From: Nocardioidaceae bacterium | GTDB taxonomy: Bacteria; Actinomycetota; Actinomycetes; Propionibacteriales; Nocardioidaceae | DNA length: 64,000 bases | Direction: 5' to 3' | Assembly: GCA_030447865.1 (NCBI GenBank) | Contig: JAUJOD010000003.1 | Location: 253,099-317,098, forward strand | Part shown: positions 1 through 64,000 of the stretch, piece by piece | Layout: the number at the start of each line of letters is the position of its first letter | Numbering within the stretch: position 1 is the stretch's first letter | Translations under genes and position numbers: made by a program | The notes under the pieces: generated by a model | The model's input: the letters and a program-made list of their open reading frames with translations, nothing else | The model's database searches: none | What the model was told of the DNA's origin: nothing

Positions 1-445
1 AGTAGAGCAGCACTCGCTCTCCGACATGGCCGCCGCTGTCGGAGATGTTAAACGACGTCCCCGGGGTGAAGGAGACGAAGTTGAGCTTGCGTCCCTCGAG
101 CTCCCGCAGCTGTGTGGCGAGCAGCGTAAGGCGATCGGCGTGGTGGCGCTCGTCGGCATCAGACCCGACCCTCAGCTTGGGCAGGTTCTGCCGCGCGATC
201 TGGCCGTTGGAGCAGATATAGACGACGTCGATCCGGTCGACGGTCTCCCAGAGGTGGTCGATGGCCTTGGCGATGACCCCTCGTGCGACGAGGGTCTTGC
301 CGAGGCCGACTTCGTCGGCCACGAGGAAGCGGCGCGTGGGGTCGACTGGGTCCCACAGTCGTTGGTGCACCCGTTCGACGGTGCGAATCTGGAAGTCCTT
401 GAGTCCCTCGAGCTCGCGGGCCAGATCCGGACGGGGAGTGCTCAT
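1..445 (-). CDS. SNF2/DEAD-type helicase, N-terminal part (runs off the left edge)
   Basis: The first 148 codons of a superfamily 2 helicase are visible; the rest lies outside the window. A Q-motif-like DFQIRTV sits near residue 18, and a Walker A motif (ADEVGLGKT, residues 43-51) has the DE-GLGKT form typical of SNF2-like ATPases. The ATG overlaps the stop of the upstream PLD gene as ATGA, so translation is probably coupled. It is the last visible gene of a four-gene minus-strand operon (reader domain, DUF6361, PLD protein, helicase). By family it should be an ATP-driven DNA translocase or helicase; its role in phage defence or restriction is inferred from the neighbours. Whether it also carries a nuclease domain cannot be seen. 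Confidence 0.85.
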   Translation of the reverse strand, partial: MSTPRPDLARELEGLKDFQIRTVERVHQRLWDPVDPTRRFLVADEVGLGKTLVARGVIAKAIDHLWETVDRIDVVYICSNGQIARQNLPKLRVGSDADERHHADRLTLLATQLRELEGRKLNFVSFTPGTSFNISDSGGHVGERVLLY

Positions 446-2268
446 TGCTCGCTCGCTTCCCACACCACTCGCCACAGTTCGAGGAAGTCGGCACTCAACT
501 GCGGCAGCTCGCCTTGTGGGTCCCTCAGGTCCTCGAGCAGTCTGTGCGCTCGGAGCAACGACTCGTCCCCCCTGGCAGCGGCTCGCACCAGCGGTTCGAG
601 CAGCACGAGATCATCGAAGGAGAGCCCGGAGCCGGTGCCGACCCGCTTCTCCGGGTCCTCGTCCTCCCCCTCGGTCTCCTGGAGAAGCCGGTCGAGCAGG
701 TCGTCGACGGACGGGTCACCCAGCAGGAGCGCCAGGTAGCGGAGGATGTCTTCCTGCCTGGCCAGCAGTTCGCGCAGCAGCCGCACCAGCCGGTCATCGG
801 GAGCGTCGACGACGTCGCAAATCAGAACGCAGTCACGGCTCACCGGAGTGTCACCCACCGCGACGCTGGAACTCACCGAGAGGTACGGCGTGAGCCCGGC
901 GAGACTCAGATTTCGCCAGACCGGGCCGTCGGCCAGTGGGCGGGACGGCGTGGTCCGGATACCGACGGGACGGACGGTGGTCGTCGCGCTGAGTCCGTCC
1001 GGATCTGCAGGCAGCTCGAGCGTCAGGCGGAGATCGTACCCGCTGTCCCCGTCCGAGACGAACAGCCGCGGGGCACAGCCGGCGAGTGCTGAGTGCCATG
1101 CTTCGAGCAACCGCTCGGCCCGATATACGGGGTCGGGCTGGGGTTCGAGTTCCTGCGGCTCGTAGCCCTGGGTGATCCGCAGGAATCCTGAGCTGTCGTC
1201 GCCCAGAAGGGCATGCACCCCGCACGCCGAAGGTGGGCCGGAGAGAAGCACCGACAACTCGATGTTGCCTCCGAACGCGGCGCCGGTGCAGTTGGCCGAA
1301 CCGGTGAGCAGGTGCGCCATGCCGTCGGACTGCCAGGCGAAGACCTTGGCGTGCAGACCGCGCGTGAGGTCACCTCCCCCGACGACCGGCTCCGAGTCGT
1401 CCTCGGACTGCACAGCGTCGGCCAGCGGTTGCAGTACCCGGAGCTCGATGTCCCCCAGAGCTCGGGAGCCCAGCCGCTCGAACGTGTCCGGCCGCGATAG
1501 GAGGACCTTCGGGCCACGGCTCTGCGGCAGCCTCCGGACGGACGTTGTGTCCAGAAACGGAGAGATGACCGCCCAAGCGTCGGCGCTCTTCGGGAGCGGC
1601 CACTCGCTCCCGGACGGCGTACCGAGCGGGATAGCTCGGCCTTTGGTGAACGGCTCCGGCAGCGCGAGGCGGGTGCCCCTGAGGCTCTCGCACAGGTCTC
1701 GGATCTGCTCGCGACGCGCGTCCTTGAGCGGGCGCAACAAACTCTCGAGCAGCTCTTCGACGAACGTGCTGATCGGCGCGGGATCGAGAGTGTGTGTGGC
1801 CTCGTCGTCCTCGTCGCAGATCAGCACGGTGTCCCAGGATCGATCACCGGTCAGGTTGCGGCTCAAGCAGGCGAACCGGTGCCGACGCCCACCGTTGCCG
1901 TCGACGAACCGCAGCAGCCAGATCTTTGGGTGGAAGGTGCGCCCCGGTGGCGGTGCGATCTCGGCGACGCAGCCCTCCGCGAAGGCCGCCAGCTTGGGGT
2001 ACGCAGGCGGCACGTGGATCCCAGCCGCCTGGCACAGGACGGTCGTGTGCTCGGCGTGCCGGCGGATCGACTCGAGCAGCGCGAGGGGCGTCGACGCGCC
2101 GTCGACCTCGACCGCGTGCCGCTGGTCATAGGCCGCCATCGCAAGCGGGGCGAGGAGCACCGAGGTGAGGTCGAGCGTGTACGTCGTTGCCAGGGCCCGC
2201 TCAACCCCGAAACCGTCAGGTGGACGCAGCGCATCAGTGAGCAGGTGCCTGCTCTCCGGCTCGAGCAT
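442..2268 (-). CDS. Phospholipase D-like domain protein of the helicase operon
   Basis: A 608-residue protein with two half-sites of the PLD superfamily. The first is an HPK at residues 113-115 followed by SRNLTGD near 136. The second is HAK at 306-308 followed by GSANCTG at 323-329. The HxK(x4)D motif is degenerate because the Asp lies farther away than usual. Bacterial PLD-like proteins beside helicases act as nucleases in systems such as DISARM (DrmC), so a DNA-cleaving or DNA-end-binding role is likely but not shown. The start overlaps the DUF6361 stop by one base, and the stop overlaps the helicase start. No signal peptide or membrane segment is visible, so it should be cytoplasmic. Confidence 0.85.
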   Translation of the reverse strand: MLEPESRHLLTDALRPPDGFGVERALATTYTLDLTSVLLAPLAMAAYDQRHAVEVDGASTPLALLESIRRHAEHTTVLCQAAGIHVPPAYPKLAAFAEGCVAEIAPPPGRTFHPKIWLLRFVDGNGGRRHRFACLSRNLTGDRSWDTVLICDEDDEATHTLDPAPISTFVEELLESLLRPLKDARREQIRDLCESLRGTRLALPEPFTKGRAIPLGTPSGSEWPLPKSADAWAVISPFLDTTSVRRLPQSRGPKVLLSRPDTFERLGSRALGDIELRVLQPLADAVQSEDDSEPVVGGGDLTRGLHAKVFAWQSDGMAHLLTGSANCTGAAFGGNIELSVLLSGPPSACGVHALLGDDSSGFLRITQGYEPQELEPQPDPVYRAERLLEAWHSALAGCAPRLFVSDGDSGYDLRLTLELPADPDGLSATTTVRPVGIRTTPSRPLADGPVWRNLSLAGLTPYLSVSSSVAVGDTPVSRDCVLICDVVDAPDDRLVRLLRELLARQEDILRYLALLLGDPSVDDLLDRLLQETEGEDEDPEKRVGTGSGLSFDDLVLLEPLVRAAARGDESLLRAHRLLEDLRDPQGELPQLSADFLELWRVVWEASEQ

Positions 2269-3455
2269 CAGCCCGCCCCGCCGTCGAGACCGGCCAGCAC
2301 GTCACCCATAAACCGTTGAGCCACTTGCCACCGGTAGTCGAGCCGCACCAGCCCGGCGTACCCGCTCCAACCCGCTCGTGCGTCCGGATAGACGAGGCGA
2401 CTCCTGCGACCCTTCAGCCTCAGCTCCCTGTCGCGTATCAGCTGCTCGGCATGCTCGCTCGAGTGCTCGCCGGCCTCTACCAAGTCGATCCACTGGTTCA
2501 CAAAGGACACGGTCGGGGCACCGATCCGCGGGTTGAGCTGTCGCACGAGTGCCCAGAAGTCCTGCCGTGACCACCCCTCGAGCGCCCCTTCGTGCTCAAG
2601 GTCCTGCACCCACTCATCGGTCTCGGCCGTGTACTGCTCCGTGAGAACGTCGTCCTCGACCAGTCGGGCCAGCATCAGGTTATAGAGGACCGGTGCCCCG
2701 TGCCAGACGTGGTGCAACCGACGGGCGTGGTCGATCCGTGCCCGGTGTTGGTCCGGCATGTCGCCGAACTGGGGATGCTGCCAGATCCAGTCGGCGGCCG
2801 CTGAGTCGGCGTGGGCGCCTAGCCAGGCCAGCACGGAGGTGGACGGGAGACGCACGAAAACCCCCTTCAGCATGTCCGCCTCGTCGGAGGTCAGAGTGAA
2901 GGTCGTCTCGGTAAGCAGTCCATCGGGCTGCGGTGGCAACGCCGAGTCGAGTCCTAGGTCGACCCGCACGGACTCGGCGTCCGCAGCGCTCACCTCGGTG
3001 CTCCACCGCACTCTCTGGGATGCGGTCCGAAAGTAGCCGTCGATGGTTACGTCCCAGCGCCGAAGCCCTAGTCGACCCAACGCCGGCCAGTACACCTGGC
3101 TCGGCATCGTCTTGAGCCTTTCCTGCGCCTGGCTCCCGATCACACCCGCCTGCTCGCCGCCAGCGATCAGTGAGCGGATTAGCTTGACTTCGGCATCCCG
3201 CAACGCCTTCCGTGACTGGTCTCCCGACCAACCATTGCGTGCCACGTCGGCCACCAGCCAAGGGATGAAGAGCAGGTACCGCGCCCGCGTATGAAGCACC
3301 GAGGTCCCGGGGAAGAACGAGTCAGAGAACGCGTCCCTTATGCTGCCAATCCCTAGCTCGTCAACACTCCCTTGGTCCTGAAAATGCTTGACGATCTCCA
3401 TCATGTGCGCGCGCTGCGCATCGTCATGGTCCAACCAACCGAAACGTGACGTCAT
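2268..3455 (-). CDS. DUF6361 family protein
   Basis: A 395-residue cytoplasmic protein. The N-terminus (FGWLDHDDAQRAHMMEIV) and the segments GIGSIRDAFSDSFFPGTSVL and ARYLLFIPWLVADVARNGW match my memory of DUF6361, a family of unknown biochemistry that often travels with PLD proteins and helicases in actinobacteria. The ATG overlaps the stop of the upstream reader-domain gene as ATGA, and its own stop touches the PLD start. This tight coupling argues that the products act in fixed proportion, perhaps as one complex. The function is unknown; a structural or adaptor subunit of a defence system is an inference from context only. Confidence 0.8.
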   Translation of the reverse strand: MTSRFGWLDHDDAQRAHMMEIVKHFQDQGSVDELGIGSIRDAFSDSFFPGTSVLHTRARYLLFIPWLVADVARNGWSGDQSRKALRDAEVKLIRSLIAGGEQAGVIGSQAQERLKTMPSQVYWPALGRLGLRRWDVTIDGYFRTASQRVRWSTEVSAADAESVRVDLGLDSALPPQPDGLLTETTFTLTSDEADMLKGVFVRLPSTSVLAWLGAHADSAAADWIWQHPQFGDMPDQHRARIDHARRLHHVWHGAPVLYNLMLARLVEDDVLTEQYTAETDEWVQDLEHEGALEGWSRQDFWALVRQLNPRIGAPTVSFVNQWIDLVEAGEHSSEHAEQLIRDRELRLKGRRSRLVYPDARAGWSGYAGLVRLDYRWQVAQRFMGDVLAGLDGGAG

Positions 3456-4039
3456 TGCCCGTTGGCCTCACCAGAGTGGTTTGGCCTGTACTTGATCGCG
3501 ATGGACGACTGATACAGCTCGATAGGTGGCGGCTTGGAGGCCAACACCGCGCCTCGTACGACGGCGATCTTCATGTCGAAAATACGCGGCCTGACACCCA
3601 CCTGGGGCACAGCCCAAATGCGATCGAACGCACGGCAGTTTCCCCCAGGAAATCGAGCGAGACCCTGGAGTTTCACGCCGGGAGCCACGCCGACGAAGCA
3701 GATCAGTGGCAGACCGTCGAAGTAGGCGCGGCGTAACGCTCGGTTCTCGAGATGAAGCGGGTCGTCGCCGCGGTACTTGTAGCGGATCGGGCCGTCGGGA
3801 CCTTCCGCTTCGGCGTACGGCCGCATTTGGCCCGGCTCGGTGTACACCGTTCGAGTCGATAGGGCGGCGTCCAACCCGGCGGGTTTGCGGATGCCGCGCT
3901 GACGGTCCATCAACGGAAGCCGGTGACCGTCGTACTCAAATTCGGTCAGCGCGGCCTGGGTCACCAGATCACCGTCGCGGCCGTCGAGCCAGGTCATAGC
4001 GGATTCACGGACCAAGAGGCTGACTCCCGCTTCGAGCAC
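3452..4039 (-). CDS. Restriction-endonuclease N-terminal (reader-like) domain protein without an HNH domain
   Basis: This 195-residue protein resembles the N-terminal half of predicted HNH restriction endonucleases. The shared signatures are LPLMDRQRGIRKP, VYTEPGQMRPYAEAEGPDG, IRYKYRGDDPLHLENRALR and GLPLICFVGVAPG. In those proteins an HNH nuclease of about 100 residues follows. Here the chain ends after a divergent tail and no HNH Cys/His cluster is present. It is first in the minus-strand operon, and its TGA overlaps the DUF6361 ATG, so the short form is probably expressed rather than dead. It may be a DNA-recognition subunit supplying specificity to the PLD protein and helicase (inference). 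The start is a GTG; an internal start at VRESAMTWL is possible. Confidence 0.65.
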   Translation of the reverse strand: MLEAGVSLLVRESAMTWLDGRDGDLVTQAALTEFEYDGHRLPLMDRQRGIRKPAGLDAALSTRTVYTEPGQMRPYAEAEGPDGPIRYKYRGDDPLHLENRALRRAYFDGLPLICFVGVAPGVKLQGLARFPGGNCRAFDRIWAVPQVGVRPRIFDMKIAVVRGAVLASKPPPIELYQSSIAIKYRPNHSGEANGQ

Positions 4040-4444
4040 CAGCTCGTTGTATCAACGGATCGACCGGTTGGGAAGTCGGACCGCTGCGAATGCCGTTCGC
4101 GTCAGCCCCATCGAGTGGGTCTGCCGCCGCGAACCCAGCCGACGCCGTCCTGGCTGGCGTGCGTGTAGCTGGTGCTGTCGCCACCGGCCGCGCACTCTGA
4201 TGTCGGTGAGTAGCCAGGCGACGATGCGCAAGTAGGTCCACTCCTCTCAGGGAGGTACGACGACCGTGTAGCCGTAGCGTGACCAACCCCCAGAACACCG
4301 GGTTGAGCTCCTTGGCCGACTCGGTCTGGCCAACTCGGGCTGCCGGGTGTCCCAAATTGAGTGTTGGTCAGCGGGGCTCTCTGCCAGAGGGCGACCGTAT
4401 CCTTCGCATGCTGCCCAGTGGGTCGCTTCTGCTAGACCTTGACT
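4040..4444. other. Intergenic region between divergent gene sets
   Basis: About 400 bases between the minus-strand reader/DUF6361/PLD/helicase operon and the plus-strand coiled-coil gene. Open frames here have unnatural composition and no recognisable motif. It must hold the promoter of the defence-like operon and probably that of the next gene. I could not identify a convincing -35/-10 pair for the minus strand. Confidence 0.5.
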
Positions 4445-5710
4445 ATGAGCGAGCATCAACGGTCCAAACCTCAGTCCAGCGACCTGGTCGTCAGTCTGGA
4501 TGAGGCACGACTGATGGTCATCGGTCCGCCTGGCGACATTGAGCTGCTTGTTGCGCGGCTGACGGAGTCGATCGCGCAACCGGGTCGTGGAGCTGACGCC
4601 TCGACGATTCCTCCGGCGGACATGGCTGCGCTAGCAGCTACGGGGGTTGCCACACTTGATGCCTCTGGAAGATATGTGCAGCTCTCGAGCGCGTCTCTAG
4701 CCGCCATCAAGGAGCGTATGCCGGACAAGACAGCGGACGGGTTTTATCGCATGGCCGTCCGGGGAGACGGTGGCAGGTACGCAGGACAACTCGTCTGGAA
4801 GCCTGCGAACTTCAACCCTGTGCAGGCAGCTTCCCTCCAGACCGCTGCGGTGGGGATGGCCCTCAAGATGGCGATCCAAGACGTGCAAGCAGCGGTTGCG
4901 CGGGTGGAGGGAAAGGTCGACGAACTTCTGAGGCTGGCGAAAGCGGAGCGGGCAGGCGACGTCATCGGATCGTTTCGCGTGGTGTCCCGCATAGAGCGCC
5001 ATGTGTCCGAGGGTGCGCCCCTCATCTCCGCCGACTGGGACTCGATCGCTGCTCTCGGCCCGTCGCTCGAAAATCTCGCAGAGCGCCTGCGACAGCACCT
5101 CAGGACGTCTATTCAGGCGTTGGACACTGGGTCAGATCTCGAAGACCGTGCTGACCAGATCCGTGAAGTCGCCGAGAGCGAGATGTTAGGACAGACGTTG
5201 CGACTGCTTCAGGTGACTGAGGCGACGCTCCACCTATGGCAGCGACTTCGCCTCCAGCGGGTTCGCCAGGTCGAGCCTCACTTGTTGATGTCGGCTGTTG
5301 AGTCGACTCGTGAGTGGTACCAGGAACAAGCCATCGCCGATGCGCAGCTGATGGAGAGCGTCGGGAAGAAGCTCAGAGACTTTGGGATGCAACGCCCACT
5401 GGAAATCCACCGGCCGCTTTCGCGGAGAGCAGTGCGTAAAGAGTTGCAATACGTTTGGGCGGATACTGCGGAGTTTGCACGCGCCCGCCAAGGGAGTATT
5501 GAGGCCTTACCTGAATACGAAGATCCCGGCGTCCGGGATGCCTTCAGCCAACTCCGCAAAGAAGCGGGCGCCGCCCGCCAAGCCGCTCGCGAGGTCTCCC
5601 GGTCCACGGCACAGATCGTTGGTCGACGGTTCAAGGTGGCAGGTCGTTCGCTTCGCACCACGGCCGAGCGTGCGAACACTCGCCGTCACGCCGATCGGGA
5701 AGACGACTGA
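4445..5710 (+). CDS. Uncharacterised coiled-coil-rich protein beside the defence-like operon
   Basis: The product has about 421 residues and matches no family I recognise. The N-terminal ~120 residues look globular (alternating hydrophobics, VVSLDEARLMVIGPPGDIEL). The centre is long and helical: one stretch (VQAAVARVEGKVDELLRLAK) has heptad-like spacing, and charged helices around residues 200-330 also suggest coiled coil. The tail is Arg-rich (GRRFKVAGRSLRTTAERAN) and could bind nucleic acid or membrane. A TTG six bases upstream (4439) is an alternative start. No good ribosome site precedes the ATG, but TAGACC lies six bases before it, so a leaderless message is possible. It is divergent from the helicase operon and followed by a small gene on the same strand. 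Base composition seems less GC-rich than the core genes to the right. Confidence 0.75.
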   Translation: MSEHQRSKPQSSDLVVSLDEARLMVIGPPGDIELLVARLTESIAQPGRGADASTIPPADMAALAATGVATLDASGRYVQLSSASLAAIKERMPDKTADGFYRMAVRGDGGRYAGQLVWKPANFNPVQAASLQTAAVGMALKMAIQDVQAAVARVEGKVDELLRLAKAERAGDVIGSFRVVSRIERHVSEGAPLISADWDSIAALGPSLENLAERLRQHLRTSIQALDTGSDLEDRADQIREVAESEMLGQTLRLLQVTEATLHLWQRLRLQRVRQVEPHLLMSAVESTREWYQEQAIADAQLMESVGKKLRDFGMQRPLEIHRPLSRRAVRKELQYVWADTAEFARARQGSIEALPEYEDPGVRDAFSQLRKEAGAARQAAREVSRSTAQIVGRRFKVAGRSLRTTAERANTRRHADREDD

Positions 5711-5773
5711 CCTTGCCACGCACGAAGGCCTTTCCGGCGGCCGAACGACCGATGAAACTCAAGGGAGACAGCC

Positions 5774-6091
5774 ATGACGGCCGAGGACGAGTTGGTAGCT
5801 GAGTTCCAGCGACGCATGGTCGGCATATATGACCGGGCCAAGAAGGAAGCCGGCTATAACGCAACTTTGTTCCTGCGCATGCTCGGGGAACACGGTGGGC
5901 TTGAGACGGCTAGGCGACTCGTCCTGTCAACGGCACCATCACAAGGCTTCACTCAGCTATGGATGAGGCATCGCCTTGACCTGACCGTCGAACACCTTGT
6001 CCTCGAAGAACGCTTTCAGCCGCTCTTCGACGATGAATTGAGGGAAAGAGCCCGACAACGACTTGACGAGTACTCGGACCGCCCGAATTGA
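5774..6091 (+). CDS. Small conserved protein of unknown function
   Basis: A 105-residue, highly charged, all-helical-looking protein. Its pattern is FQRRMVGIYDRAKKEAGYNA, then GGLETARRLV, then LDLTVEHLVLEERFQPLF. I recognise this as a widespread short family of unknown function often seen near restriction or helicase genes in actinobacteria and cyanobacteria, but I know of no assigned role. The start is supported by an AAGGGAGA ribosome site seven bases upstream of the ATG. It may be cotranscribed with the coiled-coil gene 63 bases upstream. A defence link is inference from location. Confidence 0.8.
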   Translation: MTAEDELVAEFQRRMVGIYDRAKKEAGYNATLFLRMLGEHGGLETARRLVLSTAPSQGFTQLWMRHRLDLTVEHLVLEERFQPLFDDELRERARQRLDEYSDRPN

Positions 6092-6215
6092 GGCCCTCGG
6101 GAACTCTTCCCGGTGGCGACGGGAAGCGGCCCGATGTTACGGCGCTCGCGACGTACGACCCTTCGGATGGCAGGACACGGATCGCCCGCGTCCGCTTGAC
6201 CCGATGGGAGGGACC

Positions 6216-6918
6216 ATGTCCCAAGCAGTTTCAACCGCACCTTCGACGAAAACCTACGCGCTAACCGCCGACGCGCCGACCAGAACTTTGTGGCGAGCCG
6301 CCGGTGGCTTCGCGCTCGCCCACGTGGTGGTGATGCTCGCGGGGATCGCGCTCGCGTTTGAGAGCCCGTTGTTCCAGGAAGGCACCGAGGGGATCCAGAA
6401 GGGCTACGTCGAAGGCGACATGGCGAAAATCATGGCCGGCGGCATGCTCGAGACGCTCGCCTTTGTGTTGCTGATCCCGGCCTTTGTCTTCCTCGCCAGG
6501 GCGGTTGGTCGGCGTACCGAAGTTGGCCGGTGGGCCGCCCAGACCGCGCTGATGGCCGGTATGGGGTACGTCGCGGTCACGATGGCGGTCGGGTTCCCGG
6601 CCGGAGCAGCGGCGCTACGGCGCGCAGAACGGCCTGGACGTCGACACGGCCTTCGCGATCAACAACATCCGCATCTTCGGCTACTTCCTGAGCCTGTCGC
6701 TGCTCGGCGCACACGCCATCGGCCTCGCCATCGCGGCGCGGCAGGACGGCGCCATGCGCCGCTGGGTCGGCTGGGGCGGGCTGGTCACCGGCGTTGTGCT
6801 TCTCGCGTCGGTTCCCGCCGCTGCCATCGGCCAGCAGGACTGGGCCACCCTGGTCTGGCTGGTGTGGTGGATCGGCATCGCGGTGTCACTGCTGCGGCAC
6901 CGCCCGGAAGCGTCCTAG
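6216..6918 (+). pseudogene. DUF4386-like membrane protein, frameshifted
   Basis: The ATG at 6216 follows a GGGAGGG ribosome site. The first ~133 codons encode a membrane protein with hydrophobic segments near residues 28-48, 72-92 and 106-126. The frame changes at about 6616. After that a different frame gives FAINNIRIFGYFLSLSLLG and two more membrane helices up to a stop at 6916-6918. Joined, the two halves make a ~234-residue, six-helix protein resembling DUF4386-type integral membrane proteins. The shift is one base, so it is either a real inactivating mutation or a sequencing error. The next gene is also broken, which favours real decay of this stretch. Confidence 0.65.
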
Positions 6919-6982
6919 CCGGCCGACGTACACCCTCGGATCCCGGGTCGTCGGGCGACGCGCTGTGTCACGATATGGCGGG

Positions 6983-7474
6983 ATGCGCATGGCGAGGATC
7001 GTTGGCGTCGTGCTGGCGGGACTGCTCGGTGTCGCCGGTGCACTGTCGGTTGTCCTCCTCGCCCGCCCACCCGGTACCCCCGTCAACGAGCTGGCCATCC
7101 TCCTCATGGTCGCTACCTACGCGACCGTCGCCGTCATCATCAGCCTCACCCGGCCGGATCATCCGGTCGGGCGGCTGATGCTGGCCGGCAGCTGCATCTG
7201 GGGACTGGGGGAGGGGTCCCTCGCGCTGGCCGTCCGCGCGCTCGCGAACGGTCAGGCGGAGACCGCCGGCTGGCTCGGGGTTGTCGGCACCACGGCGTGG
7301 GGCCTCGGCTGGCTCATGCTGATCCTCGGCCTGCCGCTTATCTTCCCCGACGGTCGGACCCCATGGGGGCGCCGAGCCGTGGTTCTCGCCGTCTCGGCCG
7401 TCGGGTTTGGTTTGCCTTCGCCGCGCCGTCTCGGCACGTCGGGTTTTGCGCCGGGTGGTTGCGCTTTTCCTTGA
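6983..7474 (+). pseudogene. Sensor histidine kinase, N-terminal membrane domain only
   Basis: The visible ~163 codons start at MRMARIVGVVLAGLLGVAGA and contain four hydrophobic segments. They include the LTRPDHPVGRLMLAGSCIWG and GLPLIFPDGRTPWGRR motifs typical of the sensing region of a class of actinobacterial two-component histidine kinases. After about residue 140 the sequence turns into low-quality Arg/Pro-rich coding and stops. No HisKA/HATPase domain or partner response regulator is present. The frame ends at the promoter of the ABC operon, so the rest of the kinase was probably lost when that operon arrived or was rearranged. An expressed membrane fragment cannot be excluded. Confidence 0.6.
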
Positions 7475-7499
7475 CAACCTCGGGCGTGAAGCCTAGGTT
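7471..7499 (+). promoter_or_regulatory. Sigma-70-type promoter of the ABC transporter operon
   Basis: TTGACA (7471-7476), a 17-base spacer and TAGGTT (7494-7499) form a near-consensus housekeeping promoter about 75 bases before the ATPase GTG. Just downstream, CGATTATCG (7507-7515) is a small inverted repeat that could be an operator. Confidence 0.7.
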
Positions 7500-7573
7500 C
7501 AAGAATCGATTATCGTTACCAGTGGCTCGTCGGGGCGGACCGACCAACTGGCTGTGAGGGGAGGGGACCTCTA

Positions 7574-8434
7574 GTGGGTCAGTCGACATCTGAAGCACTC
7601 GAGGCCAAGGCCCCGGAGCCGTTCATCCGGGTAACCGACTTGTCGAAGTCCTACCGGGCGAAGTCGACCATCACCCACGCGCTGGACAAGACCTCCTTCA
7701 CTTTCAGGCGAGGGGAGTTTCTCTCGGTCGTGGGCCCAAGTGGCTGCGGAAAGTCGACGCTCCTCATGCTCATCTCCGGTCTCACCCAGCCGACCACCGG
7801 CGCGGTCGAGATCGAGGGAGAACGCGTGAAGTCGCCGATCAGCGACGTCGGGATCGTGTTCCAGGAGGACCTGCTCGCGGAGTGGAAGCACACGATCGAC
7901 AACATCACCATGCAGGGGGCCTTCCGAAAGATCCCGAAGGACCGCCTGCGTCGTCGGGCCGTCGAACTGCTCGACATGGTGGGGCTGTCGGAGTTCGCCG
8001 ATGTCTACCCGCATGAGCTGTCGGGCGGCATGCGGCAACGTGCCTCGATCTGCAGGGCCATCGTTCATGAGCCACCCCTTCTCCTCATGGATGAGCCGTT
8101 CGGCGCCCTGGATGCGATGACCCGAGACCAGATGGCGCTGGACATCCAGACACTTCTTGAGGGCTTGGGCACAACCGTCTTGTTCATCACGCACAGCATC
8201 TCTGAGGCCGTCTTGCTGTCGGACCGCGTACTTGTCTTTGGCCCGCCGCCGGGTCGCATCGTCGACGAGCTGGTGGTTGACCTTCCCCGCCCCCGGCACT
8301 TGTCTGTCCGCGAGACGCCGGAGTTCGCCGCCATCACCGGGCGGATCCGGTCACGACTTGAGGACATGGGCGTCATCCGGGACCGGGCGGAGACCAGACC
8401 CGGGGCCTTGTACTCCACAGCTGGAGGGCAGTGA
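7574..8434 (+). CDS. ABC transporter ATP-binding protein (nitrate/sulfonate/taurine type)
   Basis: The 286-residue ATPase carries Walker A GPSGCGKST (54-62), Q-loop Gln97, signature LSGGM (149-153) and Walker B LLLMDEP (169-175), followed by the D-loop and switch His in FITHSISEAV. The family matches the SsuB/TauB group, which powers uptake of small organic molecules with a periplasmic-type binding lipoprotein. The GTG start is backed by a purine-rich GAGGGGAGGGG site about eight bases upstream. It is first in a four-gene operon of ATPase, permease, binding protein and amidohydrolase. The extended C-terminus after residue 240 is usual for this group. The substrate cannot be read from the sequence. 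Confidence 0.93.
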   Translation: MGQSTSEALEAKAPEPFIRVTDLSKSYRAKSTITHALDKTSFTFRRGEFLSVVGPSGCGKSTLLMLISGLTQPTTGAVEIEGERVKSPISDVGIVFQEDLLAEWKHTIDNITMQGAFRKIPKDRLRRRAVELLDMVGLSEFADVYPHELSGGMRQRASICRAIVHEPPLLLMDEPFGALDAMTRDQMALDIQTLLEGLGTTVLFITHSISEAVLLSDRVLVFGPPPGRIVDELVVDLPRPRHLSVRETPEFAAITGRIRSRLEDMGVIRDRAETRPGALYSTAGGQ

Positions 8435-8438
8435 GGTT

Positions 8439-9323
8439 ATGGCCGAGACGTTGGCGCAGGGTGCCGCCTCCCGCGACGGGTTCCCACCGGACGCTGGGGA
8501 AGATCCGCGTCGGCCGCGGGTCGAGACGATCAAGGGGAAGCGAAGCTTCCGGCGGCTGCTCCGCGAGCTCGGTCTCTACCTGCTCCCCGTCATTGCCCTG
8601 TTCGTCGTCTGGAAACTGGCGATCCTCATCTTCGACATCCAGCGTTTCCTGCTGCCTCAGCCAGAAGACGTGCTGGCGACTCTGTGGGAAAGCCGTCAGT
8701 TGCTGATGGAGGAGAGCTGGGTGACGTTCCAAGAGAGCCTGTGGGGATTCCTGCTGGCCGTCGGGGTCGCCATACCCGTTGCGATCCTCCTCACCTTCTC
8801 GGCGCTCGCCGCTCGGACGATCTACCCGGTGCTGGTGATCTCGCAGGTCGTGCCCAAGGTCGCCATCGCGCCGCTGCTCGTAGTCTGGATGGGCTTCGGC
8901 ATGACACCGAAGATTCTCCTCGCGTTCCTGGTGGCCTTCTTTCCCATCGTCGTAAACACCGCAACCGGTCTCAACGACCTGGAGCCGAAGATGATCTACC
9001 TCGCCAGGTCGATGGGCGCCTCGACCTGGCAGACCTTCACCCGCTTCCGCCTGCCCAGCTCGCTACCCGTCTTCTTCGCCGGCTTGAAGGTGGGCGTCAC
9101 CTTCGCGGTCATCGGTGCGCTCGTCGGAGAGTTCGTCGGCGCCGGGAAGGGACTTGGTCACCTCACTGTCATCGCCATGGGCAGCCTCAACACCGAGCTT
9201 GTCTTCGCGAGCATCGTCGTCATGGCGGCGATCGGTGTCGCGATGTACGTCGCCATCGAGCTGCTCGAGCGGCTTCTCGTCCCCTGGAGTCGCTCCCGGC
9301 GGCTGGAGCAGATGGGAGCTTGA
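8439..9323 (+). CDS. ABC transporter permease (TauC/SsuC-like)
   Basis: A 294-residue inner-membrane permease. The N-terminal ~45 residues are polar and cytoplasmic. About six membrane helices follow, with the EAA loop near GASTWQTFTRFRLPSSLPVF, which contacts the ATPase. The start at 8439 (MAETLAQG) comes five bases after the ATPase stop and has a GTGAGG site. The protein is a standard-length member of the BPD_transp_1 family of nitrate/sulfonate-type importers and works with the preceding ATPase and the following lipoprotein. Confidence 0.93.
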   Translation: MAETLAQGAASRDGFPPDAGEDPRRPRVETIKGKRSFRRLLRELGLYLLPVIALFVVWKLAILIFDIQRFLLPQPEDVLATLWESRQLLMEESWVTFQESLWGFLLAVGVAIPVAILLTFSALAARTIYPVLVISQVVPKVAIAPLLVVWMGFGMTPKILLAFLVAFFPIVVNTATGLNDLEPKMIYLARSMGASTWQTFTRFRLPSSLPVFFAGLKVGVTFAVIGALVGEFVGAGKGLGHLTVIAMGSLNTELVFASIVVMAAIGVAMYVAIELLERLLVPWSRSRRLEQMGA

Positions 9324-9392
9324 ACTGATCAGAGACGTCCCCGACGCCAGCATGAGACAGACACAACCTCCCTCGACACGAAAGCGACGACA

Positions 9393-10418
9393 ATGACGAC
9401 AACCCGCACAACACCGCGCGGCAGAGCGACCATGGTCGCGGCGGTGACATCCGCCTCGGCACTCCTCACCGCGGCGTGCGGTGGCGGCGACGACGACGCT
9501 CCAGCCGGCGACGGTGGTCTGGAGCCGGTGTCGGTGCGCCTCAACGTCGACGCGACCGGCACCCATGCCCCGTTGATGTTGGCGCTCGAGAATGGCTGGT
9601 ACGAGGAAGAGGGGCTGGATGTCGAGTTCGGCGAAGGCAACGGTTCGGACTCCACCGTCGCCCTCATCGACGCCGGCGACGACGACATCGGCCTTGCGGG
9701 CTTCGACGCCGTGGCGGTGCTACGGGGTCAAGGCGCCAACGTAAAGGTCATCGGCGGCTGGGAGCAGCGCAGCCCGCTCGCCATCGTGACGGATGAAGGA
9801 AGCGACATCGACGAGCCGACCGACCTGGAAGGCGCCACCGTCGTCATGGACCAAGGAGACATCCCACTGTTCGAGGCCTACGCGGCCAGGGCAGGCATCG
9901 ACGCAGACGCGGTCAACACCGTCACGATGGGGGAGGCCGCCCAGTCGGCCGCGCTCGCGGCTGGACGCATCGACGGCATCCTCGGGTGGACCACCTACCA
10001 CGCGCCCCAGGTCGCCGAGCTCACCGGGGGCGTGCAGTCCATCTTGTGGTCAGACTCCGACTTCGAGCTGATGAACCTCGCCATCATCGCCAGCGACGAG
10101 GGCATCGAGAACGACTCAGAAACCCTGTGCGGGTTCGTGCGGGCGTCGTACAAAGGACTCGAGGCGGCCCAGGATGACCCCGACGCGGCCATCGACGCGA
10201 TGCTGAAGAGCTTCCCCAACGTCAACCCCACCATCGCCCGCGGGCAGCTGGTGAACATGTTCGACCTGCTCGTCACAGACGACACGCAGGGCAAGCCCCT
10301 TGGTTGGGTCGCTGAGTCCGACGTCGCCGAGGCGATCGACGTACTGTCCGACGCGGGAGAGCCGATCGAGGTACAGCCCGAAGACCTGTACGACAACGTC
10401 TGCTTCCCGGATGCATAG
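9393..10418 (+). CDS. ABC transporter substrate-binding lipoprotein (NMT1/THI5-like)
   Basis: The 341-residue protein has a lipoprotein signal with lipobox LTAAC (Cys29) and an Asp/Gly-rich linker, then an NMT1/THI5-type binding fold (TGTHAPLMLALENGWYEEEG near the start, ATVVMDQGDIPLFEAYAARA in the middle). This family binds thiamine-pyrimidine precursors, nitrate, sulfonates, riboflavin and aromatic acids. The ligand is therefore open, although the neighbouring amidohydrolase suggests a compound degraded by C-C or C-N hydrolysis or decarboxylation. It lies 69 bases after the permease and 15 bases before the hydrolase. Confidence 0.9.
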   Translation: MTTTRTTPRGRATMVAAVTSASALLTAACGGGDDDAPAGDGGLEPVSVRLNVDATGTHAPLMLALENGWYEEEGLDVEFGEGNGSDSTVALIDAGDDDIGLAGFDAVAVLRGQGANVKVIGGWEQRSPLAIVTDEGSDIDEPTDLEGATVVMDQGDIPLFEAYAARAGIDADAVNTVTMGEAAQSAALAAGRIDGILGWTTYHAPQVAELTGGVQSILWSDSDFELMNLAIIASDEGIENDSETLCGFVRASYKGLEAAQDDPDAAIDAMLKSFPNVNPTIARGQLVNMFDLLVTDDTQGKPLGWVAESDVAEAIDVLSDAGEPIEVQPEDLYDNVCFPDA

Positions 10419-10433
10419 TCCGACCTCGAGACG

Positions 10434-11486
10434 ATGACCGCTGAGCCGGAGCGCGGCTGCGTCGTTGACGTGCACGTCCATGCCGTGCCCCGTGAGGTGG
10501 TGACCCGCGCGGCTGGGGGGCTGTTCACCGGCGTCGACGTCGAGCAGGACGGAGCTGCCCCGGTGTTCCGGTTCTCGGGGATGGCGGCCCCGCCACCGAT
10601 GCCGCCTGCCATGCTCAGCACCGCCACGATCGCCGCGTGTGGCGCCCAGCAGGGCGTCGACCTGCAACTGCTCGGCCCCTGGACTGACCTTTTCGGGTAC
10701 ACGCTGCCCGAAGCCGTCGCCGCGGACTGGGCCCGCTGCTACAACGAGGCGTTGGCATCGGAATGCGCCGCTTTCCCGGCCACAGAACCGATGGCCACCA
10801 TCCCGATGGGCTACCCGAACCGCGCAGTAGCCGAGCTCGTTGCGGCGCACGAGCTCGGCTGCCGAGGCGTGATGATCGGCACCGACATCCCCGATCTCCA
10901 CCTGGGCAGCGGCGAGCTGGAGCCGGTGTGGGAGGCGGCGGCGTCGCTCTCGATACCGGTGCTGCTGCACCCGACGTTCCTGGAAGTACCGAGCGAACTC
11001 CGCGGCGCCGGTTTGAAGAACGCGGTGGGCCGCGCTGCTCCGACGGCGGTGGCGCTCGCCCGGCTGATCTACTCCGGCGCGCTGGTGCGGCACCCAAGTC
11101 TGACCGTCATCGCGGCGCACGGTGGCGGCGCGTTCGCGGCAGTCGCCGGGCGGATCATCCGCAACCACGAACTCGGGTTGTCAGGCAGCGACTATGACCC
11201 CAGCGATTCGATCTGCCGGCTCCACTTCGACAGCGTCGTCCTCGACCCGGCCTACCTGCGCTACCTGGTCGGACGCTTCGGTGCAGACCGCTTCCTGCTC
11301 GGCTCTGACCTCCCGTTCCCATGGGAGCCGGAGCCGGTGGGCAGCGTCAGACGGGCTGCGCTTCCCGCTGCAGCCGAATGCGCGGTTCTCGGTGCGAACG
11401 CCAGCCGCCTGTACGGGTTCGACCGGCGGGTTGCAGCGGCCAGCGACCAGCGGTCAGCGAGGCTAGCCGACGAGCGCTGCTGCTGA
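10434..11486 (+). CDS. Amidohydrolase of the ACMSD-like family
   Basis: A 350-residue metal-dependent TIM-barrel enzyme. The metal site is visible as DVHVH (His14, His16), a later His in VLLHPTF, a His in VIAAHGGGAF and the Asp in LLGSDLPFPW. This layout belongs to amidohydrolase_2/ACMSD proteins, which decarboxylate or hydrolyse aromatic and heterocyclic carboxylic acids. It directly follows the binding-protein gene, so it probably acts on the imported compound or a product of it. The C-terminus after residue 330 is poorly conserved and may be slightly extended. The exact reaction cannot be assigned. Confidence 0.88.
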   Translation: MTAEPERGCVVDVHVHAVPREVVTRAAGGLFTGVDVEQDGAAPVFRFSGMAAPPPMPPAMLSTATIAACGAQQGVDLQLLGPWTDLFGYTLPEAVAADWARCYNEALASECAAFPATEPMATIPMGYPNRAVAELVAAHELGCRGVMIGTDIPDLHLGSGELEPVWEAAASLSIPVLLHPTFLEVPSELRGAGLKNAVGRAAPTAVALARLIYSGALVRHPSLTVIAAHGGGAFAAVAGRIIRNHELGLSGSDYDPSDSICRLHFDSVVLDPAYLRYLVGRFGADRFLLGSDLPFPWEPEPVGSVRRAALPAAAECAVLGANASRLYGFDRRVAAASDQRSARLADERCC

Positions 11487-11585
11487 CTCTTGCGACGATG
11501 CGCTGCGGGAAACCCGGCCAGTCTTGGGCTTAAGGGCATCGTGGTCTCTAGAAACCGCCGAGCACGGTGACGCACCCTAGAGTCG

Positions 11586-11591
11586 TAGCGT
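11586..11591 (+). promoter_or_regulatory. -10 element of the orphan antitoxin gene (leaderless)
   Basis: TAGCGT lies exactly six bases before the ATG at 11598, which would place the transcription start at or next to the start codon. No ribosome-binding site is present. Confidence 0.5.
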
Positions 11592-11597
11592 TCTGGT

Positions 11598-11834
11598 ATG
11601 ACTCGACGGATCGCGGTTCGCTTGCCAGATGAGATCGTGGACTTCATCGACCAGGCGGTGGCCGACGGGAGAGCGCGCAGCCGGGCAGCGGTGGTTTCCC
11701 GAGCGGTCGAACGCGGGCGCCGCCGCCAGTTGGCCGCGAGGGACGTGGAGATCCTGACCGGCAGCGCTCCGGACGATGACAACTTGGACGGCCTCGCTCG
11801 GTACGCCGCGAAAGTGCCTCTCGAGCTCGACTGA
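11598..11834 (+). CDS. Orphan ribbon-helix-helix antitoxin (MazE-like)
   Basis: The 78-residue protein begins RRIAVRLPDEIVDFIDQAV, a classic ribbon-helix-helix DNA-binding motif, followed by an Arg-rich helix and an acidic tail (DDDNLDGLARYAAKVPLELD) of the kind that wraps a toxin. Relatives are usually followed by a MazF/PemK ribonuclease whose start overlaps the antitoxin stop. Here the stop TGA overlaps an ATG (TGATG), but that frame is only seven codons long (MRPTDDE). The toxin therefore seems to have been deleted, leaving a solitary antitoxin that might neutralise a related toxin elsewhere or act only as a repressor. Confidence 0.8.
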   Translation: MTRRIAVRLPDEIVDFIDQAVADGRARSRAAVVSRAVERGRRRQLAARDVEILTGSAPDDDNLDGLARYAAKVPLELD

Positions 11835-11894
11835 TGCGACCCACTGACGACGAGTGAGGCGCCGGAGCGGTGTCCATTGTCGGGCCCCCAATTC

Positions 11895-11936
11895 CTCTAG
11901 GGGGGATTGATCGTTGCTCTCTAGGGGGACTAGAGT
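11895..11936 (+). promoter_or_regulatory. HicAB-like promoter with repeated operator half-sites
   Basis: CTCTAGGGGG occurs at 11895-11904 and again at 11919-11928. The second copy continues into CTAGAG (11930-11935), giving a CTCTAG-GGGGA-CTAGAG inverted repeat. A -35-like TTGATC (11907-11912) and a -10 TAGAGT (11931-11936) are interleaved with it. The ATG begins seven bases after the -10, so the message should be leaderless and the repeat is well placed for autorepression. Confidence 0.6.
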
Positions 11937-11943
11937 TACGCTG

Positions 11944-12153
11944 ATGAAGCGGACCGCAGTCATCAAGAAGCTTCGCACCGAGGCGAAGCGGCAGGGTTTG
12001 GCATTCGAGGTGAAGGAACTGACCAACCACACCGGTATCACGGTCGGGCATGTCCGGTCCACGCACAAACGACACAGCGAGATCGACGAGGTGACGGTGG
12101 GTAAGTTCTTCGACCAGTTCACTGAGGTACTGGGGAAGGGATGGTGGCGGTGA
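11944..12153 (+). CDS. HicA-like toxin
   Basis: A 69-residue basic protein (RTAVIKKLRTEAKRQGLAFE ... NHTGITVGHVRSTHKRHSEI ... FFDQFTEVLGKGWWR). Its size, the Lys/Arg-rich start, the central His-containing strand and the GxGWWR ending match actinobacterial HicA-type mRNA interferases with a double-stranded-RNA-binding-like fold. The catalytic His is probably the one in NHTG. The ATG at 11944 is preferred over upstream starts because the promoter -10 ends seven bases before it. Its 3' end overlaps the antitoxin gene by 13 bases, the usual toxin-first order for hicAB. Confidence 0.75.
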   Translation: MKRTAVIKKLRTEAKRQGLAFEVKELTNHTGITVGHVRSTHKRHSEIDEVTVGKFFDQFTEVLGKGWWR

Positions 12154-12578
12154 CGCGCTATACGGTGACTGCCGAGCGAGGTGCCGGCCCCGTGTGGGTG
12201 TTCCAATGCCGGGAGCACCCGGGCGCGATCTCCGAGTCCCGCCGACTGAGCGATGCCCACCGTTTGATGCGGGAAGCGATCGCCTTCGTTGCTGACGTGG
12301 ATGAAGCTGACATCGAGATCGAACTCGCACCAGTGCTGCCCGAGCCCGTGTCGGACGAGGTAGAGCGGGCCAGGCAGGCGGTGCGAGCGCTGGCAGAGCA
12401 ACAGCGAGCGGCCGCGGCGCTGTCGCGTCAGGCGGCCACGCGCTTGGCTGACGTTGGCCTGACTGGAGCGGACGTGGCGACGCTCCTTGAGATCTCGCCT
12501 CAGAGGGTGTCTCAGTTGCTCGCGAGCAGCCGTGCACGCGCGTCCGCAGCTGCCGACCGGGATCCTGCTGGAGTCTGA
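12141..12578 (+). CDS. HicB-like antitoxin with C-terminal helix-turn-helix
   Basis: The 145-residue protein has an N-terminal HicB-type domain (RYTVTAERGAGPVWVFQCRE; predicted beta-alpha) that should cover the toxin. A helical, Ala/Arg-rich linker follows, then a C-terminal helix-turn-helix (GLTGADVATLLEISPQRVSQ, about residues 108-127). The helix-turn-helix should bind the CTCTAG repeats upstream of the toxin and repress the operon. The start at 12141 lies inside the toxin gene, so translation is coupled. The pairing with the preceding toxin is inferred from overlap and family order. Confidence 0.78.
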   Translation: MVAVTRYTVTAERGAGPVWVFQCREHPGAISESRRLSDAHRLMREAIAFVADVDEADIEIELAPVLPEPVSDEVERARQAVRALAEQQRAAAALSRQAATRLADVGLTGADVATLLEISPQRVSQLLASSRARASAAADRDPAGV

Positions 12579-12584
12579 AGCACA

Positions 12585-12605
12585 ATGCTTGCATAATGCA
12601 AGCAT
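12585..12605 (+). promoter_or_regulatory. Perfect 21-bp palindrome over the vapB1 promoter and start
   Basis: ATGCTTGCAT, one base, then ATGCAAGCAT: two perfect ten-base arms. CATAAT within it (12592-12597) is a good -10 element, six bases before the vapB start at 12604. The right arm ends inside the ATG, so a bound antitoxin would cover both the promoter and the start codon. Confidence 0.7.
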
Positions 12606-12831
12606 GAGAAACATACTCGTACGTGACGTGCCGGATGACCTGCACGCCACCTTGCAACAGCGTGCCCAACGCAGCGGACAGTCGTTGCAGCAGTACCTGA
12701 TCTCCGAACTCCATCGGCTAGCCGAGCGTCCAACGCTGGAGGAAGTGTTGTCCGAGATCGCAACCCGGCAGGGAGGCCGCATCGGCTTGGCCCAAGCCGT
12801 CGACGACCTCCGGCAGGACCGCGACCGTTGA
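12604..12831 (+). CDS. VapB-type ribbon-helix-helix antitoxin (module 1)
   Basis: A 75-residue FitA/VapB-like protein. RNILVRDVPDDLHATLQQRA is the DNA-binding ribbon-helix-helix start, and SGQSLQQYLISELHRLAERP is the second helix. The tail (LEEVLSEIATRQGGRIGLAQ) would bind the PIN toxin. The start at 12604 is chosen because the -10 and palindrome end there; no ribosome site exists, so the message is likely leaderless. The stop overlaps the toxin start by four bases. It should neutralise the next gene's product and repress its own promoter through the 21-bp palindrome. Confidence 0.85.
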   Translation: MRNILVRDVPDDLHATLQQRAQRSGQSLQQYLISELHRLAERPTLEEVLSEIATRQGGRIGLAQAVDDLRQDRDR

Positions 12832-13229
12832 TCGTGGTGGATGCATCCGTGCTCGTCAACGCCGTTGGCGACGACGGACCCGACGGTGAGACGGCGCGGA
12901 CCGCTCTGGCTGGTGCGGAGGGGCTTAGCGCGCCAGATCTGGCTGACGTCGAGACTGCGGCGGTGCTCCGTAAGCATTGGCTCACGGGTGACATCACCGA
13001 GGCCCGGTTCGACGAGGCGGTGGCCGACCTGACCCGCCTCCCGGTTCACCGGTATCCAACGCTGCCGTTCCTCAGCCGCGCGGCGCAGCTCAAGGCGAAC
13101 GTCACCATGTACGACGCCGTGTACATCGCTTTGGCAGAAGCCCTTGACTGTCCGCTCGTCACGGCAGACGCCAGGCTCCTCACCGCACCGGGAATCCGTT
13201 GCTCGGTCGAGCTCATCAGCCAGCGGTGA
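12828..13229 (+). CDS. VapC PIN-domain ribonuclease toxin (module 1)
   Basis: The 133-residue PIN protein has the expected acidic quartet positions: VVDASVLVNAV, VETAAVLRKHWL, MYDAVYIALAEAL and LVTADARLL. PIN-family VapC toxins cut tRNA or rRNA with Mg2+ and stop translation when the antitoxin is degraded. The TTG start overlaps the vapB stop (TTGA), giving coupled expression. Its length is normal and no active-site residue seems missing, so the module is probably functional. The RNA target cannot be predicted. Confidence 0.88.
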   Translation: MIVVDASVLVNAVGDDGPDGETARTALAGAEGLSAPDLADVETAAVLRKHWLTGDITEARFDEAVADLTRLPVHRYPTLPFLSRAAQLKANVTMYDAVYIALAEALDCPLVTADARLLTAPGIRCSVELISQR

Positions 13230-13261
13230 CGGAGTGAAGCCAGGAAACGCCAGCCGTCACT

Positions 13262-13657
13262 TCAGCCTGCGGCCGCCTGGAGGTTGGTGTGGGAGAAGTC
13301 GTCACCCTTGAACAGCAAAGGCTCGTTCGTGGCTGCTGCCAAGGCGTAAGCAAAGCAGTCACCGAAGTTGAGCCCCGCCGGATGGCCGCTGCCCTTGCCG
13401 AAGTCCCGGTACGCCGCGCGGGCGATGCGGGCATGCTCGGCGGTGGTGTCCACGATGTCTATGCCGAGAGCCTCGATGAGCTCGTCGAGACGCCGCGACT
13501 TCACCGGGTCGCCCAAGTCGTCGACGACCAAGGCGGTTTCGAGGAAGGTGGCCGCAGCCATCCGGGCGCCTGCTGACTCGATGATCATTCGGGTGAACGC
13601 CGCCTGCTCAGGCTCGCCCGTCAGAATGGCGATGATCGCGGAGGTATCGACGATCAC
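13262..13657 (-). CDS. VapC PIN-domain ribonuclease toxin (module 2)
   Basis: The 131-residue PIN protein begins MIVDTSAIIAILTGEPEQAA and keeps the later acidic sites (FLETALVVDDL, FGDCFAYALAAATNEPLLFK, GDDF). The group resembles the mycobacterial VapC proteins paired with Rv0623-type VapB. The GTG start overlaps the antitoxin TGA by four bases. It is convergent with module 1, and only 32 bases separate the two toxin ends. The fold and active site look intact. Confidence 0.88.
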   Translation of the reverse strand: MIVDTSAIIAILTGEPEQAAFTRMIIESAGARMAAATFLETALVVDDLGDPVKSRRLDELIEALGIDIVDTTAEHARIARAAYRDFGKGSGHPAGLNFGDCFAYALAAATNEPLLFKGDDFSHTNLQAAAG

Positions 13658-13911
13658 GCCAGCAGGCCGCGATCGTCGTACAGCAGGTCGGTCGACAGGC
13701 GGGCGCGATCCTCTGCCGACAGCCGCCGGTCGAAGTCAGCTGCGATGTCGAGCGCTGCTGCGACCCGGTCGCCTGGGTCGGATGTGCGCTCGAGGTCGGC
13801 GAGCAGCGTGCTGAGCGCTTCCTCGATGACGCTCGTCTGCGACTTGCCCGTCCGCCGGGCTGCCTCGCGGGCAAGGGAGTGCACGCGCTCGCTCTTTATG
13901 TTCAAGCTCAC
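13654..13911 (-). CDS. VapB antitoxin of the Rv0623/PSK type (module 2)
   Basis: An 85-residue antitoxin starting MSLNIKSERVHSLAREAARR, then TGKSQTSVIEEALSTLLADL, the pattern of PSK-type transcription factors paired with PIN toxins. The C-terminal acidic stretch (DFDRRLSAEDRARLSTDLLY) is the toxin-binding part. The start is a GTG at 13911, preceded by GAGAGGTG about seven bases upstream, so this module differs from the leaderless ones. A GGTA-N6-TACC inverted repeat lies at 13938-13951 and may be the operator. Confidence 0.85.
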   Translation of the reverse strand: MSLNIKSERVHSLAREAARRTGKSQTSVIEEALSTLLADLERTSDPGDRVAAALDIAADFDRRLSAEDRARLSTDLLYDDRGLLA

Positions 13912-13937
13912 AGTGCTACACCTCTCTACCCCCAGAT

Positions 13938-13951
13938 GGTATAAGTCTACC
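13938..13951 (-). promoter_or_regulatory. Possible operator of vapBC module 2
   Basis: GGTATAAGTCTACC is an inverted repeat (GGTA, six bases, TACC) about 27 bases upstream of the vapB GTG. A second GGTAGA copy sits closer to the gene on the minus strand. A role as autorepressor site is inferred from position. Confidence 0.4.
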
Positions 13952-14022
13952 TCCGGATCAGCTCGGCGGGGCCAAGGGTCATGCTTCGCACTGCACGTCG
14001 GGAGACGCTCTAAGTTGAGCCA

Positions 14023-14997
14023 ATGACACCTGCTGGGAGCAAGACGCCTTCTGTAGAGCTCGAGGTAGGTCACCGCACGGTGCGGATCTCCAACCCCGAC
14101 CGGGTCTACTTCCCCGCGACCGGCGCGACCAAGCTCGACCTCGCCAACTACTACCTGAGCGTCGGCGACGGCATCGTCCGAGCACTGCGGGAGCGGCCCT
14201 GCATGCTGCACCGCTTCCCCGACGGTGTCGGCGGTGAGAAGGTCCACCAGAAGCGGCTGCCGCAGGGAGCGCCGCCCTGGATGGAGACCGTCCGTGTGCA
14301 CTTCCCTCGGTACGGCCGGCACGCCGACGAGCTGTGCGTCACCGAGCTGGCCCATGTGATTTGGGCGGTGCAGATGTCGACCGTCGAGTTCCACCCCTGG
14401 AACTCCCGACGTGCCGACACCGAGCGGCCCGACGAGTGGCGGATCGACCTCGACCCGATGCCGCAGTGCAGCTTCGACACGGTCCGGCGGGCGGCGCACG
14501 TCAGCCACGAGGTGCTCGACGAGCTCGGTGCCGTCGGGTGGCCGAAGACCTCCGGCGGGAATGGCCTGCACGTGTACGTGCGGATCGAGCCGCGGTGGGG
14601 GTTCGCCGACGTACGCCGCGCAGCGCTGGCGTTCGCGCGTGAAGTGGAGCGGAGGTCAGCCGGTGACGTGACCACCACCTGGTGGCGCAAGAACCGAGCG
14701 CCTGACCAGCTGTTCGTCGACTACAACCAGAACGCGCGGGACCACACCATCGCCTGCGCCTATTCGGTGCGCGGCACGCCCAATGCGACGGTCTCCACAC
14801 CGATCACCTGGGACGAGGTCGACGACGTACTGCCCGCCGACTGCACGATCGCGACGGTCCCTGACCGGTTCGCCAAGCTCGGCGACGTACACGAGGGCAT
14901 CGACGACGCGGTCTTCTCGTTGGAGCCGCTGCTGGAGTGGGCAGCCCGAGACGAGCGCGAGGGTGAACCGGAGCCGCCGCCCGTCAACGGGGAGTAG
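14023..14997 (+). CDS. Stand-alone LigD-type polymerase (PrimPol-like) domain protein
   Basis: The 324-residue protein is the archaeo-eukaryotic primase-like polymerase domain of bacterial NHEJ. Motif I is RIDLDP (catalytic Asp142 and Asp144), motif II is SGGNGLH (177-183), and motif III is FVDYNQN (Asp233). Such proteins fill gaps and add ribonucleotides at broken ends, usually with Ku and the ligase domain of LigD. Neither Ku nor a ligase domain is in the window, so this is a separate polymerase like mycobacterial PolD1. TAAGTT lies six bases before the ATG, so the message is probably leaderless. It is followed by a decayed sigma-factor locus in convergent orientation. Confidence 0.9.
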   Translation: MTPAGSKTPSVELEVGHRTVRISNPDRVYFPATGATKLDLANYYLSVGDGIVRALRERPCMLHRFPDGVGGEKVHQKRLPQGAPPWMETVRVHFPRYGRHADELCVTELAHVIWAVQMSTVEFHPWNSRRADTERPDEWRIDLDPMPQCSFDTVRRAAHVSHEVLDELGAVGWPKTSGGNGLHVYVRIEPRWGFADVRRAALAFAREVERRSAGDVTTTWWRKNRAPDQLFVDYNQNARDHTIACAYSVRGTPNATVSTPITWDEVDDVLPADCTIATVPDRFAKLGDVHEGIDDAVFSLEPLLEWAARDEREGEPEPPPVNGE

Positions 14998-15033
14998 CCC
15001 GGAAAGCGCCAAGCCAGCTGGGCGCGGCCTTCC

Positions 15034-15749
15034 GTCAGCGCGACGGCCCCGTGCCGACGCGAGCCTCGGTGAGGACCGGCGGCGCGCAGCGGTCCACCCG
15101 CATCCCCGGGGAAGTAGAGCGTGTAGACGCCGACATCTATGTCGATCGCGAAGCGGCGCGACTCGGCAGGGTTGCGGACCTTGCGGCAGGTGGACGGCGG
15201 CGGCGCCACCACCGTCATGATGAGCGCCCGCCCGGGCCGGAGCGTCCACGGGCCTTGATCTGCGGAGCGCACATCGACGCTCGTTGCTCCCGTCTTGGAG
15301 CCGATCCTCAACGCCGGCAGCACCAGCGAGCACGGCCGGTGACCGATGTTCTCGATGTAGGCGACCTGGGACGGACGCTGCGGCGGACCGCCATAGCGGC
15401 CGGTTGACAACAGCAATCTGCCCGTGGCGTCTTCACAGTTGGCGAACCGCTTCGAGGTCGGAGTCGTAGGCCCTTTCGATGGCGAGCCCTCGACCTTCGG
15501 TGTGCTCACCGACGGGCTGGTGGCCGGGGGATCCTGCGCAGACGGCCTGTCGGGCGTAAGGCCGACGACGGCGGTCACCGCGGCGGCGGCGACCGGGCCG
15601 GTGACGACACCCGCACCGATCGTCGTACGCCGGCGACGCTGCCGCCGCACTTCGCCGACGACGTCCTCCAGTGCGGGCGGGTCGACGTCCAGCGCCCAGT
15701 CGCCGCGCGAGATACGTTCTGCCAATTCGTCGTCGGTGTACGCGTTCAC
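15034..15749 (-). pseudogene. Sigma-associated membrane-anchored protein (DUF4232-like), frameshifted
   Basis: From a GTG at 15749 the frame reads AYTDDELAERISRGDWALDV, an Arg patch, one membrane helix (TIGAGVVTGPVAAAAVTAVV), a Pro/Ser/Thr linker and an extracellular domain starting at CEDATGRLLL. The second half resembles DUF4232-type secreted domains. Near 15108, in a CCCCGGGG run, the frame leaves a sensible ending. The neighbouring frame gives MRVDRCAPPVLTEARVGTGP and a stop at 15034-15036, so one base seems added. It sits after a broken sigma-factor fragment, so it was probably its anti-sigma or partner membrane protein. Confidence 0.5.
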
Positions 15750-15990
15750 GTCAGCCTCCTCGTCGTCGAACTGGGCTGCAGCGCGCTGTAGGTGTGCCCG
15801 CAGATTTGCCAGTCCGCGGGCGGTCTGGCTCTTCACGGTGCCGACGGAGCACTCGACCGTGCTCGCGATCTGTGCCTCGGACATGTCCTGTAGAACCGCA
15901 GTACCAGCACCGCGCGCTGCCGGTCTCCCAACGCACCGGCGGGCAGCTCCGGTGAGAACGGCGTAGGCTCCCGCTCGACGGAGGAGTCGC
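15750..15990 (-). pseudogene. ECF sigma factor remnant (region 4 only)
   Basis: The minus strand encodes a linker (DSSVEREPTPFSPELPAGAL) and the start of region 4 (GDRQRAVLVLRFY). After a one-base loss near 15895 it continues in another frame as DMSEAQIASTVECSVGTVKS plus TARGLANLRAHL. This is the helix-turn-helix that reads the -35 element in SigE-like ECF factors. Region 2 is absent: the remnant begins where the plus-strand gene at 15991 starts. There is no stop codon between the remnant and the downstream membrane protein. A truncation plus a frameshift indicates a dead locus. Confidence 0.65.
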
Positions 15991-16542
15991 ATGGCGTTTG
16001 TTGTCGCACCCGCCAACGAGCCGCCGGCCACGCACCGGCGGCTCCGCCGCACAGTCATGATCGTGGCAGCGCTGATGCTGCTGGGCGGACTGGCCGTCGT
16101 CGGCTGGATATGGCGGCACCCCACCGCTTTCGACTCGGCTGGTGGGGGTCGCGTTGGGCTCCGCAGCTCAGTTGGCGCCACTGCCTTCGTCGGGATCGCG
16201 GACCTCCCGACAGACGGCGAGCGACAGGTTGTAACGATCGAGTCCGTGCGACCTGACATCAGCAAGACCATTGCAGGTGCGGATATCGACTTGCTGTTGT
16301 GCCGCGGCGGAGGCATCGGTGCAGCAAGAGGAAGCATCGATCGCTACTGCGGCTCTGTCGAACCGCTGACTGGTGTTGACCTGACGATTGGGCACGGAAC
16401 TCGTCACCAGATCGTCGCACGTGTCCACTCCGACCGACGGGGGCGGGTGGTGATCGATGCTGTCGAGATCACCTATTCGACTGGCTGGCAGCAGGGTTCC
16501 CAAACAACAGGTTTGACTGCTGTTACCTCGTTCCGGCCGTAG
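15991..16542 (+). CDS. Unrecognised membrane-anchored exported protein
   Basis: The 183-residue protein has a short basic N-terminus, one hydrophobic segment (VMIVAALMLLGGLAVVGWIW, about residues 22-41) and an extracytoplasmic domain with two Cys (LLLCRGGG, DRYCGSVE). I do not recognise the family. A strong GGAGGAG site lies five bases before the ATG, so the gene looks real. It starts exactly where the truncated sigma factor ends, divergent from it, suggesting it was placed there by the rearrangement that removed the rest of the sigma gene. Its extracellular domain is rich in beta-type sequence and Val/Thr. Confidence 0.65.
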   Translation: MAFVVAPANEPPATHRRLRRTVMIVAALMLLGGLAVVGWIWRHPTAFDSAGGGRVGLRSSVGATAFVGIADLPTDGERQVVTIESVRPDISKTIAGADIDLLLCRGGGIGAARGSIDRYCGSVEPLTGVDLTIGHGTRHQIVARVHSDRRGRVVIDAVEITYSTGWQQGSQTTGLTAVTSFRP

Positions 16543-16660
16543 CAGGAACGGCGGAGGTCAGTCGGGCGATCGAGGCCAGGGGGCGTGCGACTCGCGCTCG
16601 GTACGCCGGTCAGCCGCGCATTGCGTTGCCCCCGCCCTGCCCCAACGCCGCCGATTCGAC

Positions 16661-17230
16661 TTAGGCTGCGGGCTGCACCTGAACGGCGGAGACCTCGAAC
16701 TCGAGCGTCACCTTGTCGCCCACGAGGACGCCGCCGGTCTCCAACGGGGCGTTCCACTCCACGCCCCAGTCGCGGCGGTTGACCGTGGTCGAGCCCTCGA
16801 AGCCGAGCCGAATGTTGCCGTACGGGTCCTTGGCCGAGCCGGCGTACTCGAAGTCGACCGTCACCGGCTTGGTGGCGCCCTTGATGCTCAGGTCACCGGT
16901 AACCCGGTAGTGCTCGTCGTCGAGCTTCTCGACCGACGTGGACGTGAAGGTGATCTGCGGGTGGTTGGGTACGTCGAAGAAGTCGTTGGTGCGCAGGTGG
17001 CCGTCGCGCTGCTCGTTGCGAGTGTCGACGCTGTTGGCTTCGATTGTGATTTCGAGCGTCGACGCCTCTGGGTCGCTGAAGTCGAGGTGCGCCTTGCCCT
17101 CGAACTGGTTGAACTGCCCGCGGACTTTGGTGACCATCGCGTGGCGCGCCACGAACCCGATGCGGCTGTGCGCGGCGTCAAGGGTGTAGTCACCGGTCAG
17201 GATCTCGGGATCCAGGGTCTGTACGGTCAT
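16661..17230 (-). CDS. YceI family protein
   Basis: A full-length 189-residue YceI/lipocalin-like protein. It opens with GDYTLDAAHSRIGFVARHAM, contains the conserved stretch NEQRDGHLRTNDFFDVPNHP, and ends with RRDWGVEWNAPLETGGVLVG. The family binds polyisoprenoid or other amphiphilic molecules in a lipocalin barrel and is often induced by redox or antibiotic stress. There is no signal peptide, so this copy is cytoplasmic, as is usual in actinobacteria. GAGAGGAAG provides the ribosome site. A 15-bp palindrome just upstream suggests repression by a MarR-type regulator, which is not encoded nearby. Confidence 0.93.
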   Translation of the reverse strand: MTVQTLDPEILTGDYTLDAAHSRIGFVARHAMVTKVRGQFNQFEGKAHLDFSDPEASTLEITIEANSVDTRNEQRDGHLRTNDFFDVPNHPQITFTSTSVEKLDDEHYRVTGDLSIKGATKPVTVDFEYAGSAKDPYGNIRLGFEGSTTVNRRDWGVEWNAPLETGGVLVGDKVTLEFEVSAVQVQPAA

Positions 17231-17266
17231 GGCGGCTTCCTCTCAGAAAGTCCAGGCTCAGATGTT

Positions 17267-17281
17267 GATAGTTCAACTATC
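17267..17281 (-). promoter_or_regulatory. Palindromic operator upstream of yceI
   Basis: GATAGTT-C-AACTATC is a perfect 7-1-7 inverted repeat, 36 bases before the yceI start. Its size and A/T-rich half-sites are typical of MarR-family operators, which fits stress control of YceI proteins. The cognate regulator is not in the window. Confidence 0.55.
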
Positions 17282-17337
17282 GGCCTAGAACGCACAGCAT
17301 AGCTCCCGCATTCCCGCGGGCTCGCATGGTCAGGGCG

Positions 17338-17763
17338 TTATCCAGGGCGGAGCAGGGCTACGCCCTCGAAGCGGTCGAAGTCGCGGTCGAAGGACACGAT
17401 GGTCGCGCCGTGCTCGAGTGCCAGCGCCGCGAGATGCGCGTCACCGACCAGGTTGCCGGCGGTTCCAGCGCGTTCGAGCAGCCCGCTCATCAGGGCGAGG
17501 TGCCGCCGGGTCGGTTCGATCGTTACCGCGGGCGGTCCTTCGAGCCAGGTTTCGAGGATGCCCGCAGCCCGCGTCGGGCTCAGCGGGCGCGGGAACACCG
17601 CAGGGTGCGTGCTGAGGCGCAGAAAGGCCAGCGCGACGGTCCACGCGAACGCGACCGCCTCGCTGCCGAGCAGTGCTTGGCGCAGCCAATCTCGCGCGGT
17701 GGTGTGTTCACGCGAGCCTTCGTTGACGGCGTGGATGAGCACGTTGGCGTCGACAATGAGCAT
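17338..17763 (-). CDS. VapC PIN-domain ribonuclease toxin (module 3)
   Basis: The 141-residue PIN protein starts MLIVDANVLIHAVNEGSREH and has the later motifs LVGDAHLAALALEHGATIVS and FDRDFDRFEG. The acidic set looks complete. The segment WTVALAFLRLSTHPAVFPRP is typical of TA-system PIN proteins with long-loop insertions. The ATG is one base after the antitoxin stop. Cleavage of a structured RNA is expected from the family; the target is unknown. Confidence 0.88.
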   Translation of the reverse strand: MLIVDANVLIHAVNEGSREHTTARDWLRQALLGSEAVAFAWTVALAFLRLSTHPAVFPRPLSPTRAAGILETWLEGPPAVTIEPTRRHLALMSGLLERAGTAGNLVGDAHLAALALEHGATIVSFDRDFDRFEGVALLRPG

Positions 17764-17764
17764 G

Positions 17765-18019
17765 CTATGCGCCCCGAGCGAGCCGGGCCGCGAGCTCTTG
17801 GTCCTCCAGCTCGCCCGCGAGCCGCAGGGCTTTGGTCACGTCTATCAGCGGCTCCCCCATGTCAGCGGTCGGGAAGGGCCTGCCCACCGGCCGGGAAGAC
17901 CCCGCGGTCCCGGCCCGGATGGCTTCATTGATCGCTTCCTTGAAGGTCAGACCGCGCTCGCGCATGGCTCGCCTGATGAGGGACTCGACATCGGGGTCGA
18001 GCGTTACCGTCGTACGCAT
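17765..18019 (-). CDS. VapB ribbon-helix-helix antitoxin (module 3)
   Basis: An 84-residue antitoxin: RTTVTLDPDVESLIRRAMRE is the DNA-binding ribbon-helix-helix, LTFKEAINEAIRAG the second helix, and the acidic/hydrophobic C-terminus ends in ELEDQELAARLARGA. It lies one base before the toxin gene. On the minus strand TATGAT occurs six bases before the ATG with no ribosome site, so the message is probably leaderless. GATGC occurs three times around the -10, a possible repeated half-site. The promoter lies inside the 3' end of the upstream lipoprotein gene. Confidence 0.85.
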   Translation of the reverse strand: MRTTVTLDPDVESLIRRAMRERGLTFKEAINEAIRAGTAGSSRPVGRPFPTADMGEPLIDVTKALRLAGELEDQELAARLARGA

Positions 18020-18040
18020 CGGTGCATCATAGCATCACAA
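18020..18040 (-). promoter_or_regulatory. vapBC module 3 promoter region
   Basis: The minus-strand -10 TATGAT (18026-18031) lies six bases before the ATG at 18019. GATGC pentamers recur at about ten-base spacing across it and may be antitoxin half-sites. Confidence 0.45.
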
Positions 18041-18602
18041 CAAGTGACAGCCTGATGCATCGGCCGGACTCAGTCTGCTCCTTAGCGGCGTACGTCGCCC
18101 GCTCCGGGTCCGGCGGCACCCAGCCACCAGCAGGCTCGGGGCAGGCAGCCACCGGCGTCTCGTCGTCAGCGGCGGGCTCGTCGGTTGCATCGTCTGGCGA
18201 CGTCGGCGGCTCGGTGAGCGTGAAGACGCCGTCGGCGAACCGGCCGGTCACGGTGTAGTGGCCCCACGTCGTACCGTTCACCGTCTCAGCGCGTACGGCG
18301 TCCCAGTTCCACCCTTCGACGTCTGGGCCGCTGCACTGGGGTGGGTACGACCTCAGCACGGCGGAGCACAGTTGCGGCCCGTGGTCGGGGCTCTCCAGGA
18401 CGGTGAGGGTCGCGCGGAACCGGCCGTCGTACCCCGCTGGCACGATGCCATCGGGCAGGTCGTCGCCGCCGTCCGCAGCGGGCGGCGCTGCCACAGCCCG
18501 CGAGTCGTCGTCGGAAGCCCGCTGGGTGGTGCCGCAGCCGGTCACCACAGCGAGCGGCAGGACGAGCGCCGTCGCCGAAGCGACGATCCGAGGTATCTGC
18601 AC
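18027..18602 (-). CDS. Unrecognised lipoprotein, probably truncated at the C-terminus
   Basis: From a GTG at 18602 the 191-residue product begins with a signal peptide ending in a lipobox-like VVTGC (MQIPRIVASATALVLPLAVV, then TGC). A Ser/Asp/Ala-rich linker and a folded domain with PQLCSAVLRSYPPQCSGPDV follow. The family is not one I can name, although similar hypothetical lipoproteins occur in Nocardioides-type genomes. The last dozen residues (ESGRCIRLSLVVML) are encoded by the promoter region of vapBC module 3. The native 3' end was therefore probably replaced when the TA module inserted. Divergent from the ERCC4-type nuclease. Confidence 0.6.
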   Translation of the reverse strand: MQIPRIVASATALVLPLAVVTGCGTTQRASDDDSRAVAAPPAADGGDDLPDGIVPAGYDGRFRATLTVLESPDHGPQLCSAVLRSYPPQCSGPDVEGWNWDAVRAETVNGTTWGHYTVTGRFADGVFTLTEPPTSPDDATDEPAADDETPVAACPEPAGGWVPPDPERATYAAKEQTESGRCIRLSLVVML

Positions 18603-18672
18603 GCCGCTAAGACGTCCGCGGCGCGTTGACCATTCCCTGCTATCACGCGCCAACTGTCGCAGACTGGTGACC

Positions 18673-19680
18673 GTGGTCGACGACTTCGTGATCGCGCGCA
18701 ACCCCGAGGAGGGTTCGACGCTGCCCTACCTGCTGCGCATTCCGCTCGGCGCAGCGGGCGTCGTACTCAAGTCGCGTGAGACCTGGCCGCGCACCAGCAA
18801 GGTGTACTGCCACCGCGCGATCGAGTGGCCGGCGGACGCCGACGTCATCGAGCGGGTGCCGGTGCGGGCCTGTGTACGCCGTGGCGCGGCGATCGATCTG
18901 GTGCTCGACCGCGGCCGCGAGAACCGGTCGCAGTTCGTCCTCACCCGTATCCGCGGCGGCCGGGAGGCGGTGTTCTGGCAGACCGCCCGAACGGCCAAGC
19001 AGGCGCGGCCCAACGTGGCCGTACCCGGCGCCCGGGCGTCGGGGCTCAGCGAGCTCGAGATCGTGGTCGACAACCGCGAGCGCTACGCCTACACCTTCGC
19101 CAAGCAGCAGGCCACGACGAGCCGGGGCCGGCTCGACGTCGGCGACTACGGCGTCGTCCTCGACGGGCACCTCGTAGCGTCCGTCGAACGCAAGACCCTG
19201 GCCGACCTCGTGTCCACGCTGACCAGCGGCAAGCTCAAGTACCTCCTCGGAGAGCTCGCTGCGCTGTCCCGGGCGGCCGTGGTGGTCGAGGACCGCTACT
19301 CAGCCGTGTTCAAGCTCGACCGGGTGCGTCCGGCCGTGGTCGCCGACGGGCTCGCTGAGGCGCAGGTGCGCTGGCCGAACGTCCCGATCGTCTTCTGCGA
19401 CACCCGGGCGCTGGCGGAGGAGTGGACGTTCCGGTTCCTGGGGGCAGCCGCCGTCGTGCTCGACGAGGAGCCGGGCGCCGAGGCGTTCGAGGCGACGCTG
19501 TCGGAGCCGCCACCGCTGCCGGCCCCGCAGCCGACGGTCTCAGAGGTACGCCGCTGGGCGGTCGACGCCGGCTACCCAGTCTCTGATCGGGGACGCATCC
19601 GCGCCGAGATCCATGCCGCCTACCGACACGCCCACGGCATAGGTGCGACCGACGACGTCCGAACCTCAAGCCGGGGTTGA
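18673..19680 (+). CDS. ERCC4-type nuclease fused to an Lsr2-like DNA-binding domain
   Basis: A 335-residue protein. Residues 1-120 form an N-terminal domain (DDFVIARNPEEGSTLPYLLR start). An ERCC4/XPF-type nuclease core follows, with DNRER at 133-137, GDY at 157-159 and ERK at 172-174 in VERKTLADLV, the signature metal and catalytic residues of this family. The C-terminus (about 290-321, VRRWAVDAGYPVSDRGRIRA) matches the AT-hook-like DNA-binding domain of the nucleoid protein Lsr2. It should cut structured or AT-rich DNA; the biological role is not established. A GTG two codons upstream (18667) is an alternative start. It precedes the recCBD operon on the same strand. Confidence 0.85.
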   Translation: MVDDFVIARNPEEGSTLPYLLRIPLGAAGVVLKSRETWPRTSKVYCHRAIEWPADADVIERVPVRACVRRGAAIDLVLDRGRENRSQFVLTRIRGGREAVFWQTARTAKQARPNVAVPGARASGLSELEIVVDNRERYAYTFAKQQATTSRGRLDVGDYGVVLDGHLVASVERKTLADLVSTLTSGKLKYLLGELAALSRAAVVVEDRYSAVFKLDRVRPAVVADGLAEAQVRWPNVPIVFCDTRALAEEWTFRFLGAAAVVLDEEPGAEAFEATLSEPPPLPAPQPTVSEVRRWAVDAGYPVSDRGRIRAEIHAAYRHAHGIGATDDVRTSSRG

Positions 19681-19920
19681 GGGCGAGAGTGCGGAGGATC
19701 CGATGCACCTCGCACTGTCTGCGGCTAAGCCTGTCAAGAGGCGATCAGGTCACGCAGATGCTGCTCGAGTGCGGATGGTGACGCGCGTTCGTTGGCGTGG
19801 CCGACGGGCGGTGGTGGTCTGCTGGGTCCGAACGAGGCATCGGGGGAGCGGATCGACCCGCTGGCTTTGTCGGCGCGTCGCCGTATGGTCACGACATGAA
19901 CTGCGGCGAGGTGGCATGAG

Positions 19921-22900
19921 GTGCTGACCGTTCATCGCGCGGAGCGGGCGGATGCGTTGGGGATCGGGCTCGGCGGGCTGCTCGGCGCCATACCGGCCGA
20001 CCCGTTCGTGCCGGACATCGTGGCGGTGCCGTCGAAGGGTGTGGAGCGCTGGATCGCTCAGTCGCTCTCCGCGTCGTTGGGCGCCGAAAACGGCGAGACG
20101 GACGGCGTGTGCGCGAACGTTGACTTCCGTTCACCGAGCCGGCTCGTCCGTGAGGCCCTCGTCGAAGCCACCGGAGTAGACCCGGATGACGATCCGTGGG
20201 CGCAGAACCGGCTGCCCTGGGCGCTGCTGGAGGTCATCGACGACTGCGCCGGCCAGGACTGGTGCCGCACCCTCGGCCGACACCTTGGACTAGTCGAGGG
20301 TGGCGTCAACCGCGGTCGGCGCATGACGGTCGCGCAAAAGCTGGCCGGGCTCTTCACGGCGTACGCCGCCGAGCGCCCCACCATGCTCACCGACTGGCAG
20401 ACCGGAGATGACACCGACGGGTACGCCGGCCCGATCGACGCCGACCAGGCTTGGCAAGCGGAGCTTTGGCGTCGCGTGCGGCGGCACATCGACACCGCGA
20501 GTCCGGCGGAGCGGTTGTACCCCGCATGCCAGCGACTGCGTCAGGAGCCGGAGTTGGTCGACCTCCCCGAGCGGTTGTCGATCTTCGGGCCGACGAGGCT
20601 GACAACCGCTCAGCTCGTCGTACTGGACGCGTTGGCGGTGCATCGCGATGTGCATCTGTGGTTGCCATTTCCCTCCGACGGGTTGTGGCGGCGGCTTGCG
20701 GACGTGGTCTCGACAGGCTCGACCACCGTCTCGACTCGGCGGGAGGACCCGATGGCGGAGGCGCCGGCTCACCCGCTGCTGCGGTCGCTCGGCCGGGACG
20801 CTCGGGAGATGTACGTGCGCCTTCATGCGCACGCCAGCGCGGCGGCCGACGAACATCTGCCCGTCACGACAACGGCTAGCGGCACGCTCCTTGGAGCTCT
20901 GCAAGACGACCTGCGCGCCGACCGGGCACCCACCGGCTGGCACGCCTTGGCAGACAACGACACGACTGTGCAAGTCCACGCCTGCCACGGGCGCCACCGG
21001 CAAGTCGAGGTGCTGCGCGAGGTGTTGCTGGGCCTGCTCTCCGACGACCCCACGCTCGAGCTTCGCGACATCATCGTGATGTGCCCCGACATCGACGCCT
21101 ACGCGCCGCTGATCAGCGCCAGCCTGGGGCTTGAAGTCCTCGACGACTCCGACGACCCGACGGCCGCGGCGCAGGTCCACCCCGGACACCGGCTCACATT
21201 CCGGCTGGCCGACCGTTCGCTGCGACAGACCAATCCGGTGCTCGACGTCGTCGCCCGGCTGTTGGAGCTCGCCGACTCGCGCCTCACCGCTTCGGAGGTC
21301 CTTGACCTCGCGGCCATGCAGCCGGTGCGACGCCGGTTCCGGTTCGACGAGGAGGCGCTGGAACGTATCGGTGACTGGGTACGCCGCGCCGGCGTCCGCT
21401 GGGGGCTCGACGCGCCGGCCCGTGCCGGCTACGGCCTCATCGGCGTCGGGCAGAACACCTGGTCCCACGGGCTCGACCGCCTGCTCGCCGGCGTCGCGAT
21501 GGATGAGGAGGACCTCCGCCTGGTCGGCTCCGCCCTTCCGCTCGACGACATTGACAGCACCGAGATCGACCTGGCCGGCCGGCTGGCTGAGCTGCTCGAC
21601 CGGCTCGACGCCACGATCGCGGCACTCCGACAGGAGCAGCCGCTCGAGGCCTGGCTGCAGGCACTCACCGAAGCCGTCGACCTGTTCACCGACGTGACAC
21701 TGCGCGACGCCTGGCAGATCACCCAGGCCAACGCCACGCTCGCCGGTGCCGCCGCCTCCGCGCACGACGGGGCCGCTGGCCGCGTGCTCGCCTTGTCCGA
21801 CGTACGGGCGCTGCTGCGTGATCGCCTGCGCGGACGCCCCACCCGCGCCAACTTCCGCACCGGCCACCTCACCGTGTGCACGATGGTGCCGATGCGGTCG
21901 GTGCCGCATCGCGTCGTCTGCCTGCTCGGCCTCGACGACGGTGTGTTCCCGCGCAGCACCAGCATCGACGGTGACGACATCCTCGCCCGCTCGCCGCGGG
22001 TGGGGGAGCGCGACCGGCGGTCGGAGGACCGGCAGCTGTTCCTCGACGCGATCTTGGCGGCCAAGGAGCGCCTGATCATCCTCTACACCGGCGCGGACGA
22101 ACGCACCGGTGCCGAGCGGCCGCCCGCGGTCCCGCTCGGCGAGCTGCTCGACGTACTCGACCGCACGGCCAGCGTGCCGCGGTGCCGGGCCCGCGACCGA
22201 GTGCTGGTGCGCCATCCGCTGCAGCCGTTCGACCCACGCAACTTCACGGTCGGGGAGCTGGCGGCGAGCGCTCCGTTCAGCTTCGACAAGGCGTCGTACG
22301 CCGGCAGCGTCGCTCGACAGCTTGGCCAAAGTGAGCCGCGGCCCTTTCTCGACGGACCGCTGCCCGAGCTTCAGCAGACCGACGCGGTCGAGCTCGAGAA
22401 GCTGATCCGGTTCTTCGAGCACCCGGTCCGCGCCTTTTTGCGCGAGCGGCTCGAGCTGCGCACCGCCGACGAGGAGGACGAGCCGTCCGACGCCATCCCC
22501 GTCTGCCCCAGCAAGCTGGAGGAGTGGGCCGTCGGTGACCGGCTGCTGCGAGCCGGCCTCGCGGGCCTGCCCGTCGACGACGCCCGGCAGGTGGAGCGGC
22601 TGCGCGGCGAGCTCCCACCGGGCACGCTCGGCGGCTCAGTCCTCCAGCCCATCGCCGGCAACGTCGCCGCAGTGCTCGACAAGAGCACCGGCCTGCGCAC
22701 GGGCGAGCCCAACACCGCGGACGTTTCGATCATTCTGCCGTCGGGCACGCGTCTCGACGGGTCGGTGCCGCGGGTGTACGGCGACCGCGTCGTCCGCATC
22801 GAGTACTCCCGGCTGTCGGCGAAGCACCGCATCCGGGCCTGGCTGCAGCTGCTCGCCCTCTGCGCACACGACCCCGGCACGTCGTGGCGGGCCGTCGCCG

Positions 22901-23316
22901 TCGGCCGGGGGGACAGGAAGAATCCGGTGATCGGGTCCTTCCTGACCGGTCCGTCCGCCGACGTCGCTGGCGAGCACCTCGACACGCTCGTCCGCCTCTA
23001 CCGGTTGGGGTTGACCAGGCCGCTTCCGGTGCCGCCAAAAACAGCCTGCGCCTACGCCGACAAGCGCCGCACCGGCACCAACCCACGCAACGCGGCGGCC
23101 CTCGCCGGCAAGGAGTGGGAGACCAAGGGCCAGGGCAATCACGCCTACGGGGAGTTCGACGACGGCGACCACCGGCGAGTGCGGCTGACGACGCTGAGCG
23201 ACCTGCTGGCGGAGCCGGCGTACCCCGAAGAGGACTACGCCGACGAGCCGCACCGCTTTGGGCAACTGGCCCGCACGATCTGGACACCGCTGCTCGAGGC
23301 GGAGGTCATCGAATGA
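19921..23316 (+). CDS. recC: Exodeoxyribonuclease V subunit gamma (RecC)
   Basis: The 1131-residue product is full length for actinobacterial RecC. It contains the inactive SF1-helicase-like and nuclease-like folds that scan for the regulatory sequence. Segments such as FVPDIVAVPSKGVERWIAQS, LHLWLPFP-type turns, MVPMRSVPHRVVCLLGLDDG and FPRSTSIDGDDILARSPRVG are typical of RecC. The GTG start has a GAGGTGG element upstream. It forms an operon with recB (ATGA overlap) and recD (GTGA overlap). RecBCD repairs double-strand breaks and degrades linear phage DNA. Many actinobacteria use AdnAB instead, so the presence of RecBCD is worth noting. Confidence 0.93.
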   Translation: MLTVHRAERADALGIGLGGLLGAIPADPFVPDIVAVPSKGVERWIAQSLSASLGAENGETDGVCANVDFRSPSRLVREALVEATGVDPDDDPWAQNRLPWALLEVIDDCAGQDWCRTLGRHLGLVEGGVNRGRRMTVAQKLAGLFTAYAAERPTMLTDWQTGDDTDGYAGPIDADQAWQAELWRRVRRHIDTASPAERLYPACQRLRQEPELVDLPERLSIFGPTRLTTAQLVVLDALAVHRDVHLWLPFPSDGLWRRLADVVSTGSTTVSTRREDPMAEAPAHPLLRSLGRDAREMYVRLHAHASAAADEHLPVTTTASGTLLGALQDDLRADRAPTGWHALADNDTTVQVHACHGRHRQVEVLREVLLGLLSDDPTLELRDIIVMCPDIDAYAPLISASLGLEVLDDSDDPTAAAQVHPGHRLTFRLADRSLRQTNPVLDVVARLLELADSRLTASEVLDLAAMQPVRRRFRFDEEALERIGDWVRRAGVRWGLDAPARAGYGLIGVGQNTWSHGLDRLLAGVAMDEEDLRLVGSALPLDDIDSTEIDLAGRLAELLDRLDATIAALRQEQPLEAWLQALTEAVDLFTDVTLRDAWQITQANATLAGAAASAHDGAAGRVLALSDVRALLRDRLRGRPTRANFRTGHLTVCTMVPMRSVPHRVVCLLGLDDGVFPRSTSIDGDDILARSPRVGERDRRSEDRQLFLDAILAAKERLIILYTGADERTGAERPPAVPLGELLDVLDRTASVPRCRARDRVLVRHPLQPFDPRNFTVGELAASAPFSFDKASYAGSVARQLGQSEPRPFLDGPLPELQQTDAVELEKLIRFFEHPVRAFLRERLELRTADEEDEPSDAIPVCPSKLEEWAVGDRLLRAGLAGLPVDDARQVERLRGELPPGTLGGSVLQPIAGNVAAVLDKSTGLRTGEPNTADVSIILPSGTRLDGSVPRVYGDRVVRIEYSRLSAKHRIRAWLQLLALCAHDPGTSWRAVAVGRGDRKNPVIGSFLTGPSADVAGEHLDTLVRLYRLGLTRPLPVPPKTACAYADKRRTGTNPRNAAALAGKEWETKGQGNHAYGEFDDGDHRRVRLTTLSDLLAEPAYPEEDYADEPHRFGQLARTIWTPLLEAEVIE

Positions 23317-26300
23317 CGGAGGCAGACGTCCGGGTCTACGCGCCGCACCAGCCGCTGCCTGAGGGGACGACGGTGCTGGAGGCCAGCGCAGGGACCGGCA
23401 AGACCTACACGATCGCCGGCCTGGCTGCGCGCTATCTCGCCGAGGGCAAGGTGCGGATGAACGAGTTGATGCTCGTGACGTTCGGCCGGGCCGCTACGGC
23501 CGAGCTCCGCGAGCGAGTGCGCGAACGGTTGACTGCGGTGACGGCTGCGCTCGCGGACCCCGCCGCCGCCGCCCGCGGCTCCACCGACGACGTCGTGCGC
23601 CTACTGGCCGACGCGCCCGACGACGAGGTACGGCGGCGGCACCGGCGGCTGGCCAGCGCTGTCGCCGACTTCGACGCCGCGACGATCGCCACCACGCACG
23701 GCTTCTGCTCGCAGATGCTCGCCGGGCTAGGCATCGCCGCCGACCTCGACTCCGACGTGACGTTCGCCGAAGCTACCGGCGACCTGGTGCTTGACGTCGC
23801 CACCGACCTCTTCGTCGCCGACTACGGGCGCGACGACAGCCCGCTGCCACCCGACGGCATGGCGTTCGGCGCGGCGGCCGGCCTCACTGCCGGCGCGGTC
23901 GGCGACTCGGCCGCCCGGCTCGAGCCACACGACGCCGAGCCGGGGCCCGCGCGCACGCGCTACGAGTTCGCCAAGCGCGCGAGCGACGAGGCTGCCCGGC
24001 GGAAGCGAGCCATGCGGGTGATGGACTACAACGACCTGCTGACTTACCTGCGCGCGGCGCTCATGCACCCGGAGACCGGCGAGGAGGCGTGCCAGCGCAT
24101 CCGCGCCCGCTACCAGATCGTGCTCGTCGACGAGTTCCAAGACACTGACCCACTGCAGTGGGACATCCTCGAGCGGGCTTTCCACGGCCACCGCACGCTG
24201 ATTCTGGTCGGCGACCCGAAGCAGGCGATCTACGCGTTTCGGGGCGCCGATGTCGTCACCTACCTGCAGGCCAAGCGGGCCGCGGTCGGCGAGGCCACGC
24301 TCGGCACCAACTGGCGCAGCGACCAGCCGCTCGTGCAGGGGCTGCGGCACCTGCTCGGTGACGCCGCGCTCGGCGACCCCCGCATCCGGCTGTACGACGT
24401 CAACGCCGCACACCGCGAGCCCTCCCTGCTCGGGGCTCCAGTAGCCGCGCCGGTGCGCTTGCGCCGAGTGCCGCGGGCGGAGTTCGACGAGTCGACCTCG
24501 GCCAAGCTCACGGTGGCTAAGGTGCGGCCGTTCGTCGCGCGAGACGTCGCCGCCGACATCGTCCGGCTGCTGGGGTCCGGCGCCGAGCTCGTCGAGCGCG
24601 ACGGCGTACGCCGACCGCTGGAGGCGGCCGACGTGGCGGTACTGGTGCAGCGCAACGACACCGGCGCCGCCGTACGAGACGCGCTGGCCGCGGTCGACGT
24701 ACCCGTCGTGCTCACGGCGACCAGCTCGGTCTTCGCCTCCGAGGCGGCGCGGGAATGGCTCGACCTGCTCACCGCACTGGAGCAGCCGCAGCGCACCGGG
24801 CTCGCCCGCAACGCCGCGCTGACGAGCTTCATCGGCTGGACCGCCGTCCAGCTGGCCACGGCCACCGAGGCGCAACAGGAAGTGCTCGGCGCCCAGCTGC
24901 GTCGGTGGGCGGAGACGCTCACCGACACGGGCGTCGCCGCGCTGATGGAGGCGGCGACCGCCACCGGGTTGGCGGAGCGGGTGCTGGCGCGCGACGACGG
25001 TGAGCGCGACCTCACCGACCTGCGACACATCGGGCAGGCGCTGCACCAGGCCCGCACCGAGGGGTACGCTGGCGTGTCGTCGCTGGTTCAGTGGCTGCAG
25101 CACCGGATCGCCGAGGCCGGCGACGACATCGACGAGGAACGCAGTCGGCGGCTCGAATCCGACGCCAAGGCGGTGCAGGTCATGACGATCTGGCGAGCCA
25201 AGGGGCTGGAGTTCCCGGTCGTCTACGCGCCCTTCCTCTGGGACCGCTGGGTCGGCGGCAATCCCGAGCAGCTGCGGTCGCACGACGATGTCGGGCGCGT
25301 GCTTGACGTCGGCGGGCCGACCGGGCCGTGGTACGCCGAGCGCCGAGCCGCCCACAACGCCGAAGACGCGGGGGAGTCGCTGCGGCTGGCCTACGTGGCG
25401 CTGACGCGCGCCCGGTCACAGGTGATCGCGCATTGGGCGCCGACCAACAACACGCCGGGCGGGCCGCTGCACCGGCTGCTGTTCGGGGAACGGTCCGACG
25501 GGGGAGCGGTGCCCGACTCGGTCCCGGTGCCCGACGAGAACGGCGCCCGCGAGCAGCTCGAACGGCTGGCCGCCACATCGGGTGGGCTGGTGAGCGCGGA
25601 GCAGCCCGGACCGGTGGCGACGGAGCCGTTGACCGCTCCCGGCCCGGCGGCGGTCGACATGTCGGTGCGCGACTTCGACCGGGGGCTCGACACGGCGTGG
25701 CGGCGGACGTCGTACACCGGGATCACGGCGGGGCTGCACGAGGCGTCCGCCGCGACGGTGGCGGTGAGCGAGCCGGAGACGCCCGGCATCACCGACGAGC
25801 CCCCCGACCGGCCCGAGGTGGAGGCGGACGAGCCCGCCGATGCACCAGCCGCCCCGGTGTCGCCGATGGCGGACTTGCCGTCGGGGGCGGCGTTCGGAAC
25901 GCTCGTGCACACGGTGCTCGAGCGCACGGACTTCGCGACTCCCGACCTGTCCGCGGCACTACAGGCGGCGGCTGCCGCGGAGGACTCTGAGCGGTTCGGC
26001 GCCACACCGCCGGCCGAGCTGGCGCAGGCGTTGCTGCCGTCGCTGCATACCGCGCTCGGGCCGCTGGCTGCCAACCGGCGCCTGGTCGACATCGCGAAGT
26101 CCGATCGGCTCGACGAGCTCGACTTCGAGCTGCCACTGGTCGGTGGCGACGTCCCGACTGGTGAGGCAAGAGTGCGCCAGGTCGCCGCTCTGGTACGCCG
26201 CCACCTCCCGCCCGGCGACCTCCTCCAGGGGTACGCCGACGACCTCGACGTGCCGCTGATCGCCGGTCGCAGCCTGCGGGGCTATCTGGCCGGCAGCATC

Positions 26301-26687
26301 GACGCGGTTCTGCGGGTGCGGGACGCCGGCACCGGGACGCCGCGCTACCTCGTCGTCGACTACAAGACGAACTGGCTCGGCGGGGGCGATCAGCTGACGG
26401 CGTACGACTATCGGCCCGAGGCGATGGCGCGCGAGATGCGGCACGCGCACTACCCTCTGCAGGCGCTGCTGTACTGCGTGGCGCTGCACCGCTACCTGCG
26501 CTGGCGGCAGCCCGGCTACGACCCCGAGCAGCATCTCGGTGGGGTGCTCTACCTCTTCCTGCGCGGCATGTGCGGGCCGGAGACTCCGGTGGCCGACGGC
26601 ACGTCGTACGGCGTCTTCTCGTGGTCACCGCCGGCGGCCTTGGTCACCGACCTGTCGGACCTGCTGCACCGAGGGGCGTCGTCGTGA
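23313..26687 (+). CDS. recB: Exodeoxyribonuclease V subunit beta (RecB), helicase-nuclease
   Basis: About 1124 residues. Walker A ASAGTGKT is at 24-31, the SF1 motif VLVDEFQDTD is in the middle of the first half, and VGDPKQAIYAFRGADV follows as motif III. MTIWRAKGLEFPVVYAPFLW and LAYVALTRARSQV are motifs V and VI. The C-terminal nuclease domain has the conserved LVVDYKTNWLG (about 1013-1022), supplying the catalytic Asp and Lys. RecB is the 3'-to-5' motor and the sole nuclease of the complex. The stretch between residues 170 and 235 looks somewhat shorter than in Escherichia coli. The start overlaps recC by four bases. Confidence 0.95.
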   Translation: MTEADVRVYAPHQPLPEGTTVLEASAGTGKTYTIAGLAARYLAEGKVRMNELMLVTFGRAATAELRERVRERLTAVTAALADPAAAARGSTDDVVRLLADAPDDEVRRRHRRLASAVADFDAATIATTHGFCSQMLAGLGIAADLDSDVTFAEATGDLVLDVATDLFVADYGRDDSPLPPDGMAFGAAAGLTAGAVGDSAARLEPHDAEPGPARTRYEFAKRASDEAARRKRAMRVMDYNDLLTYLRAALMHPETGEEACQRIRARYQIVLVDEFQDTDPLQWDILERAFHGHRTLILVGDPKQAIYAFRGADVVTYLQAKRAAVGEATLGTNWRSDQPLVQGLRHLLGDAALGDPRIRLYDVNAAHREPSLLGAPVAAPVRLRRVPRAEFDESTSAKLTVAKVRPFVARDVAADIVRLLGSGAELVERDGVRRPLEAADVAVLVQRNDTGAAVRDALAAVDVPVVLTATSSVFASEAAREWLDLLTALEQPQRTGLARNAALTSFIGWTAVQLATATEAQQEVLGAQLRRWAETLTDTGVAALMEAATATGLAERVLARDDGERDLTDLRHIGQALHQARTEGYAGVSSLVQWLQHRIAEAGDDIDEERSRRLESDAKAVQVMTIWRAKGLEFPVVYAPFLWDRWVGGNPEQLRSHDDVGRVLDVGGPTGPWYAERRAAHNAEDAGESLRLAYVALTRARSQVIAHWAPTNNTPGGPLHRLLFGERSDGGAVPDSVPVPDENGAREQLERLAATSGGLVSAEQPGPVATEPLTAPGPAAVDMSVRDFDRGLDTAWRRTSYTGITAGLHEASAATVAVSEPETPGITDEPPDRPEVEADEPADAPAAPVSPMADLPSGAAFGTLVHTVLERTDFATPDLSAALQAAAAAEDSERFGATPPAELAQALLPSLHTALGPLAANRRLVDIAKSDRLDELDFELPLVGGDVPTGEARVRQVAALVRRHLPPGDLLQGYADDLDVPLIAGRSLRGYLAGSIDAVLRVRDAGTGTPRYLVVDYKTNWLGGGDQLTAYDYRPEAMAREMRHAHYPLQALLYCVALHRYLRWRQPGYDPEQHLGGVLYLFLRGMCGPETPVADGTSYGVFSWSPPAALVTDLSDLLHRGASS

Positions 26688-28555
26688 CGGCCGTGGCCGC
26701 GGAGTCGGTGGAGCTCGCGCTACGGGCTGAGGGGCAGTTGGCTCAGTTCAACCGAGCCGGCGTGCTGACCAGTGCCGACGTGCACGTCGCCCGACGGTTG
26801 CAGCGGTTGTGCGCGGAGAACGACGAGCGGGTGCTGCTGGCGGCGGCGCTGGCGGTGCGCGCCGTACGCCACGGGTCGGTGGTGTTGGAGCTGGGTGACG
26901 TTGCGCAACGCGTGGCCACCGAGGGACTGACGGTCGACGGAGCCCTTCCGTGGCCCGACGCTGACGACTGGGTCGCCGCTGTAGAGCACAGCCCGCTGGT
27001 GACGGTCGGCACAAACGGACCTCCCGACCGACCGCTGCGGTGGGTCGACGGACTGCTCTACCTCGACCGCTACTGGCGGCAGGAGCGGGTCGTCGCGGCG
27101 CACGTCGACGCAGCGGTGCTCGCACAACCGCTGACGCCCGACCCAGAGCGGCTGGACGCCGCGCTGCGACGGCTCTTCCGGTCAGAGCAAGCGGACCGCC
27201 AGCGGCTCGCGGCGTACGTCGCCGCGCACCGCAGGTTCAGCATCGTCGCCGGCGGGCCGGGCACGGGCAAGACGACGACGGTGGCGCGGCTGCTCGCCGT
27301 CCTGCAGGACCTCGCAGATGGCGCGCTCCGGATCGCCCTCGCCGCACGGACGGCAGTGGCCGCGGCGCGGATGACGACGGCGGCAGCAAGCGAGGTGGCC
27401 GACTTCGCGCTGCCCGACCAAGAACGCATCGGAAGGCTCAGCGCATCGACACTGCACCGCCTGCTCGGCAACCGGCACGGCGAGCGCACCAGGTTCTGGT
27501 ACAACCGCGACAACCGGTTGCCCTACGACGTAGTGGTCGTCGACGAGGCCTCGATGGTGTCGCTGACGCTGATGTCGCGGCTGATCGAGGCGCTGCGGCC
27601 AACGTGTCGGCTGATCCTCGTCGGCGACCCGAACCAGCTCTCCTCGATCGAGGTCGGCGCGGTGCTCGGCGACCTGGTGCAGCGCGCGGCGCCGCCGGGC
27701 GTCGTACCGCTCGCGGTGGACACAGCGCACGTGGGCCGAGACCTCGAAGACCTGTCGGTCGACGAGCAGCACGCGGCGCGAACCGTCGGGATGGTCAGCC
27801 TGACGAAGGTGCACCGCTTCGGCGGGCAGATCCAGCAGCTCGCCGAGGCCATCCGGCACGGCCACAGCGACGAGGTGCTCGGGTTGCTGGCCGGAGGTCA
27901 CGGTGACATCGAGTACATAGACCTCGACATCGCATCAGCGGAGAGTGACCTCGCGACGCTGCGGGTCGACGTACGCCAGGCCGGCCGGACGCTCATCGCC
28001 GCTGCCCGCGACGGCCACGCGGAGGATGCCCTAGCGGCGCTCGGGAAGCACCGCGTGCTGTGCGCCCACCGGGAGGGACTGTACGGAGTGACGCACTGGA
28101 GCAAGCAGGTGCAGGACTGGCTCAGCGACGCCGTGGACGGCTACGCCAGCGACGGGTTCTGGTACGTCGGCCGGCCGCTGCTCGTCACGTCGAACGACTA
28201 CCAGCTGCGGTTGTTCAACGGCGACACCGGCGTGATCGTGAGCTCCGACGGTCAACCGCGAGCCGCCTTCTGGCGCGACGGGGTGCTCGACCTGCTCGCG
28301 CCGAGCCGACTGGGCGACGTACAGACCGTGCACGCGATGTCGATCCATCGCAGCCAAGGCAGCCAGTTCGACAGGGTCAGCATCGTGCTGCCGCCGGCAG
28401 GGTCGCCGTTGCTGACGCGGGAGTTGCTCTACACGGCGGTGACGCGCGCCAAGGAGCACGTGCGGATCATCGGCACCGACGCGGCTGTCCGGGCGGCCGT
28501 CGACCGGCGCATTAACCGAGCCAGCGGCCTCAATCGGGGGAGCAGCCAGCCATGA
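26684..28555 (+). CDS. recD: Exodeoxyribonuclease V subunit alpha (RecD)
   Basis: A 623-residue 5'-to-3' SF1B helicase. Walker A GGPGTGKTTTV is near residue 190, Walker B-type VVVDEASMVSLTLMSRLIEA near 284, and motif VI-like SPLLTRELLYTAVTRAKEHV near the C-terminus. The N-terminal ~150 residues form the RecB-binding domain. The GTG start overlaps the recB stop (GTGA). The ATG of the downstream VapC remnant region is also at its end, but that locus is not functional. Together with recB and recC it encodes the complete exonuclease V. Confidence 0.95.
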   Translation: MTAVAAESVELALRAEGQLAQFNRAGVLTSADVHVARRLQRLCAENDERVLLAAALAVRAVRHGSVVLELGDVAQRVATEGLTVDGALPWPDADDWVAAVEHSPLVTVGTNGPPDRPLRWVDGLLYLDRYWRQERVVAAHVDAAVLAQPLTPDPERLDAALRRLFRSEQADRQRLAAYVAAHRRFSIVAGGPGTGKTTTVARLLAVLQDLADGALRIALAARTAVAAARMTTAAASEVADFALPDQERIGRLSASTLHRLLGNRHGERTRFWYNRDNRLPYDVVVVDEASMVSLTLMSRLIEALRPTCRLILVGDPNQLSSIEVGAVLGDLVQRAAPPGVVPLAVDTAHVGRDLEDLSVDEQHAARTVGMVSLTKVHRFGGQIQQLAEAIRHGHSDEVLGLLAGGHGDIEYIDLDIASAESDLATLRVDVRQAGRTLIAAARDGHAEDALAALGKHRVLCAHREGLYGVTHWSKQVQDWLSDAVDGYASDGFWYVGRPLLVTSNDYQLRLFNGDTGVIVSSDGQPRAAFWRDGVLDLLAPSRLGDVQTVHAMSIHRSQGSQFDRVSIVLPPAGSPLLTRELLYTAVTRAKEHVRIIGTDAAVRAAVDRRINRASGLNRGSSQP

Positions 28556-28586
28556 GCCGGCTCCGGTTCGCGAAGCTGGGCCGACG

Positions 28587-28817
28587 GTGCTGGTCTATGC
28601 GGTGGGAAGCGAGCACCGGGCGGGCCTTGAGATCTGGCGCCAACATCGCGACATCGGTTGCTTCGACGCGGTTCTCGCGGCGGTGGCACGAGACATCGGA
28701 GCGTCAACGATCGTCTCGGCTGATCGTGCCTTCGCCACCGTTCCGGGCGTCGAGCACACCTCTCCCGACGTGACCGCAGTGGCAGCCTTGCTCGCGACTC
28801 CTCTCGGAAGTCAATGA
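28587..28817 (+). pseudogene. VapC/PIN-domain toxin remnant
   Basis: The 76-residue frame begins with a piece resembling the start of a PIN domain (VLVYAVGSEHRAG) and continues directly into a C-terminal half (WRQHRDIGCFDAVLAAVARD, then STIVSADRAFATVPGV). The first catalytic Asp, the central Glu region and about 50 residues are missing. This looks like an internal deletion of a VapC gene. No antitoxin is adjacent; recD ends just before it. It is on the strand opposite to the intact AbrB-type module downstream. Confidence 0.55.
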
Positions 28818-28850
28818 GTTACGAGGCCGATCAATGCAGCCGGAGAACCG

Positions 28851-29282
28851 CTAGAGCAGCGGCTCGACATCGACGCCGAGCTGGCGGTAGGTCCCCAACG
28901 CCCGAGGATCGCTGGTGACAAGAGGCAAGCCGTGCTCAGCCGCGGCCGCGCCAACGAGCGCGTCATGGACAGACCCACCGGCGATGTTGCGCCGGGGAAG
29001 TGAGGCGAGCAGGCGCCCGGTGGCCTCGGGACCCAGGTATCGCGTGTGCGGAAAGTTGGTCTGAATGAGTTCGACCGCGGTGGCGGGGCTCAAGCGGCTC
29101 GCCGCCGGCAGCCTCGTCAGCACAGAGAACGTCTCGAAGGTGGCGTGCCCGGCAAGACCAAGGTCACGATCGGCCAAAGCCTCGAACACCAGGTCGTGTT
29201 GCGTGTGATCACTGACCAAGAAAGCAATGGCAACGCTGGTGTCCAGCAGACATGACGGAGCGCTAGCGCTGGTCGAGGTCAC
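28851..29282 (-). CDS. VapC PIN-domain ribonuclease toxin (module 4)
   Basis: The PIN protein, about 143 residues, has LLDTSVAIAFLVSDHTQHDL, HATFETFSVLTRLPAASRLS, SVHDALVGAAAAEHGLPLVT and the final Asp in SDPRAL. The GTG at 29282 is chosen as start because it lies inside the end of the antitoxin gene (20-base overlap). The longer upstream extension encodes an unnatural Arg-rich sequence antisense to nothing known and is ignored. Catalytic residues look intact. Confidence 0.83.
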   Translation of the reverse strand: MTSTSASAPSCLLDTSVAIAFLVSDHTQHDLVFEALADRDLGLAGHATFETFSVLTRLPAASRLSPATAVELIQTNFPHTRYLGPEATGRLLASLPRRNIAGGSVHDALVGAAAAEHGLPLVTSDPRALGTYRQLGVDVEPLL

Positions 29283-29499
29283 GCAGAACCTGTACGTCGT
29301 CAGGACCCAGCGTCGCGCCGCTGCTGCTGGCAACCACGAGACGTCCCTTCCTGGTCGAGAGATCGCCCAACGCGACCGGCTGGACTCGCAGACCCGCCCC
29401 GTCCGCGTGCACATCCACCACGCCAGGGGAGAGCCCTAGCCGGTCCCGGAGTTCCTTGGGGATAACCAGCCGTCCTGCCTTATCAATGGTTGCTCGCAT
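29263..29499 (-). CDS. AbrB/SpoVT-type antitoxin of VapC module 4
   Basis: The 78-residue protein MRATIDKAGRLVIPKELRDR has the swapped-hairpin AbrB DNA-binding fold used by MazE- and VapB-type antitoxins. A toxin-binding tail (GPDDVQVLRDLDQR) follows. The ATG at 29499 is preferred because a -10-like TATCGT lies six bases upstream and an 11-bp inverted repeat brackets the start codon. The gene overlaps its toxin. It uses a different DNA-binding fold from modules 1-3, so this module was acquired independently. Confidence 0.82.
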   Translation of the reverse strand: MRATIDKAGRLVIPKELRDRLGLSPGVVDVHADGAGLRVQPVALGDLSTRKGRLVVASSSGATLGPDDVQVLRDLDQR

Positions 29500-29532
29500 G
29501 CCACAACGATACCAGGCAGTAGGCATGCGAGC
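29492..29532 (-). promoter_or_regulatory. 11-bp inverted repeat bracketing the module 4 antitoxin start
   Basis: GCTCGCATGCC (29492-29502) and GGCATGCGAGC (29522-29532) are perfect reverse complements 19 bases apart. The first arm contains the ATG (29497-29499), and the -10 TATCGT on the minus strand (29506-29511) lies between the arms. This is a strong candidate autorepression site. Confidence 0.65.
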
Positions 29533-29569
29533 TCCTGAATGTCGGCGTCCATCACCGTCGCGCCGACGT

Positions 29570-29694
29570 AGTCAAGGAGTCCCAAGACATCGGCATGATG
29601 AAGGACCGAGCGTCATGGGACGACACCAGCCGGTTGTCCAAAGTCACCCGCGCCTCATTCCACGAGCGCAACCGCAAGCGCGGACGGGAGTGAC
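29570..29694 (+). other. Possible 3' remnant of an unidentified gene
   Basis: One frame reads KESQDIGMMKDRASWDDTSR and then LSKVTRASFHERNRKRGRE before a stop at 29692-29694. The composition looks protein-like but lacks a start and a recognisable family. It may be the end of a gene cut when vapBC module 4 inserted. Confidence 0.25.
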
Positions 29695-29757
29695 GTGGCG
29701 GCGCGAGCCAGCTCTCAGTTGGCGACGGATCCCCGTCTCCGACATAGAGTTGGCCGA

Positions 29758-30378
29758 GTGTCCAGACTCGCTTTGCCGCAGCTCGAGGTCGCCAACGCGC
29801 ACTTCGTGACCCCGCAGCTGCTGGTCGGCGGTGACCTCGACTACGACACGGTCACGGCCCTGCGACAGCTCCTGGAGCTGACCGATGCCGGAGTGACACA
29901 CATCGTCGACGTGCGCATCGAGGCCAGCGACGAGGAGCTCGTCGCTGAGTTCGCGAAGGCCGTCGGCGTCAGCATCGGCTATCTGCACCACGGGATGGAC
30001 GACGCCGGTCAGCTGGTCCCCGCCGAGTGGTTCGAAACGGGTGTCGCGTACGCCGTGGAGGCGATCCACGCCGGCGGGATCGTCCTCGCTCACTGTCACA
30101 TGGGGATCAACCGCGGACCGTCGCTGGGGTACGCCGTCCTGTTTGCCCAAGGCTGGGATGCGGTGGAGGCGCTCGACGCCATCCGACAGGCGCGACCGAT
30201 CGCTTACATCGACTACGCCGCAGACGCGTTGGCGTGGCATCACGCCCGGATCGAGAGCCCGGCCACAGAGCTGCGCCGCGACCTCGAGCGGCTCGACCAG
30301 TGGCGTCGCGACAACCAGCTCGACGTCGTGGACGTCATCCGCAAGGTCCGGATCGAGGAGGCCCGGCGCGGGCTATGA
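29758..30378 (+). CDS. Dual-specificity/tyrosine phosphatase-like protein
   Basis: A 206-residue protein with the cysteine phosphatase loop HCHMGINRG (Cys-x5-Arg) near residue 120 and a preceding general-acid loop (YLHHGMDDAGQ). LLVGGDLDYDTVTALRQLLE and THIVDVRIEASDEE are typical of dual-specificity phosphatases. It probably removes phosphate from Ser/Thr/Tyr or from small phospho-metabolites. The GTG start lies seven bases after TAGAGT, so the message is likely leaderless. The helical C-terminal extension (about residues 165-206) is highly charged. Confidence 0.85.
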   Translation: MSRLALPQLEVANAHFVTPQLLVGGDLDYDTVTALRQLLELTDAGVTHIVDVRIEASDEELVAEFAKAVGVSIGYLHHGMDDAGQLVPAEWFETGVAYAVEAIHAGGIVLAHCHMGINRGPSLGYAVLFAQGWDAVEALDAIRQARPIAYIDYAADALAWHHARIESPATELRRDLERLDQWRRDNQLDVVDVIRKVRIEEARRGL

Positions 30379-30419
30379 GGTGCCGGTAACGGTCGGCGGC
30401 GGTCAGTAGTCTCGGCGGG

Positions 30420-30784
30420 GTGTCAGCAAGCCTCGCCACCGCCTTCACCGACACCGCTATCCGCCGCGCGACGAGCGGCGGCGCCTAAATCAGAGGCGCC
30501 GAGTACGCACGCCAGGGACGCGTCACCCGCACGACTACTGCTTCGTGCTCGACCCGGGGTGGAACCCGGCGGTCGAGGCACAGGCGGTCGACCGCACCCA
30601 ACGGATCGGGCAGCGGCGCACCGTCATGGTCTACCGGCTGGTTGCCAGCGACACCATCGAGACGAAGGTGATGGAGCTGAAGGCACGCAAGCAGCGGCTG
30701 TTCGCCAGTGTGATGGACGAGGGTGGTGGACAGTTCGGGTCGGCGCTCACCGGCGACGACATCCGGGGCCCGCTCGGCGGCTAG
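30420..30784 (+). pseudogene. SWIM/SNF2-family helicase reduced to its two ends
   Basis: The first 22 codons after a GTG at 30420 (LATAFTDTAIRRATSGGA) match the start of actinobacterial SWIM-domain/SNF2 helicases. A TAA stops them at 30486-30488, but the same frame continues as IRGAEYARQGRVTRTT. At about 30530 the frame changes and the sequence becomes the extreme C-terminus of a SNF2 helicase: FVLDPGWNPAVEAQAVDRTQ, RIGQRR (motif VI) and KVMELKARKQRLFASVMDEG. So roughly the whole helicase body has been deleted and the ends joined. A leaderless promoter (TAGTCT, seven bases before the GTG) is still present. Confidence 0.7.
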
Positions 30785-30814
30785 CTGACACGTCTGGCGG
30801 GCGCTGCTCGGCGG

Positions 30815-31930
30815 CTAGCTGGATCGAACGCCCTGCTCAAGCACCGAGCAGTCGAGGTCCTCGTAGCCGTGCTGACAGGGCGGTCCCTCAGAGAGCCTCG
30901 CCCGGCGCTCGGTGAGGTCAACCAGAACGCTGGCGACTGTCTCTGACTGCTCCGCCATGGGCAGTGAGTTGTCGGGGTGGCGGCAGAGACTGTTTGGAGA
31001 CCTCGTGTGGTCGGACAGCGCCGTGGCGAACGCCTCCACATCGCTCGAGTCAGCCGCAGCCACCAGGTCGTCGAGGCGCTGAAGGCGCAGATGGCTCGTC
31101 GTGTCAACCAGGTCGGCATAGTCCACCCCGTCAAACTCAGTCGACGTGAAATGGTTCGTGTGCAGCAGGACCCCGCGACCGTCCGGCTCCAGCCGATGGA
31201 ACGAGTCTGGGCCGCCGGGCCGCGCCTCCACGTCGACGACCGAGCCAGTCGAGTCGGCGAGGAGGTAGTTGGCCGACGACGCCCGGGTGGCCTGCTCGAG
31301 CCGCGTCAACGCGTCGGACGTCGTGCCGCACTCCAGCAGAGCGCGCAGCATCGCGTGGTAGGGCACCCCCGCCTCCGCTTGGTCCTCAGTGCAGGCGAGG
31401 GCATTGGTCATCACCGCAAGACCGGCCGAGTTGATGCCGAACTTCGCCAGCAAGCCTGCCTCCACCACGGTCACGAAGGCAGGGCCGTCGGCTGGCACCA
31501 CCTGGAGGACGACCACGGTGTCGCGCGCGAACGGCGTCCAGTCCCAGTTCTGCCCGACGAGCACTCGACCGTCCGGCGACACGCTCGCGAAGGCGCTGCA
31601 CTCCGAGGGAACCGGAGTCGCGAGCACCATCCGGACGCGCGCCGAGTACAGGATCTCGGTGCGCACGTTGATTGCCAGGACGTCCTCGCGAGCCACCTCG
31701 GCGCCATCCGCGATGCCAGCCAGCTCCTCGACATACTCAGGCGCGAAGTCGTCGATCACCGGCAGGAACCGCTGGGCCTCCGCCGTCGCCCGGCGCCAGT
31801 CCCACCCAGCGACCTCCTGGAACAGCTCGGCGTACGCCGCAACCGACCCGCGCACGCGCTCGCGCGCCTGGGAGCCGTACTGCTGCCCGCGCGTGTACGG
31901 CGAGCCGCTCACGGTGACGATGGGGAACAT
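30815..31930 (-). CDS. C45 family peptidase / acyl-CoA:isopenicillin-N acyltransferase-like protein
   Basis: The 371-residue Ntn-hydrolase family protein begins FPIVTVSGSPYTRGQQYGSQ and has the likely autoproteolytic nucleophile Cys111 in SECSAF, then GQNWDW at 126-131, the family hallmark. Such enzymes hydrolyse or transfer acyl groups on penicillin-like or N-acyl amino compounds; the substrate here is unknown. The ATG at 31930 is chosen over one 11 codons upstream because GGGAG lies just before it. There is no signal peptide, so it is probably cytoplasmic. Divergent from the polymerase gene. Confidence 0.85.
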   Translation of the reverse strand: MFPIVTVSGSPYTRGQQYGSQARERVRGSVAAYAELFQEVAGWDWRRATAEAQRFLPVIDDFAPEYVEELAGIADGAEVAREDVLAINVRTEILYSARVRMVLATPVPSECSAFASVSPDGRVLVGQNWDWTPFARDTVVVLQVVPADGPAFVTVVEAGLLAKFGINSAGLAVMTNALACTEDQAEAGVPYHAMLRALLECGTTSDALTRLEQATRASSANYLLADSTGSVVDVEARPGGPDSFHRLEPDGRGVLLHTNHFTSTEFDGVDYADLVDTTSHLRLQRLDDLVAAADSSDVEAFATALSDHTRSPNSLCRHPDNSLPMAEQSETVASVLVDLTERRARLSEGPPCQHGYEDLDCSVLEQGVRSS

Positions 31931-32149
31931 CAGCGCTCCCGCGTTGTTGGCGAGGGGACGCACGATTGAAGCGACATGTCTTCATCCTCCCCGACGATGC
32001 AACCGACGCGATGTGCGCCGTGTGTCTTGCACCGGGGAGGCCTGCCATGGCAAGTGCGCGCACTGGGCCGCGCGCAACCGCTGGAGCCGGCGGTAAGGCA
32101 TTCGGTATCTCGTAACCGCTGTCGCCCGTTCCTTGACAGACTTGGCGAG

Positions 32150-33211
32150 GTGGCGACTCCGTGGGTGCTGCACGTCGACCTCGACCAGTTCGTCGCGGCG
32201 GTGGAGGTGCTTCACCGACCTGAGCTGGCCGGTCGACCCGTCGTTGTCGGCGGGCGCGGCGACCCCGCTGAACGTGGCGTGGTGTCCACCGCGTCGTACG
32301 AGGCCCGCGAGTACGGCGTCCGCTCCGGCATGCCGCTGCGCACCGCGGCGCGCAAGTGCCCCGACGCGGTCTTCCTCCCCGTCGACGGGCCGGCGTACGA
32401 GGAGGTATCGGGCACCGTCATGCAGACTCTTCGCTCGCTCGACGTTGTCGTCGAGGTGCTCGGGTGGGACGAGGCGTTCCTCGGTGTCGAGGCGGACGAC
32501 CCGGAGTCGTTCGCGCGGGCGGTGCAGGTGGCCGTGCTCGACGTGACCCAGCTGCACTGCTCGGTCGGAATCGGCGACAACAAGCTGCGGGCCAAGCTCG
32601 CCACCGACTTCGGCAAGCCGCGCGGCGTCTTCCGGCTCACCGAGGAGAACTGGTACGCCGTCATGGCCGACCGGCCGACGTCGGCGCTGTGGGGCATCGG
32701 CCGCAAGACCGCCAAGCGGCTCGCTGGCTTGGGTGTCACCACTGTCGGCGAGCTGGCCCAGGAGGACCCGCACCGGCTCGCCGCTGAACTCGGGCCGACG
32801 ATGGGTCCCTGGTACCGGCGGCTCGCCCGTGGCGTGGACACCTCGCCCGTTGACGCGACGCCGTACGTGCCACGCGCACGTGGCCGGGAGACGACGTACC
32901 AGTCGAATCTCACCGACTGGGCAGAGGTGGAGGCAGAGGTACGCCGCCTGGCCGCACAGGTGGTGGAGGACCTGAGTCGAGAGGGCCGGCCGGCCGTTCG
33001 AGTGGGACTGAAGGTTCGGTACGCGCCGTTCGAGACGCACACGGCAAGCGCCACGCTCCCCGCGGCGACGAACCGCGCGGAGGCGATCGCAGCGGCTGCG
33101 GTCGGTCTGCTGGACAAGTTCGACACCTCCCGCGCCATCCGGCTGCTCGGCGTCCGAGCAGAGATGGCCAGCCCACCCACTGCCCGGCCGGCTAGCCAAC
33201 CGAACTGCTGA
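32150..33211 (+). CDS. Y-family DNA polymerase (DinB/Pol IV-like)
   Basis: The 353-residue protein contains the Y-family active site: Asp10 in LHVDLDQFVAAVE, and Asp107-Glu108 in GWDEAFLGVE (in place of the usual S-D-E context). It also has STASYEAREYGVRSGMPLRT, the Mg-helical TSALWGIGRKTAKRLAGLGV (helix-hairpin-helix), and a little-finger domain ending in RAIRLLGVRAEM. The Q-F variant at the steric-gate region belongs to an actinobacterial DinB subgroup. It copies across damaged bases. No beta-clamp-binding QL(S/D)LF peptide is visible at the C-terminus. The start is a GTG after GGCGAG; no SOS box is seen upstream. Confidence 0.92.
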   Translation: MATPWVLHVDLDQFVAAVEVLHRPELAGRPVVVGGRGDPAERGVVSTASYEAREYGVRSGMPLRTAARKCPDAVFLPVDGPAYEEVSGTVMQTLRSLDVVVEVLGWDEAFLGVEADDPESFARAVQVAVLDVTQLHCSVGIGDNKLRAKLATDFGKPRGVFRLTEENWYAVMADRPTSALWGIGRKTAKRLAGLGVTTVGELAQEDPHRLAAELGPTMGPWYRRLARGVDTSPVDATPYVPRARGRETTYQSNLTDWAEVEAEVRRLAAQVVEDLSREGRPAVRVGLKVRYAPFETHTASATLPAATNRAEAIAAAAVGLLDKFDTSRAIRLLGVRAEMASPPTARPASQPNC

Positions 33212-33307
33212 CCGAAGTCGGTCGTTTGGGCCATAATCGGGCTGGTTCACAGACTTCGGTCAGGGGTTGTGCGGGCGTCGCTTGAGCGGAACACGTTCAG
33301 GAGGGTG

Positions 33308-33742
33308 ATGAGCGAGTACGGCAACGAAACCGCCGACGCGGACACCTGGCGCGCCTTCGAGCACCGGCTGACGCGGTTCCTGACCGGGATGCTCGACGGC
33401 GAGGTCCTGATCTTGTCTGACGTGACGGACCAGTCTCGCTACGTCCAGTTCCTGTCCTTCGGTAACCAGGGCGCCCATGCCGAGGTGTCACCCGGGAGCG
33501 CCGACGAGGCGGTGGAGCGGCTCGGCTGGCAGCCGCCACGTCTGAACTGGCGAGGCAAGCCGGTCGGCGGCTCACCGAACTTCGCGGCCGATGCACTGGC
33601 TCATGAGGTACACCGCCTTTCCGCTATGGCGGTGGGCGCACTGCGCGACGCATGGCGCATCGCTGGTCCCGACGCCTTGACTGGGGAAAAGGTCAACGAC
33701 GCCGGCGGGCCTTCCGTCGCCGACCTTGGCTTCCCGGCCTAG
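33308..33742 (+). CDS. TY-Chap-type (T3SS/YbjN chaperone-like) N-terminal domain protein
   Basis: A 144-residue protein whose sequence (WRAFEHRLTRFLTGMLDGEV, YVQFLSFGNQGAHAEVSPGS, ERLGWQPPRL) matches the N-terminal domain of the TY-Chap family, peptide-binding chaperone-like proteins related to type III secretion chaperones and YbjN. It is a one-domain relative of the three-domain protein encoded at 35541. The family is thought to help fold or hold secreted or sensory proteins in Actinobacteria, with little direct evidence. The start has GGAGGGTG immediately upstream. Cytoplasmic. Confidence 0.7.
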   Translation: MSEYGNETADADTWRAFEHRLTRFLTGMLDGEVLILSDVTDQSRYVQFLSFGNQGAHAEVSPGSADEAVERLGWQPPRLNWRGKPVGGSPNFAADALAHEVHRLSAMAVGALRDAWRIAGPDALTGEKVNDAGGPSVADLGFPA

Positions 33743-33830
33743 CCCGTGGGCGACCTAGACCTCGTGACCTCGAGTCCCGGCGGCTGCGTGCACCGAGATT
33801 TGGCAGTCAATCCTCGAGAGGCACTACGAG

Positions 33831-34334
33831 ATGTCTGACTCCGCCACCGCCCAGGAGCGTTACCTGACAGCGGCGATCGCTGCCGCCCGAAAGGGTCGCT
33901 CGGAGGGCGGTATCCCGATCGGCGCGGCGCTTGTCTCAGCTAACGGCGAGATCCTTGCTACCGGGTACAACAAGCGAGTCCAGCTCGGCAGCGCCATCCG
34001 GCACGGCGAGACCGACGCGCTCGAGAACGCCGGTCGGCTGTCGGCCGCCGTCTACGCCGGCTCCACCATGGCGACAACACTCTCACCGTGTGACATGTGC
34101 ACCGGCGCGATCTTGCTCTATAAGATTCCGCGGGTGATCGTCGGGGAGAACCGCACGTTCTACGGCGGGGAGGACCTACTGCGGTCTCGCGGTGTCGAGG
34201 TGGTCGTCGCCGACGACGACGAGTGCGTGCAGATAATGACCGAATTCATCGCCGCTGAACCGGAACTGTGGAACGAGGACATCGGCGAGCCCAGTACTTC
34301 GGGCGGCCCGCCCCGCCGGGCGGCCAAGGAATGA
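33831..34334 (+). CDS. Cytosine deaminase-like nucleoside/nucleobase deaminase
   Basis: The 167-residue zinc deaminase has HGETDALENAGR (zinc His and catalytic Glu) and SPCDMCTGAIL (two zinc Cys). It continues with IPRVIVGENRTFYGGEDLLR and SRGVEVVVADDDECV, the arrangement of fungal-type cytosine deaminases, which convert cytosine to uracil. It could also act on related bases such as isoguanine or creatinine-like compounds. The protein is soluble and of normal length; the last ~15 residues are a disordered tail. It has the same direction as the small TY-Chap-type gene but is probably transcribed separately. Confidence 0.85.
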   Translation: MSDSATAQERYLTAAIAAARKGRSEGGIPIGAALVSANGEILATGYNKRVQLGSAIRHGETDALENAGRLSAAVYAGSTMATTLSPCDMCTGAILLYKIPRVIVGENRTFYGGEDLLRSRGVEVVVADDDECVQIMTEFIAAEPELWNEDIGEPSTSGGPPRRAAKE

Positions 34335-34335
34335 G

Positions 34336-34788
34336 CTAGGCGGTCTTCGGCACTACCAGGTCATCGTCGGCGAAGACCCGCAGCTCCTCGTCGTTGGCCA
34401 AGTGCACCGGTCGCATCGCAAGCCCCGCCTTGTCCGCAGCCGACGTGAGGGCGCGGCCCCAGGCCCGGTCCGAGTCGGTCATCGGCGCCCGACCGGGTCG
34501 TGACAGCAGCAGCGCCACTGAACCGCCCGGAGCCTGGTGGCGCAGCACCTCGCTAAACATCTCCATCAGCCGCATGAGTTGCTCGGCGTCGGGGTACGCC
34601 GGGATGTCAGCAATCTGGCTCAGAACCGGGGTCAGGTAACCACCTTCATCCACTAGCCCAAACCACAGCAGCCGCTCACTGAAACCGAGCGGGCCCATCA
34701 GCGCTCGCCACGTCAGGTAGAGCTGGTGCTGGGTGCGAATCGGTGGCATGTCCTCGATGGGCAGCAGGGGTGGGATCTCGTCGTCCAT
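34336..34788 (-). CDS. Actinobacterial protein of unknown function
   Basis: The 150-residue protein has an acidic start (DDEIPPLLPIEDMPPIRTQH) and a two-part core (ALMGPLGFSERLLWFGLVDE; GGSVALLLSRPGRAPMTDSD, then RAWGRALTSAADKAGLAMRP). Similar proteins occur in many Nocardioidaceae and Micrococcales, to my knowledge without an assigned function. The GG-VALLLSRPG pattern resembles a strand-turn of a RadC/JAB-like or Rossmann-like fold, but no catalytic residues are clear. The stop is one base after the deaminase stop; the genes converge. Confidence 0.7.
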   Translation of the reverse strand: MDDEIPPLLPIEDMPPIRTQHQLYLTWRALMGPLGFSERLLWFGLVDEGGYLTPVLSQIADIPAYPDAEQLMRLMEMFSEVLRHQAPGGSVALLLSRPGRAPMTDSDRAWGRALTSAADKAGLAMRPVHLANDEELRVFADDDLVVPKTA

Positions 34789-34926
34789 GGTGACGACCCT
34801 GCCGCATCAGCGGCGCCGCTGAGGCGTTATCCACAAGGCAATCTCAGTCGCTGGAGCGCCTCGCGCGGGTTGTCGGCGCTGCGCCGTACGTTGATTCCAC
34901 TGGCAACGCGATCTGACAGGAGCGGC

Positions 34927-35451
34927 ATGGAGATTGAGCAAGCCCGGCAGCTGGCGCAATCGCTGCTCCGTGAGCATGGCTTGTCCGGCTGGCGGGTGGA
35001 GTTCGACCGGGCGAAGACCCGGGCGGGAGTCTGCCGCTTCCGCGAGCGCACTATCGGGCTGAGTTGGCCGCTGACGCAGCTGCACTCACCCGTCGAGGTT
35101 CGCGACACGATCTTGCACGAGATCGCGCATGCCTTGGTCGGCCCGACCCACAAGCACGACGCCGTATGGCGGGCAACCGCCCTGCGACTCGGCTGCAGCG
35201 CACGAGCTTGCATGCCGGCCGATGCACCGCGAGTCGCTGCCCCGTGGGTAGGCACCTGCCCCGCCGGGCACTCGATCGGGCGCCACCGTCGACCCGAGCG
35301 ACCGGCATCGTGCTCCCGTTGCAGTCGTGCGTTCGACCCCGCCCACCTGTTCCGATGGCTGTTCCATGGCCGTGAGGTCGTCATGCACCCCAAGTACGCC
35401 GCAGAGCTGCGCATGCTCGACAGCGCGGCGGCCCAAAGCCGTCGCCGGTAA
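34927..35451 (+). CDS. SprT-like zinc metalloprotease domain protein
   Basis: A 174-residue protein with HEIAHALVGPTHKHD (HExxH zinc site, second His in the loop) at about residues 64-78. A Cys-rich zinc finger follows: C-P-A-G-H and CSRCSRAFD at about 117-140. SprT/SPRTN-type proteases digest proteins crosslinked to DNA in eukaryotes; bacterial relatives are poorly studied. The Arg/Lys-rich C-terminus could bind DNA. The ATG has CAGGAG eight bases upstream. Confidence 0.85.
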   Translation: MEIEQARQLAQSLLREHGLSGWRVEFDRAKTRAGVCRFRERTIGLSWPLTQLHSPVEVRDTILHEIAHALVGPTHKHDAVWRATALRLGCSARACMPADAPRVAAPWVGTCPAGHSIGRHRRPERPASCSRCSRAFDPAHLFRWLFHGREVVMHPKYAAELRMLDSAAAQSRRR

Positions 35452-35540
35452 TCTGGGGGCAGGTGAAACACCCACCGGAGGGGTCGCATACCGCTCGTAA
35501 GCAAGCCAGCAGTTCACAGTGACGGAGGTGAGATCACCGC

Positions 35541-36812
35541 GTGGAGTTCGCCGAGTTCGACCTGGACCGAAGCACCGCGCGCGCCTGGAGCCAGTTCCAG
35601 GCGCGGCTGGCTGACCATGTTGTCGCCATGACGGGCGATGACGTGCTGATCATCGAAGCTGACTCGAGTCACGACGACGACGCTGCCGCCGCGCCGTACG
35701 TCCAGTTCGCCGCCTGGGGTGATGACAAAATCCGCGGCGAGGTCTCGAGCAACGAATACCTCGCCGAACGCTTCACCCTCGACGCGGCGGCCACCTCGCG
35801 GCTGCAGTCGCTGGGCTGGTCTGCCCCTAGTCACGGTCGCGACGACGAGCCCGACAACGGCTCAGCGAACTTCTACTTCGACTCAACCCGAGATGCTGCC
35901 GACAAGCTAGCGGTGATGGCTGTCCAGGCTCTGCGCGGCGTCTTCGGCGTCGCCCACCCGGCGTTCCTCTCGGCTCGCAACCTCGGCGAGGGCGCGGCGG
36001 CACCCGAGCTCGGCATCCCGTCCCCCGTGGTCGAGTCAGCCGAACAGCACGAGCCGCTCGCCGTCGTGCCTGACGACGTCGACCACCTGCGCACGTTGGT
36101 CGACGAGGCACTGGAGCCGATGTTCGGCCACGGCCCTAACCATGACGCCGATGGAGACATCCCCGTGGTCGCCGGCAGCGCACTGCTGTTTGTCCGCGTT
36201 CTCGAGGATGCACCGGCAGTCGAGATGTTCAGCACGGTCGTGCGCGACGTGACTGACCTGGACGAGGCCGCCGCCGCGGTCGCTGAACTCAATAACGGCA
36301 TTCGGCTCATCAAGTTCCTGCTGGTAGATCACGTGATCATCGCTGTCGCTCACGTCCCCGCGATGCCCTTCGCGCCGCAGCAGCTGCGCAGCGTCCTCGA
36401 CTACATGTCCCGAGTGGCTGATGGGATCGACGACGGGCTGGCCACTCGCGTGGGTGGCCGCCCGGCGTTCGAAGACCAGCGTGCGGACCGGTCCGGATCC
36501 GCAGTTGCCGACGAAGCCGCCGAACTGCCCGCTGAGTTGCAGACCCTGCTGCACCTCGACGCCGATGGCGAGTCGCCTGTCGACCCTGACCTAGCCGCGA
36601 GCGTGTGCAACTACGACCGCGACCTGGTGCTGAAACTGCTCAAGATCTCCAGTGATGAGGAGATCAACTGGCGCAAGTCCCACGACGAGGCGGCCATAAC
36701 CGGCGAACGGGACGAAGCGGCGGTCTGCGAAGGAGAGGCGGCCGCCTGGGCGAAGACGGTCGAGACGCTGCGCGGCGCGTTACGAGTGATCGTCGAACGC
36801 AACCGACGGTGA
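35541..36812 (+). CDS. TY-Chap family protein with three chaperone-like domains
   Basis: About 423 residues with the layout TY-Chap N-terminal (1-130), a central type III chaperone/YbjN-like region (130-300: LRTLVDEALEPMF ... LLFVRVLEDAPAVEMFSTVV ... NNGIRLIKFLLVDHVIIAVA) and a C-terminal helical domain (about 320-423). The N-terminal domain is homologous to the shorter protein at 33308. A perfect GGAGGTGA ribosome site (35524-35531) supports the GTG start. Known function: none proven; a peptide-binding chaperone role is proposed for the family. It is soluble. The SprT-like gene lies 90 bases upstream on the same strand. Confidence 0.78.
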   Translation: MEFAEFDLDRSTARAWSQFQARLADHVVAMTGDDVLIIEADSSHDDDAAAAPYVQFAAWGDDKIRGEVSSNEYLAERFTLDAAATSRLQSLGWSAPSHGRDDEPDNGSANFYFDSTRDAADKLAVMAVQALRGVFGVAHPAFLSARNLGEGAAAPELGIPSPVVESAEQHEPLAVVPDDVDHLRTLVDEALEPMFGHGPNHDADGDIPVVAGSALLFVRVLEDAPAVEMFSTVVRDVTDLDEAAAAVAELNNGIRLIKFLLVDHVIIAVAHVPAMPFAPQQLRSVLDYMSRVADGIDDGLATRVGGRPAFEDQRADRSGSAVADEAAELPAELQTLLHLDADGESPVDPDLAASVCNYDRDLVLKLLKISSDEEINWRKSHDEAAITGERDEAAVCEGEAAAWAKTVETLRGALRVIVERNRR

Positions 36813-36897
36813 CGCGGCCCGGCTGCTCAGGTAGCGATTGGGTCACGACTGGGCTGACTGGCTCGGTGGGAGCCGGTCCGGCAGTAACAATGTGTGC

Positions 36898-37458
36898 ATG
36901 CCCGCGCCCCGGGATCGATGCCCACCGGACGACCCCACTGGCTGGATGTCGACGCTGTGGATGTTGGCGGTCATCTTCGGAGCTGGTCTTGCTGCGACGC
37001 TCGCGCTGCCCTCCGTCGCCGAGTACGCCGATGGGCCAGTCACCGCTCGTGACCTGTTCCATGCTGAGTGGTTGATCGTCGCCACCTTCTTGGTGCTTCC
37101 GCTGTACCGCGCAGCGCGGTTGAGCTGGCTGATGGCGCTCGTGGTGGTGCCGGTCGCCAGTGTGCACGTGCTCTACATCGCCGACTCTGCCGTTGCCGCC
37201 TCCCAACAAGCGGGACTTGCCGACGGCGTCTCCCTGGGCTGGTACGTTGTCGCCGTCCTCCAGGTGGGGTTGTTCACGGTCGCCGGTGTGGGAGCGGCGT
37301 ACCGCAATTTCGCTGACCGACGCTGGGTGCGGCGGATGCGGTCGATGACCGCAGGAGCGAGCGCGCCGCGGCCCCGCTCAGCAGCGCAACCGGGCTATCC
37401 GCCCCACCTGCCGACCACGCGGCGTCGGCCACCACCCACCGGCCGCGCCAGACCCTGA
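36898..37458 (+). CDS. Four-helix membrane protein of unknown function
   Basis: The 186-residue protein has four predicted membrane segments (TLWMLAVIFGAGLAATLALP near 19-38; LIVATFLVLPLYRAA; LMALVVVPVASVHVLYIAD; WYVVAVLQVGLFTVAGVGAA). A basic, Pro-rich cytoplasmic tail of about 45 residues follows. I do not recognise the family. A -10-like TAACAA lies seven bases before the ATG, with no ribosome site, so leaderless initiation is possible. It is the last gene of a same-strand run and precedes the VOC gene by 37 bases. Confidence 0.65.
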   Translation: MPAPRDRCPPDDPTGWMSTLWMLAVIFGAGLAATLALPSVAEYADGPVTARDLFHAEWLIVATFLVLPLYRAARLSWLMALVVVPVASVHVLYIADSAVAASQQAGLADGVSLGWYVVAVLQVGLFTVAGVGAAYRNFADRRWVRRMRSMTAGASAPRPRSAAQPGYPPHLPTTRRRPPPTGRARP

Positions 37459-37495
37459 CCCCGTCGTCGCGCAAACTGACTGAGAAGGGCAGACC

Positions 37496-38047
37496 ATGGC
37501 GATTCACCGGCTCAACCATGCGGTGCTGTACGTGCGGGACCTGGATCGGTCGGTCGCCTTTTACCGCGACGTACTCGGCTTCCGTGTCGAGATGACGATG
37601 GCGGGGCAGGCCGCGTTCTTACAGGCAGCCGGGTCGACCAATGACCACGACCTGGCGCTGTTCGCGCTCGGCGACCAGGCGTCAGACAGCCCGGCGGGTC
37701 GCACCAGCGTCGGCCTGTACCACTTGGCGTGGGAGGTCGAGACCCTCGGCGACCTCGAAGAGTTGGCGGCCAAGCTCGCCGACGCCGGCGGCCTCGTTGG
37801 CACGTCGGACCACGGCTCGACCAAGAGCCTCTACGGCAAGGACCCCGACGGGCTGGAGTTCGAGGTCGTCTGGCTTATCCCGGCGCATCTGCTCACCGAC
37901 GCCGACAAGGCGGCCAAGAGCACGATCCGGCGACTCGACCTGGCCAAAGAGGTCAAGAGGTTCGGCGCTGACACCCACGGTGGGCTCGGTATCAGTGTGC
38001 CGATCGGTGTCGCGGCACCAGCCGTCGAGGCCGGCCAGCGCAGCTAG
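37496..38047 (+). CDS. VOC family protein (glyoxalase/extradiol dioxygenase-like)
   Basis: A 183-residue VOC protein beginning INRLNHAVLYVRDLDR-like (HRLNHAVLYVRDLDRSVAFY). The metal ligand positions are His8 (LNHAV), a His near residue 78 (GLYHLAWEVE) and a Glu near 122 (DGLEFEVVW). Family members are glyoxalases, dioxygenases or antibiotic-resistance proteins, so the reaction is not assigned. GAGAAGGG gives the ribosome site. The C-terminus after residue 130 is longer than in single-domain VOC proteins. Confidence 0.88.
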   Translation: MAIHRLNHAVLYVRDLDRSVAFYRDVLGFRVEMTMAGQAAFLQAAGSTNDHDLALFALGDQASDSPAGRTSVGLYHLAWEVETLGDLEELAAKLADAGGLVGTSDHGSTKSLYGKDPDGLEFEVVWLIPAHLLTDADKAAKSTIRRLDLAKEVKRFGADTHGGLGISVPIGVAAPAVEAGQRS

Positions 38048-38117
38048 GGGGCAAGCCCAGCTAGGCGCAAGCCCAGCCTCCCGTCCGTTGGGGTCACCAG
38101 CGCGTAACTTGGCGTTC

Positions 38118-39359
38118 ATGCGTTTGGACTCGCGGCTGGGCAGCTCCGGAGAGCTCGATGAACTGGTGCAGCAGTGGCGTTCGGCCATCCGCGTCGAGCT
38201 GCCGACCGCCGTTGAGTTGCGGCATGAGCTGCACGCCGATCCGCGGGTCACCGGTGATGAGGAGGACACCGCCAAGACCCTTGCGAGCGCTATTGGACTC
38301 GGCGAGGGCGAGCGGGTAGCCGACACCGGCCGGCTGATCTGGGTCACCAGGCCCGACGACGGCCAAGCGGCGATCGCGTTGCGCACCGAGCTCGACGCGC
38401 TGCCGATCGAGGAGGCGACCGGCGTTTCCTGGCGGTCAGACGGCGAGGCGATGCATTGCTGTGGGCACGACGTACACATGGCCGCGCTGGCCGCCGTTGT
38501 GCGGGCCGCACGGCGGGTCGAGCTGCCGGTGCCGTTGCTCGCGATCCTGCAGCCCCGCGAGGAGGGCTCCGACTCCGGTGCCCGAGACGTCGTCCGCGAG
38601 GGTGGGCTCGACGGTGTTGACGCGGTCATCGCCGCACACGTGCAGCCGCAGCTCGGGCCACGCATTATCGCCTCGACCCCTGGGGCGGTCAACGCAGGCA
38701 CCGACGAGTTCGAGATCGTCGTACGCGGCCGGGGCGGCCATTCGGGCTACCCGCACACGGTCGACGACTCCGTGCTGGCGCTGTCGTCGATCGTGGTGGC
38801 GCTGCAGCAGGTCAGCGCCCGCCGGATCGACCCGGTGGTTGGGGCGGTGTGCATGGTCAACCAGCTCCGGGCGGGCAGCGCGGACAACGTCGTACCGGGC
38901 GAGGCGCTCGCTAGCGGCACCATGCGCACCCGGACCGTGCCCGACCGCCACACGGCGCTGGCCGCCATTCGTGACATCGCCGGCGGGGTGGCCGCAGCGC
39001 ACGGTTGCTCGGCCGAGGTGACGTTCGCCGAGTGCGAGCCGCCGCTGCACAATGACGCCGATCTCGCTGTCACCGCGTTCCCACTGCTCCTCGATATGGG
39101 CCATCACGTGTCGTCGGAGTTCCGGTCCTTCGGCGGTGACGACTTCTCGCACTATTGCGCGGATGCTCGCGGGCTGATGATGTTCGTCGGCACTGGCACG
39201 GAAACAGGCGGGTTGCACGACGCCAGCTACCTTCCGGGCGATGAGTACGTCGGTCTGGTTGCCGACGCGTTGATCGCCGGCTATTGCGCGGCCGCTCTCA
39301 CCCCGCCCGAACGGCTAGGCGCCGGAGTCGGGGCGGTCGATGGCGGGTTCGGCGGTTGA
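38118..39359 (+). CDS. M20 family amidohydrolase (M20D-like)
   Basis: The 413-residue metallohydrolase has ALRTELDALPIEEATG (metal Asp), CCGHDVHMAAL (metal Cys/His), QPREEGSDSGARDVV (catalytic Glu) and RGRGGHSGYPH, followed by the dimerisation domain (FEIVVRGRGGHSG to the next core part). This is the pattern of amidohydrolases that cleave N-acyl amino acids or similar amides. The ATG at 38118 lies seven bases after TAACTT, so the message may be leaderless. It is soluble and complete. The substrate is unknown. Confidence 0.88.
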   Translation: MRLDSRLGSSGELDELVQQWRSAIRVELPTAVELRHELHADPRVTGDEEDTAKTLASAIGLGEGERVADTGRLIWVTRPDDGQAAIALRTELDALPIEEATGVSWRSDGEAMHCCGHDVHMAALAAVVRAARRVELPVPLLAILQPREEGSDSGARDVVREGGLDGVDAVIAAHVQPQLGPRIIASTPGAVNAGTDEFEIVVRGRGGHSGYPHTVDDSVLALSSIVVALQQVSARRIDPVVGAVCMVNQLRAGSADNVVPGEALASGTMRTRTVPDRHTALAAIRDIAGGVAAAHGCSAEVTFAECEPPLHNDADLAVTAFPLLLDMGHHVSSEFRSFGGDDFSHYCADARGLMMFVGTGTETGGLHDASYLPGDEYVGLVADALIAGYCAAALTPPERLGAGVGAVDGGFGG

Positions 39360-40886
39360 CGTCGGGGTGAGGCGCTCGAGCGGCTTGACGGCGGGGCCGT
39401 GGAGCACGCTGCCGTCGAGCGCGAAGCGGGACGCATGGCAGGGGCAGTCCCAGGACTTCTCGGCGTTGTTGAAGTTCACCGCACACCCCATGTGTGTGCA
39501 GCGCGCCGACACGGCATGCAGCTCACCGGACGGGTCTCGGTAGCCGGCGACCAAGGCGGCACCCACCCGGGTCACCGTCGCTTCGTCCGGCCCGAGGTCC
39601 TCCAGTTTGGAGCGGTTCAGCGTCGCTCTGGCCCGGTCGCCGCCGAAGTGAGCGGCGACGACGGTGTTGGCGTGCACCACGGTAGGCACCGAGCGGACGT
39701 TGACCCGGTTCGGGTCGAAGAGCTCGCGCTGCGCCGGGTCGGCGATGCCGAGGACCAGGTCGTGCAGCAGGTGGGCGGCGGCGGTGCCGTTGGTCATACC
39801 CCACTGCCGGAAGCCGGTCGCCACCCACAGGTGCCGGGCAGCCGGGTGGTAGCGGCCGACGTACGGGATCTTGTCCGGAGTCGACATGTCGTGCGCCGAC
39901 CAGCGGTGCGTCACCTCGCGCAGGCCGAGTATCTGGTTCGACCACTCGGCGAGCTGGGCGTAGCGGGCCTCAACGTCGACGCGCTGGCCGGTGCGGTAGG
40001 ACTCACCCAACACGATGAGTCGGGTCTGGTCGGGGGCGCCGTCAGGGGTGGTGCGCACGGAATAGTGGGTGTCGGCGTCGAGCGACATCGATGTGGGAGC
40101 ACTATCGGCAGGCACCAGCCCAGACACCGCCAGCTCGCGGGTCGGCTCGAGCCGGGCGAAGAAGCCGCCGCGGTCGAAGGCTGGGTAGTGCGTCGCCACC
40201 ACGACATCCTTGGCGCGGACGTCTCCCCGATCCGTGTGTATGACCGACACCCGCCGCTCCGACAGGCTCAGCGCTCGAGTGCCCTCACGCACCTGGCTAC
40301 CGAGCGCCTCGATCTCGTCCGCCAGGGCCAGCAACCACTTGCGGGGGTGGAACTGGGCCTGGTTGGTGAACCGGACCGCCCCGGCGGCGGCGACCGGCAG
40401 GTCGATGTCTTCGACGTACGACGCGGGCATCCCCGCCGCTGCGGCGGCTTCGGCCTCCTGTTTCAGATTCGTGCGCTGCCGCTCCTTGGTCGAATAAACG
40501 AACGAGTCCCGCCGAGTGAACTCGCAGTCGACGCCGAGCGCCTCGGACTCCGTCGCAATCCAGTCGATCGCGGCGAGCTGCGCGGCGCCGTACCGCGCCG
40601 CCGTGTCCGTGCTGATCCGTCGAAGATGGTCGTAGATCAGGGCGTGCTGGGCGCTCACCTTGGCGGTGGTGTGTCCGGACACCCCCGAGGCGATCCGGCC
40701 CGCCTCGAGCACCGCGACCGACCGGCCGGAGCACGCCAGCAGGTACCCGACGGTGAGGCCGGTGATGCCGGCCCCGATCACGGCTACGTCGACCTCGCCC
40801 GGCACCGGGCGGCCGGTGCGGTCAGGGGCTCGTGCCGTGTCGATCCAGAACGACTCCGGAGTGGGCAGGTCTTTGGACTGCTTCAT
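39315..40886 (-). CDS. FAD-dependent oxidoreductase with C-terminal Rieske [2Fe-2S] domain
   Basis: A 523-residue protein. The FAD-binding GAGITG is at 38-43, in a DAO-type fold that continues through GVSGHTTAKVSAQHALIYDH and RWSAHDMSTPDKIPYVGRYH. The C-terminal Rieske domain has CTH...C at 463-468 and C-P-C-H at 481-484. The family resembles putative glycine or sarcosine oxidase-like dehydrogenases fused to Rieske domains, with no established substrate. No ribosome site is obvious before the ATG at 40886. A G-tract palindrome upstream suggests copper- or metal-responsive repression. The 3' end overlaps the convergent M20 gene by 45 bases. Confidence 0.87.
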   Translation of the reverse strand: MKQSKDLPTPESFWIDTARAPDRTGRPVPGEVDVAVIGAGITGLTVGYLLACSGRSVAVLEAGRIASGVSGHTTAKVSAQHALIYDHLRRISTDTAARYGAAQLAAIDWIATESEALGVDCEFTRRDSFVYSTKERQRTNLKQEAEAAAAAGMPASYVEDIDLPVAAAGAVRFTNQAQFHPRKWLLALADEIEALGSQVREGTRALSLSERRVSVIHTDRGDVRAKDVVVATHYPAFDRGGFFARLEPTRELAVSGLVPADSAPTSMSLDADTHYSVRTTPDGAPDQTRLIVLGESYRTGQRVDVEARYAQLAEWSNQILGLREVTHRWSAHDMSTPDKIPYVGRYHPAARHLWVATGFRQWGMTNGTAAAHLLHDLVLGIADPAQRELFDPNRVNVRSVPTVVHANTVVAAHFGGDRARATLNRSKLEDLGPDEATVTRVGAALVAGYRDPSGELHAVSARCTHMGCAVNFNNAEKSWDCPCHASRFALDGSVLHGPAVKPLERLTPTSTAEPAIDRPDSGA

Positions 40887-40934
40887 CAGGTGGTTGTTCC
40901 CGCCGAGGCCCCACCGCAAACCGTTGGCGGAACC

Positions 40935-40949
40935 TACCCCTAGGGGGTA
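40935..40949 (-). promoter_or_regulatory. CsoR-like G-tract palindrome upstream of the Rieske oxidoreductase gene
   Basis: TACCCCTAGGGGGTA matches the G-tract inverted repeat recognised by CsoR/RcnR-type regulators (copper, nickel or sulfur sensing). It lies about 50 bases before the ATG at 40886, where it would overlap or neighbour the promoter. No CsoR gene or copper genes are in the window, so the metal link is inference. Confidence 0.5.
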
Positions 40950-41073
40950 TGCATCCGAACCAACACGCCAGGAGGCTCGGTGCACGCCCGCGCGCGGCTT
41001 CCGCGCCGCCAGCCGAACGGTCCGAGTCTTACGTCGCTGGGGCAGCGCACGACTCGGACCCTTGGGGAGAGGG

Positions 41074-43935
41074 TCAGGTGAGAAAGCGGCGAAGGAGCGT
41101 GGCGAGGTGGACGGGGCGGCGTACGCCGAGGGCATCGCCGCCGAGTTGCTCGATCTGTAGCCGGCAGGAGAACCCGTCAGCGAGCACCGCAGCGTCGCCG
41201 TCGCGGCTGAGGTAAGGCAGGAACGACTGCTCGGCGCACGTCCGAGACACGTCGTAGTGGCCAGCTTCGAACCCGAAGTTGCCGGCCAGGCCGCAGCAGC
41301 CCTCCTTGACGCTGGCGACGTCGAGGCCCAGCCGTCGTAGGAGGTCGACGTCAGCTTGCGTGCCGGCGGTGGCCCGCTGGTGACAGTGGAACTGGGCGAT
41401 CACCCGCTCCCCGGCCGAAGTCGTCGAGCGATGCCGACCCCTGCCGTTGCTCGGTTCGCGATGGCTGCTCCGGTCGCCTGTGAGCTCTCGGTCGACGATG
41501 ACCTCGGCCAGACTGACGATGCGGCTCGCCACCCGTCGCGCGGCGTCGCTGTTGAGCAGCTTGACCGCGTCGTCGCGTAACGCCGCAGCACAACTCGGCT
41601 CGAGTACGACGATGGGGGAGCCACCCGTCGACGAGTCCAGCGCCGCGACGGTCTTCGCCATGACGGCGCGAGCCACCGTCAGCTGCCCGGTGGACAGCCA
41701 GGTGAGCCCACAGCACATGCCGACTCCCGCCGGCTCGACGTTACGGGCGAACGCGGAGAGAACGGCTATTGCATCGCCCACAACCTCGGGCGAGAAGCTG
41801 CGCGTGAACGTGTCCAGCCAGATGATCACGCGGTCGTCGCCAGCCGGCGTACGCGCAGCACTCTCGACACCGGCGCGTTGCGGCGCCGTTGCCAGCCGCG
41901 GCAGCTCGCGTCGCGGGTCGATGCCGCCGAGCCGCTTGGCGACGGAGGACAGGCCTGGTGACCCCAGCGCAGCGTTCGCGAGCCAGGGGAACCGGCGGGC
42001 CGCGGCAAGCCAGACCGGCAACCAGCCCATGCTGACGTGCGTCCGAGGCCGCAACCGGCGCCGGTAGTGGTGGTGCAGGAACTCCGCCTTGTACGTCGCC
42101 ATGTCGACCGAGGTCGGGCACTCGCTGCTGCACGCCTTGCACATCAGGCAGAGGTCCAGCGCTCCCAGCGCCTCCTCCGACCGCCACCCGTCGTCGGACA
42201 ACGCCCCGTCGAGCATCTCGAAGAGCACCCGCGCCCGACCGCGCGTGCTGTGCCGCTCGTCGAGGGTCGCCTGGTACGACGGGCACATCCCGCCGCCACC
42301 GGCTCGGCACGCCCCGACGCCCACGCACCTCCGGGCGGCCTTCGCGAAGTCGCCGCTGTCGTCGGCGTAGGCGAACGCCAAGCCCGATCGGTGTGGCCGG
42401 ACGACCTCGAGGCGCAGGTCACGGCTGAGTGGCACCGGGTCGACGATCAGTCCTGGGTTGAACAGGTTTGCAGGATCGAAGACCGCCTTGACGGCGGCGA
42501 ACGCGTCGAGGAGGTGCGGTGAATACATGCGCCGGAGCAGCTCCGACCGGTGCCGCCCGTCGCCATGCTCACCTGACAGCGAACCGCGATGGGCGATCAC
42601 CAGATCAGCCGCCGCCTGCTGGAAGCGCGTGTACTCAGCGCGACCCGCCGGAGTCAGCAGGTCATGGTCGAGGCGCACGTGCACGCAGCCCTCGCCGAAG
42701 TGGCCGTAGATGCTGCCGCTGCGCCCGTGCTCGCGCAGCAGCGCCGTGAAGTCGGTGAGGTACGCCGCGAGCTGCTCCGGCGGTACGGCGGCGTCCTCCC
42801 ATCCCGGCCACCGCTCCGCGCCGCCGGCGCGGGCCGCCAGACCGGTGCCCTGCTCTCGCAGCCTCCACAGTGCGCGCTGCTCGTCGAGGCCGGTGATCAC
42901 GCGGGCGTCCACAGCGCCCGCCTCGGTGGCCACCAGCGCGGCATCCCGAGCCAGGTCGAGGCACTGCTCGACGGTTCCGCCCACCTCAACGAGCAGCCAG
43001 GCGTCGCCCGCCGGCAGCGCAGGTCGATGCTGTCGCGGGCCCGCCGCGGTGTCGAAGGCAGTCACCAAGTCGGCGCCCATCGCCTCAACGGTCAGGGGGC
43101 CGATGCCGGCGAGGTGCGGCGCGGCGCCAGCGGCGGCGACGATGTCGGCGAAGCCAGCGACGAGCAGTGCGCGCGCGGTGGGCAGCGGCACCAGGTCGAG
43201 CGTCGCACCGACGACCTGGCCCAACGTCCCCTCCGAGCCCACGAACGCCTTCGCCGGGTCAAAGCCACTGCCCGGCAGCATATGCTGCAGTCCGTAGCCG
43301 GAGACCTGCCGGCTGAACCTGCCCAGCTCGGCCCCTATCGGCTCCGACCACCGCTCGGCAACGGCCACCAGGGCGGAATCAAGGGGCGAGGGCAGACCGG
43401 CAGCCAACCTCGCCGTACGCCCGTCGCTCAGTACGAGGTCGACCGCAGTGACGTTGGCCGAGGTCGTGCCCCAGGCAATCGCCCGCGCGCCGCAGGCGTT
43501 CGTGCCGACCATGCCACCGATCGTGCAGGCGGAGTGCGTCGCGGGGTCTGGTCCGAAGCGCAGCCCGTACGCCGCAGCGCTCGCCTGCAGCGCGTCCAGC
43601 ACCACGCCGGGCTCGACCACCGCACGCCGTACCTCGGGGTCGATGCTGCGGATGCGGTTGAGGTAGCGGCTGTAATCGACCACGACGCCGGTGCCGATCG
43701 CGTTGCCCGCCAGGTTGGTCCCGGCGCCACGGGAGGTGACCGGCACACCCTCGTCGCGACACGTCGCCACCAGCACAGCGACGTCGTCGGCGGACCGCGG
43801 GAACGCCACACAGGCCGGCACCAGCCGATGGTTCGAGGCGTCCGTCGAGTAGGCAGCCAGCGTGGCGCCGTCAGCCGCGACGTCGCCGTCGATGCGCTCC
43901 GACAGCGCGCGGACGAAGGAGGAGTCGGCAGTCAT
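41074..43935 (-). CDS. FAD-linked oxidase with C-terminal Fe-S (GlpC/CCG) domains
   Basis: A 953-residue fused protein of the D-lactate/2-hydroxyglutarate dehydrogenase type. The FAD_binding_4 domain is at about 30-190 (SRGAGTNLAGNAIG, GGMVGTNACGARAIAWGTTS) and the FAD-oxidase C-domain at about 200-490. Two [4Fe-4S] clusters follow (CVGVGACRAGGGGMCPSYQ and LCLMCKACSSECPTSVDMA), then two CCG domains (CCGLTWLSTG, CCGLAGNFGF). It should oxidise a 2-hydroxyacid and pass electrons to the respiratory chain. No membrane segment is present. The stop lies about 190 bases from the Rieske gene start on the same strand; a functional link is possible. Confidence 0.93.
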   Translation of the reverse strand: MTADSSFVRALSERIDGDVAADGATLAAYSTDASNHRLVPACVAFPRSADDVAVLVATCRDEGVPVTSRGAGTNLAGNAIGTGVVVDYSRYLNRIRSIDPEVRRAVVEPGVVLDALQASAAAYGLRFGPDPATHSACTIGGMVGTNACGARAIAWGTTSANVTAVDLVLSDGRTARLAAGLPSPLDSALVAVAERWSEPIGAELGRFSRQVSGYGLQHMLPGSGFDPAKAFVGSEGTLGQVVGATLDLVPLPTARALLVAGFADIVAAAGAAPHLAGIGPLTVEAMGADLVTAFDTAAGPRQHRPALPAGDAWLLVEVGGTVEQCLDLARDAALVATEAGAVDARVITGLDEQRALWRLREQGTGLAARAGGAERWPGWEDAAVPPEQLAAYLTDFTALLREHGRSGSIYGHFGEGCVHVRLDHDLLTPAGRAEYTRFQQAAADLVIAHRGSLSGEHGDGRHRSELLRRMYSPHLLDAFAAVKAVFDPANLFNPGLIVDPVPLSRDLRLEVVRPHRSGLAFAYADDSGDFAKAARRCVGVGACRAGGGGMCPSYQATLDERHSTRGRARVLFEMLDGALSDDGWRSEEALGALDLCLMCKACSSECPTSVDMATYKAEFLHHHYRRRLRPRTHVSMGWLPVWLAAARRFPWLANAALGSPGLSSVAKRLGGIDPRRELPRLATAPQRAGVESAARTPAGDDRVIIWLDTFTRSFSPEVVGDAIAVLSAFARNVEPAGVGMCCGLTWLSTGQLTVARAVMAKTVAALDSSTGGSPIVVLEPSCAAALRDDAVKLLNSDAARRVASRIVSLAEVIVDRELTGDRSSHREPSNGRGRHRSTTSAGERVIAQFHCHQRATAGTQADVDLLRRLGLDVASVKEGCCGLAGNFGFEAGHYDVSRTCAEQSFLPYLSRDGDAAVLADGFSCRLQIEQLGGDALGVRRPVHLATLLRRFLT

Positions 43936-44019
43936 TGGTGGCCCGGCTCAGCGGTCACGGCCCGACTGTAGTGGCCCGCCGCCGCTGGAACACTGGCTGC
44001 GTGCACCCCGCGCTGTGGA

Positions 44020-44859
44020 TTGTCGCCATTGTCCGGTCGTCACCGCGCGGTGGTGACTCTCACCGTCCTGGTCGTGCGCCCACTGTGGGTGTTCCCGGCG
44101 ACGTATCTGCCCCGCCGCATTCCGTCAGTCGCGCAGAACGATCCCAACCCGCGCTGGATGCACCCCGCGGCGATCTCCTGGGCTGGCATGCGGGGCGTAG
44201 TCACCCTGGCGGCTGCGTTCGTGCTGCCACCGGAGACGCCGCATCGCGAGGTGCTCATCCTCATCGCCATGGTCGTCGATGCCGCGACCCTGCTGGTGCA
44301 GGGGTCGACCTTGCCGCTGGTGCTCCGGCGGTTGGGACTCGGCGGCCCCGACCCGGCTGAGGATGCGCTGCAGGCGGCGACCGTGCACCAGCGCTCAACC
44401 GCGGCTGGACTGGCTCGACTCGACGAGATCGTCACCGCGTAGGCCTCGCTGGGAGTCTCCGCGGACGACCAGGGGCTGGTGCACGACGACGTACTGCGCA
44501 ACATCTTCAGCGACATCCACATCGAGGAGACAGTCTTGGATTTTCGGCGCACGCTCAGCCGGGACGGCAGGGCAGAAGCCGTGCTGGCGCCCGACGAGCA
44601 CACCGGCTGCGATCACCTGCAGGACTCCACCGACGCTCCTTCGCCCCGGCCCCCGGACGGTTGTGCGGAATGCCTGAGCGAAGGCCGCCGGTGGGTGCAT
44701 CTGCGCCGGTGCATGACGTGCGGCCACGTCGGGTGCTGTGACTCCTCACCCGGCCGGCACGCGAGCGGTCATTACGGCACGACCGACCACCCGGTCATCC
44801 GCAGCTACGAGGCCAACGAGTCCTGGCGGTGGTGCTTCGTCGACGAGCAAGTCGGCTGA
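44020..44859 (+). pseudogene. Na+/H+ antiporter (CPA1) C-terminus fused to a UBP-type zinc finger, truncated and stopped
   Basis: The frame starts inside the antiporter: VVTLTVLVVRPLWVFPATYL, WMHPAAISWAGMRGVVTLAA and GSTLPLVLRRLGLG are the last membrane part of a CPA1-type antiporter. A TAG stops it at 44440-44442. The same frame then continues with VHDDVLRNIFSDIHIEETVL and a UBP-type zinc finger (GCDHLQDS, CAECLSEGRRWVHLRRCMTC, GHVGCCD, SGHYGTTDHPVIRSYE). In intact actinobacterial proteins these two parts are one chain. The N-terminal two thirds are missing and the stop separates the halves. The zinc finger could still be made alone from a GTG at 44479. Confidence 0.7.
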
Positions 44860-44976
44860 AAGCTTAGGCAGCGAGACAACCAGTTCCCCAGCCGACGCGT
44901 CACTTTTTGCCTTCTGTCTCGTTATGATGTAGTCGGTGCCATGCACCGCGCCTATTCCGCATCCCCTGGAGGTCTG

Positions 44977-46404
44977 ATGACCCGGTTGACCCGTCGTGCT
45001 GCCGCCCGCGCCCTCGTGGCCGGTGCAGGCGCCGCCACCATGGCCCTCGCTACCGCGCTGCCGGTTACCGCTCACGACGAGGACCGCCATCCAAAGGATG
45101 CGGCCGGTCACCAGGCCACACTGACGGCAGCGCCGATTGTGGCCAGCGACAATATGGAGCTGCTCGGAACGTTCCCCGAGCTCGAAGGGATCTCGGGCGA
45201 CTACGCGCGCTCGACGAAGCACTTCTACCTGTCGACGCTCAACGGCATCACGGTTCTCGACATCAGCACCCCCGGGCAGCCCGTCGTCACGGGCAAGTAC
45301 CTCAACAACCACTTCGAGAACGAAGCCATGAACTACGGCGAGCGGCGTGACAGAGATGGCAAGGTCACCGACCAGTTCGTGATGATCGGCGTCGACCTGC
45401 AGTCGGTCGACCCGACCGACCCGCAGCACACCAACCTCGGGGACGGCCAGGAGCTGATCATCGTCGACGTGGAAGACCCCAACAACCCGCACAAGCGGGC
45501 GCGGATCCCCGTCACGACAAGCACGCACACGGTCTCCTGCGTGCGCGAGATCCAGTGCCGCTACGCCTACACGGCCGGCAACGCAAGCGGGTTCTCGATC
45601 ATCGACCTCACCGACCTCGACAATCCCAAGGAGCTCGACTCCGATCCCACCACGGACAAGATCGACCCGTTCGAGTCGCCGGCCGCTGGGCCGAACGCAG
45701 AGTTCACCCGCGGCGCCGGACACAAGTGGAACTTCGACCGCGGCGCCCGAGGATTCCACACCGGCTCGGGCGGCACCGCAGCCTTCGATGTGAGCAAACC
45801 ACGCAACCCTCAACTGCTCACCACGACTGGCGCGATCGGACGCGGTGAGGTCGACCGCTACAAGGGCTGGAACAACTTCATCCACCACAACGCGTGGCAC
45901 CCGAACCACTCCGCGTTCCGGCCCAACGCCCCTGCGAGCGTCGAGAACGGGAACGTGCTGCTGATCACTGAGGAGGACTACTTGGAGACGGATTGCTCCC
46001 GGGCCGGCTCCTTCCAGACCTGGAAGGTCGACGGCTTCGGGCGTCCGAGCGCCATCGACCCCCTCGACAAGGTGGAGCTGGCAGACCTGGGTGGGCCCAC
46101 TGAGTTCGTGCCACCCGAAGCCGCGTTCTGCTCGGCGCACTGGTTCGACTACCACCAGTCCGGCATTACTGCGGTCGCCTACTACGGTGGTGGTGTCCGG
46201 CTGGTTGACGTACGTGACCCCCGGAACATCAAGAGTTACGGCTACGCCGTGGGTGGTGAGACCTGGGATGCGTACTGGCTGCCGCAGCGGCGTACTAACG
46301 ACACCGCGAAACTGCCGCGCACGAACATCCTCTACCAGGTCGACCTGGTCACTGGGCTCACCGTCTACCGGGTGAACCTTCCGGGCGCCGCCACAACCAA
46401 CTAG
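44977..46404 (+). CDS. Secreted LVIVD-repeat protein
   Basis: A 475-residue exported protein. A signal peptide (TRLTRRAAARALVAGAGAAT) ends near AHDED. Beta-propeller-like repeats of LVIVD type follow, with VLDISTPGQPVVTG, IIVDVEDPNNPHKRARIP, FSIIDLTDLDNPKELD, AAFDVSKPRNPQLLT and VRLVDVRDPRNIKSYG. Cys pairs (ETDCSRAGSF and others) suggest extracytoplasmic folding. GGAGG just before the ATG at 44977 supports this start over one at 44941. The function is unknown. A TATGAT -10 lies at 44923-44928. It lacks the GAACG/CGTAT promoter of the neighbouring sigma regulon. Confidence 0.8.
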   Translation: MTRLTRRAAARALVAGAGAATMALATALPVTAHDEDRHPKDAAGHQATLTAAPIVASDNMELLGTFPELEGISGDYARSTKHFYLSTLNGITVLDISTPGQPVVTGKYLNNHFENEAMNYGERRDRDGKVTDQFVMIGVDLQSVDPTDPQHTNLGDGQELIIVDVEDPNNPHKRARIPVTTSTHTVSCVREIQCRYAYTAGNASGFSIIDLTDLDNPKELDSDPTTDKIDPFESPAAGPNAEFTRGAGHKWNFDRGARGFHTGSGGTAAFDVSKPRNPQLLTTTGAIGRGEVDRYKGWNNFIHHNAWHPNHSAFRPNAPASVENGNVLLITEEDYLETDCSRAGSFQTWKVDGFGRPSAIDPLDKVELADLGGPTEFVPPEAAFCSAHWFDYHQSGITAVAYYGGGVRLVDVRDPRNIKSYGYAVGGETWDAYWLPQRRTNDTAKLPRTNILYQVDLVTGLTVYRVNLPGAATTN

Positions 46405-46429
46405 GCGCTCAACTCCGCAAAAGCAATGA

Positions 46430-46463
46430 CTCAGCCGCTCGACGAAATAGTCGGGCGGCTGAG
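46430..46463 (+). terminator. Hairpin after the LVIVD gene
   Basis: CTCAGCCGCTCGAC and GTCGGGCGGCTGAG pair with one mismatch around a six-base GAAATA loop, starting 26 bases after the stop codon. The downstream sequence is only weakly T-rich. Confidence 0.65.
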
Positions 46464-46485
46464 CCATTTGTGGTTTTATGTCATC

Positions 46486-46511
46486 GAACGTCGGCGGCTC
46501 CGCAGACGTAT
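46486..46511 (+). promoter_or_regulatory. ECF-type promoter 1 of the sigma regulon (pseudogene copy)
   Basis: GAACG (46486-46490), 16 bases, CGTAT (46507-46511), about 53 bases before the ATG of the IS-interrupted gene. It shares the exact spacing with promoters at 48249, 50180 and (minus strand) 50130. Confidence 0.75.
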
Positions 46512-46578
46512 ATAACCTCGTAGCGACTCTGCGCCGGGGAGTCCGCGAGGAAAGAGAAAAAAGAATGCGAAAAGACTG

Positions 46579-47665
46579 CTAGTGGGCCGTTTCTGAAGTT
46601 GTCTGACGGTTTGCTTTCTTGAGGATTTCGTCGGCGGTCTTGGTCCAGACGAAGGGGTGGCAGCGGTCGTTCCAGCCGTCGATGAAGGCACGGATCTTGG
46701 TGTTGAGGTCCCTGACCGACCCGAACGTGCCGCGGTGGATAGCTTGCCTCTCGATGATGCCGAACCAGACCTCGACCAGGTTCAGCCAGGACCCAGAGGT
46801 GGGAGTGAAGTGCACCTGGATTCTGGGGTTAGCGGCTAGCCAGTCCCGGACCTCGACCCGCTTGTGGGCTGCGTAGTTGTCCATCACCAGATGCAGCTCG
46901 GTTCCAGAGCCGTCGTCGGGGTAGGCCCGGGCGACCTGCTTGAGGAACGCCAGGAACTCCCTGATGCCGGTGCCGCGGCTTGCAGGCAGCGGTGATGTTG
47001 CCGGTGGCGACTTCCAGCGCGGCGAACAGCGTGCTGGTGCCGTGCCGCACGTAGTCGTGGGTCCTTCGTTCGGGGAACCCGGGCTGCATCGGCAGCATCT
47101 TCTGGGTCCGGTCCAGCGCCTGGATCTGGGACTTCTCATCCACACACAGCACGATCGCGTTCTCCGGCGGCGCCAGGTACAACCCGACCACGTCGGTGAC
47201 CTTCGCGACCAGCTCGGGGTCGGTGGAGAACTTGAACGTCTCGGCCCGCCAGGGCTGCACCCCGTAGTCCCGCCAGGCCCGAGCGACCGTGGCGTTGCCG
47301 ATCCCAAGCCGAGACGCCATCAAACGAGACGACCAGTGTGTGACCCCGAGCTTCTTCGGCGGCGGCTTCAACGTCTCAGCCACGATCTTGGCGTGATCGA
47401 TGTGCCGCGGCCGACCCGATCGCGGCTCATCCTCCAGACCCTGCAGCCCGCTGCGCTCGTACCGCTTCCGCCAATCGATCACCGTTGGCCGAGACAACCC
47501 AGTCCGGTCCGCGATCCTCGTGTTGGACTCGCCCTCGGCCGCCAGCAACACGATCCGAGCTCGCTGCGCCAGCCCAGCCCGCCCCGCCGTACTCCGCATC
47601 ATCGAAGACAACCGCTCACGATCGCCATCCCGCAACGCCAACGCTTCCGCAGCCCGGTTCGCCAT
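46579..47665 (-). pseudogene. IS630-family transposase, frameshifted
   Basis: The N-terminal helix-turn-helix half (ANRAAEALALRDGDRERLSS, GLSRPTVIDWRKRYERSGLQ) and the DDE catalytic half (VLCVDEKSQIQALDRTQ; LHLVMDNYAAHKRVEVRDWL; FTPTSGSWLNLVEVWFGIIE) are both present. A one-base insertion (CCC run near 46959-46961) separates them just after KPRHRHQ. The Asp, Asp, Glu positions are intact when the frames are joined. The stop codon TAG is made by the last base of the flanking sequence and the TA target duplication. The start is an ATG at 47665. Confidence 0.85.
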
Positions 47666-47714
47666 ACCCCATTCTGACCCACCCAACCGTAAACTAACTA
47701 ATGACACGCTCCAC
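46582..47714 (-). mobile_element. IS630-family insertion sequence
   Basis: The 1133-bp element is bounded by imperfect terminal inverted repeats: the left end begins GTGGGCCGTTTCTGAAG and the reverse complement of the right end begins GTGGAGCGTGTCATTAG. They match over roughly 19 of 28 positions. TA duplicates lie on both sides (46580-46581 and 47715-47716), the usual target of the family. The element carries one transposase, now frameshifted, and lies in the CTAG of the coding region of a secreted-protein gene. Confidence 0.88.
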
Positions 47715-48150
47715 TAGTGACGCTGGCCGCGGCCGCTCTCGGAACGGCGCTGATGCAAGCGCCACTCGCACCGCGGGAGCCGCACCGGCACCGACCTGCT
47801 TCGGTGAGGTGGCGACGTTCTTCAGTCCGAGCATCAAGGGCTCTGCAACCACTGAGTGGGGCACCAGCGGAGACGACGTTATCGTGACCGGCGCAGGGTC
47901 AGACATCGTCTACGGACACGGTGGCAGAGACGTCATCTGCACCAGGGCGGCGTTGACGTCATCCATGGTGGTAAAGGCGACGACCAGCTGCGCGGTGGCC
48001 GAGCCGCCGACCAAGTGGACGGCGGAAAGGGCCTAGACCGGGCCAACGGCGGGAATGGCACCAAAGACGTTTGTGCAGCCGAGCGCGAGAGGCGCTGCGA
48101 GCGCAACTTCAGCTAACAATCAGGCGCCGTCCCGCGATAGACGCGATGAG

Positions 48151-48173
48151 ACCCCTGGAAAAGCGCCGGGGGT
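48151..48173 (+). terminator. Weak hairpin after the interrupted gene copy
   Basis: ACCCCTGG and CCGGGGGT pair with one wobble around AAAAGCG, 34 bases after the stop codon. It corresponds to the stronger terminator after the intact copy at 48780. Confidence 0.45.
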
Positions 48174-48248
48174 GTTCGCTTGATCCATGCCGGCCCCGGC
48201 CGCGCGCTCCCGCCTTTTAGGGTCTCGACTCTTCTGCTATTTCTTGGT

Positions 48249-48274
48249 GAACGTCGGCACCTCCGTAGACGTAT
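48249..48274 (+). promoter_or_regulatory. ECF-type promoter 2 of the sigma regulon
   Basis: GAACG (48249-48253), 16 bases, CGTAT (48270-48274), about 53 bases before the ATG at 48328. It is nearly identical to promoter 1 through the segment CTCCG-AGACGTATA, consistent with tandem duplication. Confidence 0.78.
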
Positions 48275-48327
48275 ACAACCTCGTGAGAACCCCGAGCGTC
48301 GGGGGTCGTTGAGGAAAAGGAACCGAC

Positions 48328-48747
48328 ATGACAAAAAGACTGCTAGTCGCGCTGGGCGCGACCGCTCTCGGGACGGCCTTGATGCAAGCGCCACTTGCAT
48401 CCGCAGGAGCCGCACCCATGCCAACCTGCTCCGGTCAGGTGGCGACGATCTTCATCCCGAGCACCGCGAGCTCTGCGACCGCTGTGCAGGGCACCAGCGG
48501 AGACGACGTGATTGTGACCGGCGCAGGGTCGGACCACGTGGAAGGACGGGGTGGCAGCGACGTCATCTGCACCCGAGGCGGCATTGACGTTATTCGGGGT
48601 GGTCGCGGTGACGACCAGCTGCGCGGTGGCCGCGCCACCGACCGGTTGGACGGCGGAAAGGGCCTGGACCGGGCCAACGGTGGGAAGGGCACCAAAGACG
48701 TCTGTGCAGCCGAGCGGGAGAGGCGCTGCGAGCGCAACTTCAGCTAA
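48328..48747 (+). CDS. Small secreted protein with calcium-binding-type glycine-rich repeats
   Basis: The 139-residue protein has a Sec signal peptide (KRLLVALGATALGTALMQAP, cleaved near ASAGA). Tandem nonapeptide-like repeats follow: GTSGDDVIVTGAGSDHVEGR, GGSDVICTRGGIDVIRGGRG, DDQLRGGRATDRLDGGKGLD. They resemble hemolysin-type (RTX) calcium-binding motifs, which fold when exported into calcium. The C-terminal Cys-rich stretch is VCAAERERRCERNFS. It is under a GAACG/CGTAT promoter like the sigma factor's own, so it is probably a regulon member. Its role outside the cell is unknown. The duplicate copy upstream is broken. Confidence 0.82.
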   Translation: MTKRLLVALGATALGTALMQAPLASAGAAPMPTCSGQVATIFIPSTASSATAVQGTSGDDVIVTGAGSDHVEGRGGSDVICTRGGIDVIRGGRGDDQLRGGRATDRLDGGKGLDRANGGKGTKDVCAAERERRCERNFS

Positions 48748-48779
48748 CAATCAGGCACCGTCCTCTTGCACGCTAGCGG

Positions 48780-48802
48780 GCCCCCGGCAAAACGCCGGGG
48801 GC
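48780..48802 (+). terminator. Strong intrinsic terminator after the secreted-repeat gene
   Basis: GCCCCCGGC and GCCGGGGGC are perfect nine-base arms around a five-base AAAAC loop, followed by CTCTTT. It lies 33 bases after the stop codon and between this gene and the convergent anti-sigma gene. Confidence 0.85.
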
Positions 48803-48843
48803 CTCTTTGCGCGAGGTTCAGCCTCAGCCGTTCCGGCTGTGGT

Positions 48844-49521
48844 CTACAGCTCCGCCGTCAGAACTGCCTGCCCGTCTTCGTCGAGGACCCGGAAGCCGGC
48901 GGCGTCGGGTCGAAGTACATCAGTGTTGAGGTTGCAGTGCATGACGTTCTCACCGGTGCCGACGAACGCCCCCGCCGAGCGAGTTCGCCCGTCACGCGTC
49001 GTCACGACGACCGCATACGGGCTTCCTGAGCGCAGGCCGGTCGCCTCCAGTTTGATCTCGACGCCCCAGGTGTGCGCTACCACGCCGGCGCTTGCTTGCG
49101 CCCCCTCCAGCTTCGACCTGACCTCCACCGGCTCGATGCGTACGGTCGCGACCGGAGTATCAGAAACCGCCTGCCCGATTTTCAGTCCCACGCCGCCCAC
49201 GAAAAGCACCGCCAGCACTGCTGCGGCGGCCATGAGCACGTGGCGGCGGCGCGCCAGTCGGTCGCGGTGGTGCCGCTCACGAGCAACGGCCACCTGGATG
49301 CGATGCCCGAGGTCAGGGGAAGGGGTGGGCGCGGCAAAGACACGGTCGAGGTCCACCCGCGCGAGTTCATGGGCCAGCGGAGCGATCTCAGTGAGGTCGC
49401 GTCGGCAATTCGGGCAACCGTCGACATGGGCCCGGATCGCTGTCTCCTCCGCAGCCGACAGGTGGCCGAGCGCAAAGGCGCCGAGCATCTCCCGTAGCGT
49501 GCGGTGGTCGTCGGGGTTCAC
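48844..49521 (-). CDS. Zinc-binding membrane anti-sigma factor
   Basis: The 225-residue protein has an N-terminal zinc anti-sigma domain with HVDGCPNC (H-x3-C-x2-C) near residues 32-39, one membrane helix (VLMAAAAVLAVLFVGGVGLK) near 90-109, and an extracellular RskA-type C-terminal domain (VEVRSKLEGAQASAGVVAHT). It should hold the sigma factor at the membrane until a signal triggers release or proteolysis. The GTG start overlaps the sigma stop (GTGA). No regulated-proteolysis site is evident. The two genes form an operon transcribed from the promoter at 50130-50155. Confidence 0.9.
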   Translation of the reverse strand: MNPDDHRTLREMLGAFALGHLSAAEETAIRAHVDGCPNCRRDLTEIAPLAHELARVDLDRVFAAPTPSPDLGHRIQVAVARERHHRDRLARRRHVLMAAAAVLAVLFVGGVGLKIGQAVSDTPVATVRIEPVEVRSKLEGAQASAGVVAHTWGVEIKLEATGLRSGSPYAVVVTTRDGRTRSAGAFVGTGENVMHCNLNTDVLRPDAAGFRVLDEDGQAVLTAEL

Positions 49522-50099
49522 AACGTCACTCCCATCTCATCAATTGCAGCGCGCAGGGCCTTCAGCCCGTAGAACACTCGGCTTCGCAGCGTGCCAACCG
49601 GAACGCCGTACTCTGCGGCGACCTCGGAGTACGGCCTGTCCTTCAGGTGGGTCTCCACGATGGCCGTGCGGTGCTCCTCGCTGACGCGCTGCAGTGCCTC
49701 CTCGATGACCCAGGAGCGCAACAGCCGCTCAGTGAAATCTTCCCCTGCAGACGCCCGACCGGTCCCCTCTTCTGGGGTCTCTGCCACCGTCGCGGCCGAC
49801 GGCCTGGCCTGGGACGCCCGGACGTGCGAGATCATCGTGTTCCTTGCGATGGCGAAAAGCCACACCCGCAAGCTCGCGATGTTCTCATCAAAGCGGTCAG
49901 CCGCGCGCCACGCCCGAAGGAACGTCTCCTGGACGACGTCTTCTGCGGCCCCTTTGTCTCCCAGGCCACGCAACGCAAACCGATACAGCTCGGCCCCGTA
50001 GGCCGAGTAGGCGGCATCGAGACCCGCTTCGTCAGCGAGCGTCGGCGCTTCGGAGGCTACCGCCTGCAAGCGCGTCTTTCGAAACACCACCGTTTGCAA
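49518..50099 (-). CDS. ECF RNA polymerase sigma factor
   Basis: A 193-residue sigma-70 group 4 factor. Region 2 is at about 28-90 (FALRGLGDKGAAEDVVQETF, LRAWRAADRFDENIASLRVW) and region 4 at about 130-180 (ALQRVSEEHRTAIVETHLKD, YSEVAAEYGVPVGTLRSRVF, the -35 reader). The start is a TTG with AAAGGA about six bases upstream. Its own promoter at 50130-50155 has the GAACG/CGTAT signature, implying autoregulation. The anti-sigma gene follows with a four-base overlap. The flanking promoters of three secreted-protein loci have the same signature. Confidence 0.93.
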   Translation of the reverse strand: MQTVVFRKTRLQAVASEAPTLADEAGLDAAYSAYGAELYRFALRGLGDKGAAEDVVQETFLRAWRAADRFDENIASLRVWLFAIARNTMISHVRASQARPSAATVAETPEEGTGRASAGEDFTERLLRSWVIEEALQRVSEEHRTAIVETHLKDRPYSEVAAEYGVPVGTLRSRVFYGLKALRAAIDEMGVTL

Positions 50100-50129
50100 C
50101 CTGGTCCTTTCTGGCCCGCCTCATTGTCT

Positions 50130-50155
50130 ATACGCCGCCAGACAGTCGACCGTTC
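50130..50155 (-). promoter_or_regulatory. ECF-type promoter 4: autoregulated sigma/anti-sigma operon
   Basis: On the minus strand GAACG (50151-50155) and CGTAT (50130-50134) are 16 bases apart, the same spacing as in promoters 1-3. The sigma TTG start lies 30 bases downstream at 50099. Confidence 0.75.
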
Positions 50156-50179
50156 AGCAGAAACTGAGCAAAGCCTGGT

Positions 50180-50205
50180 GAACGTGGCTGTTCCAGCAGA
50201 CGTAT
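50180..50205 (+). promoter_or_regulatory. ECF-type promoter 3 of the sigma regulon
   Basis: GAACG (50180-50184), 16 bases, CGTAT (50201-50205), about 68 bases before the ATG at 50274. It is divergent from promoter 4; the outer GAACG elements are only 24 bases apart. Its spacer sequence differs from promoters 1 and 2, so the match is not simply duplication. Confidence 0.78.
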
Positions 50206-50273
50206 ACACCGCTGAGTGTCCACAGCGCCAGGATCCGCCTGAAGCCGGGTCACACCACATAAGGAGATTGCAG

Positions 50274-50900
50274 ATGAACTTCCCTCGAACAGCAGTGTTG
50301 ACCTGCCTCAGCATCGGGGCACTTGCCGTCGGTTCTACCGGGGCGTTGGCCTCCCATGACGGGGGCAGCGGGGACTGGAGCGGAGACAGCGGTGGCAAGG
50401 GAGCCTTCCGCGCCGCGTCTTACATCAACTCCGATGGAGGCGCCAACCGCAACGTTGACTCTGACTCGAGCTGCGCCACGCCCGACCAGCGCGACCGTCA
50501 GCGGATCAGCAGCAAGTCCAGCGGCAACCCAGGCAACCGCAATGTGCACAACGACGCATGCTTCTTCGACATGAACGGCAACAAGGCTGACGGGCCGGCC
50601 TCATTCCAGAGCTTCGGCGCGGGCTACATCAGCGCCTGCCCCGACCCCGACGGCACGGGGCCGAAGTACGCGGTGCTGAGCGACACCAACGGTGACGGCC
50701 GCAACGACCTTTGCTTCCAGTCCGGCTACCAGGAGAGCATGATTCCCGGAACGGCCGGCAACGAAGAGTTCCACGCCCGGGTCAACAAGAACACCGGCGA
50801 GGGCCGTCAGTACGTCGTGTGGTGCTCTGACGCCGACGCCGACGGGTGCTCCGACGAAGACGTCAAGGACCGCATCACCGTCCGGTGGCTCTCCTCCTGA
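50274..50900 (+). CDS. Secreted protein with thrombospondin-type-3-like calcium loops
   Basis: The 208-residue product has a signal peptide (NFPRTAVLTCLSIGALAVGS, cleaved near ALASHD) and a Ser/Gly/Asp-rich linker. A Cys-containing domain carries DTNGDGRNDLC and DADADGCSDED, loops typical of calcium-binding thrombospondin type 3 or dockerin-like repeats. AAGGAG eight bases upstream gives a strong ribosome site. It is controlled by the ECF-type promoter at 50180. With the repeat protein at 48328 it forms a set of exported Ca-binding-type proteins around the sigma gene. The function is unknown. Confidence 0.8.
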   Translation: MNFPRTAVLTCLSIGALAVGSTGALASHDGGSGDWSGDSGGKGAFRAASYINSDGGANRNVDSDSSCATPDQRDRQRISSKSSGNPGNRNVHNDACFFDMNGNKADGPASFQSFGAGYISACPDPDGTGPKYAVLSDTNGDGRNDLCFQSGYQESMIPGTAGNEEFHARVNKNTGEGRQYVVWCSDADADGCSDEDVKDRITVRWLSS

Positions 50901-50956
50901 CCAGGGCCGAACCGGGCCGTCCGATCTAGCCCTCCGGTACCCCTGACCGCATCAGC

Positions 50957-50992
50957 GATAGGCCCCTGCCCGTACCCGGGTGGGGGCCTATC
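50957..50992. terminator. Bidirectional hairpin between convergent genes
   Basis: GATAGGCCCC and GGGGCCTATC pair around a loop with further GC pairing. It lies between the secreted-protein gene and the convergent ppk2 gene. Confidence 0.7.
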
Positions 50993-51027
50993 GGGGTGGG
51001 GGCCTATCTCGGGCGGGTCAAACCGCG

Positions 51028-51840
51028 TCAGTAGATCTCGGGAACCGTTCTCTGGGTCTCCTTCGGCGGACGGACGTAGTCATCAGTTTGCCGCTCGGGC
51101 AGCTCCAGCGGCACCGACTTGACGTCCTCGTACGGGACGCAACTCAGCAGGTGGCTGATGCAGTTCAGCCGGGCCCGCCGCTTGTCATCGGCGTTCACCA
51201 CCCACCACGGGGACGTCTCGGTGTCGGTGTGCTCGAACATCCGGTCCTTGGCGCGGGAGTAGTCGACCCACCGCGCGCGGGAATGCAAGTCCATCTCGCT
51301 GAGCTTCCAGCGTTTCTCGGGGTTGTTGATGCGATCTTGGAACCGCCGCTCCTGTTCGTCGTCACTCACCGAGAACCAGTACTTGATCAGGATCAGGCCG
51401 GAGCGGATCAGCATGTCCTCGAACTCCGGAGCGCTGCGCAGGAACTCCTCGTACTCCTCGTCGGTGCAAAACCCCATCACGCGTTCGACGCCGGCCCGGT
51501 TGTACCAGCTGCGGTCGAACAGCACCACTTCTCCGCCGGCGGGCAGGTGGGCGGCGTACCGCTGGAAGTACCACTGCGACCGTTCCTTCTCCGTTGGCGC
51601 TGCCAGCGCGACCACCCGCACGACCCGTGGGTTGGTCTGGTCGCCGATACGTTTGATCGTGCCGCCCTTGCCGGCCGCATCGCGGCCCTCGAAGATCACG
51701 CAGACCCGCAGCCCCTGCGACGCCACCCACTCCTGCATCTTGACGAGCTCATTCTGCAGCCGAGCCAGCTCAGGCTCGTAGATCTTCTTCTTCAGCTTCT
51801 TGGGCTTCTCGGACTTCTCGGACTGCTCGGTCACGGTCAT
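51028..51840 (-). CDS. ppk2: Polyphosphate kinase 2 family protein
   Basis: The 270-residue enzyme has Walker A-like FEGRDAAGKGG, Walker B-type VVLFDRSWYNRAGVERVMGF, the lid DRINNPEKRWKLSEMDLHSR and AKDRMFEHTDTETSPWWVVN, the typical PPK2 class layout. It phosphorylates nucleoside mono- or diphosphates with polyphosphate, or the reverse. The ATG at 51840 is chosen over 51852 because a GGAGAG site immediately precedes it. The Lys/Glu-rich N-terminal ~20 residues are disordered. Divergent from the helicase gene. Confidence 0.93.
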   Translation of the reverse strand: MTVTEQSEKSEKPKKLKKKIYEPELARLQNELVKMQEWVASQGLRVCVIFEGRDAAGKGGTIKRIGDQTNPRVVRVVALAAPTEKERSQWYFQRYAAHLPAGGEVVLFDRSWYNRAGVERVMGFCTDEEYEEFLRSAPEFEDMLIRSGLILIKYWFSVSDDEQERRFQDRINNPEKRWKLSEMDLHSRARWVDYSRAKDRMFEHTDTETSPWWVVNADDKRRARLNCISHLLSCVPYEDVKSVPLELPERQTDDYVRPPKETQRTVPEIY

Positions 51841-51906
51841 CAGGCTCTCCATAGTGTCGGCGGGGGACGCCCATTCTCGTACACCCCACCGTGGCGCGCC
51901 ATAGTT

Positions 51907-54900
51907 GTGCTGGTGGACGCTGCCCGCCTGGATGTCGCGATCAGCTATCCCGAGCAGCTCCCCGTCTCACAGCGCAAGGACGACATCGCCGGCGCGATCC
52001 GCGACCACCAGGTGGTGATCGTTGCCGGGGAGACCGGGAGCGGCAAGACGACCCAGTTGCCAAAGATCTGCCTCGACCTCGGCCGTGGCCAGGACGGGCG
52101 CGTCATCGGCCACACCCAGCCGCGCCGGATCGCCGCCCGCACGGTCGCCGAGCGCATCGCCGAGGAGCTCGGCACCGAGCTCGGTGAGGTGGTCGGCTAC
52201 AAGATCCGGTTCACCGACAGGTCCAGCGACGCCACCGCCGTCAAGGTCATGACCGACGGCATCCTGCTCGCGGAGATCCAGCGCGACCGGTCGCTCAAGC
52301 GCTACGACACGATCATCATCGACGAGGCGCACGAGCGCAGCCTCAACATCGACTTCCTGCTCGGCTACCTCAAGCAGCTGCTCCCAAGGCGCCCTGACCT
52401 CAAGGTGATCATCACCTCCGCGACAATCGACCCGCAGCGCTTCGCGGAGCACTTCGACGCGCCCGTCATCGAGGTGTCGGGACGCACCCATCCCGTCGAG
52501 GTCCGATACCGCGAGCTACTCGACGACCAGACCCAGGGCATCACCGACGCGGTGCGCGAACTGGTCGATGAGGGCCCCGGTGACATCTTGGTGTTCTTGT
52601 CCGGCGAGCGCGAGATCCGCGACGCAGCCGACGCGTTGAAGAAGGTCAAGCCCCGACGGGCGACTGACACGTTCGAGGTGCTGCCGCTGTACGCGCGGCT
52701 GTCGACCGCCGACCAGCACCGGGTGTTCGCGCCGCACTCCACCCGCCGGGTCGTGTTGGCCACCAACGTTGCCGAGACGTCGCTGACGGTTCCCGGCATC
52801 CGGTACGTCGTCGACACCGGCTTGGCGCGCATCTCCCGGTTTAGCGCGCGTACCAAGGTGCAGCGGCTGCCGATCGAGCCCATCTCCCAGGCCAGTGCCA
52901 ACCAGCGCAAGGGCCGGTGCGGCCGGGTCGCCGAGGGCATCTGCATTCGGCTGTACGCCGAGGAGGACTTCTCCGCGCGCCCGGAGTTCACTGAGCCGGA
53001 GATCCTGCGCACCAACCTGGCGTCGGTGATCTTGCAGATGACCGCGCTCGGTCTCGGCGACATCGCCAGGTTCCCGTTTCTGGAGCCGCCGGACACCCGC
53101 AGCATTCAGGCCGGCATGCAGCTGCTCGAGGAGATCGGTGCATTGACGCTGCCGGCTCAGCGACGTACGAAAGCCAACCGGTCGGCTGCCTCGACCGGCG
53201 GCGACACGGGAAACCAGATGGGGCCGCGGCTGACGAAGCTGGGCCGCCAGCTCGCGCAGCTTCCAGTCGACCCACGACTCGGCCGGATGGTGCTCGAGGC
53301 CGGCCGCAACGGCTGCGTGAGGGAGGTCATCACCATCGTCGCCGCGTTGTCGATCCAAGACCCGCGCGAGCGGCCGGCCGACGTACAAGAGCAGGCTGAT
53401 GCCCAGCACCGGCGGTTTGCTGACCCGGCGTCGGACTTCGCCGCTCTGCTCAACCTGTGGCGGCACCTGCAGGAGCAGCAGAAGGCGTCGTCGTCGAGCG
53501 CGTTCCGGCGGCTGTGCAAGGCGGAGTTCCTCAACTACCTGCGGGTGCGCGAGTGGCAGGACGTCGACGCGCAGCTCCGCCAGGTCGCCAAGCAGCTCGG
53601 CCTGCGGCTCAACTCGGCGCCGGCGGCGAGCGAGGCCATCCACCGGTCGCTGCTCGCCGGCCTGCTGTCGCACCTGGGGATGAAGGACCCCGAGAAGCGC
53701 GACTACCTCGGCGCTCGCGGCACCCGGTTCGCTCTCTTCCCAGGGTCGGCGCTGTTCAAGAAACCACCGGACTACGTGATGGCTGCGGAGCTGGTCGAGA
53801 CCGGCCGGCTGTGGGCGCGTGTCAACGCCCGCATCGAGCCCGGGTGGGCGGAGGCGCTTGGTGCGCATCTCGTGAAACGCAGCTACAGCGAGCCGCACTG
53901 GGAGAAGAACCGCGGCGCGGTGATGGCGCTGGAGAAGGTGACGCTGTACGGCGTGCCGCTCGCCGCCGACCGGCCGGTGAACTACGGAAAGATCGACCCG
54001 GTCGTGGCTCGGGAGCTGTTCATCCGGCATGCACTGGTGCAAGGGGAGTGGCGCACACGGCATCGGTTCTTCGCGACGAACACCGCGCTGCTCGAGCAGG
54101 CCGAGGACCTCGAGCACAAGGCCCGCCGCCGCGACATCGTCGTCGACGACGACACCCTGTTCGACTTCTACGACGCCCGCGTCCCGGCCGACGTGGTCTC
54201 GACAGCTCACCTCGACGCGTGGTGGAAGCAGGCCCGCCTGGTCACTCCGGAGCTGCTGACGTTCGACCCGGACCTGGTGGTGAGCGAAGCCGCCGCGGAG
54301 GTGTCGAGCGAGCAGTTTCCCGACGTCTGGCGCTCCGGCGAGGCGGAGTTGCCGCTCGCGTACGCCTTCGAGCCTGGTGCTGAGCATGACGGCGTGACGG
54401 TCGACGTTCCGGTGACGGCCCTGCCAGCGCTGGAGGCTCGGGACTTCAGCTGGCCAGTGCCCGGGCTGCGGCACGAGCTGGTCGTGGCGCTGATCAGATC
54501 GCTGCCCAAGGTGCTACGGGTCAACTTCGTGCCCGCGCCCAACTTCGCCACGGCGTTCCTGGAGGCGGTGACCGCGGGGGAGGAGCCACTGCTCGATGCG
54601 TTGGAGCGCTACCTGCGCCGGACGACCGGCGTCGTCGTACGCCGCGACGACTGGTCGGTCGACAAGGTCCCGGCCCATCTGCGGCCGCTGTTTCGGGTCG
54701 TGTCCGACGGCGGGGAGGTGCTCGGCCAGGGCAGGGACCTCAACGAGCTCAAGGGCGGGCTGGCGCGAGCTGCCGGTGCGGCGGTGTCGTCTGCCGCCAG
54801 TGAGCTCGAACGGTCGGGCATCACGGCCTGGGACTTCGCGGCCGTGCCTGCTGAGTTCATGCAGACCCGCGCCGGGTTCGCGGTGCGCGGATACCCGGCC

Positions 54901-55671
54901 CTTGTCGACGAGGGCGACAGCGTGGCGCTGCGGGTGCTGCCCACCCAGGAGGAGCAGCGCGACGCCATGCGGCTCGGCGTACGCCGCTTGCTCATGCTCG
55001 CCGTTCCATCGCCGGGGCCAGCGGTCGTCAAGGACCTCGACAACGCGGGCCGGCTGGAACTCGGCCTCAACCCGCACGGGAGCGTGGCGAAGCTGCTCGA
55101 GGACTGCTACGCGTGCGCGGTCGACTCCATCGTCGCTGAGGCCGGTGGGCCGGCCTGGGACCGCGCCGGCCACGAGGCACTTGTCGACCGGGTCCGCTCG
55201 CAGGCTAGGCCGCGCACGGCGCAGGTGGTGGAGCTCGTCCGGCCGGTCCTGGTCGCCGCCGCCGACGTCGACCGCCGGCTGTCGGGCCGCGCGGCGCTTG
55301 AGCTACTTCCTTCCCTCACCGACATGAAGGCTCAGTTGTCCCGGCTGGTCTACCCGGGGTTCGTCGCCGAGTCTGGCCTGGCGGCGGCGCTGCGTGCGCT
55401 GCCGCGCTACCTGGCGGCGCTGTCACACCGGCTCGACAAGCTGCCCGAGGACCCCAGGCGCGACGCTGTGCTGATGGCGTCGATGGCGGGGGTCCAGTCG
55501 GCGTACCTGCATCAGGTGGAGGGGCTGCCCGCGGGCCGCCAGGTCCCTGCCGCGCTGCGCGAGATCGGCTGGATGCTGGAGGAGCTGCGGGTCGGCCTCT
55601 TCGCCCAGCACCTCAAGACGGCGCGCCCCATCTCGGTGAAGCGGGTGGAGCGCGCGCTGGCGCAGCTGTGA
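51907..55671 (+). CDS. hrpA: ATP-dependent RNA helicase HrpA
   Basis: A 1254-residue DEAH-box helicase. Walker A GETGSGKTTQ is near residue 46, DEAHERSLNIDFLLGYLKQL (DEAH motif) near 140, SAT motif near 170, and the C-terminal helicase motif QRKGRCGRVAEGICIRLYAE. The HA2, OB and long HrpA-specific DUF3418 regions follow. In Escherichia coli HrpA processes fimbrial mRNA and rescues stalled ribosomes. The GTG at 51907 gives VLVDAARLDVAISYPEQLPV, matching the usual start; a second GTG lies two codons on. Same strand as the aldo/keto reductase, 15 bases upstream of it. Confidence 0.93.
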   Translation: MLVDAARLDVAISYPEQLPVSQRKDDIAGAIRDHQVVIVAGETGSGKTTQLPKICLDLGRGQDGRVIGHTQPRRIAARTVAERIAEELGTELGEVVGYKIRFTDRSSDATAVKVMTDGILLAEIQRDRSLKRYDTIIIDEAHERSLNIDFLLGYLKQLLPRRPDLKVIITSATIDPQRFAEHFDAPVIEVSGRTHPVEVRYRELLDDQTQGITDAVRELVDEGPGDILVFLSGEREIRDAADALKKVKPRRATDTFEVLPLYARLSTADQHRVFAPHSTRRVVLATNVAETSLTVPGIRYVVDTGLARISRFSARTKVQRLPIEPISQASANQRKGRCGRVAEGICIRLYAEEDFSARPEFTEPEILRTNLASVILQMTALGLGDIARFPFLEPPDTRSIQAGMQLLEEIGALTLPAQRRTKANRSAASTGGDTGNQMGPRLTKLGRQLAQLPVDPRLGRMVLEAGRNGCVREVITIVAALSIQDPRERPADVQEQADAQHRRFADPASDFAALLNLWRHLQEQQKASSSSAFRRLCKAEFLNYLRVREWQDVDAQLRQVAKQLGLRLNSAPAASEAIHRSLLAGLLSHLGMKDPEKRDYLGARGTRFALFPGSALFKKPPDYVMAAELVETGRLWARVNARIEPGWAEALGAHLVKRSYSEPHWEKNRGAVMALEKVTLYGVPLAADRPVNYGKIDPVVARELFIRHALVQGEWRTRHRFFATNTALLEQAEDLEHKARRRDIVVDDDTLFDFYDARVPADVVSTAHLDAWWKQARLVTPELLTFDPDLVVSEAAAEVSSEQFPDVWRSGEAELPLAYAFEPGAEHDGVTVDVPVTALPALEARDFSWPVPGLRHELVVALIRSLPKVLRVNFVPAPNFATAFLEAVTAGEEPLLDALERYLRRTTGVVVRRDDWSVDKVPAHLRPLFRVVSDGGEVLGQGRDLNELKGGLARAAGAAVSSAASELERSGITAWDFAAVPAEFMQTRAGFAVRGYPALVDEGDSVALRVLPTQEEQRDAMRLGVRRLLMLAVPSPGPAVVKDLDNAGRLELGLNPHGSVAKLLEDCYACAVDSIVAEAGGPAWDRAGHEALVDRVRSQARPRTAQVVELVRPVLVAAADVDRRLSGRAALELLPSLTDMKAQLSRLVYPGFVAESGLAAALRALPRYLAALSHRLDKLPEDPRRDAVLMASMAGVQSAYLHQVEGLPAGRQVPAALREIGWMLEELRVGLFAQHLKTARPISVKRVERALAQL

Positions 55672-55686
55672 GCTAGCGTTGCCCGC

Positions 55687-56541
55687 ATGCAGACCAGACG
55701 GCTCGGCGATGCCCAGGTAAGCGCGATTGGGCTCGGCGCGATGCCGTTGACCACCGATCGCAGACCCGACGAGGCGCAGGCGCTGCGCACGGTGCACGCG
55801 GCTCTCGACGCGGGGGTGACGCTGGTCGACACGGCCGACGCCTACACGCCCGCCGAGCGCGGCCCGGGGATGAACGAGGAGGTCGTCGCGAAGGCGCTCG
55901 CGTCGTACTCCGGCTCGACCGACGGTGTCATCGTCGCCACCAAGGGCGGCCACACCCGCGACGGAGCCGACTGGGGTCTCAACGGCCGCCCCGACTACCT
56001 GCGCAGCGCGTGCGAGGCGTCACTGCGCCGGCTTGGGGTGGAGGCGATCGGCCTGTACCAGCACCACCGCCCCGACCCCGATGTGCCGTACGAGGAGACG
56101 ATGGGTGGGCTCAAGGACCTGTACGACGCTGGGCTGATCCAGCGTGCCGGCATCTCCAACGCCGACCTCGACCAGATCAGGATCGCGGCCGAGATCCTCG
56201 GCGCTGCGCTGGTGTCGGTGCAGAACGAGTTCTCGCCGAAGTTCCGCAGCAGCGAGCCGGAGATCGGCGTCTGCGCGGAGCTCGGGCTCGCGTTCCTTCC
56301 GTGGAGTCCGCTCGGCGGCATGCGTGAAGCCAAGGAGCTCGGCGAGAAGTACGCCGCGTTCGCCGACGTCGCCCGGGCTCACGGCGTCAGCCCGCAGCAG
56401 GTCTGCCTCGCGTGGGAACTGGCCCTCTCCGACGCCATGATCCCGATACCCGGCGCCAGCCGGGAAGAGTCGATCCGGGACTCGGTCGCCGCCATCGAAC
56501 TGCAGCTCACCGACGACGAACTGGCCGCACTCTCGCAGTAG
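55687..56541 (+). CDS. Aldo/keto reductase
   Basis: The 284-residue NADPH-dependent TIM-barrel reductase has GDAQVSAIGLGAMPLTTDRR at the start, the catalytic Asp/Tyr pair in DTADAYTPAERG, Lys in VATKGGHTRDG, and His in LYQHHRPDPD. The cofactor loop PIPGASREESIRDSVAAIEL is also present. Members reduce aldehydes and ketones; the substrate is unknown. TAGCGT lies seven bases before the ATG, so the transcript is likely leaderless. The gene converges on the RNase D gene. Confidence 0.92.
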   Translation: MQTRRLGDAQVSAIGLGAMPLTTDRRPDEAQALRTVHAALDAGVTLVDTADAYTPAERGPGMNEEVVAKALASYSGSTDGVIVATKGGHTRDGADWGLNGRPDYLRSACEASLRRLGVEAIGLYQHHRPDPDVPYEETMGGLKDLYDAGLIQRAGISNADLDQIRIAAEILGAALVSVQNEFSPKFRSSEPEIGVCAELGLAFLPWSPLGGMREAKELGEKYAAFADVARAHGVSPQQVCLAWELALSDAMIPIPGASREESIRDSVAAIELQLTDDELAALSQ

Positions 56542-56634
56542 GTCGGGGCGCGCCTCTCACCTCGTCGACTTGTCAGGATGAGCCACGCCGGGACCTGGTC
56601 CACTGACCCTGACAACTCCGAGACGGGGAGGGGG

Positions 56635-57888
56635 TCAGCCGGTCAACGCGTCGACAAGCACCTCGGCGGTGAGTTCGATCTGCCACGGTCGCGCCCCGGT
56701 GGCGGCCAACGCCGCCTCGACCGCCTGCTTCGTCAACGGGTCAGGCGGCCGCCACGCCAGTCGGCGTACGGCGTCGGGCTGCAGCAGGTTCTCCTGCGGT
56801 ACGTCGTGCGCGTCCGCCAGCGCGGCCAGCGCCTCTCGGCAGCGGGCCAGCCGCTCGGCCGCGGCAGGGAACTTGTGCGGCCAGCTTCGAGCCGGCGGGG
56901 GACCGTCGGCCCGGGCGGCCAGGGAAGGCAGTTCCTCCTCGGGCAGCGCCGCCGCCTCGGCAACCGCCGCGTAGAACTGGGTGAGGTAACGCTGAGCGCC
57001 TCGGGACGTGAAGCCACCCAGACGCCCCAGTGCCCGCCGCGACTTGGGGGCAGCTGCAGCGGCCTCGACGATCGCCGCGTCCGGGAGGATCCGCGCGGCC
57101 GTTGTGTCGCGCTGCCGGGCCAACGCGTCGCGCTGTTCCCACATCGCCTTGACCACCGCCAGACCGCGCCGCCCACGCACCCGGTGGATCCCCGACGTAC
57201 GCCGCCAGGGGTCGACGCGGGCGCCACCTGCCGGCATCGCCGCCCAGGCGGCGAACTCCTGTCGCGCCCACTCCGCCTTCCCGCTGGCACTCAGCTGGTC
57301 GGCGAGTACGTCGCGAAGCTCCAGCAGCATCTCGACGTCGAGCGCGGCGTAGTGCAGCCACGACTCCGGCAGCGGTCGCTTGGACCAGTCGACGGCTGAG
57401 TGCTCCTTGCGCATCCGGTAGCCCAGCAGCTCCTCGACCAGCACCGCCAGTCCGACCCGGGGGTAGTTGAGCAACCGGCCAGCCAGCTCGGTGTCGAACA
57501 GCGACCGCGGCCGCATGCCAAGCTCAGCGAGGCAGGCCAGGTCCTGGCTGGCGGCGTGCAGCACCCACTCCTCCTCGGCCACCGCCTCCGCCAGCGGGCG
57601 CAACGACTCGTTGGGTACGTCGCCGAACCCGACGGGGTCGATGAGCACCGAGCCGACTCCGGCTCGGCGTACCTGCACAAGGTAGGCGCGCTGGGAGTAC
57701 CGGTAGCCGGAGGCGCGTTCAGCGTCGATCGCCACCGGGCCAGTCGCGGCGGCAAAGTCGGCAACGACCTGTTTCAGGCGCGCGGCCGTCTCGACAAGCG
57801 GCGGTGGCTCGCCGCGCAGCTCGAGCAGTGGCGCGTCGTCTGCATCGGCTGCGGGTGGAGGCGCAGGGTCGTCGTCAGCAGCAGTCAT
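56635..57888 (-). CDS. Ribonuclease D-like 3'-5' exonuclease
   Basis: A 417-residue protein with a DEDDy exonuclease domain: IDAERASGYRYSQRAYLVQV (Asp-Glu), VLHAASQDLACLAELGMRP (second Asp), and LHYAALDVEMLLELRDVL (Tyr-x3-Asp). HRDC-like helical domains follow in the C-terminal half. It trims the 3' ends of tRNA precursors and other RNAs. The ATG at 57888 overlaps the DUF3000 stop (ATGA), so the two are one transcription unit. The upstream extension in the same frame is not conserved. Confidence 0.9.
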   Translation of the reverse strand: MTAADDDPAPPPAADADDAPLLELRGEPPPLVETAARLKQVVADFAAATGPVAIDAERASGYRYSQRAYLVQVRRAGVGSVLIDPVGFGDVPNESLRPLAEAVAEEEWVLHAASQDLACLAELGMRPRSLFDTELAGRLLNYPRVGLAVLVEELLGYRMRKEHSAVDWSKRPLPESWLHYAALDVEMLLELRDVLADQLSASGKAEWARQEFAAWAAMPAGGARVDPWRRTSGIHRVRGRRGLAVVKAMWEQRDALARQRDTTAARILPDAAIVEAAAAAPKSRRALGRLGGFTSRGAQRYLTQFYAAVAEAAALPEEELPSLAARADGPPPARSWPHKFPAAAERLARCREALAALADAHDVPQENLLQPDAVRRLAWRPPDPLTKQAVEAALAATGARPWQIELTAEVLVDALTG

Positions 57889-58466
57889 CGACGGCGGGAG
57901 CGGCGGTTCGGCATGGCCACCACTCCGGCCGGCACCGGTGGTAGCCCGGCGGCCGTGCACAGCAGGTCACCCCAGGCCTCGACGTGCGGGGTGAGCGACC
58001 CGACCGGCGACCACGAAGCCCGCACCTCGATCTCGGCGCTCGCGGGCTCTCCGGCCATGCCACCGAAGCTCTCGGCGGCAACCCGAGTCACAGTGCCGCT
58101 GGGCGCGACGAACTGGGCACCATGGGACTGCAACGCCTCGGTCAGCCAGCTCCATCCGACACCGCCTAGCAGCGGATCGGTCACCATCTCCGGGTCGATG
58201 TCAGACCGGGCGTAGGCCACGCAACGAAAGTTTCCCTGCCAGGAATCGCTGCCCGCCGGGTCGTACAGCAGCACCAGCCGCCCGCCGGCGACTTCTTCGC
58301 CGGAGACCACAACATCTGCGGACAACGCGGCGGAGTACGGTGCGATGCGTTGGGGCGCCGGCATCTCCTCGCAGGCGACCTCAGGGCGCAACTTGGCCGC
58401 CTTGAGCTGCTCGACGGCGGCACGGAACTCTGCCGCCGGCGCGTCGATCTCCTTGCGCGCGGCCAT
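57885..58466 (-). CDS. DUF3000 family protein
   Basis: The 193-residue protein of unknown function has [20 protein letters not shown] and [20 protein letters not shown], plus [20 protein letters not shown] and [20 protein letters not shown]. These are the hallmark blocks of DUF3000, an actinobacterial family frequently next to RNase D and hemE. Translationally coupled to the RNase D gene by the ATGA overlap. It is divergent from hemE with an 84-base gap that must hold both promoters. No role is established. Confidence 0.85.
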
Positions 58467-58550
58467 GTGTCGAGAGTAGGTCGTGACCGTCGGCGTGGTC
58501 GGGCGACTCGCCGTGCGGCGCCCTGGCCCCAGCATGGCAGGATTCCCGTC

Positions 58551-59606
58551 GTGACCGGACCCCCCAGCGCCCTCGCGGAGAGCGCGTTCCTCCGCGCGGC
58601 TCGCGGACTGCGGGGGCCGCATGTGCCGGTGTGGTTCATGCGGCAGGCCGGCCGTTCGCTGCCGGAGTACCGGGCGATGCGAACAGGCGTGGCGATGCTC
58701 GAGGCGTGCAGCCGCCCCGAGCTGATTGTCGAGATCACGATGCAGCCCGTACGCCGCCTGGGTGTCGACGCCGCGATCTTGTTCAGCGACATCGTGTTGC
58801 CGTTGAAGGCGATGGGAGTCGACCTCGACATCGTGCCAGGGGTGGGGCCGGTGATCGCGACGCCGATCGAGGACCTCGCCGGGGTGGCGCGCATCCCCGA
58901 CTTCACGGCGGAGTCCGTCGGGTTCGTGTCCGAGGCGGTGCGTGGCCTCACCGCGGAGCTGAAGGGCACCCCGCTGATCGGCTTCGCCGGTGCGCCGTAC
59001 ACCCTGGCGTCGTACCTCATCGAGGGGGGTCCGTCGAAGGACCACGCAAAGACCAAGGCGCTCATGTACGGCGCCCCCGACGTCTGGGACGGGCTCATGC
59101 AGCGGCTCGCGGCGACCGCGGCCGGGTTTCTCACGGCGCAGGTGCGGGCGGGTGCCTCGGCGGTGCAGCTGTTCGACTCGTGGGCCGGTGGCCTGTCACC
59201 TGCCGACTACCGGGATTACGTGCTGCCATACACGACGCGAGTCTTCGCCGAGGTAGCGCCGCTTGAGGTGCCGCGCATTCACTTCGGCGTCGCCACTGGT
59301 GAGCTGCTCGCCGACATGGCGGCGGCGGGTGTCGAGGTCATGGGTGTGGACTGGCGGGTGCCGTTGGATCGGGCCGTGCAGCGAATCCGGCCAGCGCAGG
59401 CTGTGCAGGGCAACCTCGACCCGGCTGTCCTGTTCGCCCCGTGGGACGTCGTACAACAGAAAGCGGTCGACGTGATCGCGGCGGGGAAACGGGCCAGGTC
59501 GCACATCTTCAACCTTGGTCACGGCGTACTGCCGGCGACCGACCCCGACGTGCTCGCCCGGCTGGTGGATTTCATTCATTCGCACGAGGTCGCAGCCGCG
59601 GAGTGA
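58551..59606 (+). CDS. hemE: Uroporphyrinogen decarboxylase
   Basis: The 351-residue enzyme has [18 protein letters not shown], the family signature, with the Arg and Asp-containing loop ([20 protein letters not shown]). [20 protein letters not shown] and [14 protein letters not shown] are further conserved blocks. It removes four carboxyls from uroporphyrinogen III to give coproporphyrinogen III. The GTG start follows DUF3000's divergent region. The stop overlaps the convergent DUF4349 lipoprotein gene by 35 bases. In this organism it feeds the coproporphyrin-dependent heme route (hemY/cgoX and chdC downstream). Confidence 0.95.
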
Positions 59607-60525
59607 ATCGGCGTAGGAGCAGGTAACCGCCGACAGCGACAAGCGTCAGCAGCGTGCCCAGCGGAAGCGCCAAGCCGAGGCCGTGGCTCAACGCGCGCAC
59701 GAACTCGACCAGGGCGTCCCAACCGGACTTCAGCCCGGCGATGAAGCCACCGGCTCGGTCCTCGTCCGCCGGCGGCGGAGGGTCGGAGGTCTGGCGCACG
59801 GTGACCGTGATCGTCGACATCGTGGTCAGGTCTGCCAGCGCACGCTGCTGCGCCTGGAGCGCCTCGAGGTCCGCCTGGCGCTGCGACAGCTCGTTCTCGA
59901 GCGCGATGATGTCGCCGAGCTTCGTTGCCGCCGAGAAGAGCCGCCGCAGCTGGGCGATGGAGTCCTCCGCGCTGCGCACCCGGGAGTTGATGTCGGCCAC
60001 CTCTGCGGTCACATCCTCAACCGAAGTCTCCAAGGTGTAGCGGACCCCGAGGTCGGCGATCTTGGTGACGGTGGCATCGAACTCGTCGACGGGCACCCGC
60101 AGCACCAGGCGGGAATGCACCGCTTGGCCCTGGCGGTTTGTCGAGGTGTCCTCACTTTCGATCTCGCCCTGTGCCACCACCACGACGTCGGAGACCTGTT
60201 GCAGCACCTCGTCGACGTTGTCCGCCTCGAGCCTGATCGCGGCAGTCTTGATCTGCGCCTGCGGCGTTACGTCGGTGAGGTCGGTTGACTGCCGGCGCTT
60301 GTCTTCGCCCGCACCTGTCGCGAACTGCGCAGCGCCTTCCAGTTCGTCGGGACCAGGTTGCTGGCCGCGGGCGGCAACGCCGCCGGCGGCGGGCACGTCG
60401 GCATCCAGGTTGGAGCCGGCGGACTCATCGCCGGTGCCGGAGCAGCCGGCAATGACAAGCAAGGCGAATGCCGCGAGCAGCGCTGCGGCGACTCGCCGGC
60501 GCAGGAACGTGTGGAAGTAGGCCAT
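59572..60525 (-). CDS. DUF4349 lipoprotein
   Basis: A 317-residue membrane-anchored protein with a lipobox (LLVIAGC, Cys28), a Gly/Asp-rich linker, a folded domain ([40 protein letters not shown]) and a long coiled-coil helix near 175-235 ([20 protein letters not shown]). The C-terminal membrane segment ([20 protein letters not shown]) sits just before a basic tail. This is the DUF4349 family, with no established function. Convergent with hemE. It has the same divergent relationship to hemY on its other side. Confidence 0.85.
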
Positions 60526-60792
60526 GCAACTGTGACGCAGGATGCCGGGGCCCCGGTTTCCGTTGAGACCAAACGGTTACCTTTCCGGCGCTCACCGCGC
60601 CGCGCTCGCGTCGCCGCGGCGCGCAAGCCGCGCGGCGCTCGCCTCAGCGGCTCAACAGGCAAGCGCGCCGGGGCTGCCCACGATTCGGCGCGTTCTGCAG
60701 GCGATTCGACCGGTTAACCCCTGCGTAGTGCGCCAGACCGCGACCGCGGCTGCCTACGACAGTCGCTGAGGTGGGTTTGCGAGAGTAGGGGC
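60526..60792. other. GC-rich divergent promoter region before the hemY-type gene
   Basis: About 270 bases between the DUF4349 gene and the heme oxidase gene. It contains dense CGCG/GCGC repeats around 60590-60690 that could form hairpins in the lipoprotein leader. No open frame with protein-like composition is visible. GAGAGT lies six bases before the downstream ATG. Confidence 0.4.
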
Positions 60793-62229
60793 ATGCCAGC
60801 TGACGCGCAGCGCCCGAACGTCGTCGTGGTCGGGGGCGGCATCGCCGGGCTGGCGGCTGCGCATGCGCTGGTCACGAGCCGTGCCGACATCGCCGTCACG
60901 GTGCTCGAGGGCAACGCCGACGTCGGGGGGAAGCTGCGGCTCGGTGCGATCGCCGGGCAGCCGGTCGACCTCGGCGCGGAGGCGATGCTCAACCGGCGAC
61001 CCGAGGGTACGGCGCTCGCCCGCGCCGTTGGGTTGGAGGCGGCAATCGTGCATCCGCGCGCCACGTCGGCGGGGGTGTGGACCCGTGGGTCGGTGCGGCC
61101 GCTGCCGCCGACCGTAATGGGGATCCCGGCCGACGTCTCCGCCCCCGCCCTCGGCAGCCTGCTGAGCCCAGCCGGCCGGGCGCGGGCGCAGCTGGACAGG
61201 TGGCTGCCGTCGCGGGGCGTCGAGGACGACGTCGGCGTCGGGCGGTTGGTGGCCCGCCGGCTCGGCAGGCAGGTGCGCGACCGGCTGGTTGACCCGATGC
61301 TCGGCGGGGTGTACGCCGGGCGCTCCGACGAGATCTCACTGCAGGCCGCGCTGCCGCAGGTCGCGGCCCACCTGCGCGCCGGTTCGGGCCTGCTGGCTGC
61401 GGCGAGCAGGGTGCTGGCCCGGTCAGACGAGTCCCCAGGGCAAGACCCGCTGCCTGTCTTCGCCGGGATCGACGGGGGAGTGGGCAGACTGCCCGCCGCG
61501 GTGGCGGGTGACGCCGTACGACGAGGGGCGGTCGTGCGGTGCTCGACGATGGTCCGCGGACTGGAGCGGACTCCGTCAGGGTGGCGTCTCGTCGTCGGCC
61601 CGGCAGCACGGCCGGAGGAGGTGAGTGCCGACGCGGTGATCGTCGCCACACCGGCGCTCGCCGCCGCACGGCTGCTGCGGAGCGCAGCGCCGCACGCGGC
61701 TCACGAGCTGGGCGGCATCGAGTACGCATCGGTCGCTGTCGTCACGTTGGCGATGCGGGCTGCCGACGTCTCGGTCGAGCTACCGGGGTCGGGCTTCCTC
61801 GTGCCCGCGGTCGACGGACGAGCCATCAAAGCGGCGACGTACTCGTCGCGCAAGTGGGGGTGGCTTCAGGACGACCTGGTCGTCATCCGCTGCTCTATCG
61901 GGCGGCACCGCGACGAGGCCGCGCTTCAGCACAGCGACGCCGAGCTCGTGCAGGCAGCCGTGGCTGACCTGGGTGACGCGGTGGGACTGCGCGCGCCCCT
62001 ACTCGACGCCAACGTCACCCGGTGGGGTGGCGGTCTCCCGCAGTACGCCGTCGGGCATCTCGACCGGGTGCGGCGCATCCGCGAGTCAGTGGCCGCCGTA
62101 CCGGGCCTGGACGTTTGCGGGGCAGCCTTTGCCGGCGTCGGCATACCAGCGGTGATCGCCACCGGCACTCAGGCGGCAGCCCGCGTGCTCGAGCAGCTGC
62201 GCGAGCCGAGACAATGGCGACATGAGTGA
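60793..62229 (+). CDS. Protoporphyrinogen/coproporphyrinogen oxidase (HemY/CgoX-type)
   Basis: The 478-residue FAD enzyme begins [20 protein letters not shown] (FAD-binding Rossmann), and has [20 protein letters not shown] near residue 65. The C-terminal part includes [20 protein letters not shown] and [20 protein letters not shown]. With a ChdC-type gene overlapping downstream, the enzyme most likely oxidises coproporphyrinogen III to coproporphyrin III, as in other actinobacteria. HemE upstream supplies the substrate. The stop overlaps the next gene by eight bases. Confidence 0.92.
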
Positions 62230-62950
62230 AGCGCCCGCGGGGCCCGTCAAGCGGCCAGCACAGGGGAAGGCGGCCCGTGAGCTCAACGACGTCATCCGCT
62301 ACACGATGTGGTCGGTCTTCGAGCTCTCGGCGCCGGTCCAGGCCGACGACGACAGGTCTGCCCAGGCCGACGAGGTCGAGCGGCTGTTCGCCGATGTCGC
62401 CGACGAGGTGACCGTGCGCGGCTGCTATGACGTATCGGCGCTGCGGGCGGACGCGGACGTGCTGGTGTGGTGGCACTCACCGACGGCGGAGGCGCTCCAG
62501 GAGGCCTACAACCGCTTGCGTCGTACGGCGTTCGGCGCGCGGCTCGTTCCCGTGTGGTCGCAGATGGGGCTGCACCGTCCCGCGGAGTTCAACAAAAGCC
62601 ACGTCCCGGCGTTCCTCGCCGAGGAGGAGCCGCGCGACTTCGTCTGCGTCTACCCGTTCGTGCGGTCCTACGAGTGGTACCTACTGGAGGACACCGAGCG
62701 GCGGGCCATGCTGGCCGAGCACGGCCGACTTGCGCGCGGCTTTCCCGACGTACGGGCCAACACCGTCGCGTCGTTCGCGCTGGGCGACTACGAATGGATC
62801 CTGGCGTTCGAGGCTGACGAGCTGCACCGGATAGTCGATCTCATGCGCCAGCTGCGCGCAAGCAAGGCGCGGATGCACGTCCGCGAGGAGGTGCCGTTCT
62901 ACACCGGTCGGCGCCGGAGCGTGAAGGAGCTGCTCACCGGCCTCCCGTGA
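62222..62950 (+). CDS. Coproheme decarboxylase / HemQ-type chlorite dismutase-fold protein
   Basis: A 242-residue protein with [18 protein letters not shown], the actinobacterial ChdC signature, and [20 protein letters not shown], whose His is the likely heme ligand. [20 protein letters not shown] and [18 protein letters not shown] are typical of the family. It converts coproheme III to protoheme using peroxide, the last step of the coproporphyrin-dependent pathway. The ATG at 62222 lies inside the hemY gene. No ferrochelatase gene is in the window. Confidence 0.93.
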
Positions 62951-62979
62951 TCGCACGTTTGCGGCCGAGAACGGCATCG

Positions 62980-63372
62980 CTACGGCTCAAGGGGGCCTGG
63001 ATCGGCTGGGACGTCAACGGCGTGCTCCCGCAGCACTTCCAGTGGCACGATCCTGAGCACCGCCTCGTTGGTGCAGGCCAGCACGACAGGCGCTGCTACG
63101 CCGTCGTTGTAGGCGCGAGCCCAGTTCACGGCGGTCACGCACCAGCGGTCGCCCGGCACGAGCCCGGGGAAGCGGTACTGATGTCGCGGTGTCGAGAGGT
63201 CGTTACCGATGCTGCGCTGGTGGTCGAGAAACTCGGCGGTGACAACAGCGCAGATCGTGTGGCTCCCGAGGTCCTCGGGGGCGGTGCTGCAGGAGCCGTC
63301 GCGGAAGAACCCAGTCAGGGGTTCTGTGCCACACGGTTGCAGCTCGCCACCCAGGACATTGCGCTCTGTCAC
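62980..63372 (-). CDS. DUF2237 family protein
   Basis: A 130-residue soluble protein with NVLGGELQPCGTEPLTGFFR, DGSCSTAPEDLGSHTICAVV and GLVPGDRWCVTAVNWARAYN, the DUF2237 hallmarks. Conserved Cys residues may bind metal. No function is known; the family is common in bacteria of many phyla. Convergent with the ChdC gene. The N-terminus starts at an ATG with no clear ribosome site. Confidence 0.85.
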   Translation of the reverse strand: MTERNVLGGELQPCGTEPLTGFFRDGSCSTAPEDLGSHTICAVVTAEFLDHQRSIGNDLSTPRHQYRFPGLVPGDRWCVTAVNWARAYNDGVAAPVVLACTNEAVLRIVPLEVLREHAVDVPADPGPLEP

Positions 63373-63508
63373 CCGCCCAGCCTGTCAGACTGCCTCGAAT
63401 GACACATTCCCCATTCGGCTGGCTCACTCCTTGATCGCTCACCAGACGTGTGGATCAAGGGGGAGACGAGGCTCGGCCTTGTCGGTGGTCTGCTCTATTG
63501 TCGTATGC

Positions 63509-63688
63509 ATGTTCGACATCGACTTCACCGCTCTGGACGCGGATGCCACGTTGGCAACAGCGGGCAGTGCGCGTGCGGTGGCCGAGCGGGCCGAGGTGGT
63601 GGTGCTGCAGGCCGCGGCGAACGGCGCGGCAGCGCGGTGCGGCGTGACGGCGCGGCATGACGGCGCGCTACTCGACGGCGCGCCGTAG
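63509..63688 (+). pseudogene. DUF222/HNH endonuclease N-terminal remnant
   Basis: Sixty codons read MFDIDFTALDADATLATAGS, ARAVAERAEVVVLQAA and then a non-homologous tail ending at 63686-63688. The pattern matches the start of DUF222-type HNH endonuclease family (13E12-repeat-like) proteins, usually about 400 residues. The rest is absent, so this is a decapitated copy. Such genes are highly multiplied and often broken in actinobacteria. A promoter-like TATTGT lies 10 bases before the ATG. Confidence 0.5.
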
Positions 63689-63689
63689 C

Positions 63690-64000
63690 TCACCGGCTCG
63701 GGCCGCTGATAGGCGCCGTACGCGGCTGAGACCGCAGGAACGGCTCGAAGTCATCTTCGCCGAGCATTTGCCCGTCAGCATCTAGGGCTATTGCCCTGAC
63801 CGTGGATGTCTTCGGCGGTAGCTCGGCCAGGAAGTACCCGAACGGCTCACCGATTCGAGCCTCTTCCAGGGCTTCGCTGTCAATTACTCGGATGAGCTCG
63901 GCGCGTGTGCTGTGCGACGAGCCGCCTCGTGTGTATCTCAGCTCGACTGCTCTGACCTCAGGGGAGGTGGCGCCGTAGACTTCAAGGGAGGCTGCGGCGT
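63690..64000 (-). CDS. Unrecognised protein, C-terminal part (runs off the right edge)
   Basis: The visible 103 codons end at a TGA (63690-63692). Protein-like sequence (SLEVYGATSPEVRAVELRYT, RAELIRVIDSEALEEARIGE, PFGYFLAELPPKTSTVRAIA, DADGQMLGEDDFEPFLR) suggests a beta-rich domain, perhaps an Ig-like or carboxypeptidase-regulatory-like fold in an exported protein. The N-terminus is outside the window, so neither a signal nor the family can be established. Confidence 0.6.
   Translation of the reverse strand, partial: AAASLEVYGATSPEVRAVELRYTRGGSSHSTRAELIRVIDSEALEEARIGEPFGYFLAELPPKTSTVRAIALDADGQMLGEDDFEPFLRSQPRTAPISGPSR

What the first reader, a model, noticed from the sequence alone, without database searches (positions are those of the whole stretch)
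1..4039. Four overlapping genes: reader domain, DUF6361, PLD protein, SNF2 helicase
All four genes overlap by 1-4 bases, implying a single module. The first protein has the N-terminal half of HNH restriction enzymes but no HNH domain, while a PLD-like protein, a fold used as a nuclease in other systems, is present separately. The set resembles but is not DISARM (no DrmB-like gene is visible). It could be a restriction-like anti-phage system with recognition and cleavage on separate chains.
Basis: partly seen in the sequence, partly recalled or inferred. Interest (0 to 1): 0.72.

Follow-up and report, generated by a model that had tools for sequence, protein, structure and literature searches.

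The report
Known Zac defence operon, chimeric first gene
Three of the four overlapping genes are a known candidate anti-phage set (PADLOC's ZacA, ZacB and ZacC), found in the same order in hundreds of bacteria, whereas the fourth, the supposed DNA 'reader', is found only in this genome and looks like an accidental in-frame join of pieces of two unrelated restriction genes.

Summary
The four overlapping minus-strand genes are real (overlaps of 4, 1 and 4 bases). Genes 2-4 match PADLOC-DB's ZacA, ZacB and ZacC over their full length. At least 565 zacA loci turn up across species genomes, and in the 80 kept the A-B-C order holds wherever the contig continues. So the core is already catalogued as a candidate defence system, although no held paper describes it.

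Gene 1 is not part of that module. Residues 1-120 are the 5' part of an SRA-HNH restriction gene (74% identical), cut inside the SRA domain. Residues 122-184 are the last 63 residues of a type III restriction Res subunit (51% identical). Two separate searches meet at the same base (window 3676/3677). The full fusion occurs in no other genome searched (about 570), and no zac locus read has it. I read it as a deletion relic that at most supplies a promoter and translation start for zacABC.

ZacB is predicted to be a complete two-lobed phospholipase-D enzyme like Tdp1 and PLD3. ZacC is an intact SNF2-type motor. ZacA is a confidently predicted helical protein without a clear PDB match. The locus sits in a defence island. 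Moderately interesting, not a new system.

The parts
4046..4054 (-). TGATACAAC, a probable extended -10 promoter element 6 bases before the GTG start of gene 1 (leaderless type)
   Evidence: Same motif (TGATAGAAC, TGCTAGAAC, TGCTAGAAC) at the same distance before three intact SRA-HNH genes L043, L044, L045; DNA similarity to L043 reaches up to window 4070. Promoter function is inferred.
3677..4039 (-). Gene 1, residues 1-121: 5' part of an SRA-HNH endonuclease gene, truncated inside the SRA domain
   Evidence: 74% amino-acid identity to residues 3-121 of a 297-aa HNH_2 enzyme; 73.5% DNA identity over window 4070-3679; family profile matches TagI, PDB 6ghs
3452..3676 (-). Gene 1, residues 122-195 and stop: 3' end of a type III restriction Res subunit gene
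   Evidence: 51% identity to residues 798-860 of an 864-aa Res protein (L167), E 3e-13 in the window's own genome. Junction resolved at DNA level.
2268..3455 (-). zacA (DUF6361), 395 aa, predicted all-helical
   Evidence: PADLOC ZacA E 5.8e-126; Pfam DUF6361 E 1e-53; AlphaFold2 pLDDT 92, no PDB match with E <= 0.001
442..2268 (-). zacB, 608 aa, two-lobed PLD-superfamily phosphodiesterase (residues 1-379) plus a C-terminal region
   Evidence: PADLOC ZacB E 5.5e-161; both half-sites conserved in 82 sequences; model pLDDT 88.6 matches PLD3/PLD4 and Tdp1, Z 18-20
1..445 (-). zacC, start of a 1046-aa SNF2-type motor protein; the rest lies outside the window (genome contig C6 250403-253543)
   Evidence: PADLOC ZacC 1133 bits, E 0, on the whole protein; motifs DEVGLGKT, DEFQ, SATP, QREGRVHR intact

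Best explanation
The locus is a zacABC operon, a catalogued but apparently unstudied candidate defence system, in a defence island of a probable Nocardioidaceae genome. Gene 1 is not a fourth subunit. It is a chimeric remnant: a rearrangement, probably a deletion, joined the promoter and 5' 40% of an SRA-HNH endonuclease gene in frame to the last ~74 codons of a Res gene that stood just upstream of zacA. Both catalytic parts (HNH; Res motor and nuclease site) and about a quarter of the SRA domain are lost. Its remaining role is probably to carry the transcription start and, through the ATGA stop-start overlap, couple translation into zacA. Proposed mechanism of zacABC: ZacC, an SNF2-type ATPase, translocates on invading DNA; ZacB, a monomeric two-lobed PLD enzyme, hydrolyses DNA phosphodiester bonds at or near DNA ends; ZacA, a conserved helical protein, is a scaffold or sensor joining them. 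Shown: gene content, conserved order, intact catalytic motifs, predicted fold of ZacB, chimeric make-up of gene 1. Inferred: promoter use, translational coupling, deletion as cause, defence function, the DNA substrate and ZacA's role.
For: zacABC: PADLOC matches over full length; order conserved in 8 other genomes of the family and in the 80 best loci of a scan with 565 confirmed relatives; neighbours are PycC and PycTM, type I MTase and REase, and an AAA ATPase. Gene 1: SRA-HNH match ends at contig base 256775 and Res match begins at 256774; DNA identity switches from SRA-HNH to Res at codons 119-121; upstream promoter-like motif shared with intact SRA-HNH genes; the HNH half is nowhere else in the genome at E<=10; no full-length relative in 198 family or 395 class genomes, which overlap in part; Mod-Res pairs lie upstream of zacA in two relatives, L037 and L041, and about 15 kb from it in a third. 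SRA truncation: TagI's SRA runs to about residue 167 with a disordered linker 168-192 (PMC6212794), while gene 1 leaves the family alignment at 121. ZacB: Z 18-20 to PLD3/4 and Tdp1. ZacC motifs intact.
Against: The chimera is in frame, 195 codons long and has coding-like third-position GC (0.78 and 0.69), so it is probably translated and could have been kept for a function. Only 4 of 45 invariant columns are altered (P73R, D77E, L84P, W114C), weak evidence for decay. Close homologues L037 and L066 also have an upstream gene overlapping zacA, so an upstream partner may be normal even if its identity varies. No phage test of zac was found in the held papers.
Confidence: 0.72

Rival explanations
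1. Gene 1 is a working hybrid subunit: the truncated SRA half binds modified DNA, the Res tail docks onto ZacA or ZacC, and cleavage is done by ZacB.
For: Open reading frame kept across the junction, 4-base overlap with zacA, 74% identity in the SRA half. An intact SRA-HNH gene lies about 0.5 kb upstream of zacA in one other locus, L076, and other modification-dependent or restriction genes (McrC, Mrr-like) occur just upstream of zacA elsewhere.
Against: SRA domain cut about 45 residues before its end by comparison with TagI; found in one genome only; the upstream gene is variable while zacABC is constant.
Confidence: 0.1
2. The junction in gene 1 is an assembly error joining two separate genes.
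For: The assembly is a draft (9 contigs) and the genome also carries an intact Mod-Res pair on contig C8.
Against: The Res tail in gene 1 is not a copy of the C8 gene (the Res query matches C8 at 40% over residues 1-847 and gene 1 at 51% over its last 63), and no HNH remainder exists elsewhere, so a mis-join would need two otherwise missing sequences.
Confidence: 0.05
3. ZacB is not a general nuclease but a Tdp1-like phosphodiesterase or PLD3-like 5' exonuclease acting only on DNA ends, for example protein-capped phage ends.
For: Monomeric two-lobed PLD fold with two half-sites (H113, K115, N138; H306, K308, N326, E337), nearest to Tdp1 and PLD3/4 at Z 18-20, unlike the single-motif PLD nucleases of DrmC or BfiI type.
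Against: The same fold includes lipid- and phosphate-acting enzymes such as phosphatidylserine synthase and polyphosphate kinase; fold does not fix the substrate.
Confidence: 0.25

Closest known systems
ZacABC of PADLOC-DB 2.0.0 (PDLC03828-03830)
   Same: All three proteins, full length, order, strand, tight spacing
   Different: An extra chimeric open reading frame precedes zacA here; no published mechanism found
SRA-HNH modification-dependent endonucleases (TagI, PDB 6ghs)
   Same: First 120 residues of gene 1 and its upstream motif come from a gene of this family
   Different: End of the SRA domain, linker and HNH domain missing
Type III restriction Res subunit
   Same: Last ~74 residues of gene 1
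   Different: Helicase and the conserved IVDPHG segment missing
DISARM (DrmC, DrmD)
   Same: A PLD protein and an SNF2 motor in one operon
   Different: No DUF1998 (DrmB) gene on this contig; ZacB is a two-lobed PLD, matching DrmC only around one motif
Dpd (DpdE) and BREX BrxH SNF2 motors
   Same: Weak similarity of ZacC around the helicase motifs
   Different: ZacC scores 1133 bits to its own model against about 52 to DpdE

Membership tests
ZacABC (PADLOC-DB) | ZacA, ZacB and ZacC all present | tested here: met
   E 5.8e-126, 5.5e-161 and 0
ZacABC (PADLOC-DB) | Adjacent, same strand, order A-B-C | tested here: met
   same order in relatives
ZacABC (PADLOC-DB) | Catalytic motifs of ZacB and ZacC intact | tested here: met
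ZacABC (PADLOC-DB) | Protects against phage | not testable with these tools
   no experiment possible; no paper found
SRA-HNH endonuclease (gene 1) | Complete SRA domain | tested here: not met
   similarity ends at residue 120/121; TagI SRA runs to about 167
SRA-HNH endonuclease (gene 1) | HNH nuclease domain | tested here: not met
   absent in gene 1 and absent from the genome as a separate piece
Type III Res subunit (gene 1) | Helicase motifs and conserved C-terminal IVDPHG segment | tested here: not met
   only residues after that segment remain
DISARM | DrmB, DUF1998 protein in the operon | tested here: not met
   PF09369 matches only contig C3, not C6
DISARM | DrmC-type PLD nuclease | tested here: not met
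   24.8 bits against a cut-off of 133 for NF038319; two-lobed fold
DISARM | DrmA helicase and a DISARM methyltransferase | tested here: inconclusive
   no such gene among the neighbours scanned; the neighbouring methyltransferase belongs to a type I set; whole genome not searched for DrmA

The most novel reading that the evidence does not exclude
zacABC is a constant motor-and-PLD chassis that works with interchangeable upstream partners (AddA-like helicase-nuclease, McrC, Mrr, DUF726 hydrolase, SRA-HNH), and the chimera here is a new partner made by fusing half an SRA domain to a Res tail, able to steer the chassis to modified DNA.
Probability: 0.08. Interest if true: 0.65.

Novelty: new member of a known kind. 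Interest (0 to 1): 0.32.

Why it matters
It corrects an attractive but misleading reading: a tight overlap with zacA does not make gene 1 a subunit, since unrelated genes overlap zacA in the same way elsewhere. It places the three real genes in a catalogued system that seems unstudied, and adds testable points: ZacB is predicted to be a two-lobed Tdp1/PLD3-like enzyme rather than a DrmC-like nuclease, and ZacA has a confident predicted structure without a clear PDB relative. It also shows how an operon in a defence island may gain a promoter by gene fusion.

Tried and rejected
Literature: ZacABC, ZacB, Zac with other system names, and DUF6361 gave no relevant paper. DISARM rejected (see membership test). 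Gene 1 as a conserved fourth gene rejected: nothing besides zacABC recurs in more than 16 of about 92 zac loci compared. Search for viral relatives of the SRA-HNH family: none confirmed. Plasmid records: no DNA match for gene 1, no protein match for its C-terminal part. ZacA fold: no Foldseek match with E <= 0.001, best VIA Z 3.5, so its fold relationship is open. dN/dS of the SRA half against L043 is about 0.15, but this mostly reflects the time before the fusion and says little about selection since. No tRNA was found within about 15-20 kb on either side that would mark an integration site.

Full report
Observation. The four minus-strand genes exist and overlap as described. Gene 4 runs out of the window; the window is bases 253099-317098 of contig C6 of a 3.1-Mb, 9-contig genome, and the full gene 4 is 1046 aa from its ATG. 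A relative's contig of 99,939 bases (G081 C9) has the same length as the Nocardioides ganghwensis contig NZ_JACXYX010000018.1, with zacA at corresponding places, so the family is very probably Nocardioidaceae (inference).

Genes 2-4. PADLOC-DB 2.0.0 names them ZacA, ZacB and ZacC with full-length matches. In 198 genomes of the family, nine including this one hold full-length ZacB, and the other eight hold zacA-zacB-zacC in order. Wherever the contig continues, zacB and zacC follow. Plasmids carry zacA relatives in 45 records; phage records show one partial match. No paper in the held library names the system.

Protein anatomy. ZacB has two PLD half-sites conserved over 82 sequences, FHPK115...RN138...D142...SWD146 and GLHAK308...GS324-N326...N335-E337. 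Its model (pLDDT 88.6) matches PLD3, PLD4 and Tdp1 with Z 18-20 over about 290 residues, so it is a monomeric two-lobed PLD enzyme, unlike the single-motif DrmC or BfiI type (the latter point from general knowledge of those families). ZacC keeps the SNF2 motifs. ZacA is predicted with confidence (pLDDT 92) as a helical protein; Foldseek and VIA found no convincing relative.

Gene 1. It matches no Pfam, PADLOC, NCBIfam or PHROGs family. Residues 1-120 align with about 300-aa endonucleases that carry HNH_2, a family whose profile matches TagI, the SRA-HNH enzyme. The similarity stops at codon 120/121, inside the SRA domain, since TagI's SRA runs to about residue 167 (PMC6212794). Residues 122-184 align with the last 63 residues of Res proteins that begin with ResIII. 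In the window's own genome the two queries meet at adjacent bases, 256775 and 256774, and base identity switches there. The upstream motif TGATACAAC, 6 bases before the GTG, is shared in slightly varied form with three intact SRA-HNH genes. No genome of 198 (family) or 395 (class, partly overlapping) other than this one has the full fusion.

Where the Res piece came from. Mod and Res genes lie upstream of zacA in two family members, L037 and L041, and in another genome (G393) a nuclease-helicase-Mod-Res row lies a few kilobases beyond zacC. A deletion in such an arrangement would leave the Res tail next to zacA; this is inference.

Upstream gene in general. Same-strand genes ending at or near the zacA start include AddA-like UvrD-nuclease proteins of about 1150 aa (nine alphaproteobacterial loci), McrC, Mrr-like proteins, a DUF726 protein and an EcsC-like protein. 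The tight overlap is therefore a property of zacA's position, not evidence for one fixed partner.

Setting. Beside zacC lie PycC and PycTM (Pycsar), a type I restriction set, and an AAA ATPase with a companion gene. This supports a defence role by association only.

Verdict. A catalogued candidate defence operon with a chimeric leader gene. The relic reading of gene 1 is well supported for its origin; that it has no function of its own is likely but not shown.

Noticed in passing
L002 13392-14102 and 14090-14701 (contig C6 about 248891-250200): A Pycsar pair next to zacC: cyclase PycC (E 9e-70) and membrane effector PycTM (E 1e-39).
   Followed up: partly
L002 6550-13285: A complete type I restriction set (HsdM, HsdS, HsdR); the HsdR reading frame (1269 aa) extends about 250 aa past its REase_I match and ends in a stretch that looks like an AlbA_2-type domain (by eye, not tested).
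   Followed up: no
L002 3955-6201: AAA ATPase of the AriA/PtuA type followed at once by a 285-aa protein without Pfam or PADLOC match; resembles a PARIS-like pair.
   Followed up: partly
window 4439-5710, + strand: Divergent 423-aa gene facing away from the zac operon, weakly similar to proteins directly upstream of zacA in L075 and L077 and directly after zacC in L166 (phmmer E 4e-6 to 4e-4 in a set of 1146 proteins); no Pfam or PADLOC match. Possibly a zac accessory family.
   Followed up: partly
L167 49-8751 (also parts in L034, L041, L171): A four-gene row of a conserved unnamed protein (PD-(D/E)XK-like by eye), a helicase-like protein, type III Mod and Res, recurrent near zac in Actinomycetota; the first two genes have no PADLOC match.
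   Followed up: partly
L101, L106, L110, L111, L133, L134, L135, L139, L142: An AddA-like helicase-nuclease of about 1150 aa ends at the zacA start in nine alphaproteobacterial loci, most with a second shared gene before it: a candidate five-gene variant of Zac.
   Followed up: partly

Follow-up and report, generated by a model that had tools for sequence, protein, structure and literature searches.

The window, a stretch of 64,000 nucleotides from a Nocardioidaceae bacterium, carries an ERCC4 gene on its forward strand at positions 18673-19680. The open frame encodes 335 amino acids from a GTG start, which agrees with the N-terminus conserved across relatives ("DDFVIARNP" or similar). Read from its front, the protein comprises a domain with the predicted fold of the LigD 3'-phosphoesterases (residues 1-109; 18673-18999, forward strand), an ERCC4 nuclease domain (residues 128-266; 19054-19470, forward), a linker that joins the long helix closing the nuclease domain to the tail and shows neither helix nor strand in the model (residues 275-288; 19495-19536, forward), and finally an Lsr2 DNA-binding domain (residues 289-321; 19537-19635, forward). 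The full-length AlphaFold2 model reaches a pLDDT of 87; it draws on an alignment of 35 sequences, namely the window and 34 of the loci L004-L050, from which near-copies and truncated, frameshifted or N-containing loci were omitted. This three-part ERCC4 enzyme, with a previously unrecognised domain that is LigD-like by predicted structure, is the main new finding. Searches of one literature library found no paper that joins ERCC4 with Lsr2 or a LigD phosphoesterase with Lsr2, and none on the ERCC4 domain in Actinobacteria.

Genes for the repair of DNA breaks lie on both sides, all on the forward strand. Downstream follow recC (19921-23316; TIGR01450, E 1.7e-269), which begins 240 bp behind the ERCC4 gene, a recB open frame (22884-26687; TIGR00609, E 2.6e-212) whose true start is probably near 23.3 kb, and recD (26570-28555; TIGR01447, E 3.7e-145). 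A LigD-type primase-polymerase of the non-homologous end joining (NHEJ) family (14023-14997; PF21686, E 3.6e-93; TIGR02778 over its cut-off) is found 3.7 kb upstream. Among the repair genes of the window, it is recC and no NHEJ gene that stands closest to ERCC4. A scan of positions 18300-20100 for sigma-70-type promoters and terminators found none, and such a scan is uninformative in a GC-rich actinobacterium. The window's genome holds a single ERCC4 gene and three places that encode an Lsr2 DNA-binding domain: the tail of the ERCC4 gene, a normal Lsr2 on contig C3, in a frame of 125 aa, and a frame of 62 aa on contig C6.

The assignment of the protein as an ERCC4-Lsr2 fusion, made in an earlier note from the letters alone, is borne out by a Pfam-A profile search, in which PF02732 (ERCC4) matches residues 132-254 (E 5e-15, 56.1 bits against a cut-off of 24) and PF23359 (Lsr2_DNA-bd) residues 290-320 (E 1.3e-10, 40.9 bits against 26.9). 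The nuclease signature described there as intact is likewise present as D133 and E136, D158 within GDY, and E172-R173-K174. It is kept across 68 aligned family members, window included: D133, E136 and D158 occur in all of them and E172-R173-K174 in 67, the single miss being a gap. Profile comparisons match Hef (1j22, E 4.4e-9) and human XPF (E 2.5e-5). In the predicted model, residues 127-265 superpose on Hef (1j22/1j24, Z 15.6-15.8) and on archaeal XPF (2bhn/2bgw, Z 15.9-16.3) at 2.1-2.3 Å over 127-129 residues. The domain is therefore predicted to adopt an XPF/Hef-type nuclease fold with a complete metal-site signature.

Nucleases of the ERCC4 superfamily act as dimers on branched DNA, and most of the known XPF-type members come from archaea and eukaryotes, where an (HhH)2 domain follows the nuclease. 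The protein resembles Hef, archaeal XPF, XPF-ERCC1 and Mus81 in its predicted ERCC4 fold and full catalytic signature, with Z scores of about 16 to Hef and the Aeropyrum XPF. It differs from this group in that it lacks a helicase domain and carries the predicted LigD-phosphoesterase-like fold at its N-terminus; and where archaeal and eukaryotic XPF have (HhH)2, it and its relatives have an Lsr2 domain, a domain of another kind or no domain at all. Neither (HhH)2 nor an N-terminal helicase gave a Pfam match, the 335-residue model leaves no room for them, and the score against the Hef model is 35 bits where the cut-off is 610. The ERCC4-type nucleases of haloarchaeal tailed viruses are alike in the nuclease domain (27-29% identity); eight of the ten haloarchaeal-virus records match approximately residues 128-256 only, two match 62-253, and none matches the tail.

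The N-terminal region (residues 1-110) is a third, strongly conserved domain that was absent from the earlier note. Neither Pfam nor NCBIfam has a profile that matches residues 1-113, and these contain 25 of the 48 invariant positions in the 35-sequence alignment. As part of the full model, residues 2-109 superpose on the phosphoesterase structure 3p43 with Z 10.3 over 103 residues at 2.8 Å (Foldseek E 3.6e-4). Modelled alone, residues 1-118 again reach a pLDDT of 87 and give Z 11.0 to 3p43 (Foldseek E 9.8e-4), 10.2 to 3p4h, 8.7 to both 3n9b and 3n9d, and 8.2 to 5dmp, with the next fold among the chains compared at Z 3.7. The domain is thus predicted to have the fold of the LigD 3'-phosphoesterase superfamily (PF13298; 3n9b, 3p43, 3p4h, 5dmp). 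Sequence comparison is far less telling: PF13298 does not match the whole protein up to E 10, the domain profile set against eight actinobacterial LigD_N sequences in hhalign gives P 0.13 over 25 columns of the first hairpin only, and a search of the same profile against the sequences of solved structures returned a chance antibody match alone (E 0.32).

The domain also differs from the LigD 3'-phosphoesterases at the presumed metal site. In the phosphoesterase of Pseudomonas aeruginosa LigD, according to passages of a review, manganese is bound by His42, His48 and Asp50 (PMC8656161). In the weak hhalign alignment, with the correspondence drawn by hand, N10, P18, L20 and R22 stand opposite His42, His48, Asp50 and Arg52, and among the 35 sequences the domain has no invariant or nearly invariant histidine. 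An active phosphoesterase of the LigD type is thought unlikely here because the His-His-Asp ligands appear to be missing, as far as so weak an alignment can tell. The domain is nonetheless the most constrained part of the protein in most comparisons: in six pairs of relatives (of seven tried; L055/L057 was left out) its pN is 0.02-0.07 and its pS 0.13-0.48, and its pN/pS ratio is the lowest of the protein in five of the six, the nuclease domain being lower in L026/L033.

At the other end, the tail matches solved chains of Lsr2 (2kng/6qkp, E 8e-6) and is modelled with two helices, at residues 289-298 and 311-320. It shares with the xenogeneic silencer Lsr2 a C-terminal DNA-binding domain with an RGR triplet, and it lacks the Lsr2 N-terminal domain (no PF11774 match up to E 10). 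The triplet R306-G-R308 is kept as [RKT]-G-[RK] in all 39 tailed members (the window included; the 38 of the tree and L038), as are R293, W295, A296 and G307. Tail pN ranges from 0.09 to 0.18 and pS from 0.23 to 0.66 in the six pairs; compared with the linker, for which rates were taken over residues 263-287, the pN/pS ratio of the tail is clearly lower in three pairs, about equal in two and higher in one. The tail is under purifying selection and retains its basic triplet. Some copies bear the RefSeq label "histone-like nucleoid-structuring protein Lsr2"; naming of this type is misleading for ERCC4-Lsr2 proteins. The Lsr2 domain has been joined to a repair protein elsewhere, since the cluster J mycobacteriophages Omega and Corndog encode a Ku-Lsr2 fusion, as stated in passages of PMC8612146. 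There too, by the same passages, the domain is appended C-terminally to a protein of DNA-break repair; the partner is Ku rather than a nuclease, and the fusion is phage-borne.

Relatives are encoded at 47 loci in a search of genome contigs, all in actinobacterial records, and the ERCC4-Lsr2 fusion, the frequency of which the earlier note had proposed to survey, recurs in dozens of genomes. Across the phylum, 59 of 396 genomes match at E 0.001 and 36 at E 1e-30 or better; the matches beyond these 36 concern the tail or fragments only, and the tail is present in eight of the 36. Across the class, 23 of 296 genomes match at E 1e-20, four of them with partial or split copies (G535, G539, G553, G557), and the family to which the window belongs has matches in 5 of 25 genomes, two of these being partial. 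The gene is also found disrupted: one copy is frameshifted between the N-terminal domain and the nuclease (L045), one before the tail (L032), and a third has lost most of the gene (L050), in each case by mutation or assembly error. This patchy distribution, together with several disrupted or partial copies, shows that the ERCC4 gene is dispensable.

The length beyond position 262 falls into two groups, 3-23 and 55-81 residues. In a tree built from the core alone (65 rows, 63 of them different, as L040/L061 and L046/L071 are identical and evidently stem from the same genomes), one branch with support 100/99 separates 38 tailed from 27 untailed rows. The tree omits the near-copies L023 and L044, the window duplicates L002 and L051, the frameshifted tail L032, fragments below 240 aa, and L038 (short start), L039 (contig end) and L043 (N run). 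Rooting it on five distant relatives (L082-L086; 32-34% identity) leaves the tailed rows together on one side of a branch and makes the untailed rows a paraphyletic group; the simplest history would then be a single gain of the tail. The five distant relatives keep the N-terminal domain and ERCC4 and have a different C-terminal domain, which may be a winged helix to judge from sub-threshold matches in two of the three that were scanned.

The earlier note placed the gene immediately before recCBD. This is correct for the window; the general link that it implied is mostly local. From such a position one could propose that the gene belongs to the RecBCD operon and that its product assists RecBCD, as an accessory subunit or otherwise. 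In the closest relative (L006) recC lies approximately 1.1 kb from the ERCC4 gene, with a toxin-antitoxin-like HepT/nucleotidyltransferase pair on the opposite strand between the two, which speaks against a shared operon there. Elsewhere the ERCC4 gene stands 3.6 kb behind recD (L005) or some 26 kb (the L004 genome), 19 kb (G392) and 45 kb (G074) from recC; with the window and L006, this makes six genomes examined in which the ERCC4 gene is less than 50 kb from recC. The two genes also tend to occur together: of the tailed hosts 27 of 29 have recC, and of the untailed hosts three of six (35 of 36 hosts were searched for recC and Lsr2; L029 was left out), and recC is matched in 17 of 23 ERCC4-positive as against 58 of 273 ERCC4-negative genomes of the class (the ERCC4 and recC surveys being taken as covering the same 296 genomes, as number and handles agree). 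This excess is largely one of lineage, because 18 of the 20 ERCC4-negative genomes of the window's family carry recC as well, and six of the 23 positive class genomes gave no recC match. Linkage is inconstant: among the 30 recC-positive hosts of the fetched loci, ERCC4 and recC are within 30 kb in three, on different contigs in 25, and on the same contig 115 kb or 1.6 Mb apart in the remaining two; a distance of 0.5-2.5 Mb separates them in G150, G288, G440 and G546. As a general rule, a partnership within the RecBCD operon is rejected, and a helper role for RecBCD is the least probable of the explanations weighed here.

A second repair pathway is suggested by the N-terminal domain. It is possible, if doubtful, that the protein serves as an accessory nuclease of NHEJ, which would clear away damaged ends or 3' flaps ahead of filling and sealing by LigD, and whose LigD-phosphoesterase-like domain would derive from the NHEJ ligase and have been retained as a module for end recognition. 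The predicted fold of that domain and the phage Ku-Lsr2 fusion, as an Lsr2 domain on an NHEJ protein (PMC8612146, in the passages mentioned), are consistent with this explanation, as are several neighbourhoods. In addition to the primase-polymerase of the window, a frameshifted one lies approximately 1.2 kb from the ERCC4 gene in L006. At one locus (L017) the ERCC4 gene is arranged head-to-head with a DNA ligase, followed by Ku and PrimPol, with about 50 bp between the chosen starts; at another (L021) it is head-to-head with a LigD of phosphoesterase and polymerase domains, with about 25 bp between them; and at L108, in genome G288, the end of ligD is 4.3 kb away with ku beyond. The frequency of Ku would agree with this: in the ERCC4-carrying genomes, which alone were searched, Ku is matched in 57 of 65 genome handles (G224 and G430 are evidently one genome). 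PrimPol is matched in 57 of 59.

Against an NHEJ role stand the eight handles in which Ku was undetected, the closeness of recC in the window itself, and the fetched flanks of most loci, where no further PrimPol, Ku or ligase gene was found. NHEJ genes near ERCC4 amount to three independent lineages among the 44 loci counted, where 0.34-0.47 would be expected by chance (P 0.005-0.013), a figure that is post hoc, as the PrimPol family was picked out after the fact among 146 Pfam families, and that supposes approximately three primase-polymerase genes per genome, a genome of 4.2 Mb and 570 kb of flank. A second set of 23 genomes added at least one further case within 8 kb (G288), among the matches listed, which brings the independent lineages to at least four. 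A connection with Ku/LigD end joining is at this stage a lead that merits testing and not a result. The boldest form of this idea, which we regard as rather doubtful, is an unrecognised bacterial end-joining nuclease in which an XPF-type cutter with a dead LigD-phosphoesterase head and an Lsr2 anchor would trim flaps for Ku and LigD.

The fusion had also suggested, in the earlier note, that cutting could be directed to AT-rich foreign DNA, which would make the protein a defence nuclease guided by its Lsr2 domain. Lsr2 domains prefer AT-rich DNA and contact its minor groove via a Q/RGR motif, as described in passages of PMC6936261, and the conserved triplet of the tail and the patchy distribution of the gene would fit such a role. 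Tail and Lsr2 protein tend to go together, the latter (PF11774) being detected in 23 of 29 tailed and none of the six untailed hosts, a correlation that may simply follow lineage. The six tailed hosts in which no Lsr2 protein was found, all of them metagenome assemblies and possibly incomplete, suggest that the tail is independent of it. Defence models give little further support. The whole protein matches none; in PADLOC, residues 285-324 alone match the end of a methyltransferase model, which presumably carries the same Lsr2 tail. At E 1e-10, the 122 flanking genes, which alone were scanned (122 of 124 called, from 37 loci), matched 15 PADLOC models, each by one or two genes, scattered matches that leave a defence island unsupported. 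Since the nuclease core occurs without the tail in 27 of the 65 tree rows, hosts without detected Lsr2 carry the tail, the gene itself is carried on plasmids with no fixed neighbour, and defence matches are scattered, targeting of AT-rich foreign DNA is unsupported beyond the tail itself, and we consider a defence nuclease improbable.

Plasmid carriage could alternatively mark a mobile-element gene, which would serve the replication, resolution or establishment of actinobacterial plasmids or integrated elements and be stranded on chromosomes. Twenty-four plasmid records match the protein, 22 of them over at least 80% of its length, recombinase or transposition genes are near in four of five plasmid stretches, and chromosomal copies are patchy and sometimes broken. 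The plasmid neighbours otherwise differ, however, and among the 146 Pfam families in the chromosomal flanks integrases and transposases are absent from the 25 commonest, none of which was seen more than three times in the 122 flanking genes. No relatives were found in viral contigs, and matches in phage records are restricted to the ERCC4 proteins of haloarchaeal viruses; on these searches a phage origin was rejected. The purifying selection seen in six pairs also counts against a stranded mobile gene, which we regard as very improbable. A conserved operon partner was set aside in turn: comparison of all open frames against each other in 46 loci and the window gave no fixed neighbour beyond the gene itself, the commonest other family occurring in six loci.

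Altogether, an accessory role in actinobacterial DNA repair seems to suit the protein better than one in combating foreign DNA. Our preferred reading, to which we give a probability of roughly one half, is a stand-alone and probably homodimeric endonuclease of the XPF/Hef type, which would serve repair by trimming or nicking DNA that is branched or broken; action on structured DNA, which the earlier note had offered as the other possible target, is plausible by homology to Hef and XPF. We speculate that the N-terminal domain, its metal ligands apparently lost yet its sequence highly conserved, could be the part that reads a DNA 3' end or a junction of single- and double-stranded DNA, and that the ERCC4 domain would cut beside the end or junction so bound. 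The Lsr2 tail might grip the adjacent duplex via the minor groove and thereby take the role that (HhH)2 has in XPF. With one Lsr2 domain per subunit and a GC-rich host, weak anchoring of a general kind is more probable than use of the domain as an address label. Such an anchor would be exchangeable, as some relatives lack it and others seem to have a different domain in its place, which may be a winged helix. The likeliest pathway for this repair nuclease would be the processing of ends at double-strand breaks, with Ku/LigD end joining as the leading candidate.

This actinobacterial branch sets an XPF-type nuclease in a new frame, with a front that is LigD-phosphoesterase-like by prediction and an exchangeable C-terminus that replaces (HhH)2. 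Should the enzyme be active, it would provide a compact model of XPF. It would also indicate that Lsr2 DNA-binding domains can anchor repair enzymes, for which the Ku-Lsr2 fusion of phages would be a second case, and it would make testable the question of whether a flap nuclease takes part in bacterial end joining.

The surroundings of the ERCC4 gene contain several genes with PIN domains. Two of these, described as toxin-like, lie upstream of it in the window, at 12828-13229 on the plus strand and at 13262-14571 on the minus strand, and one of the two is adjoined by an Rv0623-like antitoxin domain; a YceI-like protein is encoded at 16661-17230 (minus strand). A further PIN-domain gene is located directly 3' of recD (28851-29414, minus strand), followed on the plus strand by a gene for a dual-specificity-phosphatase-like protein (29695-30378), whose match falls under the Pfam cut-off. 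In the closest relative (locus L006), a HepT-like/nucleotidyltransferase pair (L006 9048-9926, minus strand) separates the ERCC4 gene from recC; this pair was either inserted at that locus or lost from the window's genome.

Searches of this whole genome returned one match for Ku, four for LigD-type primase-polymerases and none for the LigD_N phosphoesterase. The genome also harbors, on contig C6 (81155-81256, locus L003), an open frame of 62 aa with an Lsr2 DNA-binding domain.

Distant relatives from small actinobacterial genomes (L082-L086) keep the N-domain and the ERCC4 nuclease but carry a different C-terminal domain, perhaps a winged helix. Some copies of the gene are frameshifted or internally deleted (near L045 8363, near L032 8771 and at L050 8001-8234), which reflects either mutation or assembly error. 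Copies also occur on plasmids. The RefSeq name of the nucleases in the plasmid stretches L090 and L092, 'histone-like nucleoid-structuring protein Lsr2', is misleading. On the Rhodococcus plasmid (L092 2674-7620), the ERCC4 gene is adjoined by genes for TnsA-like, Mu-type transposase, ATP-binding and TniQ proteins.
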